A stretch of DNA of 39,871 nucleotides from Candidatus Nomurabacteria bacterium GW2011_GWE1_32_28 (GTDB taxonomy: Bacteria; Patescibacteriota; Minisyncoccia; Phycocordibacterales; UBA9973): assembly GCA_000989515.1 (NCBI GenBank), contig LBOM01000001.1:125260-165130 (forward strand), written 5' to 3'. This document shows, in pieces, positions 1 through 39,871 of this stretch. A program made the translations under genes and the position numbers. Position 1 is the stretch's first letter; every line of letters begins with the position of its first letter. The notes beneath the pieces were generated by a model. The model searched no databases and was not told where the DNA came from. It was given only the letters and a program-made list of their open reading frames with translations.

Positions 1-168
1 AAAAGTGATCCAGTGATGGCTGTATCTACTGTAGATGGAAAAGAAGAATCTATTGTAGGCTATGACCTAAGCCCTAATGGAATACGTGAATATTTAAAAT
101 TAGATGAAGTTAAATTTGTTGATACTTGTAATTGGGGACATTTTGGTAGGAATTTTAATTGGGATTAA
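1..168 (+). CDS. C-terminal end of a hypothetical protein (5' truncated by window edge)
   Basis: Frame 1 is open from the first base to TAA at 166-168 and encodes the last 55 residues of a protein. The visible part is hydrophilic and ends in an aromatic, glycine-rich tail (NWGHFGRNFNWD). I do not recognise a family. A leftover of a longer gene is favoured because the frame is open and stops cleanly 65 nt before the next gene. It is missing from the ORF track only because its start lies outside the window. Confidence 0.6.
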   Translation, partial: KSDPVMAVSTVDGKEESIVGYDLSPNGIREYLKLDEVKFVDTCNWGHFGRNFNWD

Positions 169-233
169 ATATTATAAAAATTTAGGAATGTGATATAATA
201 ATACTTATATTATAAATAATTTTAATTAAAAAT

Positions 234-929
234 ATGAATAAGTATGGAATTATAGTTTTACTAATAATAGTGCTTGGTTTGGGTTATTGGGTGTCTGTCG
301 GAACCAAAAAAGACTCAACAAATTCTCCAACTGATGAAATAAATTTATTTGGCGATGATTCTAAAGAAAACGTAGACCAGAATCAAATGCAAAACGAACA
401 AGCTGGAGAGGTAAATAAAGAAATTAATAATAATCAAATAGAAAATACAAAAATTATGAAAGCAATATTACACACAAATAAAGGAGATATTACAATTCAA
501 TTTAATCCTTCTACACCAAAAACAGTAGAAAACTTTATTAAACTTGCAAGAGAAGGTTTTTATGATGGTACAAAATTTCATAGAGTGATAAAAGATTTTA
601 TGAGCCAGGGAGGGGACCCACTTTCAAAAGATGATTTAAAGAAAGATTCTTGGGGAACTGGAGGACCTGGATATCAATTTGCTGATGAAATAAATGATGA
701 GAATAGTAATGAAGTAGGTACGATATCGATGGCAAATGCTGGACCTAATACAAATGGTAGTCAATTCTTTATTAATGCAGCTGATAATAATTTTCTAGAT
801 ACAAAACATACTGTATTTGGAAAAGTTGTTGATGGGCTCGATGTAGCTCTAGCAATTAATTCTGTTAAGGTAGATAGTAGCGATAAACCCCTAGAACCTA
901 TTGTTATTGAGAGTATTACAGTTAATTAA
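234..929 (+). CDS. Membrane-anchored cyclophilin-type peptidyl-prolyl cis-trans isomerase
   Basis: Catalyses cis-trans isomerisation of peptidyl-prolyl bonds, probably outside the cytoplasmic membrane. Residues 5-22 form one hydrophobic segment (signal anchor), followed by a polar Asn/Glu/Gln-rich linker to about residue 75 and a full cyclophilin domain. Family motifs are visible: FHRVIKDFMSQGGDP, GTISMANAGPNTNGSQFFI and the HTVFGKV block. The domain has the compact bacterial PpiA/B-like length. The ATG at 234 has no Shine-Dalgarno; a TATAAT-like box lies about 35 nt upstream. The stop is 28 nt before the scpA start. Domain assignment is secure; extracytoplasmic location is inferred from the anchor. 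Confidence 0.93.
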   Translation: MNKYGIIVLLIIVLGLGYWVSVGTKKDSTNSPTDEINLFGDDSKENVDQNQMQNEQAGEVNKEINNNQIENTKIMKAILHTNKGDITIQFNPSTPKTVENFIKLAREGFYDGTKFHRVIKDFMSQGGDPLSKDDLKKDSWGTGGPGYQFADEINDENSNEVGTISMANAGPNTNGSQFFINAADNNFLDTKHTVFGKVVDGLDVALAINSVKVDSSDKPLEPIVIESITVN

Positions 930-942
930 ATTAATTAATATA

Positions 943-951
943 TGTTATAAT
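943..951 (+). promoter_or_regulatory. Extended -10 promoter of scpA (leaderless)
   Basis: TGTTATAAT is a perfect extended -10 element. It ends 6 nt before the GTG at 958, so transcription should start at or within a base or two of the start codon. This supports GTG 958 over the upstream in-frame start at 901 used in the ORF track. Confidence 0.65.
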
Positions 952-957
952 GCAAAG

Positions 958-1722
958 GTGGAAACAGAAACTGCAGATAATTTATATCAAATTAAAACCA
1001 AATCTTTTGAAGGACCATTTCATTTATTACTTTCTTTGATAGAAGAAAGAAAATTTTTTATTAACGATTTATCTTTAGCTCAGGTAACTGAAGATTATTT
1101 AAATTATCTAAAAAAGTTACAAGAAGATGAATCTTTTTTAAGAGATAAAAAGACTTTTGAAATCTCAAATTTTATAGTAGTAGCAGCTACACTTGTCTTA
1201 ATAAAATCAAAATCACTTTTACCTAATCTTAGTTTAACTTCTGAAGAAGAAAGTGATATTTCTATCTTAGAAGACAGGTTAAAATTATACGAACTTTATA
1301 CTAAATTAGGAGGTCATGTAAAAGATATGTTTGGTGAAAAAATAATATTTGCACCACTTGAAAGAAAAAATGATGTATTAATATTCCTACCAGATGATCA
1401 AATTACAAAAGAAAGCATGATGACCTTTGCTCATGATGTATTAGATAAAATACCTAAAAAAGTTTTTTTACCTAAAGTTGAAGTAAAAAAAGTGATGAGC
1501 ATAGAAGAAATGATAGATAAATTGACTGAAAGAATAGAAGGAGCACTCAAAATGAGCTTTAAAGATTTTTCTGGTGCAATAAAGACACGAGAAGAAAAGG
1601 TAGTTGTAATCGTTGGTTTTCTTGCTATGCTAGAGCTTATAAGGCAAGGTATACTACACGCAGTGCAAGAAAATAATTTTGAGGATATCATGATAGAGAA
1701 GCAGGAATTAATTACAAATTAA
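958..1722 (+). CDS. scpA: Segregation and condensation protein A
   Basis: Kleisin subunit of the SMC-ScpA-ScpB condensin complex, which compacts and separates chromosomes. The product from GTG 958 is 254 residues, normal for the family, and starts with the diagnostic FEGPFHLLLSLIEE block. The middle carries the ISNFIVVAATLVLIKSKSLLP helix and the C-terminus the winged-helix motif VVVIVGFLAMLELIRQGIL. The 19-residue extension called from 901 overlaps the cyclophilin gene and lies upstream of the promoter, so I reject it. scpB follows after 32 nt. No smc gene lies in the window. Confidence 0.93.
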   Translation: METETADNLYQIKTKSFEGPFHLLLSLIEERKFFINDLSLAQVTEDYLNYLKKLQEDESFLRDKKTFEISNFIVVAATLVLIKSKSLLPNLSLTSEEESDISILEDRLKLYELYTKLGGHVKDMFGEKIIFAPLERKNDVLIFLPDDQITKESMMTFAHDVLDKIPKKVFLPKVEVKKVMSIEEMIDKLTERIEGALKMSFKDFSGAIKTREEKVVVIVGFLAMLELIRQGILHAVQENNFEDIMIEKQELITN

Positions 1723-1754
1723 TGATTATGATTTTTAAAATGAGTTAAAAAAAT

Positions 1755-2312
1755 ATGAATTTAGAACAAAAAATAGAAGCAATACTTTTTTTCAAAGGAG
1801 AATCAATATCGAGGAAGAAGCTTTCTGAATTTTTAGAAGTTGGTCAAATTGAAATAAATGAAAGTATAGAAAAATTAAAAGAAAGTTTAAAAGATAGAGG
1901 AGTAGTGTTACAAGAAAAAGAAAATGAGATTACTTTAGGCACGTCTCCTGAGCTTTCAGATATTATAGAAAAATTACAAAAAGAAGAATTAAATAAAGAA
2001 CTTTCAAAAGCAAGCTTGGAAACATTATCAATTGTTCTTTATAAAAATGGTGTAAGTCGATCTTTAATTGATTATATACGAGGAGTAAATTCTAGTTTTA
2101 CATTAAGAGCACTATCTATAAGGGGATTGGTAGAAAAGAGTATTGATAAAGAAGATAGTAGGCGTTATATATATAAACCTACATTCCAGTTGCTTTCTTT
2201 TATGGGTGTTAAATCTGTTGAAGAATTGCCGGATTATGAATTAGTAAATAAATCTATTGAAAGTACAGAAGAGAATTTGAAAAGTGAATTGCAAAATGAT
2301 GAAAATTTTTAA
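1755..2312 (+). CDS. scpB: Segregation and condensation protein B
   Basis: Second accessory subunit of the SMC complex; it dimerises through tandem winged-helix domains and binds ScpA. The 185-residue product has the family N-terminus (EQKIEAILFFKGESISRKKL) and the second winged helix with LETLSIVLYKNGVSRSLIDYIRGVNS and LSIRGLVEK. It is directly downstream of scpA, as in most bacteria. Its 3' end overlaps the start of the next gene by 17 nt, so scpA-scpB-dacA is likely one transcript. Confidence 0.92.
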   Translation: MNLEQKIEAILFFKGESISRKKLSEFLEVGQIEINESIEKLKESLKDRGVVLQEKENEITLGTSPELSDIIEKLQKEELNKELSKASLETLSIVLYKNGVSRSLIDYIRGVNSSFTLRALSIRGLVEKSIDKEDSRRYIYKPTFQLLSFMGVKSVEELPDYELVNKSIESTEENLKSELQNDENF

Positions 2313-3213
2313 TAAATTTGATTTTTCTAATAAAGATAATAATCTTTTGTATTTTATTTTATTTATTTTTTTATTATTAGGTATTTTCTTTTCTACCGAA
2401 AATAATAGATTAAATAATGAATACATACGACAAGAAAATAAATTTTTAGAAATACAAAAAATACTTGATGGAGTTTTGATAGAAGCAGAAGCAGTGTCTG
2501 TCTATGATGTGACTATTAGTAGGAAGATTTATAGTAAGAATGATGAAACAAAGATGCCAATTGCTTCAATTGCGAAGATCATGACAGTAGTTTCAGCTTT
2601 AAATAATTCTAAATCAAGTGATCTAGTGTCTATTACACTTGATGCTATTAGACAAGAAGGTGATTATCAGTTTTTTGTTTATGAAAAATTTAATATTATA
2701 GATTTAGCAAAATTTACTTTAATAGGTTCATCTAATGATGGTGCATATGCTTTTGCTGAGAATAAAACTAATTTTCTAGAAAAAATAAATGAAAAAGCAA
2801 AAAAAATAGGTATGGATAATACTTTATTTTTTAATTTTACGGGGTTAGATATTAATGAGACGACCCCTGGTGTATTTTCTTCAGCTAGTGATGTAAATAT
2901 TATGGCTATTTATGCATCAAAAGCTTATCCAGAAGTATTTAGTAAAAGTATCTTACCAGAGATATCTATAAAATCTAAAAATGGTTTTAATCATAATATA
3001 AAAAATACAAATATAATATTAGACAAGATTCCTAATATTTTATTTTCTAAGACGGGATTTACTGAATTAGCTAAGGGAAATTTAGTAATAATTTATAAAA
3101 ATAAACATGGACACGATATTGCAATTACAGTACTTGGTTCAAGTATTGATGGCAGGTTTACTGATATGGAAAAGATAATAGACGTATTATATAATTTAGA
3201 TTATGGAAATTAG
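2296..3213 (+). CDS. D-alanyl-D-alanine carboxypeptidase-like protein (peptidase S11)
   Basis: Penicillin-binding carboxypeptidase that trims the terminal D-Ala of peptidoglycan stem peptides outside the membrane. All three active-site motifs are visible: SIAK (SxxK, nucleophile Ser), SSN (SxN) and KTG in the segment ILFSKTGFTELAKGN. One N-terminal hydrophobic segment (about residues 15-32) anchors or exports it. At about 305 residues it lacks the C-terminal beta domain of E. coli PBP5, so it is catalytic domain only. The start is ATG 2296 or the adjacent ATG 2299; the GTG at 2284 used by the track is less likely. It overlaps scpB and precedes ddl, a related wall gene. Confidence 0.88.
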   Translation: MMKIFNKFDFSNKDNNLLYFILFIFLLLGIFFSTENNRLNNEYIRQENKFLEIQKILDGVLIEAEAVSVYDVTISRKIYSKNDETKMPIASIAKIMTVVSALNNSKSSDLVSITLDAIRQEGDYQFFVYEKFNIIDLAKFTLIGSSNDGAYAFAENKTNFLEKINEKAKKIGMDNTLFFNFTGLDINETTPGVFSSASDVNIMAIYASKAYPEVFSKSILPEISIKSKNGFNHNIKNTNIILDKIPNILFSKTGFTELAKGNLVIIYKNKHGHDIAITVLGSSIDGRFTDMEKIIDVLYNLDYGN

Positions 3214-3268
3214 AATTAAAACATAAAAGTTTCCCATATCCCTGGTATAGGGGAAGAAAAGATGGATT

Positions 3269-3297
3269 TTGAGTAAATTTTATAGAAATGTTATAGT
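3269..3297 (+). promoter_or_regulatory. Sigma-70 type promoter of ddl
   Basis: TTGAGT at 3269-3274, a 17-nt spacer, and TATAGT at 3292-3297 preceded by TG. The -10 ends 8 nt before the ATG at 3306, so the mRNA would be leaderless or nearly so. It is the best-spaced promoter in the left half. Confidence 0.65.
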
Positions 3298-3305
3298 CCT
3301 AATAT

Positions 3306-4277
3306 ATGTTAAAAAAGAAATTAAAAATTGGAGTGCTTTTTGGTGGTAAATCAGCAGAATATGAAGTTTCTGTTGTTTCAGCCGAGAATATTATTAAAGC
3401 TTTAGATAAAAATAAATATCAAATATACCCAATAAAAATAAACAGAGAAGGAGAATTCGATTTAGCTTCTCTTGAAAAAGTAGATTTGGTTTTTCCAATA
3501 CTTCATGGACCATTTGGAGAAGATGGAAGTATGCAAGGATTGTTAAAAATTCTTGGGATACCTTTTGTTGGACCTAGTGTACTTGGTTCTGCTCTTGGAA
3601 TGGATAAAGATGTCATGAAAAGGCTTTTTAGAGATGCAGGTATTCCTATCGGGAAATTCATTACTGTTCATTCTAATGAAAAAATTTCTTTTGAAAAAGT
3701 TAGAAAAGTCCTTGGTCTTCCAGTATTCATTAAACCTGCAAACATGGGTTCTTCTATTGGAATTAGTAAAGTTAATAATAAAAAAGAATTTGAAAAGGCA
3801 ATTAAGGAGGCATTCTTATATGATTCAAAAATTGTGATTGAAGAAAATATAAGTGGGCAGGAAATAGAATGTTCTATTTTGGGAAATGAAAATCCAATGG
3901 CTTCAACCTTAGGAGAGGTCATTCCTAAAAATGATTTTTATTCATATAAAGCAAAATATGTAGATCAAGATGGTGCAGTACTTTTAATACCTGCGAGACT
4001 TTCAAAAATAATAACTAAGAAAGTTCAAAATATAGCAATAAAAGTATTTAAAGTATTAAATTGTGAAGGAATGGGAAGAGTAGATTTTTTTGTTAAAAAA
4101 AGTGGAGAAATAATAGTGAATGAAATAAATACAATTCCTGGGTTTACTCCTATTAGTATGTATCCAAAATTATGGGAAGCAAGTGGAATATCAACTACCA
4201 AGCTTTTAGATAGATTAATAGAGCTTTCAATAGAACGATTTGAAACAGAATCAAGATTAAAAAATATTATTAAATAA
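3306..4277 (+). CDS. ddl: D-alanine--D-alanine ligase
   Basis: Joins two D-alanines with ATP to make the D-Ala-D-Ala dipeptide for peptidoglycan precursors. The 323-residue product is full length. Visible features: the N-terminal VLFGGKSAEYEVSVVSA, the LHGPFGEDGSMQGLL loop, the ATP-grasp segment FIKPANMGSSIGISKV, and the C-terminal metal and substrate block VNEINTIPGFTPISMYP. It has its own promoter. The substrate of the dacA-like gene just upstream is the product of the pathway this enzyme feeds. Confidence 0.96.
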   Translation: MLKKKLKIGVLFGGKSAEYEVSVVSAENIIKALDKNKYQIYPIKINREGEFDLASLEKVDLVFPILHGPFGEDGSMQGLLKILGIPFVGPSVLGSALGMDKDVMKRLFRDAGIPIGKFITVHSNEKISFEKVRKVLGLPVFIKPANMGSSIGISKVNNKKEFEKAIKEAFLYDSKIVIEENISGQEIECSILGNENPMASTLGEVIPKNDFYSYKAKYVDQDGAVLLIPARLSKIITKKVQNIAIKVFKVLNCEGMGRVDFFVKKSGEIIVNEINTIPGFTPISMYPKLWEASGISTTKLLDRLIELSIERFETESRLKNIIK

Positions 4278-4305
4278 ACTTTTTTATTTAATAAAAAAAG
4301 ATTTA

Positions 4306-4314
4306 TGCTATATT
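4306..4314 (+). promoter_or_regulatory. Extended -10 promoter of the ECF sigma gene
   Basis: TGCTATATT ends 7 nt before the ATG at 4322. This spacing selects ATG 4322 rather than the TTG at 4313 in the ORF track, because the TTG overlaps the -10 box. Confidence 0.55.
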
Positions 4315-4321
4315 GTATTCT

Positions 4322-4882
4322 ATGCAGGCAGTTGAAACCGATGAAGAAATAATTACTAGATACAAGAATGGAGAAGAAGAACTTTTCAAGATGCTTATTG
4401 AAAGATATTCTTCTTCTCTTTTTAATTTTGCTATTTATCTTACAAATTTAAATTATGCACCAGATTTAGTACAAGAAGTCTTTATAAAAGTTTGGAAAAA
4501 TTTGAATAAATTTAATGAAGAAAAGGCAAGTTTTAAAACTTGGATTTTTACTATAGCAAAAAATACTGCCACAGATTTTCTAAGAAAAAAGAAAAGTTTA
4601 TTGTTTTCTGATATAGAGACAACTGAAGAAGACAATAGCTTTGAAGAGAATATATTGGATGAAAATTTATTACAGGATGAAGCATTACAAAAATTACAAG
4701 ATATTGATCTTTTGAATGAATTATTAGCAAAACTTGATATAAATTATAGGACTATTCTTTTATTACATTATCAGGAAGATATGACTTTTGAAGAAATAGG
4801 AAAAATTTTGAAAAAACCTCTAAACACAGTGAAGAGCCAACATCGTCGTGCAATTCTTGATTTAAGAAAATTGCTATCTTGA
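4322..4882 (+). CDS. RNA polymerase sigma factor, ECF (sigma-70 family)
   Basis: Directs RNA polymerase to a specific promoter set, typically envelope or stress genes. Region 2 runs from LFNFAIYLTN through APDLVQEVFIKVWKNL to FKTWIFTIAKNTATDFLRKK; an acidic linker follows; region 4 is at the C-terminus (YRTILLLHYQEDMTFEEIGKILKKP, LNTVKSQHRRAILDLRKLL). Regions 1 and 3 are absent and the length is 186 residues, as in group 4 sigma factors. A strong terminator follows. The next plus-strand genes form an efflux/envelope operon, a plausible regulon, but there is no direct sequence evidence for that link. Confidence 0.92.
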   Translation: MQAVETDEEIITRYKNGEEELFKMLIERYSSSLFNFAIYLTNLNYAPDLVQEVFIKVWKNLNKFNEEKASFKTWIFTIAKNTATDFLRKKKSLLFSDIETTEEDNSFEENILDENLLQDEALQKLQDIDLLNELLAKLDINYRTILLLHYQEDMTFEEIGKILKKPLNTVKSQHRRAILDLRKLLS

Positions 4883-4897
4883 TTAATAAAATAAAAA

Positions 4898-4935
4898 CCA
4901 GCCTTTTAAAAGGCTGGAATAATTTTAATTTTAAG
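4898..4935 (+). terminator. Rho-independent terminator after the sigma gene
   Basis: Perfect 20-nt palindrome CCAGCCTTTTAAAAGGCTGG followed by a T-rich tail, 15 nt after the sigma stop codon. It separates the sigma gene from the efflux operon, so the two are not one transcript. Confidence 0.8.
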
Positions 4936-4939
4936 ATAT

Positions 4940-5074
4940 TTAGTATATTAATCTTTCCTTTTGCTTTTTTTTGTTCTTTTTGTGGAAAGGAACAAAAAGG
5001 ACAAATAGAAATAAAACACCAAGCAATATAAATAATACGTTTTCTAACGATTCGGTATTCATTATAAACTCCAT
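4940..5074 (-). CDS. Possible 44-residue membrane miniprotein
   Basis: Reading the minus strand from ATG 5074 to TAA gives a 44-residue peptide: a short acidic N-terminus, one strongly hydrophobic helix (VLFILLGVLFLFVLFVPF) and a lysine-rich tail, so it looks like a single-pass membrane peptide. TATAAT on the minus strand ends about 5 nt before the ATG, the leaderless arrangement seen across this window. Against it: the coding strand contains an imperfect inverted repeat (TTGTTCTTTTTGT with ACAAAAAGGACAA), and the low-complexity sequence could produce such a frame by chance. It was too short for the ORF track. Apart from this, the 4,883-5,188 gap holds only the terminator and AT-rich divergent promoter sequence. 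Confidence 0.4.
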   Translation of the reverse strand: MEFIMNTESLENVLFILLGVLFLFVLFVPFHKKNKKKQKERLIY

Positions 5075-5188
5075 TTTTTATTATATAATAAATTGAACTA
5101 TTATTATTCTATTATAACATAGATAAAAAATAACTCAAGTTATCTTAATAAATGCACCAAAACATGTTCTATATCGTATATATAGTAT

Positions 5189-5596
5189 ATGGAAAAAGAG
5201 TTAAAAGACGTTTTTTTAAAGGCTAAATATCAAGATCAGTCAAATTTAGTTGAAAATATTTGGAAAAATATACTTATACGTGATAGACGTATAGCTTTTA
5301 TAAAGTTTTGGGTTTTTTCTTTTTTGAGTTTTTCTTCTTTGATCGGACTCATACCAGCTTGGAAAATATTATCAAACGACTTAGCGCAGTCTGGTGTTTA
5401 TGAGTATTTTTCTCTTATGTTTTCTAATAGTAATTATATTTTGTCTTATTGGAAAGAACTTACTTTCTCTATTGCTGAAGTTTTGCCAACGACGAGTATT
5501 CTTTTATTATTTTCGCTTGTTTTTGTAGTATTATTATCAGCTAAATATGCGTCAAGACAGGTTAATAAAAGTCAATTTAAATTATCATTTAATTAA
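5189..5596 (+). CDS. Hypothetical membrane protein heading the efflux operon
   Basis: No family recognised. The 135-residue product has a charged cytoplasmic-looking N-terminus of about 35 residues, a first membrane segment (FIKFWVFSFLSFSSLIGLI), an extracytoplasmic loop rich in Tyr/Ser/Asn, a second membrane segment (ILLLFSLVFVVLLSA) and a basic tail. It is the first gene after the ECF sigma gene on the same strand. That position and topology would suit a membrane-bound anti-sigma or sensor protein, but no anti-sigma motif is visible, so this is only inference. The stop is 15 nt before the next start. Confidence 0.7.
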   Translation: MEKELKDVFLKAKYQDQSNLVENIWKNILIRDRRIAFIKFWVFSFLSFSSLIGLIPAWKILSNDLAQSGVYEYFSLMFSNSNYILSYWKELTFSIAEVLPTTSILLLFSLVFVVLLSAKYASRQVNKSQFKLSFN

Positions 5597-5611
5597 TAAC
5601 AAATAAAAAAT

Positions 5612-6106
5612 ATGAAAAAAATATATGAAGATATAAAAAAAGTTTTTGATTCTAAGGTTTCAGTTGGATTTATCTATGGAATTGCTGCAGCTATAATAAT
5701 GATATTAATATTTTCTATTGGTGTATCTGTTGGATTTCATAAAGCATCTTTTGGACAAGCTTGGGGAGAAAATTATGAACGTAATTTTGGAATGATGCCA
5801 GGTGGAATGATGTTTAATGAAGATAATTTTCCAAATGCACATGGAGCAATAGGTAAGATTATAAAAATAGAGTTACCAACAATAATAGTACAAGATAAAG
5901 ATAATATAGAAAAAGTGGTCTTAATCAAAGATGATACTCAAATACAAGAAAAAAGAGAAGATATGTCAGTTAATAATTTAAAGATAGATGATTTTATTGT
6001 TGTAATAGGTAATCCAAATGAACAAGGTCAAATAGAAGCGAAACTTATCCGTATTATGCCATCACCAGAATTAATAAAAAATACTGATTTTAGATTAAAA
6101 AAATAA
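5612..6106 (+). CDS. Membrane-anchored DUF5666-like protein
   Basis: The 164-residue product has one membrane segment (about residues 18-40, AAIIMILIFSIGVSVGF), a Gly/Met/Asn-rich stretch, and a C-terminal small beta-type domain (HGAIGKIIKIELPTIIVQD, then DDFIVVIGNPNEQGQIEAKLIRI). This pattern (G-I-I, hydrophobic strand, V-x-G, x-A-x-x-I) matches the DUF5666 class, whose biochemical role I do not know. A second protein of the same plan ends this operon. Spacing is 15 nt upstream and 7 nt downstream, so it is co-transcribed with the adaptor gene. Confidence 0.7.
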   Translation: MKKIYEDIKKVFDSKVSVGFIYGIAAAIIMILIFSIGVSVGFHKASFGQAWGENYERNFGMMPGGMMFNEDNFPNAHGAIGKIIKIELPTIIVQDKDNIEKVVLIKDDTQIQEKREDMSVNNLKIDDFIVVIGNPNEQGQIEAKLIRIMPSPELIKNTDFRLKK

Positions 6107-6113
6107 AAAAAAT

Positions 6114-7769
6114 ATGAAAAATTATTTAAGTAAAATTAAGTTATATATTTTTTCTAACAAAAAGGTCAGTATCAGTATATTACTATTTATAATAGTTTTA
6201 AGTTATTGGGGGTTTAATAAAATAATAGATACTACCGGAGAAAAACAATATATAACTACAACTGCACAAAAGGGAACTATTATTTCTTCTATTAGTGCAA
6301 CTGGACAAATAGAAAGTTCTAGTCAGATAGACTTAAAAACAAATGTTAGCAGTGAGATAGTTTATATTGGAGCTAAGGCAGGAGATATTGTTAAAAAAGG
6401 AAAAACTATCTTTTCTTTAGATGCTCGTGATGCACAAAGAAATGTTAGAAATGCTAAAACAAGTTTAGAAACAGCAAAACTAGAGCTAGAAAAATTTCAA
6501 GAAGCACCAGACACAGTAGATGTACTTGAAATTAAAAAAGCGATTACAGATGCAGAAGCTTCTAAACTTGATGCAGAAAAAGTAATAAAAGAAAAATATA
6601 GGACTTTACTTAATACTTCTATAGTAGCTTCTTCTGTAAATCCATCAGATGAACAAACTCCCCCTACCATAAGTGGGACATATATAAAAGACAAGGAAGC
6701 TGTGATTACTATAAATATATATCAGACAGGAAATGGAGCATATTTTAGTGCAAGTAGTGTTCCAGCTGGAATAGTGACTGGTTCAGGAAATGTAACTACA
6801 GTACTTACTCAACCGATTGGTGATTCTGGTCTTTATATAAAATTTGCAACAGCTTCTTCAAGTCAATCAACTTGGGTTATTACACTTCCAAATAAATCTG
6901 CAAATAGTTATTATTCAAATGAGATTTTATATCAAGATGCAATAGATAATCAAAAAAAAGTAAATGATTCAGCAGATCTTATTATCGCTCAAAATAATAA
7001 AAAATTAAATGATCTTTATGAACCAGATGCTCTTACACTAAGAACTAAACAACTTGCAGTAAAACAAGCAGAAGATTTACTTTTAGATGCACAAGTAGCA
7101 TTATCTGATTATTATGTTTATGCACCATTTGATGGAACTATTGCAAGTATAATAGGAAAGATAGGAGATACTGCTTCTGGTGTATTGGGTTCAATAATTA
7201 CAAATCAAGATATTGCAACTCTTTCAATGAATGAAGTAGATGTATCTAAAATAAAACTTGGTCAGAAAGCCACGATAACTTTTGATGCAATAGAAAATTT
7301 GACCATGACAGGAACTGTTTCAGAGATAGATACTCTTGGTACTGTATCTCAAGGCGTTGTGTCTTATAACGTAAAAATTACTTTTGATACAAAAGATAAT
7401 CAAGTAAAACCTGGAATGAGCGTCTCTGCATCAATTATTACTGATTCCAAAACAGATATACTGATAGTGCCTTCTAGCGCGATAAAAACAAATGGTAATA
7501 TAAAATATGTACAAATGTTCTCAACTCCACTTCCTACTATGTTAGTAGAATCTCAGGGTGTATCGTCAAAAGAAATACCAATACAAGTAGAAATAGAAAC
7601 AGGAATTTCAGATGATACAAATACGGAAATTATTTCTGGAATAAAAGAAGGAGACCAGATAATTTCTCGTACCATAGTCACAACTAGTACAACTGCATCA
7701 GCTTCATCATCGTCATCTCTTCTTGGTGGAACGAATATAAAAGGAATTGGTGGAGGAGGTATGCGCTAG
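6114..7769 (+). CDS. MacA/HlyD-type periplasmic adaptor (membrane fusion protein) of an ABC efflux pump
   Basis: Links an inner-membrane ABC transporter to the outside. Domain order: N-terminal membrane anchor (about residues 19-33), lipoyl/biotinyl half (VKKGKTIFSLDARDAQRNV), coiled-coil hairpin, second lipoyl half (YVYAPFDGTIASIIGKIGD), then beta-barrel and membrane-proximal domains (VKPGMSVSASI, IVPSSAIKTNG) and a Ser/Gly-rich end. The product is 551 residues, longer than a typical MacA, because about 120 residues are inserted inside the hairpin (roughly 165-285). The insert is Ser/Thr/Asn-rich and contains TPPTISGTYI. The incomplete adaptor at the right edge of the window carries the start of the same insert. 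Partner ATPase and permease follow. Confidence 0.88.
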   Translation: MKNYLSKIKLYIFSNKKVSISILLFIIVLSYWGFNKIIDTTGEKQYITTTAQKGTIISSISATGQIESSSQIDLKTNVSSEIVYIGAKAGDIVKKGKTIFSLDARDAQRNVRNAKTSLETAKLELEKFQEAPDTVDVLEIKKAITDAEASKLDAEKVIKEKYRTLLNTSIVASSVNPSDEQTPPTISGTYIKDKEAVITINIYQTGNGAYFSASSVPAGIVTGSGNVTTVLTQPIGDSGLYIKFATASSSQSTWVITLPNKSANSYYSNEILYQDAIDNQKKVNDSADLIIAQNNKKLNDLYEPDALTLRTKQLAVKQAEDLLLDAQVALSDYYVYAPFDGTIASIIGKIGDTASGVLGSIITNQDIATLSMNEVDVSKIKLGQKATITFDAIENLTMTGTVSEIDTLGTVSQGVVSYNVKITFDTKDNQVKPGMSVSASIITDSKTDILIVPSSAIKTNGNIKYVQMFSTPLPTMLVESQGVSSKEIPIQVEIETGISDDTNTEIISGIKEGDQIISRTIVTTSTTASASSSSSLLGGTNIKGIGGGGMR

Positions 7770-7779
7770 ATCATTATAT

Positions 7780-8463
7780 ATGATTGAAGTAAAAGATATT
7801 ACAAAAATTTATAAAAGTAGTGTAGAAGATTTTAAAGCTTTAAAGGGAGTAAGTTTTACTATCTTAGATGGAGAATATGTAGCCATTATGGGACCTTCTG
7901 GTTCTGGTAAGTCAACATTGATGCATATTCTTGGGGCATTAGATAGTCCATCTTCTGGAAAATATCTTCTTGATGGTAAGGATGTATCTATGCTTTCTGA
8001 CGACGAGCTTGCAGATATCAGAAGAGATAAAATAGGTTTTGTTTTTCAGGCCTTTAATCTTTTACCTCGTGCATCAGTATTGCGCAATGTTTCATTGCCA
8101 CTTGTTTACGAAGGTGTACAGGGTGATGAACGAAACAAACGTGCAAGAACTGCGCTTTTAGATGCAGGATTAGAGGAAATTTATTTTGATCATCTTTCAA
8201 ATCAACTTTCTGGTGGACAAATTCAACGTGTGGCTATAGCTCGTGCTCTTGTAAATAATCCGACACTTATACTTGCAGATGAACCAACTGGGAACCTAGA
8301 TTCTAAAACAGGGGAAATAGTTTTAGCTACATTTCAAAAATTAAATCGTGATCTAGGACGTACTATTATTCTTATTACTCATGAACAAGATGTTGCTGAT
8401 CATGCAGATAGAATAATACATATAAGAGATGGAATAATAATAAGTGATAGAAAAAATAAATAA
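7780..8463 (+). CDS. ABC transporter ATP-binding protein (MacB/LolD type)
   Basis: ATPase subunit that powers the adjacent permease. Walker A is GPSGSGKST, the Q-loop VFQAFNLLPR, the signature LSGGQIQRVAIARAL, Walker B LILADEPTGNLD, and the switch histidine ITHEQD. The 227-residue length and the VFQAFNLLPR and GNLDSKTG phrases are typical of the LolD/MacB/FtsE-like class. I place the start at ATG 7780, after the adaptor stop; the track start at 7747 lies inside the adaptor gene and has no support. Confidence 0.93.
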   Translation: MIEVKDITKIYKSSVEDFKALKGVSFTILDGEYVAIMGPSGSGKSTLMHILGALDSPSSGKYLLDGKDVSMLSDDELADIRRDKIGFVFQAFNLLPRASVLRNVSLPLVYEGVQGDERNKRARTALLDAGLEEIYFDHLSNQLSGGQIQRVAIARALVNNPTLILADEPTGNLDSKTGEIVLATFQKLNRDLGRTIILITHEQDVADHADRIIHIRDGIIISDRKNK

Positions 8464-8470
8464 AAAAATT

Positions 8471-9691
8471 ATGAAAATAAAAGATATTTTAGAAGAAACC
8501 TATAGTGCACTTTCATCAAACAAAATTCGTTCAGGACTTACGATGCTTGGTATTGTTATTGGTATTAGTTCTGTAATAGCGATGACAGCTATTGGAAACG
8601 GAGCACAAAGTTCTATAACAGACTCTATTCAATCTATTGGTTCTAATCTTATAACAATTCGTCCAGGAACAGCACGTGGAGTGGGGATGGAAGTAAGTAC
8701 TGGGCGTGGTACAGCTAAATCTTTAACGTTAGAAGATTCTTATGCACTTGAAAAAAATTTAATATCTATAAAAAATGTTTCACCAGAAGTATCGGGTCGC
8801 TATCAGGTAACAGCGAAAGGAACAAATACGAATACTACAGTAGATGGTATAACTTCTAATTATGCTGAAGTGCACAATATTCAAATTAATGAGGGATCAT
8901 TTATTTTAGATCAGAATGTTGAAAGTGGATCAAAAGTTGCAGTTATTGGTCCCACTGTACGTGATGATCTTTTTGGTGTAGATGGAAATGCCCTAGGACA
9001 AATGATTCGTATAAAAAATATGCAATTTAAAATTATAGGGATTACTGAAACAAAAGGAGGGTCATTTAATAGTACAGATGATATGATTTTTATTCCTATT
9101 ACAACAGCTCAAAGGTATTTTTCTGGTGATCAATATGTAACATCTATTAGTGTTGGAGCAGAAAGCGCCGAAGTAACTTCACAAGTACAGACTGACATTA
9201 CTACCATATTATTAGAAAGACATCATATCACAGACTCAACACTTGCAGACTTTTCTACACTAAATCAGGCAGATATAATAGCGACAGCTTCATCTATAAC
9301 AAGCACCTTTACGACGCTTCTTGCTGCAATAGCAGGTATTTCTCTTCTTGTTGGTGGTATTGGTATTATGAATATGATGCTTACTACCGTAACAGAAAGA
9401 ACTCGCGAGATAGGTTTAAGAAAAGCAATTGGTGCAAAGAGAAAAGATATAAGTAGTCAATTTTTATTAGAAGCTGTTATGCTTACTTTTATTGGTGGAA
9501 CTATTGGTGTGTTTTTAGGATGGCTTATTGCTTTTGTAATTACTAAGCTTGGAATAATTACAACAAAAGTTTCAGTAAGTTCTGTTTTATTAGCATTTGG
9601 TGTTTCTACTTTTATTGGAATTATATTTGGATATTATCCTGCAACTAGAGCATCAAAACTTAATCCAATAGAGGCATTAAGATATGAGTAA
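8471..9691 (+). CDS. MacB-like ABC transporter permease (FtsX family)
   Basis: Membrane subunit of a mechanotransmission-type ABC exporter. An N-terminal helix (LTMLGIVIGISSVIAMTAIG) is followed by a large extracytoplasmic MacB-type domain of about 230 residues and a C-terminal FtsX domain with three membrane segments. That domain contains the family block GIGIMNMMLTTVTERTREIG, then LRKAIGAKRKDI and PATRASKLNPIEALRYE. The protein is 406 residues and has no fused ATPase domain; the separate gene upstream supplies it. ATG 8471 is 7 nt after the ATPase stop. The substrate cannot be read from sequence: peptides, lipids or antimicrobials are all possible. Confidence 0.92.
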   Translation: MKIKDILEETYSALSSNKIRSGLTMLGIVIGISSVIAMTAIGNGAQSSITDSIQSIGSNLITIRPGTARGVGMEVSTGRGTAKSLTLEDSYALEKNLISIKNVSPEVSGRYQVTAKGTNTNTTVDGITSNYAEVHNIQINEGSFILDQNVESGSKVAVIGPTVRDDLFGVDGNALGQMIRIKNMQFKIIGITETKGGSFNSTDDMIFIPITTAQRYFSGDQYVTSISVGAESAEVTSQVQTDITTILLERHHITDSTLADFSTLNQADIIATASSITSTFTTLLAAIAGISLLVGGIGIMNMMLTTVTERTREIGLRKAIGAKRKDISSQFLLEAVMLTFIGGTIGVFLGWLIAFVITKLGIITTKVSVSSVLLAFGVSTFIGIIFGYYPATRASKLNPIEALRYE

Positions 9692-9728
9692 AAATTATTA
9701 TTAATATTTATTTAAAGTAGTAAAAAAT

Positions 9729-10139
9729 ATGCAAAATAAAAGAACAATTATTTATATGGTAATAAGTGTAGTTGTTATAATAGGGGTATTTTATGTAGGA
9801 ACGTTTTATGGAAAAAGCCAAACTTCAGCGTTAGTTTCTTCTAGGTTTGGTTCAAATATGCAAGATAGAACTGGTCAACCTGGAATAATAGGTGGAAATA
9901 ATAGAATTGTTGGTGGTGGTTTTTCTGTTGGTGAGATTATTTCTAAGGATGATAAAAGTGTTACTGTAAAGCTTGTAGATGGTGGATCAAGAATAATTTT
10001 TTTTAGTGCAAGCACAGATATAATAAAGACAACTATTGGATCTATGGATGATTTAGCAATAGGAACAGAAATTTCAACCACAGGTACTACAAATTCTGAT
10101 GGAAGTGTAACAGCTAAATCAATTCAAATACGATTATAA
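9729..10139 (+). CDS. Second membrane-anchored DUF5666-like protein
   Basis: The 136-residue product has an N-terminal membrane segment (IIYMVISVVVIIGVFYVGTFYG), a Gly/Asn-rich linker and a C-terminal domain with the same plan as the 5612 gene (GGFSVGEIISKDDKSVTVKL, then AIGTEISTTGTTNSDGSVTA). The two DUF5666 proteins bracket the adaptor, ATPase and permease genes, so they may serve the pump, though the sequence does not say how. A terminator lies about 90 nt downstream. Confidence 0.72.
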   Translation: MQNKRTIIYMVISVVVIIGVFYVGTFYGKSQTSALVSSRFGSNMQDRTGQPGIIGGNNRIVGGGFSVGEIISKDDKSVTVKLVDGGSRIIFFSASTDIIKTTIGSMDDLAIGTEISTTGTTNSDGSVTAKSIQIRL

Positions 10140-10198
10140 TATAATAAAAAATTTTTGGGATTAGATTGACTTTTGTTGGGGTTTTTAAAATTTTTAAT

Positions 10199-10257
10199 AG
10201 ATCCTTATTAGAAGGATAAAAATAGAAAAAGCCCCGTTGCATAAGCTGGGGCTTTGT
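10199..10257 (+). terminator. Bidirectional terminator between the efflux operon and the minus-strand gene
   Basis: AAAGCCCC (10228-10235) and GGGGCTTT (10248-10255) form an 8-bp stem with a 12-nt loop. A-runs on one side and T-runs on the other allow termination in both directions. A small ATCCTT/AAGGAT hairpin sits just upstream (about 10200-10216). Confidence 0.7.
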
Positions 10258-10261
10258 ATAA

Positions 10262-10651
10262 TTATAAAAGAATTTTTTCTAGTCTTTCTATTATTTTTAG
10301 ACTGAGTTTTCTAGATGTTTCTTCTGGTATCTCAACAATTTGCCAATCCTCTCGGATGTCTATGTTTTTATTGTTTTTGATAATTTTGCGGACTTCTTCC
10401 CAAAAAGCTATTTTAACAACCTTGGCTTCTGTCGCTATAGAAGAACTAGAATTATAAAAATTTGAATCTCCTAAATCTTTTAGGAGCATGCGATAGAATG
10501 TATAGAATTTTTGCAAATCCTTTAAATTGATAATTGAACCAATGACTCTTTCTCCATTGGCGACTTTTTCTTTTGGTTTTTGAATTTCAATTTCTTCATC
10601 TGAAATTGAACTAATCTTAAAGATTAAATTATTTAACCAATTCATTTTCAT
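10262..10651 (-). CDS. Hypothetical protein with a rare clear Shine-Dalgarno site
   Basis: No family recognised. The 129-residue product is mainly alpha-helical and charged, with no signal peptide or membrane segment; it has a Ser-rich patch (NSSSSI) in the middle and an amphipathic C-terminal helix (RKLSLKIIERLEKILL). It stands alone between the terminator shared with the efflux operon and tRNA-Trp. Unlike most genes here it has an AAAGGAG sequence ending 6 nt before ATG 10651 on the minus strand, which fixes the start and suggests a leadered mRNA. An in-frame ATG two codons later is an alternative. Confidence 0.65.
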   Translation of the reverse strand: MKMNWLNNLIFKISSISDEEIEIQKPKEKVANGERVIGSIINLKDLQKFYTFYRMLLKDLGDSNFYNSSSSIATEAKVVKIAFWEEVRKIIKNNKNIDIREDWQIVEIPEETSRKLSLKIIERLEKILL

Positions 10652-10657
10652 TTTGTA

Positions 10658-10663
10658 CTCCTT
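10658..10663 (-). promoter_or_regulatory. Shine-Dalgarno site
   Basis: On the minus strand AAGGAG lies 6 nt before ATG 10651. Only this gene and the 28,685 pseudogene show such a site clearly in the window. Confidence 0.6.
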
Positions 10664-10752
10664 TTTGTATTAATTTATTTTAATGAGCTAAATATTTAAA
10701 ATTATATCTATTTGTATGATAGCATATATTTTTTTAAAGTCAAGTTTTTTAA

Positions 10753-10797
10753 AAAGATAATTAAAATTTATTTATTTTTTAATTTTTAATTATCTTT
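10753..10797 (-). terminator. Long AT hairpin downstream of tRNA-Trp
   Basis: AAAGATAATTAAAA (10753-10766) and TTTTAATTATCTTT (10784-10797) are perfectly complementary 14-nt arms with a 17-nt loop. On the minus strand it lies 40 nt past the tRNA-Trp 3' end and is followed by a short T-run, so it probably ends the rpmG-tRNA-Trp transcript. Confidence 0.5.
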
Positions 10798-10836
10798 CAA
10801 TTGTAAATAAAAAACAGATTTTGTTTCTTTTTTTTG

Positions 10837-10907
10837 CGGGCGATGAGAGAATCGAACTCCCGCCAAAGGTTTTGGAGACCTTCGTTCTACCACTAAACTA
10901 ATCGCCC
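10837..10907 (-). tRNA. trnW: tRNA-Trp (anticodon CCA)
   Basis: On the minus strand, acceptor arms GGGCGAT and ATCGCCC pair, the T-arm contains GAGTTCGATTCTC, and the anticodon stem AAGGT/ACCTT encloses CTCCAAA, giving anticodon CCA. The discriminator is G and the CCA end is not fully encoded (GCAA follows). Positions 36-38 are AAA, the recognition feature of MiaA. It sits just downstream of rpmG, a common bacterial arrangement. Confidence 0.96.
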
Positions 10908-10975
10908 AAACAAAACAACTTACAATACTATTTTATTGTAAGTTTAAGTATAGCAGAGTAATTAAAAAATAGAAA

Positions 10976-11134
10976 TTATTTTTTAATCTCTTTATGCTTA
11001 ACTTGTTTTTTGCACCATTTACAATACTTTTTAAGCTCAATCTTTTTAGTGACGAGTTTTTTATTTTTACTGGACCAGTAATTTATATGCTTACATGTAG
11101 TACATGCAAGTTTTATAAGTCTATCTTGTGACAT
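10976..11134 (-). CDS. rpmG: 50S ribosomal protein L33
   Basis: Small zinc-ribbon protein of the large ribosomal subunit. The minus strand encodes 52 residues from ATG 11134: MSQDRLIKLACTTCKHINYW, then lysine-rich sequence with KYCKWCKKQVKHKE. The two CxxC pairs (CTTC and CKWC) and the overall length are diagnostic of zinc-binding L33. The ORF track omitted it because it is below the length cut-off. tRNA-Trp follows on the same strand, with a 10-bp hairpin (ACTTACAATA/TATTGTAAGT, 10918-10943) between them that may be a processing signal. A TATTAT box lies about 9 nt before the start codon. Confidence 0.95.
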   Translation of the reverse strand: MSQDRLIKLACTTCKHINYWSSKNKKLVTKKIELKKYCKWCKKQVKHKEIKK

Positions 11135-11176
11135 ATATATAGAATAATATAAAATCTCCTAAAAAGCAACCTTATA

Positions 11177-12025
11177 TTAATTTTTTAAATTGATCTTTTT
11201 TGAAGCATTAAACCAATTGATTTCTTTATCTCTTTTAAACCAAGTCACTTGGCGTTTAGAGTATTTTATAGTTTCTTTTACAACTTTTTCATAAGTAGGG
11301 TAATCATATTCAAAACCAAATTCGCTAAGTCTTTTTTTTGAAATACCAGTCTTTTTTATTTTTTTTATTTCATTTAAGAGTCCATCTCTAAACATCTTTT
11401 TAACTCTTTTTTCTATTTTCTTTTTTAAAACATCTTGAGGTAAATATAGTCCAATTTTTATAAATTTATAGGGCGGAGGCAATTCCTCCGCCATAGGAAT
11501 TTTACCGAGAGTTTTTGCTATTTCAATAGCTCTTATTATTCTTATTTTATTATTAATTTCATTTTTATCTTTTATATCTTTTGCACGTCTTTTATCTAGT
11601 TTTACTAATATTATAAAAAGCTCTTTAGCTTTCTTTTTTTCTAAAATTTTTCTGAGTTTTAAATTAGGTTTTACTTCTGGAAAAATTATTCCTTTAGTAA
11701 TAGCATCAATATAAAATCCAGTACCTCCACAAATGATAGGAGTTTTGCCACGAGAAATTATTTCTTTTATTTTTTCTTCAGCTAATTTTTTATATTCGGT
11801 AACTGTAAATTTATGTTTAGGATCTGCAATATCGATCAAGTGATGGGGGATACTCTTCATTTCTTTTAAAGTAATTTTTCCAGTTCCTATATTAAGACTT
11901 TTATAGACTTGTCTAGAATCAGCAGAAATAATTTCACCCTTGACCTTGCGTGCTATTTTAACAGCTAAATCACTTTTACCTGTTGCAGTAGTTCCTAGTA
12001 TCACGATAACTTTATGCTTTGTCAT
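11177..12025 (-). CDS. miaA: tRNA dimethylallyltransferase
   Basis: Transfers a dimethylallyl group to A37 of tRNAs that read codons starting with U. The 282-residue product has the P-loop GTTATGKS, the DSRQVYKSLNIGTGKI block, PHHLIDI and the GGTGFYIDA motif, and the C-terminal QVTWFKRD/INWF signature. Length is near the usual 300. It is 8 nt downstream of murA on the minus strand, and tRNA-Leu(CAA) lies just upstream of murA. Both that tRNA and tRNA-Trp carry A36-A37-A38 and are expected substrates. Confidence 0.96.
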   Translation of the reverse strand: MTKHKVIVILGTTATGKSDLAVKIARKVKGEIISADSRQVYKSLNIGTGKITLKEMKSIPHHLIDIADPKHKFTVTEYKKLAEEKIKEIISRGKTPIICGGTGFYIDAITKGIIFPEVKPNLKLRKILEKKKAKELFIILVKLDKRRAKDIKDKNEINNKIRIIRAIEIAKTLGKIPMAEELPPPYKFIKIGLYLPQDVLKKKIEKRVKKMFRDGLLNEIKKIKKTGISKKRLSEFGFEYDYPTYEKVVKETIKYSKRQVTWFKRDKEINWFNASKKINLKN

Positions 12026-12033
12026 TTTTGAAT

Positions 12034-13359
12034 TTATTTGAGTATTTTAATATCAGCTCCAATAGAATTTAATCTTTCAGCTATTTCTTCATAGCCACGA
12101 TTTATCATATATACATTACGTAAAATGGATATACCTGGAGCTGCGAGCATTGAAATGAGTATTACCATTGATGGGCGTAATGCAGGTGGGCAGACGACTT
12201 GTGCTGCTTTTAAAGGTGTTCCACCTTGTATATAGACCCTATGAGGATCAGCAAGTGTTACATTTGCACCTAGACGATTTAATTCTGTAAAATATATTGC
12301 TCTATTTTCATAAACCCAGTCATGAATCATTGTTTGTCCTTTTGCACGAATTGCTATAGGTACAAAGAATGGAAGATTGTCCATATTTATTCCTGGATAA
12401 GGATTGGCATGTATTTTGTCTTGTAGTGCTTTTAATTTACTTGGAAAAATTTCGATATCAGCGAGTTTTGTGCGACCGTTATAAGAATAATATCTTTTTG
12501 AGATTTTGAATTTTAAATTCATTCTTTTTAATTTTTCAAGCTCCAAAGAAAGAAAATCAATAGGGGAACGTGTTATTGTGAGCTTAGAATCTGTAACGAT
12601 ACAAGCAGATATAAACATCATAGATTCTATAGGGTCTTCACTATTCCAGTATTCTATATTTTTATTTATTTCTTTTATTCCATGAACAATTAATGTTGAA
12701 GTTCCAATACCTTCTATTTTTACTCCTAAGGTTTCTAAGAAGAAACATATTTCTTGCACCATATAGTTTGCACTAGCAAAGAAAATAGTTGTTTTCCCTT
12801 CTATTAATGCAGCAGCAGTTAATATATTTTCACAAGCAGTATCTCCTGCTTCATACATAACAATTTCAGCTTTTTTTAATTTTTTAACATTTATTTTGTA
12901 ATTCTGTGATTCAGTTTTTATTTTTACTCCAAATTTTTCAAATGCATAAATATGAGCAGCGATTGTTCTTTTACCTAGATTACATCCTTGTGCATGTGGT
13001 AAAGAAAAAGATGAGATATTGTGTATCAGTGGACCTATCAGCATAACAATAGAACGTGTTTTTATTGATGATTCTATATTTATATTTTCTATATTAAATT
13101 TCTTTGGTGGAGTAATTATAACAGTATTTTTATCTTTCCAAATAATTTTTACACCAATACTTTTTAATATTTCAATTACTCTATTTACTTCTTCTATGTG
13201 AGCGATACCATGTAAGGTTGTTGTACCTTTATTTAAAAGGGAAGCACAAAGAAGACCGACAGATCCATTTTTAGAAAAATTTGTTGTAATTGTTCCATGA
13301 AGTTTCTTACCTCCATTTACTTGAAAATCAATAATTGTATCTTTTATCTTTTTATTCAT
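12034..13359 (-). CDS. murA: UDP-N-acetylglucosamine 1-carboxyvinyltransferase (MurA family, divergent)
   Basis: First committed step of peptidoglycan synthesis: transfer of enolpyruvate from PEP to UDP-GlcNAc. The 441-residue product has the EPSP-synthase-like double fold. The N-terminal Lys-Asn pair is present (SKNGSVGLLCASLL), as is the active-site cysteine (LPHAQGCNLGKR, the position of the GGCAIG loop). PALRPSMVILISMLA and NMDNLPFF are also family blocks. The flanking residues of the Cys loop differ from textbook MurA, so a second-copy or specialised MurA is possible. It starts 8 nt after tRNA-Leu. Confidence 0.85.
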   Translation of the reverse strand: MNKKIKDTIIDFQVNGGKKLHGTITTNFSKNGSVGLLCASLLNKGTTTLHGIAHIEEVNRVIEILKSIGVKIIWKDKNTVIITPPKKFNIENINIESSIKTRSIVMLIGPLIHNISSFSLPHAQGCNLGKRTIAAHIYAFEKFGVKIKTESQNYKINVKKLKKAEIVMYEAGDTACENILTAAALIEGKTTIFFASANYMVQEICFFLETLGVKIEGIGTSTLIVHGIKEINKNIEYWNSEDPIESMMFISACIVTDSKLTITRSPIDFLSLELEKLKRMNLKFKISKRYYSYNGRTKLADIEIFPSKLKALQDKIHANPYPGINMDNLPFFVPIAIRAKGQTMIHDWVYENRAIYFTELNRLGANVTLADPHRVYIQGGTPLKAAQVVCPPALRPSMVILISMLAAPGISILRNVYMINRGYEEIAERLNSIGADIKILK

Positions 13360-13367
13360 ATCATTTG

Positions 13368-13451
13368 TGCCCAGGGAGAGAATCGAACTCTCATGATGTT
13401 GCCACCAATAGATTTTGAGTCTATCGCGTCTACCAATTCCGCCACCTGGGC
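13368..13451 (-). tRNA. tRNA-Leu (anticodon CAA)
   Basis: On the minus strand, GCCCAGG and CCTGGGC form the acceptor stem; the D-arm is GGCGGAATTGGTAGACGC; the anticodon stem ATAGA/TCTAT encloses CTCAAAA, giving CAA; a long variable arm (class II tRNA) is followed by the T-arm GAGAGTTCGATTCTCTC. The discriminator is A and CCA is not encoded. The gene ends 8 nt before the murA start, so the tRNA and the murA-miaA mRNA may come from one precursor. Confidence 0.96.
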
Positions 13452-13511
13452 TAATTCACACATTTTACACAAAAAACACCTTAAAATCAATTATTAAAAA
13501 TAAAATCTTTA

Positions 13512-13520
13512 TGCTAAAAT
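13512..13520 (+). promoter_or_regulatory. Extended -10 promoter of parB
   Basis: TGCTAAAAT ends 6 nt before ATG 13527; a weak TTATTA -35 lies 18 nt upstream. No Shine-Dalgarno is present, so a leaderless mRNA is expected. tRNA-Leu is divergent. Confidence 0.55.
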
Positions 13521-13526
13521 ACATTT

Positions 13527-14558
13527 ATGTCTAATTTATATTCAAACTCAATTTTTTGGATTAATACAGATAAGATTAAACCAAATCCATATCAACCCAG
13601 ACGCGATTTTGACGAAGCTCGTTTACAAAATTTAGCTGAGTCTATAAAACAGTATGGAGTGCTTCAGCCATTAACTGTTTCTCGTGTAGAAATAGAAAAA
13701 GAAGATGGTGGGCTTTCTACAGAGTATGAACTTATCGCAGGTGAGCGTAGATTAAGAGCTGCTATGATGGCTCGTATCTCTCAGGTTCCAGTTATAATAC
13801 GTGAAGGTGATACTTCAATGATGAAACTAGAGCTTGCAATCATTGAAAACCTACAACGTGAAGATTTAAATTCTGTTGATCGTGCTCGTGCTTTTTTTCG
13901 TTTAGCAAATGAATTTAAATTTACTCATACTGAAATTGCTAAAAAAATGGGAAGGAGTAGGGAATATGTTTCAAATACATTGCGTATTTTGGCATTACCA
14001 GAAGAAATATTAAATGCATTATCAGAAGGTAAGATGACAGAGGGGCATTCGCGACCGTTGTTAATGTTGATAGATCATCCTGAAGAGCAGATGGTTTTAT
14101 TTAAAGAAATTTTATATAAAAAAATAACAGTACGAGAAGCAGAAAGTTTAGCTAGAAAAATAGCTACTGATCGTGTACGAAAAAAAGAATATGCTGCAGA
14201 CCCAGAAATAACAGAACTTGAGGGAGAATTTCAAGATAAATTAGGCACACGTGTTCACATAGATAGAAAAGAATTAGGTGGTCAAATAAAGATCGATTTT
14301 TTTTCTGTCGAAGATTTACGCACTATTTTAGATTCTATAAATAAAGGAAATACTGAAAAGAAACATGGGGAGATGCTTGATAACTATATAAGTAAGAATA
14401 ATTTAGGTGAAGTCATAAAACAACCAGATGAACTCATTAATATATCTACAGATATAACTGGGATCGAAATGCTATCATTGGATGATAGGACAAAAGAAGA
14501 GATAAAAAAAGAAGAAAATAATGATAACCTTTATGATATATCAAGTTTTAGTCTTTAA
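13527..14558 (+). CDS. parB: ParB/Spo0J-family chromosome partitioning protein
   Basis: Binds parS sites near the origin, spreads as a CTP-dependent clamp and loads SMC. The 343-residue product has the N-terminal KIKPNPYQPRRDFDEARLQN block, the CTP-binding IAGERRLRAAMMA motif, IENLQREDLNSVDRA, and a helix-turn-helix region (THTEIAKKMGRSREYVSNTLRIL). The C-terminus is acidic and may dimerise. No parA lies in the window, and I did not find a clear parS site by eye. It overlaps the convergent relA/spoT gene by 4 nt. Confidence 0.93.
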   Translation: MSNLYSNSIFWINTDKIKPNPYQPRRDFDEARLQNLAESIKQYGVLQPLTVSRVEIEKEDGGLSTEYELIAGERRLRAAMMARISQVPVIIREGDTSMMKLELAIIENLQREDLNSVDRARAFFRLANEFKFTHTEIAKKMGRSREYVSNTLRILALPEEILNALSEGKMTEGHSRPLLMLIDHPEEQMVLFKEILYKKITVREAESLARKIATDRVRKKEYAADPEITELEGEFQDKLGTRVHIDRKELGGQIKIDFFSVEDLRTILDSINKGNTEKKHGEMLDNYISKNNLGEVIKQPDELINISTDITGIEMLSLDDRTKEEIKKEENNDNLYDISSFSL

Positions 14559-16021
14559 CTACGTCCAAAAGTTTTTAATTTAGAGAGTAAACTATTTTTT
14601 TCTAAGTAAGATTTAATATTCTTTTTTGCAATATTTGTTTTTGAATAATTTAACCATTTTGAAGATGGATGTGATTTCTTGTTCATTATTATTTCTACAA
14701 TATCACCATTTTTAAGGTTTGAAAGAATTGGTGCTATTTTATTATTTACTTTTACTCCAGAAATATGGTCGCCTATGTCAGAGTGTATTGCATAAGCAAA
14801 ATCAATAGGACTTGAGTCTTCTGGTAAATCTACAACATCACCTTTTGGTGTAAATATAAAAATACGATCATTAAAGAAATCCGTTTTTAGATGTTCTAAA
14901 TATTTATCAGGATTATCTAAACTATAATTAAAGTCTTTTAATTCTTCAATCCATTTAAACTTAGATTTATCTTCATTGTTTTGTTTGCCTTTTTCTTTAT
15001 AAGCAAAGTGTGCAGCTATACCATAAGCAGCTTCAGCATGCATTTCTACTGTTCTTATTTGAATTTCTGCTGTTCCCCCTGAACCAGTGAAAATAGTAGT
15101 ATGTATAGAACGATATCCATTTGGTTTAGGAACAGCTATATAATCTTTTATTCTACCTGGTAGTGGTTTCCATATTGAATGAATTATTCCCAATACTCTA
15201 TAACATTCTTCTACATTTTTTACTACAATACGAAGTGCTACTATGTCGTGTATCTTTGCTATATCCATATCACGCTTTAAGAGCTTCCTCCATAAGCTGT
15301 ATTTATGTTTCATTCTGTAGTTTATCTCGACTACATTTACTTTATTTTTTTGTAATTCTTTTTCTAGTTTTTCATGTACTTCAGATAAATATTTTTGATA
15401 TAAATTTTTTTCTTCTTTTATCATTTCTTCTATTTCCAAATATTCTTCTGGGTATGCGAAAGGAAATGCAGCATCTTCTATTTCTCCTTTTAGTTTTCCC
15501 ATACCAAGGCGATTTGCGAGTGGTGCATAAACCTCTATGGATTCCATTGCTATCCTTTTTCTTTTATCTTCTCGTATAAATTGTAAAGTATGTAAATTGT
15601 GTAGTCTGTCAGCAAATTTTATAATGACCACACGTAGGTCGTTTGTCATTGCAACAAAGAATTTTCTTAAACTTTCTACATGTCTTTCATGTCCACGATA
15701 TTTTAAAGTTCCAAGTTTTGTTACTCCATTTACTAAAAAGACGATCTCTTCTCCAAATTCTTTTTTCATTTCTTCTTCTGTGATTTCTGTATCTTCTAAA
15801 ACATCATGTAAAAGTCCAGCCACTATTGTTTTTACATCCATTCCAAGCTTTGCTAATGTTTTTGCTGTTTCAAGAACATGAGAAAAGTATGGAGTTCCAT
15901 CCATTCTTTTTTGACCTTCATGTGCATGTTCTGCAAATTTATAGGCCTTTTTAATGGTTTCTTGTCCTTCTTCGCTTATTTTTGTTCCTATAAGATTTAA
16001 TATTTCTTTTATCTCAGGCAT
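14555..16021 (-). CDS. RelA/SpoT-family bifunctional (p)ppGpp synthetase/hydrolase without ACT domain
   Basis: Makes and degrades the stringent-response alarmone. Domain order: HD hydrolase (YFSHVLETA, LLHDVLEDTEI, FADRLHNLHTL), a linker, the synthetase domain (AVPKPNGYRSIHTTIF, AEIQIRTVEMHAEAAYG), then a TGS domain (DRIFIFTPKGDVVDLPEDS). Both catalytic centres look intact. The protein is 488 residues and stops soon after TGS, so the helical/ACT regulatory tail of long RSH enzymes (about 700 residues) is missing; a shortened form is plausible in a reduced genome. topA is 20 nt upstream. Confidence 0.93.
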   Translation of the reverse strand: MPEIKEILNLIGTKISEEGQETIKKAYKFAEHAHEGQKRMDGTPYFSHVLETAKTLAKLGMDVKTIVAGLLHDVLEDTEITEEEMKKEFGEEIVFLVNGVTKLGTLKYRGHERHVESLRKFFVAMTNDLRVVIIKFADRLHNLHTLQFIREDKRKRIAMESIEVYAPLANRLGMGKLKGEIEDAAFPFAYPEEYLEIEEMIKEEKNLYQKYLSEVHEKLEKELQKNKVNVVEINYRMKHKYSLWRKLLKRDMDIAKIHDIVALRIVVKNVEECYRVLGIIHSIWKPLPGRIKDYIAVPKPNGYRSIHTTIFTGSGGTAEIQIRTVEMHAEAAYGIAAHFAYKEKGKQNNEDKSKFKWIEELKDFNYSLDNPDKYLEHLKTDFFNDRIFIFTPKGDVVDLPEDSSPIDFAYAIHSDIGDHISGVKVNNKIAPILSNLKNGDIVEIIMNKKSHPSSKWLNYSKTNIAKKNIKSYLEKNSLLSKLKTFGRS

Positions 16022-16041
16022 TTTGCTATTATATCACTATA

Positions 16042-18261
16042 CTATTTTATATTTAATAGCTTGTGTGGATTGTGGTTTTTGCATGATTTATTACTACATC
16101 TTTCTGGTATTGTTTTAGTTCCTTCCATCATTAGAGAGTTACATTCTTTACATATATTACCAGTTGGCTTTGCTTTTATCGCATATTTACAATCAGGATA
16201 ATTAGAACAAGAATAAAATATTCCAAATCTTCCACGTCGTTCTGAAATATCACCTTTTTTACATAAAGGACAAATCACTCCAGTCCTTTTTTTTGCTTCT
16301 TCTGCTTCGTCTTTTTTAATAAATTTACATTTTGGATAGCGTGAACAAGAAATAAAAGTACCTGTTCCGTCTCGTCTTTCTTTTATTATCAATTTACCTC
16401 CACCAGATTTTCCTTTTTTTTCTCCACAATCTGGACAGATCTCTCCAGTTTCTTTTGGGCCTTCTATCTCAGTTCCATCTAAACGAAGAGCACCATCACA
16501 ATCTGGATATTTTTCACAAGAATAAAATTTACCATTACGTGAAAGCTTTATTATCATTTTTTCTTTACATTTTGGACATTTAATATTTTTAGGTGCATCA
16601 CCCAGGTTTGTAGCTTTTTCTAATTTTTCTTTTGTTTTTATTTCTTTTGAAAATGGTCCATAAAAATCTTTTAAAGTTTTTTCATATTCACGTTCTCCGC
16701 GAGATATCTCATCTAGTTGATCTTCCATTTCTGCTGTAAATGTATCACTAATATAATTAGCAAAATGTGTTTCTAGAAAATCAGATACAACTTCTCCGAC
16801 ATCAGTAGGGAATAGAGTTTTATTTTCTTTTTTTACATAAGTTCTGTCTTCTAGAGTTTTCATTATTGAAGCATAAGTAGAAGGTCTGCCTATATCACGG
16901 GCTTCTAATTCTTTTATGAGTCCAGCTTCACTATATCTATTTGGTGGTTCTGTGAATTTTTCTTCTTTTATTAAATTGAGTAACTTTAATTTTTCTCCAT
17001 TTTTTACTTCTGGAAGTTCTATATCTTCTCCTGTGCTATCTCTATCGACTTCTAACCATCCTCTAAAAAGAATTCTTGAACCAGTTGCAGTAAAGTCTGG
17101 GAATTCAAAATCAGGTGCTGAAGATATATTTGCACTTATTTTTGTCTTTAATAATTTTGCATCAGTCATCTGAGAAGATATAGTACGTTCCCAGATTAAT
17201 TTATAAAGTTTTTGTTGTTCATCAGTACCTGCTCCTAGATTCTCTATATGAGTGGGACGAATAGCTTCGTGGGCCTCTTGAGCATTTTTTGATTTAGTTT
17301 TATATATTCTAGATTGAGCATATTCTTTACCATATTTTTTTTCAACAAGAGAAATTATTTGTGCTTGTGCTGTTACAGATAAATTTGTACTATCTGTTCT
17401 CATATAAGTTATATGTCCAGCTTCATAAAGTTTTTGTGCTAATTGCATTGTTCTTGAAGGTGAATATGAAAGACGTGAGCTCGCAGTTTGTTGTAATGTA
17501 GAAGTAGTAAATGGTGCACGAGGAACTCTTTTTTGTTCTGATTCTTTTATCTCTTTTACTTGCCAATCTTTAGATTTTCCTTCTCTTAATATGTTTTCAA
17601 CAAGTTCTTGGTCTCTAGGTTCTTTTGAACAAGTAAATGTCAATTTTACCTTTTTTTCTGTTTCAAAAAGACCCAAGAGTTTCCAATATTGTTCAGGTAT
17701 AAAAGCACGAATCTCACGTTCTCGTTCCATTATTATACGAAGTGCAGGGGATTGTACTCTTCCAGCCGAAAGACCATATCTTACTTTTTTCCAAATAAGC
17801 CCAGAAAGATCATAGCCGACGAGTCTATCTAATACTCGTCTTGCTTCTTGTGCTTTTCTTAGATTAGTGTCTATATCTCTTGGATTTTTTAATGCTTCTA
17901 TTACTGCTTCTTTTGTTATTTCATAAAAAGCTACACGTTTGGTTGATGCTTTTATTTTTTTATCTTTTTTTAATAATTCTTCTATATGCCATGCGATAGC
18001 TTCTCCTTCACGGTCAGGGTCTGTTGCTAGAATAATTTCTGTTGCTTTTTCTCCTAAAGATTGAAGTTCATGAACAACTTTTTCTTTACCACGAGAAATT
18101 TCATAATGAGGAATAAATCCAGCATCTATATCTATTGCTATTTTATTTGATTTAGGTAAATCACGAATATGTCCTATAGAAGCACGTACTGTGTACGCGC
18201 CTTCTAAATATTTTTCAATAGTTTTTGCCTTTGATGGTGATTCAACAATTAATAATTTCAT
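16042..18261 (-). CDS. topA: DNA topoisomerase I
   Basis: Type IA enzyme that relaxes negative supercoils. The N-terminal TOPRIM domain is visible (LLIVESPSKAKTIEKYL, then DPDREGEAIAWH). The active-site tyrosine is in THITYMRTDSTNLS-like sequence (ITYMRTDSTNLS), and the family block RDIGRPSTYASIMKTLEDR is present. The C-terminus (from about residue 560) has four cysteine-rich zinc-ribbon repeats, e.g. CPKCKEKM...CEKYPDC, the last a shorter variant. The 739-residue length is typical. dprA is 79 nt upstream and relA/spoT 20 nt downstream, consistent with one operon. Confidence 0.97.
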   Translation of the reverse strand: MKLLIVESPSKAKTIEKYLEGAYTVRASIGHIRDLPKSNKIAIDIDAGFIPHYEISRGKEKVVHELQSLGEKATEIILATDPDREGEAIAWHIEELLKKDKKIKASTKRVAFYEITKEAVIEALKNPRDIDTNLRKAQEARRVLDRLVGYDLSGLIWKKVRYGLSAGRVQSPALRIIMEREREIRAFIPEQYWKLLGLFETEKKVKLTFTCSKEPRDQELVENILREGKSKDWQVKEIKESEQKRVPRAPFTTSTLQQTASSRLSYSPSRTMQLAQKLYEAGHITYMRTDSTNLSVTAQAQIISLVEKKYGKEYAQSRIYKTKSKNAQEAHEAIRPTHIENLGAGTDEQQKLYKLIWERTISSQMTDAKLLKTKISANISSAPDFEFPDFTATGSRILFRGWLEVDRDSTGEDIELPEVKNGEKLKLLNLIKEEKFTEPPNRYSEAGLIKELEARDIGRPSTYASIMKTLEDRTYVKKENKTLFPTDVGEVVSDFLETHFANYISDTFTAEMEDQLDEISRGEREYEKTLKDFYGPFSKEIKTKEKLEKATNLGDAPKNIKCPKCKEKMIIKLSRNGKFYSCEKYPDCDGALRLDGTEIEGPKETGEICPDCGEKKGKSGGGKLIIKERRDGTGTFISCSRYPKCKFIKKDEAEEAKKRTGVICPLCKKGDISERRGRFGIFYSCSNYPDCKYAIKAKPTGNICKECNSLMMEGTKTIPERCSNKSCKNHNPHKLLNIK

Positions 18262-18340
18262 AATGAATTAAGTTTAAGTTATTAATACCTATTTCACAGT
18301 ATTACACGAAATATATTTTTTTTGCAAATTTAGATTTTAT

Positions 18341-19204
18341 TTAAGCTAATCGTATTTCTCCCATTTCTTCTTTTATTAATTCTTTTATTTCCATTATTGA
18401 AAGAATCGCATTCGCATTTGGTGTTGGCATTTTCATTGCTCTGATTAGATCATCTCTTGGAATGGGTTCACGAAGTAAAGCTACAACTTTTTTCTCTTCA
18501 GGTGTTAAATCTGCAAAAAGTTTTGCTTGTTTCTCTTCATCTTTTGGTTTTTCAAATCCTAACGCTTCTAATACATCTTCTGCACAAGTCACAGGTGTCG
18601 CTCCTTGTCGTATTAATCTATTTGTACCTTTTGAACTTGATGAAAATATTGATCCAGGTATGGCAAGCACATCTCTATTGTATTCTGTGGCAAGTCTTGC
18701 TGTGATGAGTGTGCCAGATCTTTCTTCTGCTTCTATTATCAATACAGATTTAGAGATTCCTGCCATCAATCTATTTCGCATCGGAAAACTCCATTGCGTA
18801 GCTTTGAAGTCAGGCTCAAATTCTGAGATTAAACATCCACCACTTTCTACTACTTCTCTCATTAATCTGACATTTGTTTTTGGATATATTGCTTCATCTG
18901 AAAGTCCTGATCCAGGGAATACTATGGTCTTCAATCCTACTTGCATTGCTTTTTTATGAGATATTGTATCTATGCCAATAGCAAAACCAGAAACTATTAC
19001 AATAGGATAACCTTTTAATCCCTCAATAATTTTTTCACAAGCTTCTCTTCCGTAAGAAGTAAATTTACGAGAACCAACTATAGATAAATAAATTAAATTC
19101 TTATCAGTAGGTAAATCGCCTATAATCCAAAGATCTTCTGGTGGTTGAGGAATTTCTAATAATGCAGTAGGGAATTCTTTTTTTAATAGTTTTCTAATTT
19201 TCAT
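18341..19204 (-). CDS. dprA: DNA processing protein DprA
   Basis: Binds incoming single-stranded DNA during natural transformation and loads RecA. The product has the Rossmann-like fold: IVGSRKFTSYGREACEKI, VSGFAIGIDTISHKKAM, VFPGSGLSDEAIYP, FPMRNRLMAGIS and EAEERSGTLITARLA. A C-terminal winged-helix-like domain follows (LLREPIPRDDLIRAM). I choose ATG 19204 (287 residues): TATAAC on the minus strand ends 6 nt before it, whereas the track start at 19279 adds an unsupported N-terminus through an intergenic palindrome. Presence of dprA suggests the cell can take up DNA. Confidence 0.93.
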   Translation of the reverse strand: MKIRKLLKKEFPTALLEIPQPPEDLWIIGDLPTDKNLIYLSIVGSRKFTSYGREACEKIIEGLKGYPIVIVSGFAIGIDTISHKKAMQVGLKTIVFPGSGLSDEAIYPKTNVRLMREVVESGGCLISEFEPDFKATQWSFPMRNRLMAGISKSVLIIEAEERSGTLITARLATEYNRDVLAIPGSIFSSSSKGTNRLIRQGATPVTCAEDVLEALGFEKPKDEEKQAKLFADLTPEEKKVVALLREPIPRDDLIRAMKMPTPNANAILSIMEIKELIKEEMGEIRLA

Positions 19205-19210
19205 ACAAAA

Positions 19211-19216
19211 GTTATA
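19211..19216 (-). promoter_or_regulatory. -10 box of dprA
   Basis: On the minus strand TATAAC ends 6 nt before ATG 19204, the same leaderless geometry as other genes here. It decides the start codon. Confidence 0.45.
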
Positions 19217-19242
19217 AAAGTATATTTTATAAAACACGACAT

Positions 19243-19260
19243 ATTTGCCAGCTGGCAAAT
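19243..19260. repeat. 18-bp perfect palindrome ATTTGCCAGCTGGCAAAT
   Basis: Perfectly self-complementary 18 bp in the dprA-serS divergent region (19,205-19,391). It lies about 40 nt upstream of the dprA start and could be an operator or a small hairpin. Beside it is CTCGTCGTTCAAG, which recurs in reverse orientation at about 21,708-21,720. Confidence 0.55.
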
Positions 19261-19355
19261 TGCTATGCTCGTCGTTCAAGAAAAATATAGTCGGAATACC
19301 TCCTTATTTTACTAAACTCCTGTGCAATATTTTCTAAAACATATTTTTATAACTT

Positions 19356-19384
19356 TTGTAATTATACTATTTATAATATATAAT
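19356..19384 (+). promoter_or_regulatory. Sigma-70 type promoter of serS
   Basis: TTGTAA (19356-19361), a 17-nt spacer, TATAAT (19379-19384), then 7 nt to ATG 19392. The mRNA is predicted leaderless. Confidence 0.65.
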
Positions 19385-19391
19385 AGATATT

Positions 19392-20705
19392 ATGTTAGAT
19401 ATAAAATTCATCAGAGACAATAAAGATATTGTAGAAGAAGGAGCAAAAAGAAAACGAGTTGAAGTTGATATTGAGAAGCTTCTCGTATTAGATGATGAAC
19501 GTATTAAACAACTAAAAGAGGTTGAAGATTTAAGAAGTGAAGTGAATAGAGTATCTCAAGACATCGCTCGCAACCAAGATCAAGCACTCAAGATCCAGTT
19601 GATAGAAGAAATGCGAATTGTAAAAGAAGATATAAAACAAAAAGAAGAAAAATTAAAAGCAACAATGGACGAATGGCAGAAAATCATGTTACAAATTCCA
19701 AATGTTACTTCTCCTGATGTTCCAAAAGGGCCTGATGAATCTGGGAACGTTGTGATTAGAAATTGGGGAGAGAAACCAGTATTTGAATTTACACCAAAGG
19801 AACATTATGAAATAGGTGAAAAGTTGGGAATCATAGACAATCAAACTGCTGCTGAAGTTTCTGGAGCAAGATTCACTTACCTAAAGGGTGATCTAGTTTT
19901 AATGCAATTTGCTCTTATAAATTTTATATTAGAAATTTTAGGTAATAAAGAAATTTTAGAAAAAATTGCAAGAGATAAAAATATAAATATAGACACTAAG
20001 CCATTTATGCCTGTTGTTCCTCCTTTTATGGTAAAACCGAATACTTATCTTAAGATGGCTAGACTAGAGCCCAAAGAAGATAAATATCACTTAGTAGCTG
20101 ATGATATGTATCTTGTTGGTAGCGCAGAACATTCTCTTGGACCAATGCATATGAATCAAATTATAGACGAAAAAGATATGCCTATACGCTATGTTGGTTA
20201 TTCTCCTGCATTTAGAAGAGAAGCTGGTTCTTATGGAAAAGATACAAAAGGAATTCTTAGAATGCATCAATTTGAAAAATTAGAGATGGAAACTTTTTGT
20301 TTACCAGAAAATTCTATTCAAGAGCAAGAGTTTTTGGTTTCTATTCAAGAATATCTTTTACAGATGCTTAAACTTCCTTATCAAGTTGTATTGATTTGCA
20401 CAGGAGACATGGGTAAGCCTGATTATCGTCAGATTGATATAGAGACATGGATGCCTGGACAAAATACTTACAGAGAGACACATACAGCAGATCTAATGAC
20501 CAGTTTCCAATCAAGAAGATTAAATACTAAAGTTAAACGTATAGATGGTAAAGTGGAGCTTGTTCATATGAATGATGCTACTATCTGTGCTATTGGTAGG
20601 ACGCTTATTGCTATTCTTGAGAATTATCAACAGATCGATGGTACTGTCAAAATTCCAGAAGTTTTGAAAAAATATATGGGTGGAAGGGAAACAATTACGA
20701 ATTAA
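19392..20705 (+). CDS. serS: Seryl-tRNA synthetase
   Basis: Charges tRNA-Ser. The 437-residue product has the N-terminal coiled-coil tRNA-binding arm (about residues 30-100) and the class II catalytic core: motif 2 region PAFRREAGSYGKDTKGILRMHQFEK, from which FRREAGSYGKDTKG is the diagnostic phrase, and motif 3 with GRTLIAILENYQ. The CTGDMGKPDYRQIDIETW block is also typical. Length matches bacterial SerRS. A GC hairpin follows and ftsQ starts 46 nt after the stop. Confidence 0.97.
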   Translation: MLDIKFIRDNKDIVEEGAKRKRVEVDIEKLLVLDDERIKQLKEVEDLRSEVNRVSQDIARNQDQALKIQLIEEMRIVKEDIKQKEEKLKATMDEWQKIMLQIPNVTSPDVPKGPDESGNVVIRNWGEKPVFEFTPKEHYEIGEKLGIIDNQTAAEVSGARFTYLKGDLVLMQFALINFILEILGNKEILEKIARDKNINIDTKPFMPVVPPFMVKPNTYLKMARLEPKEDKYHLVADDMYLVGSAEHSLGPMHMNQIIDEKDMPIRYVGYSPAFRREAGSYGKDTKGILRMHQFEKLEMETFCLPENSIQEQEFLVSIQEYLLQMLKLPYQVVLICTGDMGKPDYRQIDIETWMPGQNTYRETHTADLMTSFQSRRLNTKVKRIDGKVELVHMNDATICAIGRTLIAILENYQQIDGTVKIPEVLKKYMGGRETITN

Positions 20706-20706
20706 T

Positions 20707-20746
20707 AATTACGCCCGCCTGACTGAGTAGTCGTTTGGGCGTGAAT
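20707..20746 (+). terminator. GC hairpin between serS and ftsQ
   Basis: ACGCCC (20711-20716) pairs with GGGCGT (20737-20742), and flanking AATT can extend the stem. No T-run follows, so it may attenuate or stabilise rather than terminate; the ftsQ start is 9 nt beyond it. Confidence 0.35.
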
Positions 20747-20751
20747 TACGA

Positions 20752-21621
20752 ATGAAAAATAGTGCCTTAAATTCTCCGCGTATTTTAGAATTAAAAAAGA
20801 AAAAATATGAAACTTTAAGAAAAAAAATTTATTTTTTTATTTTTTTATTTTTTTTAATTTTAGTTGGATTATCTTTTCTTTCAAGATGGGATAACCTAAA
20901 TATAGACAATATTGAAGTTTCTGGTAATAAGGTAATAGAAACTAAGGTAATAGAAGATATAGTAAAAGATAAAATAGCTGGGAATTATTTTTATTTTTTT
21001 CCAAAAACAAATTTCTTTTTTTATCCTAAGAATAAAATAATAACAGAATTGACTGATAAATTTAGAAGAATAAAAAATATATCTATTAATTTAAGAAATT
21101 TAAAAACTTTAGAAATTTCTTTAACAGAACGTGTTGCTCTATATACATATTGTGGTGATACTTTAGATTTAAAACCTGAAATAGAAAATCAAGAATGTTA
21201 TTTTATAGATGAAAGTGGTTATATCTTTGATGAAGCTTTATATTTTTCAGGAAATGTTTATTTAAAGTTTTTTGGAATTTTAGATAAGAATAAAGATAGC
21301 CCTCTTGGATCTTATTTTTATCAACCGTATTTTAAAAAGTTAGTTGCATTAAAAGAAACATTAAACAAAATTAATATAAAACCCGTGGCATTCTTTATTG
21401 AAGACAATGAAGATGTTAAAATGTTTCTTTCTTCTTCTGTTACTTACCAAATGGGGCCAGAAATAATTTTTAAATTAGATTCAGATTTTGATAAAGTGAT
21501 AGAAAATTTACAATCAGTTCTTACCACAGAACCATTGAAATCAGATTTTAAGAATAAATATGACTCTCTTCTTTACATTGACCTAAGGTTTGGGAATAAG
21601 GTATATTACAAATTCAAGTAA
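20752..21621 (+). CDS. ftsQ: FtsQ/DivIB-type cell division protein
   Basis: Bitopic divisome protein that links early and late division proteins. A lysine-rich cytoplasmic N-terminus (about 25 residues) is followed by one membrane segment (IYFFIFLFFLILVGLSFL), then a POTRA domain with the typical IDNIEVSGNKVIETKVIEDI start and the ISLTERVALYTY strand, and a poorly conserved beta domain. The 289-residue size fits. It is not in a classical dcw cluster here; serS is upstream. Assignment rests on topology and the POTRA pattern rather than strong motifs. Confidence 0.75.
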   Translation: MKNSALNSPRILELKKKKYETLRKKIYFFIFLFFLILVGLSFLSRWDNLNIDNIEVSGNKVIETKVIEDIVKDKIAGNYFYFFPKTNFFFYPKNKIITELTDKFRRIKNISINLRNLKTLEISLTERVALYTYCGDTLDLKPEIENQECYFIDESGYIFDEALYFSGNVYLKFFGILDKNKDSPLGSYFYQPYFKKLVALKETLNKINIKPVAFFIEDNEDVKMFLSSSVTYQMGPEIIFKLDSDFDKVIENLQSVLTTEPLKSDFKNKYDSLLYIDLRFGNKVYYKFK

Positions 21622-21626
21622 CAAAA

Positions 21627-21780
21627 AAAAGGAACAAGAAATAATTTTTAGAAAGCCTTGCGCAGAAGTTTAGAAAATAAAAATAGTATTCTATTTATTA
21701 TTTACTTGAACGACGAGCAGAACGCTCCCAAAGCTTTGCTAGATAGATTGCTTTATAAAGATTGATTTCTTGTTCCTTTT
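21627..21780. repeat. 154-bp intergenic element bounded by 16-bp inverted repeats
   Basis: AAAAGGAACAAGAAAT (21627-21642) and ATTTCTTGTTCCTTTT (21765-21780) are perfect complements and fill almost the whole ftsQ-dus gap. Further complementary pieces lie inside (for example AAAGCC with GGC-less partner GCTTT near both ends), and the interior includes CTTGAACGACGAGCA, found inverted near 19,265. It could be a MITE-like insertion, a long terminator or a structured RNA. Confidence 0.6.
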
Positions 21781-21798
21781 GAAAGAACATAAAAAAAT

Positions 21799-22839
21799 AT
21801 GAGTAATTTTTGGAAAAAACTTAATAAACCATTTTTTTGCTTAGCGCCAATGTCGGATGTCACTGATATCGCTTTTCGTCGTATTTTGGCAAAATATAGC
21901 AAAAATAGAGAAAATAAAGATAGTGTCGTTTTTTGGACAGAGTTCGTAGCAGCTGATGGTTTGTGTAATAAGTTAGCAAAAAAGAAATTATCTTATATAT
22001 TAAAATATTCAGAAGCTGAGAGGCCTATCGTGGCTCAAGTCTTTGGTGCTAATCCTGAAAATATGGAAAAGGCTTGTAGTTATATTGCTAGTCTTGGTTT
22101 TGATGGTATTGATATTAATATGGGTTGTCCAGATAAATCTGTAGTAGCTCAAGGAGCTGGATCAGGCCTTATAAAGACTCCACAACTTGCAAGGAAGATA
22201 ATACAGGCAGCTCATCGTGGGATAGAATCTTCTGGTGCAAATATTCCAGTATCTGTTAAAACAAGAATTGGTTTTAATAAAAAAGAAGAATTAGATATGT
22301 GGATAGGAGAATTAGTAAAAGAAAATATTTCTGCTTTGACTATTCACTTGCGTACTACAAAAGAATTGTCGCTTGTTCCAGCAAACTGGGATCATATAAA
22401 AAGAATAAAAGAAATTATTAAAGATAGTGGAAAAGAAATATTACTCATTGGTAATGGTGATGTAAAAGATTTGAAAGACGCAGAAAGTAAAGCATTGGAA
22501 TATGGTTGTGATGGGGTGATGATAGGGAGAGGAGTTTTTGGGAATCCGTTTTTCTTTACAAAGAAAAACGTCCTGAGCGAAGTCGAAGGGCTTTCTTCTG
22601 ACTATATCAAAAATGATGAGTTAAAGGAGAAATTAGAGATTTTGATAGAACATACACAAATTTTTGATAAAGAACTTTTGAAACCTAAATATAAGAATTT
22701 TTCTGTTATGAAGAAACATTTTAAAGCATATGTAAATGATTTTCCTGGCGCAAAAGAATTGAGAGTAAAATTAATGGAAACTGACAACTCAAAAGAAGTA
22801 GAAAATATAATAAATGAGTTTTTAAAGCAAAAAAAATAA
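21799..22839 (+). CDS. tRNA-dihydrouridine synthase
   Basis: FMN enzyme that reduces uridine to dihydrouridine in tRNA D-loops. The TIM-barrel motifs are clear: LAPMSDVTDIAFR at the N-terminus, PIVAQVFGANPENMEKA, GIDINMGCPDKSVVAQGAGS (with the catalytic Cys) and DGVMIGRGVFGNPFFF, followed by a C-terminal helical domain. At 346 residues it is near normal. Odd point: just after the barrel the DNA has CCTGAGCGAAGTCGAAGGG, a short-repeat-like sequence translated as LSEVEG, which lies in the variable linker. The subfamily (DusA/B/C) cannot be fixed by eye. Confidence 0.93.
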   Translation: MSNFWKKLNKPFFCLAPMSDVTDIAFRRILAKYSKNRENKDSVVFWTEFVAADGLCNKLAKKKLSYILKYSEAERPIVAQVFGANPENMEKACSYIASLGFDGIDINMGCPDKSVVAQGAGSGLIKTPQLARKIIQAAHRGIESSGANIPVSVKTRIGFNKKEELDMWIGELVKENISALTIHLRTTKELSLVPANWDHIKRIKEIIKDSGKEILLIGNGDVKDLKDAESKALEYGCDGVMIGRGVFGNPFFFTKKNVLSEVEGLSSDYIKNDELKEKLEILIEHTQIFDKELLKPKYKNFSVMKKHFKAYVNDFPGAKELRVKLMETDNSKEVENIINEFLKQKK

Positions 22840-22953
22840 AATAAAGTTTTTAAGGGGTTTTGAGCTCGACGTAGTGAAAACTTCAGAATTTTTTAAGCTT
22901 CAAAAAATTTGTACCGACAAAAATTTTGATTTTAATTTTTTTGCTTTTTAGGT

Positions 22954-22959
22954 TATAAT
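22954..22959 (+). promoter_or_regulatory. -10 box of dnaX
   Basis: TATAAT ends 7 nt before ATG 22967 with no Shine-Dalgarno; a leaderless mRNA is predicted. No good -35 at the correct distance. Confidence 0.5.
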
Positions 22960-22966
22960 TAAAATT

Positions 22967-24022
22967 ATGCATGACTTAGCTTTATATCGTAAATATAGAC
23001 CACAGAGCTTTAAAGAAGTCTTAGGACAAGACCATATTGTGAAGGTACTAGAGAGCTCAGTGGAGACAAATAAAGTTTCTCATGCTTATCTTTTTGTCGG
23101 TACTCGCGGTACTGGAAAAACTTCTGTTGCTCGTATCTTTGCTAAAGAAATAGGAGTATCTGAGAATGATCTTTATGAAATAGACGCTGCTTCAAACAGA
23201 GGCATTGAAGACATTAGAGAGCTTCGCGATGGAGTTCGTGTATTACCATTTGATTCAAAATACAAGGTTTATATTATAGATGAGGTGCATATGCTTTCTA
23301 AAGACGCTTGGGGTGCATTACTAAAGACATTAGAAGAGCCTCCAAAACATGTTATTTTTATTTTAGCTACTACAGAAGTTCACAAGGTTCCTGAAACTAT
23401 TGTATCTCGTTGTCAGGTTTTTACATTTAGAAAAGCTTCAGAATTAATTTCTAAAAATATGATTTTAGAAGTTTCTAAAAAAGAAGGTTTTGAATTAGAT
23501 AATGGTACAGCAGAATTGATAGCGATACTAGGAGATGGATCTTTCCGTGATGCATTGGGAACACTTCAGAAAGTTTTAAATTTCTCTGTTGATTCAAAAG
23601 GTAAAAAAGTAAAGAAAATAAACAAAGAAGATGTAGAAAAAATAACAGGTGCACCAAAGACTATTTTAGTAAATGATTTTATTTCTGCTATTGCTTTGAA
23701 GGATTTAGAAAAAGGAATAATGACAGCTAAAAAAGCTGCGTCTGAAAATCTAGATATGAAGCTTTATTTTAAACTCATAATACAAAAGTTTCGTATGGCT
23801 GTGATTTTAAAATATGCACCAAAATTAGAAAAAGAAATGGCAGGGGATCTGAGTGAAGGAGACTTGGAATTCTTGAAAGGTTTGGTAAAAGAAGACAAGG
23901 AAGGTCTGCTTCGATCAAAAGCTTTGTCTATTTTACTTGATTCATATAATGATATAGATAGAGCATTTATCTCCGAATTGCCATTAGAACTCGCTCTGGT
24001 GAAAATTCTCTCAAAAGAATAA
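22967..24022 (+). CDS. dnaX: DNA polymerase III gamma/tau-type clamp loader subunit, short and lacking the zinc module
   Basis: ATPase of the sliding-clamp loader. The AAA+ domain is complete: YRKYRPQSFKEVLGQDHI, Walker A GTRGTGKTS, EIDAASNRGIEDIR, Walker B IIDEVHMLS, and sensor/SRC motif VSRCQVFTF. Domain III follows to residue 351. Two deviations are visible. The four-cysteine zinc-binding insert normally between Walker A and EIDAASN is absent (only GVSENDLY remains). The tau-specific C-terminal region is also absent, so only a gamma-like form can be made. The HTH gene follows 43 nt later. Confidence 0.93.
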   Translation: MHDLALYRKYRPQSFKEVLGQDHIVKVLESSVETNKVSHAYLFVGTRGTGKTSVARIFAKEIGVSENDLYEIDAASNRGIEDIRELRDGVRVLPFDSKYKVYIIDEVHMLSKDAWGALLKTLEEPPKHVIFILATTEVHKVPETIVSRCQVFTFRKASELISKNMILEVSKKEGFELDNGTAELIAILGDGSFRDALGTLQKVLNFSVDSKGKKVKKINKEDVEKITGAPKTILVNDFISAIALKDLEKGIMTAKKAASENLDMKLYFKLIIQKFRMAVILKYAPKLEKEMAGDLSEGDLEFLKGLVKEDKEGLLRSKALSILLDSYNDIDRAFISELPLELALVKILSKE

Positions 24023-24065
24023 TAGATATTGTGTTTAAAATAAAAAAAGTATATTGTTAATATAT

Positions 24066-24242
24066 ATGATTTCACATAGTTTAAAAATTAAAGAGAAAGC
24101 AGTATTGCTTAGGCAAAAGGGATTTAGTTTTGGTCAAATAGCAGAAAAGCTTAAAATAGGTAAAAGCACTGTTGGTTTTTGGTTTAAAAATGGCGTTGTT
24201 AAATCTAAAAAAATAAAAAAATTAGCAAAAGCTAAAAAATAA
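24066..24242 (+). CDS. 58-residue helix-turn-helix protein
   Basis: Starts at ATG 24066 (the track's TTG 24054 is upstream in frame). The whole product is a single Hin/resolvase-like HTH: EKAVLLRQKGFSFGQIAEKL, then IGKSTVGFWFKN, with a lysine-rich tail. It matches the N-terminal HTH of the 25,010 gene position by position (LR-K-G, KST, W) but lacks the following LYWAEGTK domain, so it is either a stand-alone DNA-binding miniprotein or a stub of a larger gene. Target unknown. A TATATT box ends 10 nt before ATG. Confidence 0.65.
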   Translation: MISHSLKIKEKAVLLRQKGFSFGQIAEKLKIGKSTVGFWFKNGVVKSKKIKKLAKAKK

Positions 24243-24300
24243 TTTTGTTTTATTTATTTGACGATATTTAAATTTTTGTTAATATATTTTGAGTATATTG

Positions 24301-24400
24301 TATAGCGCTGTTGTGCAAGACATTCTCAAGGAGAATTGGAAAACTATCCAACAGATAGCGCAATATATTTATCAATCCCGACGATGTCGGGATTTTTTAT
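24301..24400 (+). ncRNA. Candidate structured small RNA with intrinsic terminator
   Basis: The 24,243-24,570 gap has no ORF but shows nested pairings: GCGCT (24305-24309) with AGCGC (24357-24361) closes a helix; inside are ATTCTC/GAGAAT and TTGGA/TCCAA. GTTG (24310-24313) can alternatively pair with CAAC (24349-24352), competing with the inner TCCAA arm. A strong terminator AATCCCGAC-gat-GTCGGGATT plus six T's follows (24374-24398). AT-rich promoter-like sequence precedes it. No known RNA family was recognised. The rest of the gap is AT-rich. Confidence 0.5.
24374..24398 (+). terminator. Rho-independent terminator
   Basis: Nine-bp perfect stem AATCCCGAC/GTCGGGATT with a 3-nt loop followed by a T-run. 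It ends the candidate RNA above. Confidence 0.85.
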
Positions 24401-24555
24401 TTGATGCTGAGAGTCTGGGACAGTATCCGAACGATTTTGATAGAAAATAAGGATTAATAGTATTTTTATATAAAGATCAAAAAAAGATGTTTATATATCA
24501 CATATTTTTTATTAAAAAGTCAAACTAAAATATCATTAATATTTTAGTATAAAGA

Positions 24556-24564
24556 TGTTAAAAT
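24556..24564 (+). promoter_or_regulatory. Extended -10 promoter of the first cupin gene
   Basis: TGTTAAAAT ends 6 nt before ATG 24571. The earlier in-frame ATG at 24565 touches the -10 box and would lie upstream of the transcript start. Confidence 0.55.
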
Positions 24565-24570
24565 ATGTTA

Positions 24571-24930
24571 ATGGATATACTAAAAAAGCCATTTAAAAAA
24601 AATATTTCAGAGATTCCAATTGAGCAAGCTCATCAAGGCTCAGGAAGTAGACAACTTATACTTTCTTCGACAGATATAATATCTAAAAACATTGAAGCAA
24701 TGACAAAAGGATACCTTGAGCCGGGTGGTGTATTCGATTGGCATCAACATGATAATATTGATGAATTTTTTATTGTTTTAAATGGTGCTGGCATAGTAAA
24801 ATATGCTGACGGAACAGAACTTACATATGTTGCTAATGAAGTTATTTATAATCCTGCAAATCTATCTCATAGAATAGAGAACACAGACTCTAAAGTTAAT
24901 GAATTCTTTTTTATTCGTGTTAGTGTTTAA
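24571..24930 (+). CDS. Small cupin-fold protein (copy 1)
   Basis: Single-domain cupin of 119 residues. The first cupin motif is visible as GGVFDWHQHDNIDEFFIVLNG (His-x-His and Glu metal ligands) and the second as NEVIYNPANLSHRIEN (His ligand). The N-terminal HQGSGSRQLILSS phrase is shared with the second cupin at 33,245, so the two are paralogues. The substrate cannot be inferred; many small cupins are sugar isomerase-like, oxygenase-like or purely binding proteins. It stands alone with its own promoter between the RNA candidate and the HTH gene. Confidence 0.85.
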   Translation: MDILKKPFKKNISEIPIEQAHQGSGSRQLILSSTDIISKNIEAMTKGYLEPGGVFDWHQHDNIDEFFIVLNGAGIVKYADGTELTYVANEVIYNPANLSHRIENTDSKVNEFFFIRVSV

Positions 24931-24974
24931 TTTATATCCTCTAAAGTAAATTTAACATTGTTTTTTTGTCTGAA

Positions 24975-25012
24975 CATAGGTAAGGTGTTATAATACTTGT
25001 ATCCTACCTATG
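24975..25012 (+). promoter_or_regulatory. Promoter within an inverted repeat, probable operator
   Basis: CATAGGTA (24975-24982) and TACCTATG (25005-25012) are perfect inverted copies, 22 nt apart, with the extended -10 box TGTTATAAT (24986-24994) between them. The right arm contains the ATG of the HTH gene. A dimeric repressor bound here would block the promoter; autoregulation by the gene product is an inference. Confidence 0.5.
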
Positions 25013-25711
25013 ATAGAAAAAACAGAAGAAAGGGAATTAGCTATAAAATTAAGAAAAGAAGGAAAGACTTATTCCGAAATTTTGTCTATTGTGCCTGTTG
25101 CAAAATCTACTTTATCTATTTGGTTACAATCAGTGAGTCTAAGTAAAAAGCAAACACAAAGAATCACTAAAGAAAGATTAGCTGGCTCTCAAAGAGGTGG
25201 TGATGCAAAAAGAAAACAAAGAATAGAAAAACAGAATAGTATTTTTTCAAAAGCAAAATCTGAGATTAATTCTATTTCTAAAAAAGAATTATTTTTAATA
25301 GGAGTTGTTTTGTATTGGGCAGAGGGTACAAAAGAGAAAGAATATCACCCAGACTCTGGAGTTGCTTTTTCTAACATGGATCCTAAGATGATAATTCTTT
25401 TCTTAAGATGGCTTGATAAAATATGCAAAATTCCTAAAGATATGATATTATTCGAAATAATGGTTCATGAGAGACATCAAGATAGATCAGATGAAGTAAG
25501 GCGATTTTGGTCTAAAACAACAGGTTTTCCAATCAGTAGCTTCTCTAGGGTTTACTTAAAAAGGAGTAAAATTAAGAAAACTAATAGAAGAAACGTTGGG
25601 AAAAAATATTTTGGGGTGTTAAAAATCAAAGTTAGAAAAAGTTCAGATTTAGTGAGGAAAATAGCTAGTTGGTCTGAGGCAATTTTTGAAGAAGTTTTGA
25701 AAATAAAATAG
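25010..25711 (+). CDS. HTH protein with LAGLIDADG-like C-terminal domain
   Basis: The 233-residue product begins with a resolvase-like HTH (ERELAIKLRKEGKTYSEILS, then AKSTLSIWLQ), a basic linker, and a domain with ELFLIGVVLYWAEGTKEKEY, MDPKMIILFLRWL and a basic C-terminal part. The hydrophobic-G-x-x-LYWAEGTK followed by an F/M-rich helix resembles LAGLIDADG/WhiA-type folds. I infer a DNA-binding protein, possibly a domesticated homing endonuclease; nuclease activity is not shown. It is directly upstream of the tRNA-Gln integration site and may belong to the accessory region. Its promoter lies inside an inverted repeat. Confidence 0.6.
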   Translation: MIEKTEERELAIKLRKEGKTYSEILSIVPVAKSTLSIWLQSVSLSKKQTQRITKERLAGSQRGGDAKRKQRIEKQNSIFSKAKSEINSISKKELFLIGVVLYWAEGTKEKEYHPDSGVAFSNMDPKMIILFLRWLDKICKIPKDMILFEIMVHERHQDRSDEVRRFWSKTTGFPISSFSRVYLKRSKIKKTNRRNVGKKYFGVLKIKVRKSSDLVRKIASWSEAIFEEVLKIK

Positions 25712-25721
25712 TGAGATATAT

Positions 25722-25795
25722 TGGGGGATCGTCTAATGGTAGGACAACGGATTTTGAATCCGTTTATTTAGGTTCGAATCCTAGTCCCCCAGCCA
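25722..25795 (+). tRNA. trnQ: tRNA-Gln (anticodon TTG), integration target
   Basis: Acceptor TGGGGGA pairs with TCCCCCA; anticodon stem ACGGA/TCCGT encloses TTTTGAA, giving TTG; T-arm is TTAGGTTCGAATCCTAG; discriminator G and an encoded CCA follow. Its last 15 nt overlap the 3' end of the serine recombinase gene on the other strand. The final 13 nt are repeated at 32,139, marking it as an attachment site. Unlike the other two tRNAs here, CCA is encoded, consistent with regeneration of the 3' end by an incoming element. Confidence 0.97.
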
Positions 25796-27232
25796 AGTTT
25801 CAGAATTCGTTTTTTCGCCAAAATGCGGAGCGTCGCAAAGCGACGCGACGGGGGTTTCCGAGAGAATAGCCCAAGGGTTTTTGAAATCAATCTTTTTAAG
25901 AAAATCTCTTTTGGCTTCGAGATTTTCTTCGGAAGCGATAATTATGGCTTGGTTACTGTCTAAAATGAATTGACGAGAAAGTTCGAGCCAACGATTGCCT
26001 TTTCGTTCAAAATCCTTCAATTTTTCTGAAAAATCAATCTTTTGGTTGAGGAGCTTTTGCTTTTTGCCGATGTACTCCTCGCTCGTAATAGTGCTATCCA
26101 AATGAGCGTCAAGAAGCCTGTCTAGCGTCTCCTCAACACTTTTGATTTGATTTTTCAGATTTTGAACGAAAAGGGCGTCAGAGTGGAAACTGCTCGCTTG
26201 CTCTTTGTCCAGTTCAGCGAGCATGAATTCTTTCCACTCGGACGACAAAGAAACTTTTTTGATAATGTCATTCGCTTGTTCGGCGAGGAATTCTTCGCGA
26301 ATATATTTTTGTGTGCAGACACCTTTCTTTTTGGTGCAACGATAATAGGTATGACCTTTTTGCACTTCGCTTGTAATACCACAGCCACATTCTTCGCACA
26401 AAAATATTCCGCGAAAAATATGCTTGTTAATTCCTCGCTTCATCGGGTGAGCATTCCTCGCCGATACTTCCGCGCATTTATCAAAAAGTTTCTTTGAAAT
26501 CGCTGGCTCGTGCTTTCCTTGGTAAAGTTCTTTGTTAAATAAAAACATTCCATAGTAGAAAGGATTTTTCAAAATCATCTGCGTGTTTGAAACAGTGAGA
26601 ACTTTACCATTTTTAGACACCAAGCCCTTTTGGGCGAGCAAATTCCTTGTATCTTTCAGAGAATAATTTCCAGTAGCGTAGACTTCGAACATTTTCCTGA
26701 CGAGGCGAAACCTTTCAACATCGGGAATAATTTTCTTGTTCAACTTATCATTCAAATATCCAGTTGGAGCTTGACCGCTTTGTTCGCCTCGTCTTACTTT
26801 CTGTCGAAGTCCACGCTTCACATTCTCTGAAAGATTATCTACATAGTATTTGCTCTGCCCAAAAGCAATATTTAACATAAACTTACCTTGTGGCGTAGCG
26901 TCGAACCAAAACGTCGGGAATTTTAGCTCCTTAATTTTGCCAAGGTCACACAGATAGATTATCTTTCCGCCGTCAATGCTGTTTCTCGCCAATCTATCGG
27001 GGTGCCAAGCTAAAATACCCGACGCTTTGCCTTTTTCTATGAGCGAGAGCATATTGTTGAAAATAGGTCTGCCCGGCTCTTTAGCAGTCTGTGATTCAAT
27101 AAAGGTTTCAACAATCTCTAACTGCTCTCGCGTGGCAAATTCTTTCAACTCGTCAATTTGCGACTCAATACTCAAAATCTGACGATCTGGCTCGTCGGTA
27201 GATTTTCTCGCATATAGAAAGAATTTGTTCAT
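25781..27232 (-). CDS. Large serine recombinase / integrase
   Basis: Catalyses site-specific DNA integration, excision or inversion. The 483-residue product has the N-terminal resolvase domain with the catalytic serine in FLYARKSTDEPDRQ, arginines in WHPDRLARN and the long E helix. A recombinase domain follows (APTGYLNDKL, PFYYGMFLFN), then a zinc ribbon (FLCEECGCGITSEV, YYRCTKKKGVC) and a coiled coil. Its stop codon TAG and last codons (TWLGD) are formed by the complement of the tRNA-Gln 3' end, so its C-terminus would differ in an excised circle. Its GC content appears higher than the flanks. Inverted repeats bracket the gene. Confidence 0.94.
   Translation of the reverse strand: MNKFFLYARKSTDEPDRQILSIESQIDELKEFATREQLEIVETFIESQTAKEPGRPIFNNMLSLIEKGKASGILAWHPDRLARNSIDGGKIIYLCDLGKIKELKFPTFWFDATPQGKFMLNIAFGQSKYYVDNLSENVKRGLRQKVRRGEQSGQAPTGYLNDKLNKKIIPDVERFRLVRKMFEVYATGNYSLKDTRNLLAQKGLVSKNGKVLTVSNTQMILKNPFYYGMFLFNKELYQGKHEPAISKKLFDKCAEVSARNAHPMKRGINKHIFRGIFLCEECGCGITSEVQKGHTYYRCTKKKGVCTQKYIREEFLAEQANDIIKKVSLSSEWKEFMLAELDKEQASSFHSDALFVQNLKNQIKSVEETLDRLLDAHLDSTITSEEYIGKKQKLLNQKIDFSEKLKDFERKGNRWLELSRQFILDSNQAIIIASEENLEAKRDFLKKIDFKNPWAILSETPVASLCDAPHFGEKTNSETWLGD
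25783..25795 (+). repeat. attL-like direct repeat (left)
   Basis: AGTCCCCCAGCCA, the 3' end of tRNA-Gln including CCA; identical to 32139-32151. Confidence 0.7.
25790..25888 (+). repeat. Left arm of inverted repeat flanking the recombinase
   Basis: Complementary to 27351-27435. Begins with CAGCCAAGTTTCAGAATTC, has a 15-nt insertion (25808-25822) absent from the right arm, then a 66-nt perfect match through the recombinase C-terminal codons. It contains the GCGTCGCAAAGCGACGC hairpin. Confidence 0.9.
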
Positions 27233-27350
27233 AGAAAAAGGTTTATGTTAAATATTGATAATTATTCGCTTCCTGATTGGCTCGCAAAACGAAGTTTTGA
27301 ATGATGTACTCATCATAAACCCCCGCCTCGCGTCCCGCTCGCTTCTTTTG

Positions 27351-27435
27351 GATTTCAAAAACCCTTGGGCTATTCTCTCGGAAACCCCCGTCGCGTCGCT
27401 TTGCGACGCTCCGCATGAATTCTGAAACTTGGCTG
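27351..27435 (-). repeat. Right arm of inverted repeat flanking the recombinase
   Basis: Reverse complement of 25790-25888 apart from the 15-nt gap; ends at CTTGGCTG, which is also the outer edge of the 197-bp terminal repeat. The 27,233-27,687 gap contains only this arm, the next repeat and the XRE promoter; the overlapping ORFs there are by-products of the GC-rich repeats. Confidence 0.9.
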
Positions 27436-27626
27436 TGTCTCCTGAACAAAATCCGAACTTTTTACCAAAACAATCCGAGCGACGACTAATCTGCGCGCCT
27501 CGTCCGCTCCCTTCGGTTGCCGGAGCAAAAACCAAAAATTTTCCTTACCTTTCTTATTTTCCTCGGCGGGGGGTGTGGGGGGAGCCGACAAAAAATGGAA
27601 AGGAAATTTTTGGTTTTGCTTCGCCG
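27430..27626 (+). repeat. Left 197-bp terminal inverted repeat
   Basis: GC-rich; contains GGCGGGGGGTGTGGGGGGAG and CTCCCTTCGG motifs. Nearly identical to the complement of 29662-29858; visible differences are single bases near GTTGCCGG and in the TTTCTTATTTTCC stretch. Confidence 0.9.
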
Positions 27627-27631
27627 TTTCC

Positions 27632-27681
27632 ATATTGGATTATACTCCAATATTGTTATCAAGTGCAAGATTGGTTATGCT
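27632..27681 (+). promoter_or_regulatory. Operator-like inverted repeat and promoter of the XRE gene
   Basis: ATATTGGA (27632-27639) and TCCAATAT (27646-27653) flank TTATAC. A promoter TTGTTA (27653-27658), 17 nt, TATGCT (27676-27681) overlaps the right arm, and the -10 ends 6 nt before ATG 27688. A dimeric XRE regulator bound at the repeat would cover the -35; autoregulation is inferred. Confidence 0.5.
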
Positions 27682-27687
27682 GTGGAT

Positions 27688-27897
27688 ATGAAAAAGGGTA
27701 TTTCAAGAAAGCTTGGAGAGAATATCAAGCGTATACGAATGGAAAAAGGAATGACGCAAGGAGATATTTTTCGTGCTCTTAAACTAGACCGCGGATATGT
27801 GAGTAGTTTGGAAAGCGGAAAAAGAAATCCGACATTAGCGATGATTGAAAAAATCGCGGGCGCGCTTGGAGTAGCAAGCGACGAGCTTTTGAAATAA
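27688..27897 (+). CDS. XRE-family HTH transcriptional regulator
   Basis: The 69-residue product is a single lambda-repressor-like HTH: ENIKRIRMEKGMTQGDIFRA, LDRGYVSSLESGKRNPTLAM, then EKIAGALGVASDELL. Start at ATG 27688; the longer ORF in the track (from 27517) runs through the terminal repeat and is not credible. Small XRE proteins commonly control mobile-element genes. It is first inside the left terminal repeat and 4 nt upstream of the next gene, so the two are probably co-transcribed. Confidence 0.85.
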   Translation: MKKGISRKLGENIKRIRMEKGMTQGDIFRALKLDRGYVSSLESGKRNPTLAMIEKIAGALGVASDELLK

Positions 27898-27901
27898 TGA
27901 T

Positions 27902-28558
27902 ATGGAAATTTTAGAAAAAATCTTAAATTGGTTATCAGAAAACTACGGCTTGTTTATAAGTCTTTTGGTACAAAGTTTTATCGCCTATCACATCTTTTTT
28001 CTTTCCAAACGGTTATCGGATAAAGCAAAACTTGAACACAAAGAAAGAATAAAGAAAAAAGCGGAAGAATTAAAACTAGGTAGAGAAGTTTATCTTGTAA
28101 ATGTTAAGAGATATTTTAAAGATTACCCGTCGAACAAAGAAAAAATGTTTAGTGGGTATTCTCACATAAAAGCAGAGATTAAAACTACGAGATTTGATGG
28201 GGTTGAGTTTATTTGTGGTATCAAAGAAATTTACAGAAAACCAGATGGCTGTTTAACGCTGAATACCGAAAGTAAAAAAACGGCACAAGAAAAAATTAAA
28301 GTTTTTGAGGTCGGCGTAATTCCTTACGAATGGATAGAGTATATTGATTTGCGGGGAGACGAGCACGGCTTCGTGCCGTTGTTCTTCGGCTACTTCAAAG
28401 GTAGAAGATATTGGCAAAAATCTTGGAAACGTTTTTTACCATTCGGTTATCCTTATAAAGAAATTATTTACTACAAAGAAAGTGGGGTTTACCATGAGGG
28501 AAGCGACCCAGTTGATATGAAATTTAGTTTTATAGATGAGCCAATTTCCAATGAATAA
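27902..28558 (+). CDS. Hypothetical membrane-anchored protein
   Basis: No family recognised. The 218-residue product has one N-terminal hydrophobic segment (NYGLFISLLVQSFIAYHIFF), a basic helix (KAKLEHKERIKKKAEELKLG) and a soluble domain rich in aromatic and charged residues (FKGRRYWQKSWKRFLPFGYP). The soluble part is probably cytoplasmic given the positive charges after the helix. It follows the XRE gene by 4 nt inside the repeat-bounded unit, so it is cargo or an effector controlled by that regulator; a toxin role is possible but nothing in the sequence demonstrates it. Confidence 0.6.
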   Translation: MEILEKILNWLSENYGLFISLLVQSFIAYHIFFLSKRLSDKAKLEHKERIKKKAEELKLGREVYLVNVKRYFKDYPSNKEKMFSGYSHIKAEIKTTRFDGVEFICGIKEIYRKPDGCLTLNTESKKTAQEKIKVFEVGVIPYEWIEYIDLRGDEHGFVPLFFGYFKGRRYWQKSWKRFLPFGYPYKEIIYYKESGVYHEGSDPVDMKFSFIDEPISNE

Positions 28559-28586
28559 CCCCATAAAATAGGCCGTCTTTTTGTCC

Positions 28587-28615
28587 TTGACAGAAAGGTT
28601 TTGGTATGCTAGGAT
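28587..28615 (+). promoter_or_regulatory. Consensus sigma-70 promoter of the PHA-type gene
   Basis: TTGACA (28587-28592), 17-nt spacer, extended TGC-TAGGAT (-10 at 28610-28615). The leader of about 65 nt has a small TTGAGC/GCTCAA hairpin (28629-28647) and an AAGGAG Shine-Dalgarno (28671-28676). This leadered, consensus -35 type differs from the leaderless genes of the window. Confidence 0.7.
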
Positions 28616-28684
28616 AGAGCAGGATTCATTGAGCTATTTTGGCTCAAAACCAGTACACCAACAACCAAAAAAGGAGACAGAAAA

Positions 28685-28988
28685 ATGGCAAAGCTCAACA
28701 TGGCGGTCTCGCATCGCCTCTCACAGGACGAAGCACTCAAACGCGTCAAGACGCTCCTCGGCGAGGTGAAAACCCAGTTCGCCGACCAAGATCAGCGATC
28801 TGCGCGAGGAGTGGAACGGCAACACCGGCAAGTTCAGTTTCTCGGCGATGGGATTCTCCGTCAGCGGAACGCTGATCGTGAATCCGTCGGGAGTGGAACT
28901 TTCTGGCAATCTCCCTTTCGCGGCGTCGTTCTTCAAGGGGAAGATCGAATCCACGCTGAGGGAGCGAGCAGAAACGCTTCTCGCCTGA
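28685..28988 (+). pseudogene. Frameshifted polyhydroxyalkanoic acid system (PHA granule-type) protein
   Basis: Frame 1 encodes MAKLNMAVSHRLSQDEALKR and continues to FAD; after an extra C at 28786/28787 the match continues in another frame as KISDLREEWNGNTGKFSFSA, MGFSVSGTLIVNPSG, LPFAASFFKGKIESTL and ends ETLLA-TGA. The combined about 100-residue product resembles the small PHA-system family (PHA_gran_rgn). One inserted base breaks it, so it is a recent pseudogene, a sequencing error or a programmed shift. The region is clearly GC-rich, unlike its AT-rich surroundings, and has its own promoter, Shine-Dalgarno and UUCG terminator, indicating transfer. The 120-residue ORF in the track is the unshifted frame. 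Confidence 0.7.
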
Positions 28989-29007
28989 CGAGTCGTCCGG
29001 CAATCAC

Positions 29008-29038
29008 AAGGGGTCCAACGTTCGCGTTGGCCCCTTTT
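29008..29038 (+). terminator. UUCG-loop terminator
   Basis: AAGGGG-T-CCAACG and CGTTGG-CCCCTT pair around a TTCG loop (one bulged T), followed by TT. It is 19 nt after the PHA-type stop codon. Confidence 0.85.
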
Positions 29039-29061
29039 CATTTGTAATAGCAATAAAATTG

Positions 29062-29070
29062 TGATAATAT
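29062..29070 (+). promoter_or_regulatory. Extended -10 promoter of the DUF5654 gene
   Basis: TGATAATAT ends 7 nt before ATG 29078, again the leaderless geometry. Confidence 0.45.
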
Positions 29071-29077
29071 TTTACAT

Positions 29078-29374
29078 ATGGAATCTCCTAAGGAAAAATT
29101 TGAAATTTCGGAAATGGAAAAGTTTTTGGAAAAGCATGAACTCCGTCATATCCACTCTGATGTTTTTGAAAGAATCATAACTCTGGTAATTGCCGCTTTG
29201 GGTCTAATCGCCGCTCTTGCGTGGGATGAAGCACTAAGGCATATTTTTGAAAATTTGTTTGGTGGCAAAGGAACTTTGCTTGAAGAAATTTCATATGCGG
29301 TAGTGATAACAACTCTTGCGGCGTTTATTTCAGTACGTTTAGGAAAACTTTTTTCAAAACGTAAAGAAAAATAA
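29078..29374 (+). CDS. DUF5654-like two-helix membrane protein
   Basis: The 98-residue product has a charged N-terminus, a first membrane helix with the characteristic ITLVIAALGLIAALAWDEAL, a polar loop (FENLFGGKGTLLEE) and a second helix (ISYAVVITTLAAFISVRLG), ending in a basic tail. The AALAWDEA phrase and YAVVITTLAA match the DUF5654 pattern found in archaea and Patescibacteria; the function is unknown to me. It is the last gene inside the terminal repeats. Confidence 0.75.
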   Translation: MESPKEKFEISEMEKFLEKHELRHIHSDVFERIITLVIAALGLIAALAWDEALRHIFENLFGGKGTLLEEISYAVVITTLAAFISVRLGKLFSKRKEK

Positions 29375-29401
29375 GTAATCTATTTTCAGTAAGGGAGCAA
29401 C

Positions 29402-29438
29402 CCCCGCCGTTTTATAATTTCTCCTAAAAACGGCGGGG
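29402..29438 (+). terminator. Strong GC terminator-like hairpin
   Basis: CCCCGCCGTTTT (29402-29413) and AAAACGGCGGGG (29427-29438), a perfect 12-bp stem with a 13-nt loop, 28 nt after the DUF5654 stop. Confidence 0.75.
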
Positions 29439-29661
29439 ATTTGTGCGCGCACAGGGCGGGCGGGGCAAGCACAATAAGATTTGTTTGTGCTTTGCACAAT
29501 CCACTTTAAGAGTTATCGCCGAACTCGGTCGGAGGCACATAGTTTAGAGCTACCACCAAACGCCGAGAGGAAGCGCCTCGTCTCGCCGCAAGGACGGAGA
29601 AATGAACAACGCTAAAGAATCACAAATGATATAATGGAAATGTTCATTTTGTAGTCTGTAG
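29439..29661. other. GC-rich non-coding stretch before the right terminal repeat
   Basis: No convincing ORF. It holds a GCAAGCACAA/TTGTGCTTTGC hairpin (about 29464-29500), GC-rich segments with short complementary pieces (CCGAACTCGG, CGAGAGG with CGCCTCG) and a TGATATAAT box at about 29627-29635 pointing right into the repeat. It could encode a structured RNA or be element backbone. Confidence 0.4.
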
Positions 29662-29858
29662 CGGCGAAGCAAAACCAAAAATTTCCTTTCCATTTTTTGT
29701 CGGCTCCCCCCACACCCCCCGCCGAAGAAAAGAAGAAAGGTAAGGAAAATTTTTGGTTTTTGCTCCGGCGACCGAAGGGAGCGGACGAGGCGCGCAGATT
29801 AGTCGTCGCTCGGATTGTTTTGGTAAAAAGTTCGGATTTTGTTCAGGAGACACAGCCA
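29662..29858 (-). repeat. Right 197-bp terminal inverted repeat
   Basis: Reverse complement of 27430-27626 with a few mismatches. Its outer end CACAGCCA joins directly to the 51-bp direct repeat at 29853. The ORFs called here are mirror images of those in the left repeat and are not genes. Confidence 0.9.
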
Positions 29859-29903
29859 GTTTGAGCTAGGTTCGCGCGCTCGAGTTCCTTCTCATCTGCA
29901 AGT
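29853..29903 (+). repeat. 51-bp direct repeat, left copy
   Basis: CAGCCAGTTTGAGCTAGGTT... through CTCATCTGCAAGT; matches 32146-32196 at 48 of 51 positions. The following sequence also shares an ACTTGTTTA promoter-like piece, so the repeat may carry the promoter of the first gene of each unit. Confidence 0.9.
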
Positions 29904-29934
29904 TTTAAACTTGTTTAATAATATTTTTAAAAAC

Positions 29935-30222
29935 ATGGGAAATTTTGAATTAGAGGGGTGGGAAGATATAAATCAAAATGGTGGTACTGTTGGTACAGGC
30001 ATAAATCGTGCAATTCATAAACTAACAGTCGCTATATTTAATTCAGGCTCAAAAACATCGACAGCCTTGGGTTACGCAAAAGACGCCATTGAAAAAGCAT
30101 CAAGTTCTTCAGACAAACACACGGATGCGCTTGTTCGTGTTACTTGGATTTTGGCTATTGCTACAGGCGTACTTGCATTGGCCACAATAGCACTTGTCAT
30201 TATAACTTTTGTAAAAGGTTAA
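29935..30222 (+). CDS. Small membrane protein preceding the ATPase gene
   Basis: No family recognised. From ATG 29935 the product is 95 residues: a polar N-terminus, a Ser/Thr/Ala-rich helical middle (NSGSKTSTALGYAKDAIEKA) and one C-terminal membrane segment (ILAIATGVLALATIALVIIT), a tail-anchored layout. The track start at 29839 runs through the direct repeat and is rejected. It ends 28 nt before the ATPase gene with no separate promoter needed, so the two form a pair; a membrane partner or effector of the ATPase is a reasonable inference. Confidence 0.65.
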   Translation: MGNFELEGWEDINQNGGTVGTGINRAIHKLTVAIFNSGSKTSTALGYAKDAIEKASSSSDKHTDALVRVTWILAIATGVLALATIALVIITFVKG

Positions 30223-30250
30223 TTGAGTTTTTCAGTGCTCGAGATATGCT

Positions 30251-31864
30251 ATGAAAATTAAAAAAATACAACTAAAAAATGAATATAAAAGGTTTTTTGA
30301 CCTTACTATTGATTTAGGTCCTGAACCCAAAAAAATCATTGCATTAGTTGGACCAAATGGGTGTGGTAAGAGTAGTGTATTTGATGGACTACTTTATATA
30401 ACAAATGCTCATGGAAGAATTGGTAATAAAAATCAAAAAGATTTCACTTATCACTCAATGACTCAAGTGCCCAATTATAATTGGCAAAATATTTCAATTG
30501 AATTTACTACTGGAGACTTCCAAGCTGTAAGAGCTAGTAAGGTAAAATTAGGGAAAGAGCAAACTATCTTCTCATTCAGAAGTCCTTACCGTTACAACAG
30601 TAACTTAAAAGTATTACAATCGGAAGCTACATCAGAAATTAGATTAAATAATTACGGAGCAACTACAACATCTGATTTAGATGATAAGATGATTGAAAAT
30701 TATAGAAGATTGTATGTAAAATATAATAACTATCTTAATAAAGAAGACTGCAAGCCCAGTGTTGCTAAAGCTAAAATTATCGGTGACATAAATAATTCAC
30801 TATTAAATTGCTTGGATTTAGAGATTACAAGTATTGGCGACATAGAAGCAAGTAAGGGTACTCTGTATTTTAAAAAAAATGATCATCCAAATGTATTCGA
30901 GTTTAATGTTCTTTCCTCTGGCGAAAAAGAAGTTGTTGATATTTTATTAGATTTATACCTAAGACAAGATGAATATAATGATACAGTTTTTATTATTGAC
31001 GAACCAGAGTTACATATAAATACATCAATACAAAAGAAACTACTATTAGAAATAGATAAATTAATTGGCAAGGATTGCCAAATATGGATTGCGACACATA
31101 GTATTGGATTTTTGCGAGCTTTACAAGAAGACTTAAAAAATGAGTGTCAGATAATTCAATTTGAAAAAGGAATAAATTGGGCTTCAACTCCGCAAACTCT
31201 TACTCCTATGAAAAAATCACTTTCAAAATGGAAAGAAGTTTTTGAAACAGCATTAGATGATTTAAATGGCTTAATTAGTCCTAAAAGAATTATTTATTGT
31301 GAAGGTAAAGATATTTTAGGGAGTGATAAAAAAGAAGAAGGGTTAGATGCTCAGGTTTATAATAATATTTTTGAAGACCAGCACTTTGATACTCTATTTG
31401 TTTCAGCCGGTGGATGTAATGAGTTAGGTTCTATTAGCATAAAGCCTCTTAAATTACTTCTTTTAAAGAAGATATTTGATGACGTTGAAGTTCTCTTGTT
31501 AACAGATGGTGATTGTGAAAACACAGGCAACAATGCTTCTCAGGAAAATAAGCTTTTACTTAAAACAAAAACACCAATTTTAAAAATTTTAGACAGATTA
31601 GAAATTAAAAACTATCTATATGATAAAGAAGTTTTAAAAAAGTATTGTTCAATAAATAAACTTAATTTTAACGAGGAAGAATATGATAAACTTGTGACTG
31701 ATATAAACAATCAAAACTTAAAGGATAAGACAGTAGAAATAAAAGTAATTTGTAGTGTTATTACTAGTGTAAGTAAAGAAGATTTTAAACTAAACATAGC
31801 AAAAATTATTTCAAAAGATATGCCTGTTTATACTGAGCTAGAATCCTCTATTTTTACTAATTAA
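30251..31864 (+). CDS. OLD/PARIS-like ABC-type ATPase with C-terminal TOPRIM-like nuclease domain
   Basis: The 537-residue product begins with an SMC/RecF-like ATPase: Walker A GPNGCGKSSVFDG, a middle helical region, signature LSSGEKEVVDILLDLYL, Walker B FIIDEPELHIN and switch ATHSIGF. From about residue 345 a TOPRIM-like domain follows: RIIYCEGKD, FVSAGGCNEL and VLLLTDGDCEN supply the acidic motifs. This architecture is known in OLD-family nucleases and in the PARIS defence proteins (AriA ATPase plus AriB DUF4435). Anti-phage or plasmid defence is therefore the leading hypothesis; the exact subfamily needs a profile search. It is paired with the 95-residue membrane gene and flanked by 51-bp direct repeats. 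Confidence 0.82.
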   Translation: MKIKKIQLKNEYKRFFDLTIDLGPEPKKIIALVGPNGCGKSSVFDGLLYITNAHGRIGNKNQKDFTYHSMTQVPNYNWQNISIEFTTGDFQAVRASKVKLGKEQTIFSFRSPYRYNSNLKVLQSEATSEIRLNNYGATTTSDLDDKMIENYRRLYVKYNNYLNKEDCKPSVAKAKIIGDINNSLLNCLDLEITSIGDIEASKGTLYFKKNDHPNVFEFNVLSSGEKEVVDILLDLYLRQDEYNDTVFIIDEPELHINTSIQKKLLLEIDKLIGKDCQIWIATHSIGFLRALQEDLKNECQIIQFEKGINWASTPQTLTPMKKSLSKWKEVFETALDDLNGLISPKRIIYCEGKDILGSDKKEEGLDAQVYNNIFEDQHFDTLFVSAGGCNELGSISIKPLKLLLLKKIFDDVEVLLLTDGDCENTGNNASQENKLLLKTKTPILKILDRLEIKNYLYDKEVLKKYCSINKLNFNEEEYDKLVTDINNQNLKDKTVEIKVICSVITSVSKEDFKLNIAKIISKDMPVYTELESSIFTN

Positions 31865-31870
31865 ATTAAT

Positions 31871-31963
31871 CGCTCTAGACGCGTCGTTTTATTATAATAA
31901 AAGATTAAAAATAACATTGTAGAGTAAGGAACTAATTGGTCCCAGCCCGAGCGTCTCAGCAAA
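31871..31963 (+). repeat. Unit-tail repeat, copy 1
   Basis: CGCTCTAGACGCGTCGTTTTATTATAATAAAAGATTAAAAATAACATTG... ending TCTCAGCAAA; aligns along its length with 33088-33180. It contains a TATAAT box. It starts 7 nt after the ATPase stop. On the minus strand the frame of the 31,861-32,139 ORF runs through it. Confidence 0.75.
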
Positions 31964-31995
31964 AAAGAGTGAAGCAATTTTTTAATGGGGGAAGT

Positions 31996-32107
31996 AGGCA
32001 AACTGCTTTGCCTATGCCTAGGATGAGAACGACGGAGTGTGATTTTTGTAGTAATAAAAATCCACGAGTCGGTGCCCAGACCAAAATGTTTTGACGAAAA
32101 CATTTTG
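31996..32107. repeat. Three perfect hairpins next to attR
   Basis: AGGCAAA-ctgc-TTTGCCT (31996-32013), GATTTTT-n8-AAAAATC (32041-32062) and CAAAATGTTTT-gacg-AAAACATTTTG (32082-32107). They fill the short gene-free segment between the tail repeat and attR and could be recombinase accessory sites, terminators or a structured RNA. Confidence 0.55.
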
Positions 32108-32138
32108 AGTCGAGGGAGAAAAATGTACTCATGTTCCA

Positions 32139-32151
32139 AGTCCCCCAGCCA
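32139..32151 (+). repeat. attR-like direct repeat (right)
   Basis: AGTCCCCCAGCCA, identical to the tRNA-Gln 3' end at 25783-25795, immediately followed by GTTTGAGCGAGG. Confidence 0.7.
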
Positions 32152-32196
32152 GTTTGAGCGAGGTTCGCGTACTCGAGTTCCTTCTCATCTGCAAGT
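32146..32196 (+). repeat. 51-bp direct repeat, right copy
   Basis: 48 of 51 positions identical to 29853-29903; overlaps the end of attR. Confidence 0.9.
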
Positions 32197-32233
32197 CATA
32201 TTTAACTTGTTTATAGGTAATTTATTTACAATT

Positions 32234-33076
32234 ATGGAAACAATAACAGCCTCCAATTCCCTTGTGGATTTAATGAACCTAACTCACGATGCTATATCAC
32301 TTAATGCAGTATATTTAGGTATTTCAGTAAGTGCCATTTTGGTTCTGGCAGGAATTCTTTTAGGTGTATTTTATTTTTTTAATCTAAAACCACTACAAGA
32401 AAAAATAACAAAACAAGATGATAAAATGGAATCTCAAGAAAAAGAGACTACTAGAGTTTTAAAAGATACAGAAGAAAAAAATGGAAAGTCGTTGAAAGAT
32501 TTCGAACAAAAATACGAAAAACATTTAAATGAAATTTTAGTCAAAAATAATGAAAAAATTATTTTAGAAAATAAAAACATATTTGCTGCTACAGAGAAAA
32601 GTATCTTAGAAAAGATAGAAAATGTATCTGAGGGTAAAGATATAAAATTAAAAGAAATTATTTTTTCTGAAGTTATAAATAAAATTGCTATTTTAGAAAA
32701 AATATTAACTTTTAATATTGTTAATGCAAAAAATGATTCAAATAAAAATTTAGTAGAATTAAATAAAACAATAGCTGAACTAAAATCAAATATTAAGGAA
32801 ATTAAAAGAGAGATTAAGATATTGAATATTTATAAATATAGCAAAGAGGGTCAAATGGGAGCAATTATTGATTCAATGGATGTTCTTCGAGAAGATATAA
32901 AAGAAAAAAGATGGAGTATATTAACTAGCCTAGAGAGATTAAGTAAAGAAATGGATGGTATAATATTAGAATCTACTTATGTTTCTGAAATCGAAGAACA
33001 GCTCGCCATCCTAGACAAAGAACCTAAATATTCAGTTTTGGTGACTGAAATAAGATCAAAATATTTGAAAAAATAA
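32234..33076 (+). CDS. Membrane-anchored coiled-coil protein
   Basis: From ATG 32234 the product is 280 residues: a short extracytoplasmic-type N-terminus, one membrane segment (YLGISVSAILVLAGILLGVFYFF) and a long Lys/Glu-rich coiled coil to the C-terminus (for example QEKITKQDDKMESQEKETT, NIKEIKREIKILNIYKY). The layout resembles RmuC- or LapA-like anchors without a catalytic domain; no family is recognised. The track start at 32039 runs through attR and the direct repeat and is rejected. It is the sole gene of its unit, between the 51-bp repeat and the second tail repeat. Confidence 0.7.
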   Translation: METITASNSLVDLMNLTHDAISLNAVYLGISVSAILVLAGILLGVFYFFNLKPLQEKITKQDDKMESQEKETTRVLKDTEEKNGKSLKDFEQKYEKHLNEILVKNNEKIILENKNIFAATEKSILEKIENVSEGKDIKLKEIIFSEVINKIAILEKILTFNIVNAKNDSNKNLVELNKTIAELKSNIKEIKREIKILNIYKYSKEGQMGAIIDSMDVLREDIKEKRWSILTSLERLSKEMDGIILESTYVSEIEEQLAILDKEPKYSVLVTEIRSKYLKK

Positions 33077-33087
33077 ATATATTAATA

Positions 33088-33180
33088 CGCACGAGATACG
33101 TCGTTTTGGTATAATAAAAAGATTAGAAATAACATTGTGAGGTAAGGTATCAAAAATTCCGAATCCGAGGATGCCAGCAA
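33088..33180 (+). repeat. Unit-tail repeat, copy 2, ending in a tRNA-Gln-like scar
   Basis: CGCACGAGATACGTCGTTTTGGTATAATAAAAAGATTAG... aligned with 31871-31963. Its end, TTCCGAATCCGAGG-ATGCCAGCAA (33157-33180), resembles the tRNA-Gln 3' end TTCGAATCCTAGTCCCCCAGCCA. Confidence 0.7.
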
Positions 33181-33232
33181 ACTTGAGCTAGCTCAAAAAG
33201 CTTTGAAACTACTATTTATTATTAATCAGCGA

Positions 33233-33238
33233 TATAAT
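33233..33238 (+). promoter_or_regulatory. -10 box of the second cupin gene
   Basis: GATATAAT with TATAAT ending 6 nt before ATG 33245; selects this start over the track's 33203. Confidence 0.55.
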
Positions 33239-33244
33239 TTAAAA

Positions 33245-33583
33245 ATGAAAGTTATAAAAAAACTAAATGAAAATTTTGTATGTGAAGATGCTCATGGAGG
33301 AAGCGGCAGTAGAAAATTGTTACTAGCTGAAAAAGAAATGAAAAATGTCCAAGGGATGACTCGCGGATTTTTACCTGCGGGTTCAAAATTTGATTGGCAT
33401 AATCATGACAAATTAAATGAAGTCATGTATGTTCTAAAAGGTAATGGCAGTGTTCGCGATGAAGATGGTATATATCCATATAATACTGGTGATGTTTTTA
33501 TCTTTCCAGAAGGAATTTATCACGAAATCGAAAATACGTCAGAAAAAGAGAACGAATATATTTTCATGCGAGTTTATCAATAA
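33245..33583 (+). CDS. Small cupin-fold protein (copy 2)
   Basis: Cupin of 112 residues. Metal-ligand motif 1 is SKFDWHNHDKLNEVMYVLKG and motif 2 is DVFIFPEGIYHEIEN. The N-terminal DAHGGSGSRKLLLAE phrase and overall alignment show it is a paralogue of the 24,571 cupin. It is the only gene of its unit between two junction scars, so it may have arrived separately. Substrate unknown. Confidence 0.85.
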   Translation: MKVIKKLNENFVCEDAHGGSGSRKLLLAEKEMKNVQGMTRGFLPAGSKFDWHNHDKLNEVMYVLKGNGSVRDEDGIYPYNTGDVFIFPEGIYHEIENTSEKENEYIFMRVYQ

Positions 33584-33654
33584 AAATTAAATTAATTAAC
33601 TTGCTCAAAGACCGTTAAAAAGCTAAGATAAAAGTGTTAAAGATAACCTTACTG

Positions 33655-33693
33655 GGCTTGACCTACTACGGCTTTTGCTCAAAGCACCCAGCT
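33655..33693 (+). repeat. Junction scar between the second cupin and the EEP gene
   Basis: CTGGGCTT...AAAGCACCCAGCTAG: an imperfect hairpin ending in CCCAGCTAGTTTTTTT, similar to the CCAGCCAGTTT att core. TTGCTCAAAG occurs twice here (33601-33610 and 33674-33683). Confidence 0.4.
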
Positions 33694-33714
33694 AGTTTTT
33701 TTACTACAATTTAA

Positions 33715-33720
33715 TATAAT
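33715..33720 (+). promoter_or_regulatory. -10 box of the EEP gene
   Basis: TATAAT ends 6 nt before ATG 33727; leaderless geometry. Confidence 0.55.
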
Positions 33721-33726
33721 AAAATA

Positions 33727-34470
33727 ATGAAACTAATAACATTAAATACTTGGGGTGGTATTGTAAATGAACCATTATTTGAATTCATTAAAAATAATTC
33801 GGATATAGATATTTTTTGTTTTCAAGAAGTGTATCCAGCTTCAGTGTCTCCCAGGCCATCTTTGGGAAAAGTACGACCCAATCTTTTTTATGATATCCAA
33901 AATGTGCTTCCGGATTTTAACGGACATCACGCAGTTGCACAGGAAAATGATGTGGGTGGTTTAGCAATTTTTATAAAAAAATCTTTCGTTGTTAATAACA
34001 TAAAGCACGCCGTTGTTTTTAAGCAATTAAACAATACGGAAGACGAAGATAGAGAAGATTATTTTTCTATGGGTAGAGACTTGCAATGTGTGGAGTTTAG
34101 TCATTTAGGAAAAATTTATTCTATTTTAAATTTTCATGGTATGTGGGTGGGGAAAGGTAAAATTGATACAAAAAGAAGAATTGAGCAATCAGAAAAAGTA
34201 ATAAAAATTTTTAATGGAGCCAAGGGAGCTAAAATTTTATGTGGAGATTTTAACTTAAGACCAGACACCAAAAGTATAGATATTTTAAGCGAAGGTAATA
34301 GAAATTTAGTTCGGGAATATGAAATAACTTCAACCAGAAGTTCTTTCTACCTCAAGCCTGAAAAATTTGCTGATTATATAATTGTTTCTCCAGACATAGA
34401 AGTTGAAAATTTTAAAGTGTTACAAGACCAAGTTTCTGACCATTTGCCATTACTTTTAGAATTTAAATAA
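33727..34470 (+). CDS. Endonuclease/exonuclease/phosphatase (EEP) family protein
   Basis: Metal-dependent phosphoesterase of the DNase I-like fold. The catalytic motifs appear in order: LNTWGG (Asn), FCFQEVYP (Glu), ILNFHGMWVGKGK (His region), LCGDFNLRPDTKSI (Asp-Asn) and VSDHLPLLLEF (Asp-His). The 247-residue size equals one catalytic domain, with no signal peptide or partner domain. Substrate could be DNA, a phospholipid or a nucleotide; the motifs do not discriminate. It is alone between two scars, with its own promoter. Confidence 0.9.
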   Translation: MKLITLNTWGGIVNEPLFEFIKNNSDIDIFCFQEVYPASVSPRPSLGKVRPNLFYDIQNVLPDFNGHHAVAQENDVGGLAIFIKKSFVVNNIKHAVVFKQLNNTEDEDREDYFSMGRDLQCVEFSHLGKIYSILNFHGMWVGKGKIDTKRRIEQSEKVIKIFNGAKGAKILCGDFNLRPDTKSIDILSEGNRNLVREYEITSTRSSFYLKPEKFADYIIVSPDIEVENFKVLQDQVSDHLPLLLEFK

Positions 34471-34494
34471 AATAGCCTTATTTTCCATTAAAAA

Positions 34495-34523
34495 GGTTCC
34501 AATAACTTACCAGACTCCAAGCA
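34495..34523 (+). repeat. Junction scar resembling the tRNA-Gln 3' end
   Basis: GGTTCCAATAACTTACCAGACTCCAAGCA compared with the tRNA's GGTTCGAATCC-TAGTCCCCCAGCCA. It runs into CTTCGACAAACTCAG, a short-repeat-like sequence. Confidence 0.4.
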
Positions 34524-34565
34524 CTTCGACAAACTCAGTATAAACCAGTGTTTTTAAACTAAATT

Positions 34566-34574
34566 TGTTATAAT
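34566..34574 (+). promoter_or_regulatory. Extended -10 promoter of the deoxyribosyltransferase-like gene
   Basis: TGTTATAAT ends 6 nt before ATG 34581. Confidence 0.6.
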
Positions 34575-34580
34575 AAAAAT

Positions 34581-34940
34581 ATGAATATATACATTTCACA
34601 TTCGAGATATTTTGATTTTAAAAATGAATTATACAAACCTATAAGAGAATCGAATATAAATAATTTATATTCTTTTTTTCTTCCACATGAAAATCAAAAT
34701 GATTCAGATAATATAGAAAGAATTTTAAAAGCTGATTTAATTATTGCCGAAGTTTCTTATCCTTCTACTGGTCAAGGTATAGAAATTGGTATTGCTAGTG
34801 TTTCAAATATTCCAATTCTTTGTATTTACAAAGAAGGTAGTAAAATATCGAGATCTTTGAAACACACAACAAACCAATTAATATCTTATTCCAATTCTCA
34901 AGATTTAATTTATAAAATTACTAATTTTTTAGTTAAATAA
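34581..34940 (+). CDS. Nucleoside 2-deoxyribosyltransferase-like protein
   Basis: The 119-residue product has the Rossmann-like layout of the family: MNIYISHSRYFDFKNELYKP at the N-terminus, an acidic central strand (ADLIIAEVSYPSTGQGIEIG) with the conserved Asp/Glu and GxGxE-type loop, then IPILCIYKEG. Such enzymes exchange bases on deoxynucleosides; related folds act as NAD- or nucleotide-cleaving domains. It is shorter than typical members (about 150), so activity is uncertain. It lies just upstream of the membrane/HAD/NUDIX genes. Confidence 0.75.
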   Translation: MNIYISHSRYFDFKNELYKPIRESNINNLYSFFLPHENQNDSDNIERILKADLIIAEVSYPSTGQGIEIGIASVSNIPILCIYKEGSKISRSLKHTTNQLISYSNSQDLIYKITNFLVK

Positions 34941-34996
34941 GTTATAACTTCATATTCATATACTAAAAACAAAACAGATGATTTTTAGTATTATTT

Positions 34997-35005
34997 TGCT
35001 ATAAT
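34997..35005 (+). promoter_or_regulatory. Extended -10 promoter of the 35,012 gene
   Basis: TGCTATAAT ends 6 nt before ATG 35012. Confidence 0.6.
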
Positions 35006-35011
35006 AAACAT

Positions 35012-35569
35012 ATGAAAAAATTATTTTCAACAAAAATATTAATAAACATAATTATGATTTTGATTGTACTTGAGTTTTTAACAGGAAGTAAAAACAATGG
35101 TGAAAATATATTTGGTTACCTAGGTATAGCCTTTACTGTTTTAACATTATTTATTTATATGAAAGAGAAAAATGATGCCAAATTAATGAAAGATTATCGG
35201 GGGGTTATTATTGAAGAGAGTTTGATTAATAAAGATGTACTCAAAAAAGTACAGATTTTAGAGACAAAGATAGAGGTAGCGACAGAGAAACATAAAACTC
35301 CTTGGGTAAAGCAATGGACATTGCATACTGTTTTAATCCCAGAGAATCAGGCAAAGGAAATAGCTGAAGAAATAAGTGCAAGTTTAGATAAAAAGCATAA
35401 TTGGTATGTAGATTATAAAAATACAACACATCATTATATTATCTTTAATGATAAAGTATTTTATATTGATCGAAAAAATAAAGAAGAATATGATTTAGCA
35501 AAACAACATGGAATTTCTCTTGGTATTCCAGAATACCAAATAGATTTCAAACCTGATGTTAAAGAATAA
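35012..35569 (+). CDS. Hypothetical membrane protein with a conserved C-terminal domain
   Basis: The 185-residue product has two N-terminal membrane segments (ILINIIMILIVLEFL and IFGYLGIAFTVLTLFIYM), a linker helix, and a soluble C-terminal domain with HTVLIPENQAKEIAEEISAS, NWYVDYKNTTHHYIIFNDKV and GISLGIPEYQIDF. I recall the WYxxYK...FxIxxxN...GIPxxQxDF pattern as frequent in uncharacterised Patescibacteria proteins, but know no function. The HAD gene starts 13 nt downstream, suggesting co-transcription. Confidence 0.6.
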   Translation: MKKLFSTKILINIIMILIVLEFLTGSKNNGENIFGYLGIAFTVLTLFIYMKEKNDAKLMKDYRGVIIEESLINKDVLKKVQILETKIEVATEKHKTPWVKQWTLHTVLIPENQAKEIAEEISASLDKKHNWYVDYKNTTHHYIIFNDKVFYIDRKNKEEYDLAKQHGISLGIPEYQIDFKPDVKE

Positions 35570-35582
35570 GAAAGATAAATAT

Positions 35583-36173
35583 ATGATAAAAGCAGTTATT
35601 TTTGATTTGAATGGAATATTTATACAAAGCCCTAAATTAAGTGAAAGATTTAAAAAAGATTTTAATATTGAGACATCTTTGTTTTTACCAAAACTTTCAG
35701 AGATTATGGAAAAAGTTAGAAAGCCAAATGCTGAGCCAGCTTTTAGTTATTGGAAAAATGTTTTAAGGGAATGGAAGCTAGAATTTACTGAAAATAAATT
35801 TTGGGATTATTGGTTTAGTTCAGAAATGCAATCTGATAAAATGATTAGTTTTGCTAAAGAATTAAGAAATAAGGGCATAAAGGTTTTTATCCTCTCAAAC
35901 AATTTCAGAGAACGAGCAAATTATTATGGTCAATATCCATGGATGTATGAGGCGATAGATAAAGTTTATTTTTCTTGGCAAACAGGATTTGTTAAGCCTG
36001 ACGCAAAGGCTTGGCAATTTGTTTTATCTGATAATAATTTAAAACCTGAAGATTGTGTCTATTTTGACGATCAACAAAAGAATTTAGATTCAGCTGAAAG
36101 TGTCGGTATAAAATCATATTTGTTTACGAATGAAACTGATTTAGAAGAAATAATCAAAAAATTTTTGCTATAA
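35583..36173 (+). CDS. HAD-superfamily hydrolase
   Basis: The 196-residue product has the HAD motifs: nucleophile Asp in KAVIFDLNGIF, motif II Ser/Asn in KVFILSNNF, motif III Lys in FVKPDAKAW and motif IV in DCVYFDDQQKN. The second position of the DxD motif is Asn (DLNG), not Asp, so classic phosphatase acid/base catalysis may be altered; related YihX-like enzymes also vary there. I choose ATG 35583 (MIKAVIFD); the track's 35556 overlaps the previous gene. The NUDIX promoter overlaps its stop codon. Confidence 0.85.
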   Translation: MIKAVIFDLNGIFIQSPKLSERFKKDFNIETSLFLPKLSEIMEKVRKPNAEPAFSYWKNVLREWKLEFTENKFWDYWFSSEMQSDKMISFAKELRNKGIKVFILSNNFRERANYYGQYPWMYEAIDKVYFSWQTGFVKPDAKAWQFVLSDNNLKPEDCVYFDDQQKNLDSAESVGIKSYLFTNETDLEEIIKKFLL

Positions 36174-36174
36174 T
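36166..36174 (+). promoter_or_regulatory. Extended -10 promoter of the NUDIX gene
   Basis: TGCTATAAT overlaps the HAD stop codon and ends 6 nt before ATG 36181. Confidence 0.6.
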
Positions 36175-36180
36175 TAGTTT

Positions 36181-36630
36181 ATGAGAAATTTTGACTACCC
36201 ACAAGTTGGATTAGGAATTATTATTATCAATAAAGAGGGTAAAATTTTAATAGGAAAAAGAAAGAATAGTCACGCACAAAAATATTCTATTCCCGGTGGT
36301 CATTTAGATTTAGGAGAAACTTTTGAACAAGGAGCCATAAGAGAAATTAAAGAAGAAACAGACTTAGATATTTTAGAATCTAAAGTTATTGCTATTACTA
36401 ACAATTTAGAAACATATAAAGAAGAAGGAAAGCATTATCTTTCTGTTGTATTGCTCGTGACTAAATATTCTGGAGAATTAAAAAATATGGAAATAGAAAA
36501 ATGTGGGGGGTGGAATTGGGTAAATCCAAGAGAACTTCCCGAACCACATTTTGATGCAAGCAGGTTGGGCGTTAAATGCTACTTAGACAAAATTTTTTAT
36601 ACAGGTATTGGAGATATCGTTACCAATTAA
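36181..36630 (+). CDS. NUDIX hydrolase
   Basis: Hydrolyses nucleoside diphosphates linked to another moiety. The NUDIX box is complete: GGHLDLGETFEQGAIREIKE followed by ETD, and the N-terminal GLGIIIINKEGKILIGKRKN strand and PRELPEPHFDASR end fit the single-domain 149-residue type (similar to ADP-ribose or nucleotide-clearing members). Substrate cannot be fixed. Along with the deoxyribosyltransferase-like and HAD genes it makes a small nucleotide-metabolism flavoured group. A tRNA-like scar follows its stop codon directly. Confidence 0.92.
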   Translation: MRNFDYPQVGLGIIIINKEGKILIGKRKNSHAQKYSIPGGHLDLGETFEQGAIREIKEETDLDILESKVIAITNNLETYKEEGKHYLSVVLLVTKYSGELKNMEIEKCGGWNWVNPRELPEPHFDASRLGVKCYLDKIFYTGIGDIVTN

Positions 36631-36665
36631 GGTTCCCGCATCGTACTAGACTCCCAGCAACTCAA
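36631..36665 (+). repeat. Junction scar resembling the tRNA-Gln 3' end
   Basis: GGTTCCCGCATCGTACTAGACTCCCAGCAA: the end CTAGACTCCCAGCAA matches CTAGTCCCCCAGCCA of tRNA-Gln at 12 of 15 positions. Confidence 0.55.
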
Positions 36666-36677
36666 CTTAAAATAGTG

Positions 36678-36683
36678 TATAAT
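36678..36683 (+). promoter_or_regulatory. -10 box of the PAF-acetylhydrolase-like gene
   Basis: TATAAT, 15 nt before ATG 36699; short leader. It lies just right of the scar, supporting the start inside rather than upstream of it. Confidence 0.5.
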
Positions 36684-36698
36684 GAAAGAATAATATTT

Positions 36699-38183
36699 AT
36701 GTTTAAAATTTTAATCATTGTTTCATTATTATTAACTTTAATTACATTCTTTTTTCCAAAATATAAGAGATTATACTGGGTTAATTTCTTACCTTGGTTA
36801 GTTGTTGTTTTTGTCATAATACATCTAATATTTTGGAAATATCAGTGGCAAATGATTCCTGTTTATGCTTTAACCAGCATTATTTTTATAATTTCTTTAA
36901 CAAAGTTTAAAAAAACAATTTCAAATGAACCTGAATCACATAAAGGAAAATTTTTTAAATATATTTCAATTATTTTAGGTTTGCTACTTTTAATAGTTGC
37001 CAGCGCAGTTTTATATTTGTTTCCAATAGTAAATCTACCAAAACCAACAGGCCCTTACGTAGTAGGCACAACATTAATGTCATTTAATGACACAAAACGC
37101 CCTGAAATATTAACTGATGATCCAAAAGATACCCGTGAGTTTATGGCTCGAATATGGTATCCAGCTGATTTTGTAAAAGGAAATTCTATGTTTTACAAAG
37201 AAAATGTTCAGCAGGTAGGTATTATAGAACCTGCTGGACCACCTAATTTTATTTTTAGTCATTATAATTTAATAAAAACTAATTCATACTTAGATACACC
37301 TATTTCAAATCAACAATTAACATATCCAGTACTTGTTTTTTCTCCTGGGTTTTTAGCAAGTTATGAAGATTATCAAATATTAATAGAAGAATTAGCTAGC
37401 CATGGTTATATTGTTTTTGCTCCAAATCAACCATATGAATCTCAATCAGTAATTTATCCTGATAGTAAGATAATTCCATTTAGTGAGGAACATTTTAAAA
37501 AATATAAAGAAAATCAAGAAAATCTAACTCCTCTCTGGAAAGAATTTTGGACAACTACAGATCAAGAAAAAAGAATAGAAATTTCAAAAAAAATATTGGA
37601 TAGCGAGTCTTTTATGGATACAGTTTTACGTGTACGTACAGCTGACATTCAATTTATGGTAGATGAAATGGAGAAAATGAATTCAGGTAATATAAATAAT
37701 ATTTTTTCAAATAAACTTGATTTATCTCGTCTAGGGATATTAGGACACTCAATGGGAGGAGCTGTGGCAGGTCAGGTTTGTTCGGTTGATAGTCGATTTA
37801 AAGCTTGTGTTAATCTAGATGGATTTCAATGGGGGGATGTGGTCAAAAATGTAATTAAACAACCATTTATGATAATGCAAAGTGAAAACTTTGCTGGTGT
37901 TAATGATTTTATTCTAAATCAATTTAAAAATAAATTTTATTTAGTTACCATAAAAGATAGTAAGCACATGAATTTTGATGATAACCAAATAATAATGCCT
38001 TCTACAAAATTAATTGGGATGACAGGTAAAATAGATGCAAAAGAGATGCTACAAATAACCAATAATTTAATTACATCTTTTTTTGATAAATATATTAGTG
38101 ATAAAAATATAACTTTTCCTAATGAAAATGCTATTAATTATCCTGAAGTTGAGATAAAAGATTTTAATTTATCTAAAATTTAA
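36699..38183 (+). CDS. Membrane-anchored alpha/beta hydrolase (PAF acetylhydrolase-like)
   Basis: From ATG 36699 the product is 494 residues. Four hydrophobic segments occupy about residues 1-110 (for example ILIIVSLLLTLITFFFP, IILGLLLLIVASAVLYLF), then a lipase-like domain begins at GPYVVGTTLMSFND. Hallmarks: PVLVFSPGFLASYEDY (oxyanion region), nucleophile Ser in ILGHSMGGAVAGQV, VNLDGFQWG, and a catalytic His in IKDSKHMNFDD. This matches the plasma PAF-AH/lipase family, acting on short-chain or oxidised lipids or esters. The track start at 36576 lies in the NUDIX gene and scar and is rejected. Confidence 0.85.
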   Translation: MFKILIIVSLLLTLITFFFPKYKRLYWVNFLPWLVVVFVIIHLIFWKYQWQMIPVYALTSIIFIISLTKFKKTISNEPESHKGKFFKYISIILGLLLLIVASAVLYLFPIVNLPKPTGPYVVGTTLMSFNDTKRPEILTDDPKDTREFMARIWYPADFVKGNSMFYKENVQQVGIIEPAGPPNFIFSHYNLIKTNSYLDTPISNQQLTYPVLVFSPGFLASYEDYQILIEELASHGYIVFAPNQPYESQSVIYPDSKIIPFSEEHFKKYKENQENLTPLWKEFWTTTDQEKRIEISKKILDSESFMDTVLRVRTADIQFMVDEMEKMNSGNINNIFSNKLDLSRLGILGHSMGGAVAGQVCSVDSRFKACVNLDGFQWGDVVKNVIKQPFMIMQSENFAGVNDFILNQFKNKFYLVTIKDSKHMNFDDNQIIMPSTKLIGMTGKIDAKEMLQITNNLITSFFDKYISDKNITFPNENAINYPEVEIKDFNLSKI

Positions 38184-38234
38184 CCCTTATTTTGTTTTTT
38201 AAAAGAATCTGTAATTAGTGAACCGAACACTATC

Positions 38235-39116
38235 TCATTTTTCTAGTATTGATGATTTATTTTTAGCTACCTTAAGAACATTAGAAAAAAGCATCGCTAT
38301 GGTCATTGGTCCGACACCTCCTGGAACAGGCGAGACAAAGCTTGCTATACCTTTTACAGATTCTAAATCAACATCACCTACAATGCCTGCATTTAATTCT
38401 GAAGTACCAGCATCTATTATTATTGCTCCGGCTTTTATCATATTACCTTTTATATATTTTCCATTACCCATTCCTGAAATAACAACATCAGCCTCTTTTA
38501 ATATTTCTTCATTATTTTCTGTACTACTAGAAAGAATCTTAAAGTTTAGATTACGATAACGAAGTATAGAAGAGACAGGCTTGCCTACTAACTTGCCATT
38601 ACCCAATACAACTATTTTTTTATTATTTAAATTTAAATTAATAGAATCTAAAAGAAAAATACAAGCAAGTGCTGTTGGAAATCCTAAAAAATAATCTCCT
38701 TTATAAAATTTATTACTTGCAATAGTACTTAAGCAATCAACATCTAGGTTAGAATCTACTGCATCTAAGATTTCTTTTTCATTTAAATGTTCTGGTAGTG
38801 GAAGTTGTATTATTATTCCACACATATCAGGAATCTTATTTAAAACTTTTATTTCTTTTATTAAATCTTCTGTTTTTATATCAGTAGGGAAGAAAGCTTC
38901 GTGAAAACTTATTCCTATTTTTTCAGCCATATTTTTTTTCATATTTACATACTGAATAGAAGCTGGGTCGTTTCCTACAAGAACATCGCAAAAAATTGGT
39001 CGAAAAGATAAAGAATCTACTTCTTTTTTTGTATCAGATAAAAGCTCTTTGCTTAATTTTCTTCCATCTATTGTTTCGGTAGTTATCGTATTTTTGGTAT
39101 TTTTAAATGTATCCAC
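38235..39116 (-). CDS. folD: Bifunctional methylenetetrahydrofolate dehydrogenase/cyclohydrolase
   Basis: Interconverts 5,10-methylene- and 10-formyl-tetrahydrofolate for one-carbon metabolism. The 293-residue product has the catalytic YVNMKKNMAEKIGI (Tyr-x-x-x-Lys), GIIIQLPLPEHL, the nucleotide-binding IVVLGNGKLVGKPVSSIL, DVVISGMGNGKYIKG and the C-terminal SPVPGGVGPMTIAML. The start is GTG 39116, with TATTTT ending 6 nt upstream on the minus strand. It is convergent with the hydrolase gene and marks the return to housekeeping genes. Confidence 0.96.
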   Translation of the reverse strand: MDTFKNTKNTITTETIDGRKLSKELLSDTKKEVDSLSFRPIFCDVLVGNDPASIQYVNMKKNMAEKIGISFHEAFFPTDIKTEDLIKEIKVLNKIPDMCGIIIQLPLPEHLNEKEILDAVDSNLDVDCLSTIASNKFYKGDYFLGFPTALACIFLLDSINLNLNNKKIVVLGNGKLVGKPVSSILRYRNLNFKILSSSTENNEEILKEADVVISGMGNGKYIKGNMIKAGAIIIDAGTSELNAGIVGDVDLESVKGIASFVSPVPGGVGPMTIAMLFSNVLKVAKNKSSILEK

Positions 39117-39292
39117 CTATACAAAATACACCAAAAAAGTTAAAAAAACAACGATAATCAGTCTTAATACTAGTAAAGATATTTTTTATTCTGCTTTTTA
39201 AATTTACTATTATAAATCAATCTTGTATATAAACTTTTATGATTAAAAATAATTTGTTTTAATGTAAAAAATATGTTATTTTATAAAGTAAT

Positions 39293-39871
39293 ATGCAAAA
39301 AGTAAAAAATATTTGGGGTAAAATTAAAGGGTGGTCTACTACTAAGAAAATAATTTATTCAATGGTTATAATTATTTTAGTTTTCATTGGATATACAATA
39401 GCTAAATCAACAGACAATAGTGCGAATATCACAACAGATACAGTAAAATTAATGGATCTTAAGCAAACAGTACTAGCTACGGGTCAAGTAACATCAAATA
39501 CTGATTTAAACTTATCTTTTTTTTCTAGTGGTATTGTTCGTTCACTTAATGTAAAAGTAGGAGATAATGTAAAAAAAGGACAAATTTTAGCGACACTTGA
39601 TCAAGGAAATGAACTTGCATCACTTACTTCTGCTCGTGGAGCAGTAGCTGCAGCACAAGCAAGGTATCAACGTATTTTAGATGGTGCTTCAAATGAAGAA
39701 ATAATTTTATCAAAAATTGCATTAGAAAATGCAAAACGTGATTATGATCGATTAAAAATACAACAAGAAACACTAGTGTCAAACGCTTATAAGAATTTAT
39801 TAAATTCTACTCCAGAAGCATTACCTTCAGGAGGACAAAGTGATTATACAGCTCCTACAATAAGTGGAAAT
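39293..39871 (+). CDS. MacA/HlyD-type adaptor, N-terminal part (3' truncated by window edge)
   Basis: Open frame from ATG 39293 to the window end, 193 residues, omitted by the track because no stop is present. A basic N-terminus, one membrane segment (IIYSMVIIILVFIGYTIA), a lipoyl half-motif (VKVGDNVKKGQILATLDQGN) and the rising arm of a coiled-coil hairpin are visible. Near its end it reads AYKNLLNST...TAPTISGN, aligning with YRTLLNTS...TPPTISGT of the first adaptor, so the unusual hairpin insert is shared. A second efflux operon probably continues to the right. A -10-like TATTTT lies 10 nt before the ATG. Confidence 0.88.
   Translation, partial: MQKVKNIWGKIKGWSTTKKIIYSMVIIILVFIGYTIAKSTDNSANITTDTVKLMDLKQTVLATGQVTSNTDLNLSFFSSGIVRSLNVKVGDNVKKGQILATLDQGNELASLTSARGAVAAAQARYQRILDGASNEEIILSKIALENAKRDYDRLKIQQETLVSNAYKNLLNSTPEALPSGGQSDYTAPTISGN

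Follow-up and report, generated by a model that had tools for sequence, protein, structure and literature searches.

A gene for an ATPase with a nuclease-like domain, lying shortly behind a gene for a small membrane protein in a bacterial genome of 667 kb (6 contigs) that is probably of the Patescibacteria kind, to judge by its size and gene content, raises the question of whether both genes form one defence system, as the first-pass annotation had proposed, or whether the larger gene stands alone and the smaller one belongs to something else. The ORF calls place both reading frames in the window (the whole stretch of 39,871 nt that was analysed) exactly where that annotation had put them, with 28 nt in between; the features of the locus are collected in Table 1. 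The 95-aa protein shows a single strongly hydrophobic stretch (residues 72-90, Kyte-Doolittle 2.8), in agreement with the one C-terminal membrane helix described earlier. Likewise, the nucleotide-binding motifs are indeed fused to a TOPRIM segment in the 537-aa protein, with Walker A GPNGCGKS (34-41), the signature LSSGEK (221-226), Walker B IIDEPELH (248-255) and ATHS (281-284) in the ATPase part, and YCEG (349-352) and LTDGD (417-421), which supply the E...DxD residues, in the TOPRIM part.

Table 1. Features of the locus, in window coordinates.
Feature	Position	Strand	Details or basis
tRNA-Gln(TTG), integration site at left of array	25722..25795	+	ARAGORN, Rfam
Large serine recombinase overlapping tRNA 3' end, candidate mover of array	25781..27232	-	Pfam Resolvase, Recombinase, Zn_ribbon_recom; PHROG integrase E 3e-74
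Second unit between 197-nt inverted repeats	27430..29858	.	HTH protein, 218-aa protein without assignment, DUF5654 protein (Pfam)
Left end of unit A: CAGCCAGTTTGAGCTAGGTTCGCGCGCTCGAG	29853..29884	+	Identical (100%) in second unit of G382; 94% match with 32146-32196
Small membrane-protein gene, first in unit A	29935..30222	+	95 aa, single TM; 95% identity in G382 with other cargo behind
Junction motif GCTCGAGATATGC between small gene and exchangeable slot	30237..30249	+	G382: same position (GCTCGAGATGCGTC), different following genes
ATPase-TOPRIM defence gene (fused AriAB/OLD-like), unit A cargo	30251..31864	+	537 aa; profile, homologue and structure-model matches
TOPRIM core	31295..31618	+	E351 (31301), D419/D421 (31505-31513), position 453 (31607-31609)
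91-nt right end of unit A with outward TATAAT-like box	31872..31962	+	81% mean column identity, six copies, four genomes
Left end of unit B, behind tRNA-Gln 3' remnant GTTCCAAGTCCCCCAGCCA (32133-32151, 19 nt)	32146..32196	+	Repeat/sequence comparison
Unit B cargo: TM + coiled-coil protein, no assigned function	32234..33076	+	phrog_1009 E 1.3e-7
Right end of unit B	33089..33179	+	Right-end comparison

HMM searches with the 537-aa protein returned AAA_21 from Pfam (E 2.8e-18) and, as the best of all PADLOC models, fused PARIS AriAB (PDLC02981, E 7e-26), a match that covers part of the model (positions 283-560 of 694); AriAB also led for the three homologues tested, and GajA scored far below it. 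The window TOPRIM alone matched no Pfam or PADLOC model and a PDB profile search with it found nothing, but the TOPRIM parts of homologues, taken alone, matched two defence families only, through the profiles of AriAB (1e-9) and AriB (1e-4). At the structural level, PDB profile search and Foldseek gave Gabija GajA, Septu PtuA and the retron Ec78/Ec83/Eco8 ATPases as top matches of the 537-aa protein; among these, GajA, PtuA and the retron Eco8 ATPase-TOPRIM were the PDB matches of its full AlphaFold2 model (pLDDT 78). A model of the TOPRIM alone (pLDDT 81) placed OLD C-terminal regions (6nk8, 6njw) first, with probabilities of 0.99-1.00 but E 2e-3 and TM 0.44-0.48, and the AriB structure 8v46 at rank 8 (E 0.08). 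Because of these profile matches to AriAB and AriB and structure matches to GajA, PtuA, Eco8 and OLD, the protein is assigned to the ATPase-TOPRIMs of the PARIS/OLD group, within which the AriB and OLD types are not firmly separable; the earlier OLD/PARIS-like identification is thus upheld, with AriAB leading in PADLOC, OLD closest to the TOPRIM, and E351, D419 and D421 aligned. A Pfam SMC_N match (40.5 bits) could recommend a housekeeping RecF/SMC-like protein instead, which we regard as extremely improbable given the TOPRIM domain, the location of the gene on mobile units and prophages, and its patchy distribution (universal presence was looked for, and 3 of the 80 genomes of the genus have it).

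PARIS is activated by phage proteins such as Ocr and cleaves tRNA; tRNA is the target of AriB, and DNA that of OLD and GajA. The window protein resembles the fused forms of PARIS, which have been described (PMC12409363), in joining an ABC ATPase and a TOPRIM in one chain, AriAB being the best profile for it and for its relatives, but differs from them in the partial profile match and in having K at one otherwise invariant acidic residue. Compared with the AriB-type TOPRIM, with its catalytic E and DxD, the window copy presents E351, D419 and D421 together with K at position 453, and its TOPRIM alone lacks the AriB match that homologues have. Class 1 OLD proteins (P2 Old, T. scotoductus OLD) are also single-gene, with an N-terminal ATPase and a C-terminal TOPRIM, and are found in prophages; besides, OLD C-terminal regions are the closest Foldseek structures to the window TOPRIM model, but these are class 2 OLD proteins (E 2e-3). 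The publication from which the class 1 definition is taken does not settle if fused AriAB is distinct from class 1 OLD (PMC10568477). GajA, PtuA and the retron Ec78/Ec83/Eco8 ATPases share the ATPase superfamily of the window protein, and the corresponding systems were rejected: no GajB UvrD-like helicase adjoins the gene (its neighbours encode the 95-aa TM protein and the coiled-coil TM protein), of the adjacent reverse transcriptase and ncRNA that a type I retron calls for, the ten neighbouring ORFs scanned include no reverse transcriptase family and Rfam matched tRNAs only, and unit A has no PtuB HNH gene of Septu.

Full-length relatives of the ATPase-TOPRIM occur in Bacteroidota (66-68% identity), in small genomes belonging to the genus or phylum of the window genome (59%, 43% and 41%), on IMG/VR contigs (28-60%, profile search) and on a Zymomonas plasmid (30%); the ATPase sequence alone found none in IMG/VR and GenBank phages, but the profile did. 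The homologue lies inside a type I R-M locus in G127 (order hsdR-ATPase-hsdM-hsdS), after hsdM-hsdS in Arenibacter, before a SIR2-like gene in G445, and beside a methyl-directed restriction enzyme (mREase) and a SLFN helicase in G451; other homologues are lone genes amid prophage genes (structural, integrase or repressor). These R-M, SIR2, mREase and prophage neighbours, together with the presence in so few genomes of the genus, lead us to regard the ATPase-TOPRIM as a mobile defence gene whose family lives in defence contexts. By what is known of these families, the ATPase part would sense infection and then release or activate the TOPRIM nuclease, which would cut nucleic acid (tRNA or DNA), so that phage growth stops. 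In G127, the homologue (L019, 5921-7471), between hsdR and hsdM, overlaps hsdR by 11 nt, which suggests co-regulation with restriction, as expectable for a PARIS-like guard of restriction systems.

The small gene recurs in the congener G382 (95% amino acid identity), in the same place after tRNA-Gln. Between both copies, 15 of 18 nucleotide changes fall at third codon positions (dN/dS ~0.1), and the gene is therefore a real one, under purifying selection and functional. A search of 60 genomes from the genus and 297 from the order gave it in these two only, besides two weak matches of 31% and 35% identity, and the 95-aa protein found nothing in IMG/VR. The order in G382 is a homologue of ORF 25010, tRNA-Gln, leader, 95-aa gene, GCTCGAGAT motif, a 189-aa ORF, an HNH nuclease and a trailer: the 189-aa ORF and the HNH gene occupy the slot of the ATPase, and the trailer is 82% identical. 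Conversely, ORFs up to 2.5 kb upstream of 16 ATPase homologues (28-68% identity; Bacteroidota, Patescibacteria-like genomes, prophages and one plasmid) include no relative of the 95-aa gene; the upstream genes differ from homologue to homologue, and two of the homologues (L024, L053) are preceded by unrelated small membrane-protein ORFs. The membrane gene is thus not conserved beside the ATPase elsewhere, and this lack of a fixed partner (16/16) is a further likeness to class 1 OLD. Since no homologue has it and G382 has it without the ATPase, the 95-aa gene, for the genomes examined and as far as sequence comparison goes, is a separate functional gene of the mobile unit and not part of the defence system; the partnership is judged from few cases, as two genomes only carry the small gene.

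A true two-component system, in which the nuclease that follows (TOPRIM in the window, HNH in G382) is anchored or regulated by the 95-aa protein, or triggers it, would account for the purifying selection on a gene placed 28 nt upstream of the ATPase, for a nuclease among the followers in both known cases, and for the TM proteins that also open unit B and the G436 unit. We consider it a distinctly unlikely alternative, even so: all 16 homologues lack the small gene, the junction GCTCGAGAT sets it apart from the cargo, and its direct follower in G382 is the 189-aa protein of no known kind and not the HNH nuclease. Most probably, the locus encodes a single-gene PARIS/OLD-type effector, carried as exchangeable cargo of a short mobile unit at tRNA-Gln, with the 95-aa gene not an obligate partner; a plausible two-gene defence system is in this way corrected to a single-gene one. 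The comparison of genomes shows that the ATPase-TOPRIM gene was acquired horizontally and lies in a short unit with conserved ends at a tRNA-Gln hot spot, which is a way of keeping a defence gene of the Bacteroidota/prophage kind in a 667-kb genome.

The acidic residues of the TOPRIM are indeed aligned: E351, D419 and D421 show no change across the alignment (13 of 13 homologues). Residue 453 of the window copy is K (codon AAA), at a position where all homologues have E (12 of the 13 aligned sequences, the three other small-genome copies and the Zymomonas copy); because of this change at a conserved residue, the nuclease of the window copy may be altered, impaired or dead, and, as R420 -> G joins E453 -> K at positions conserved or near-conserved elsewhere, the copy could be inactive. 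A sequencing error might also lie behind E453K. Compared with the Bacteroidota copies, the window protein reaches 74-81% identity in its ATPase part and 43-49% in its TOPRIM core, against 76-92% for the TOPRIM core of those copies among themselves; the drop starts directly past the catalytic E351, from ~80% to 13-60%. In trees, the end branch of the window copy is 0.14 for the ATPase and 0.80 for the TOPRIM, for which four Bacteroidota copies have end branches of 0.04-0.15. The sharp fall past residue 350 beside a well-kept ATPase, the long TOPRIM branch and E453K would all suit a copy in decay or put to another use, with a TOPRIM that has stopped cutting and cargo without present function, a reading which the intact reading frame and the retained E351, D419 and D421 make unlikely; moreover, the G451 copy, second in the genus, shows the same pattern of conserved ATPase and divergent TOPRIM with E453 kept, which would also suit a nuclease domain that was swapped or retargeted. 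The nuclease domain would have been either exchanged or fast-diverging after transfer; for an AriB-like enzyme, one may speculate that fast divergence would fit retargeting to the tRNAs of the new host. In this sense, the contrast between both domains makes nuclease retargeting on host change a testable question.

The conserved ends, a second unit of this kind, and the tRNA-Gln gene and serine recombinase upstream are additions to the first-pass annotation. The unit that carries the effector is one of two such units in the window (unit A, 29853-31962; unit B, 32146-33179), with a 51-nt version of the left end (to 29903) common to both and a left-end pattern CAGCCAGTTTGAGC[T/G]AGGTTCGCG..CTCGAG. 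Broadly, the units measure 0.8-2.1 kb, have ends of 32 nt (left) and ~92 nt (right), lack a recombinase, and carry different cargo each time: the ATPase-TOPRIM, a coiled-coil TM protein, an unknown protein plus HNH, an unknown 425-aa protein, an unknown 218-aa TM protein or a NucS-like nuclease. Their ends recur in three congeners: in G382 (two units), in G436, with the right end behind the cargo gene that comes after tRNA-Gln and a divergent left end, and in G453, with the right end behind the cargo and no left end found. The G453 cargo (L043, 8092-9249) is a NucS/DUF91-like PDDEXK nuclease of the PADLOC candidate family PDC-S02 (2e-44). In the first G382 unit and the G436 unit, the start immediately follows the 3' end of tRNA-Gln, and the second G382 unit is located away from any tRNA; since this unit is away from tRNAs and unit B keeps a tRNA-Gln remnant, the ends move with the unit and are not mere tRNA-Gln flanks. 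Weak left-end matches (G448, G452) and a weak right-end match (G447) did not prove to belong to any unit when the sequences were read and were discarded, and the left-end pattern found nothing in IMG/VR. A structured RNA in the right end was rejected, as no Rfam match was obtained and its fold was no better than shuffles (z-scores -1.2 and +1.1); a generic promoter scan gave sites no more numerous than in shuffles, so the TATAAT box is proposed from its conservation.

We tentatively suggest, with our doubts slightly outweighing our confidence, that both units belong to an undescribed family of recombinase-less cassettes (~0.8-2.1 kb) in small-genome Patescibacteria-like bacteria. Each would have a fixed left end of 32 nt, a right end of 92 nt in which a promoter-like box points outward, and one or two slots for exchangeable genes, bounded by GCTCGAGA motifs; most insertions would be at the 3' end of tRNA-Gln, the cargo would be of the nuclease or defence type, and a serine recombinase would move the cassettes in trans, so that hosts with tiny genomes could replace their defence genes singly. 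This family is the part worth pursuing: if it holds up, a scan for both ends offers a direct route to new defence genes of such bacteria. Among known elements, P2/P4 hot spots combine a fixed site, conserved ends and variable defence cargo (PMC9122126), and tRNA-integrated islands are catalogued by Islander (PMC4383910). The window units share with these the fixed site and the conserved ends around variable defence cargo, but are only 0.8-2.1 kb long, have no recombinase and possess their own 32-nt and 92-nt ends; also, the adjoining recombinase is of the serine type, tyrosine integrases being the usual enzymes at tRNA sites (PMC4383910). An integron cassette array, which calls for attC sites of conserved folded structure and an IntI integrase, was rejected: what the right ends conserve is their sequence, covariation is seen for 1 of 18 predicted pairs, and the recombinase is serine-type.

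The pair formed by upstream ORF 25010 and tRNA-Gln recurs in 12 further genomes of this genus. Eleven other tRNA-Gln loci, some of them cut by contig ends, carry no unit; at one of these (G449), a serine recombinase follows tRNA-Gln in the same convergent position as in the window. Relatives of the recombinase exist in 7 of 7 genomes checked, and its position makes it a candidate mover of the units, which it would act upon in trans. Its segment is bounded by inverted CAGCCAAGTTTCAGAATTC copies and a 66-nt exact inverted repeat (25790-25888 and 27351-27435), the latter lying partly inside the C-terminal codons of the recombinase; recombination at these repeats could invert the gene. Next to it, the inverted repeats at 27430-27626 and 29662-29858 (197 nt, 98% identical) contain a hairpin with arms of 28 nt and a spacer of 34 nt, and look like a MITE-like mobile hairpin; a copy of the repeat core with 80% identity is found close to another AAA gene in G212, a genome from a different family (L010, 2504-2602). 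GC content is 41-43% across 26-30 kb of the window, and the GC-rich segment 28685-29047, with overlapping ORFs, resembles a broken small gene in a neighbourhood of 30% GC.
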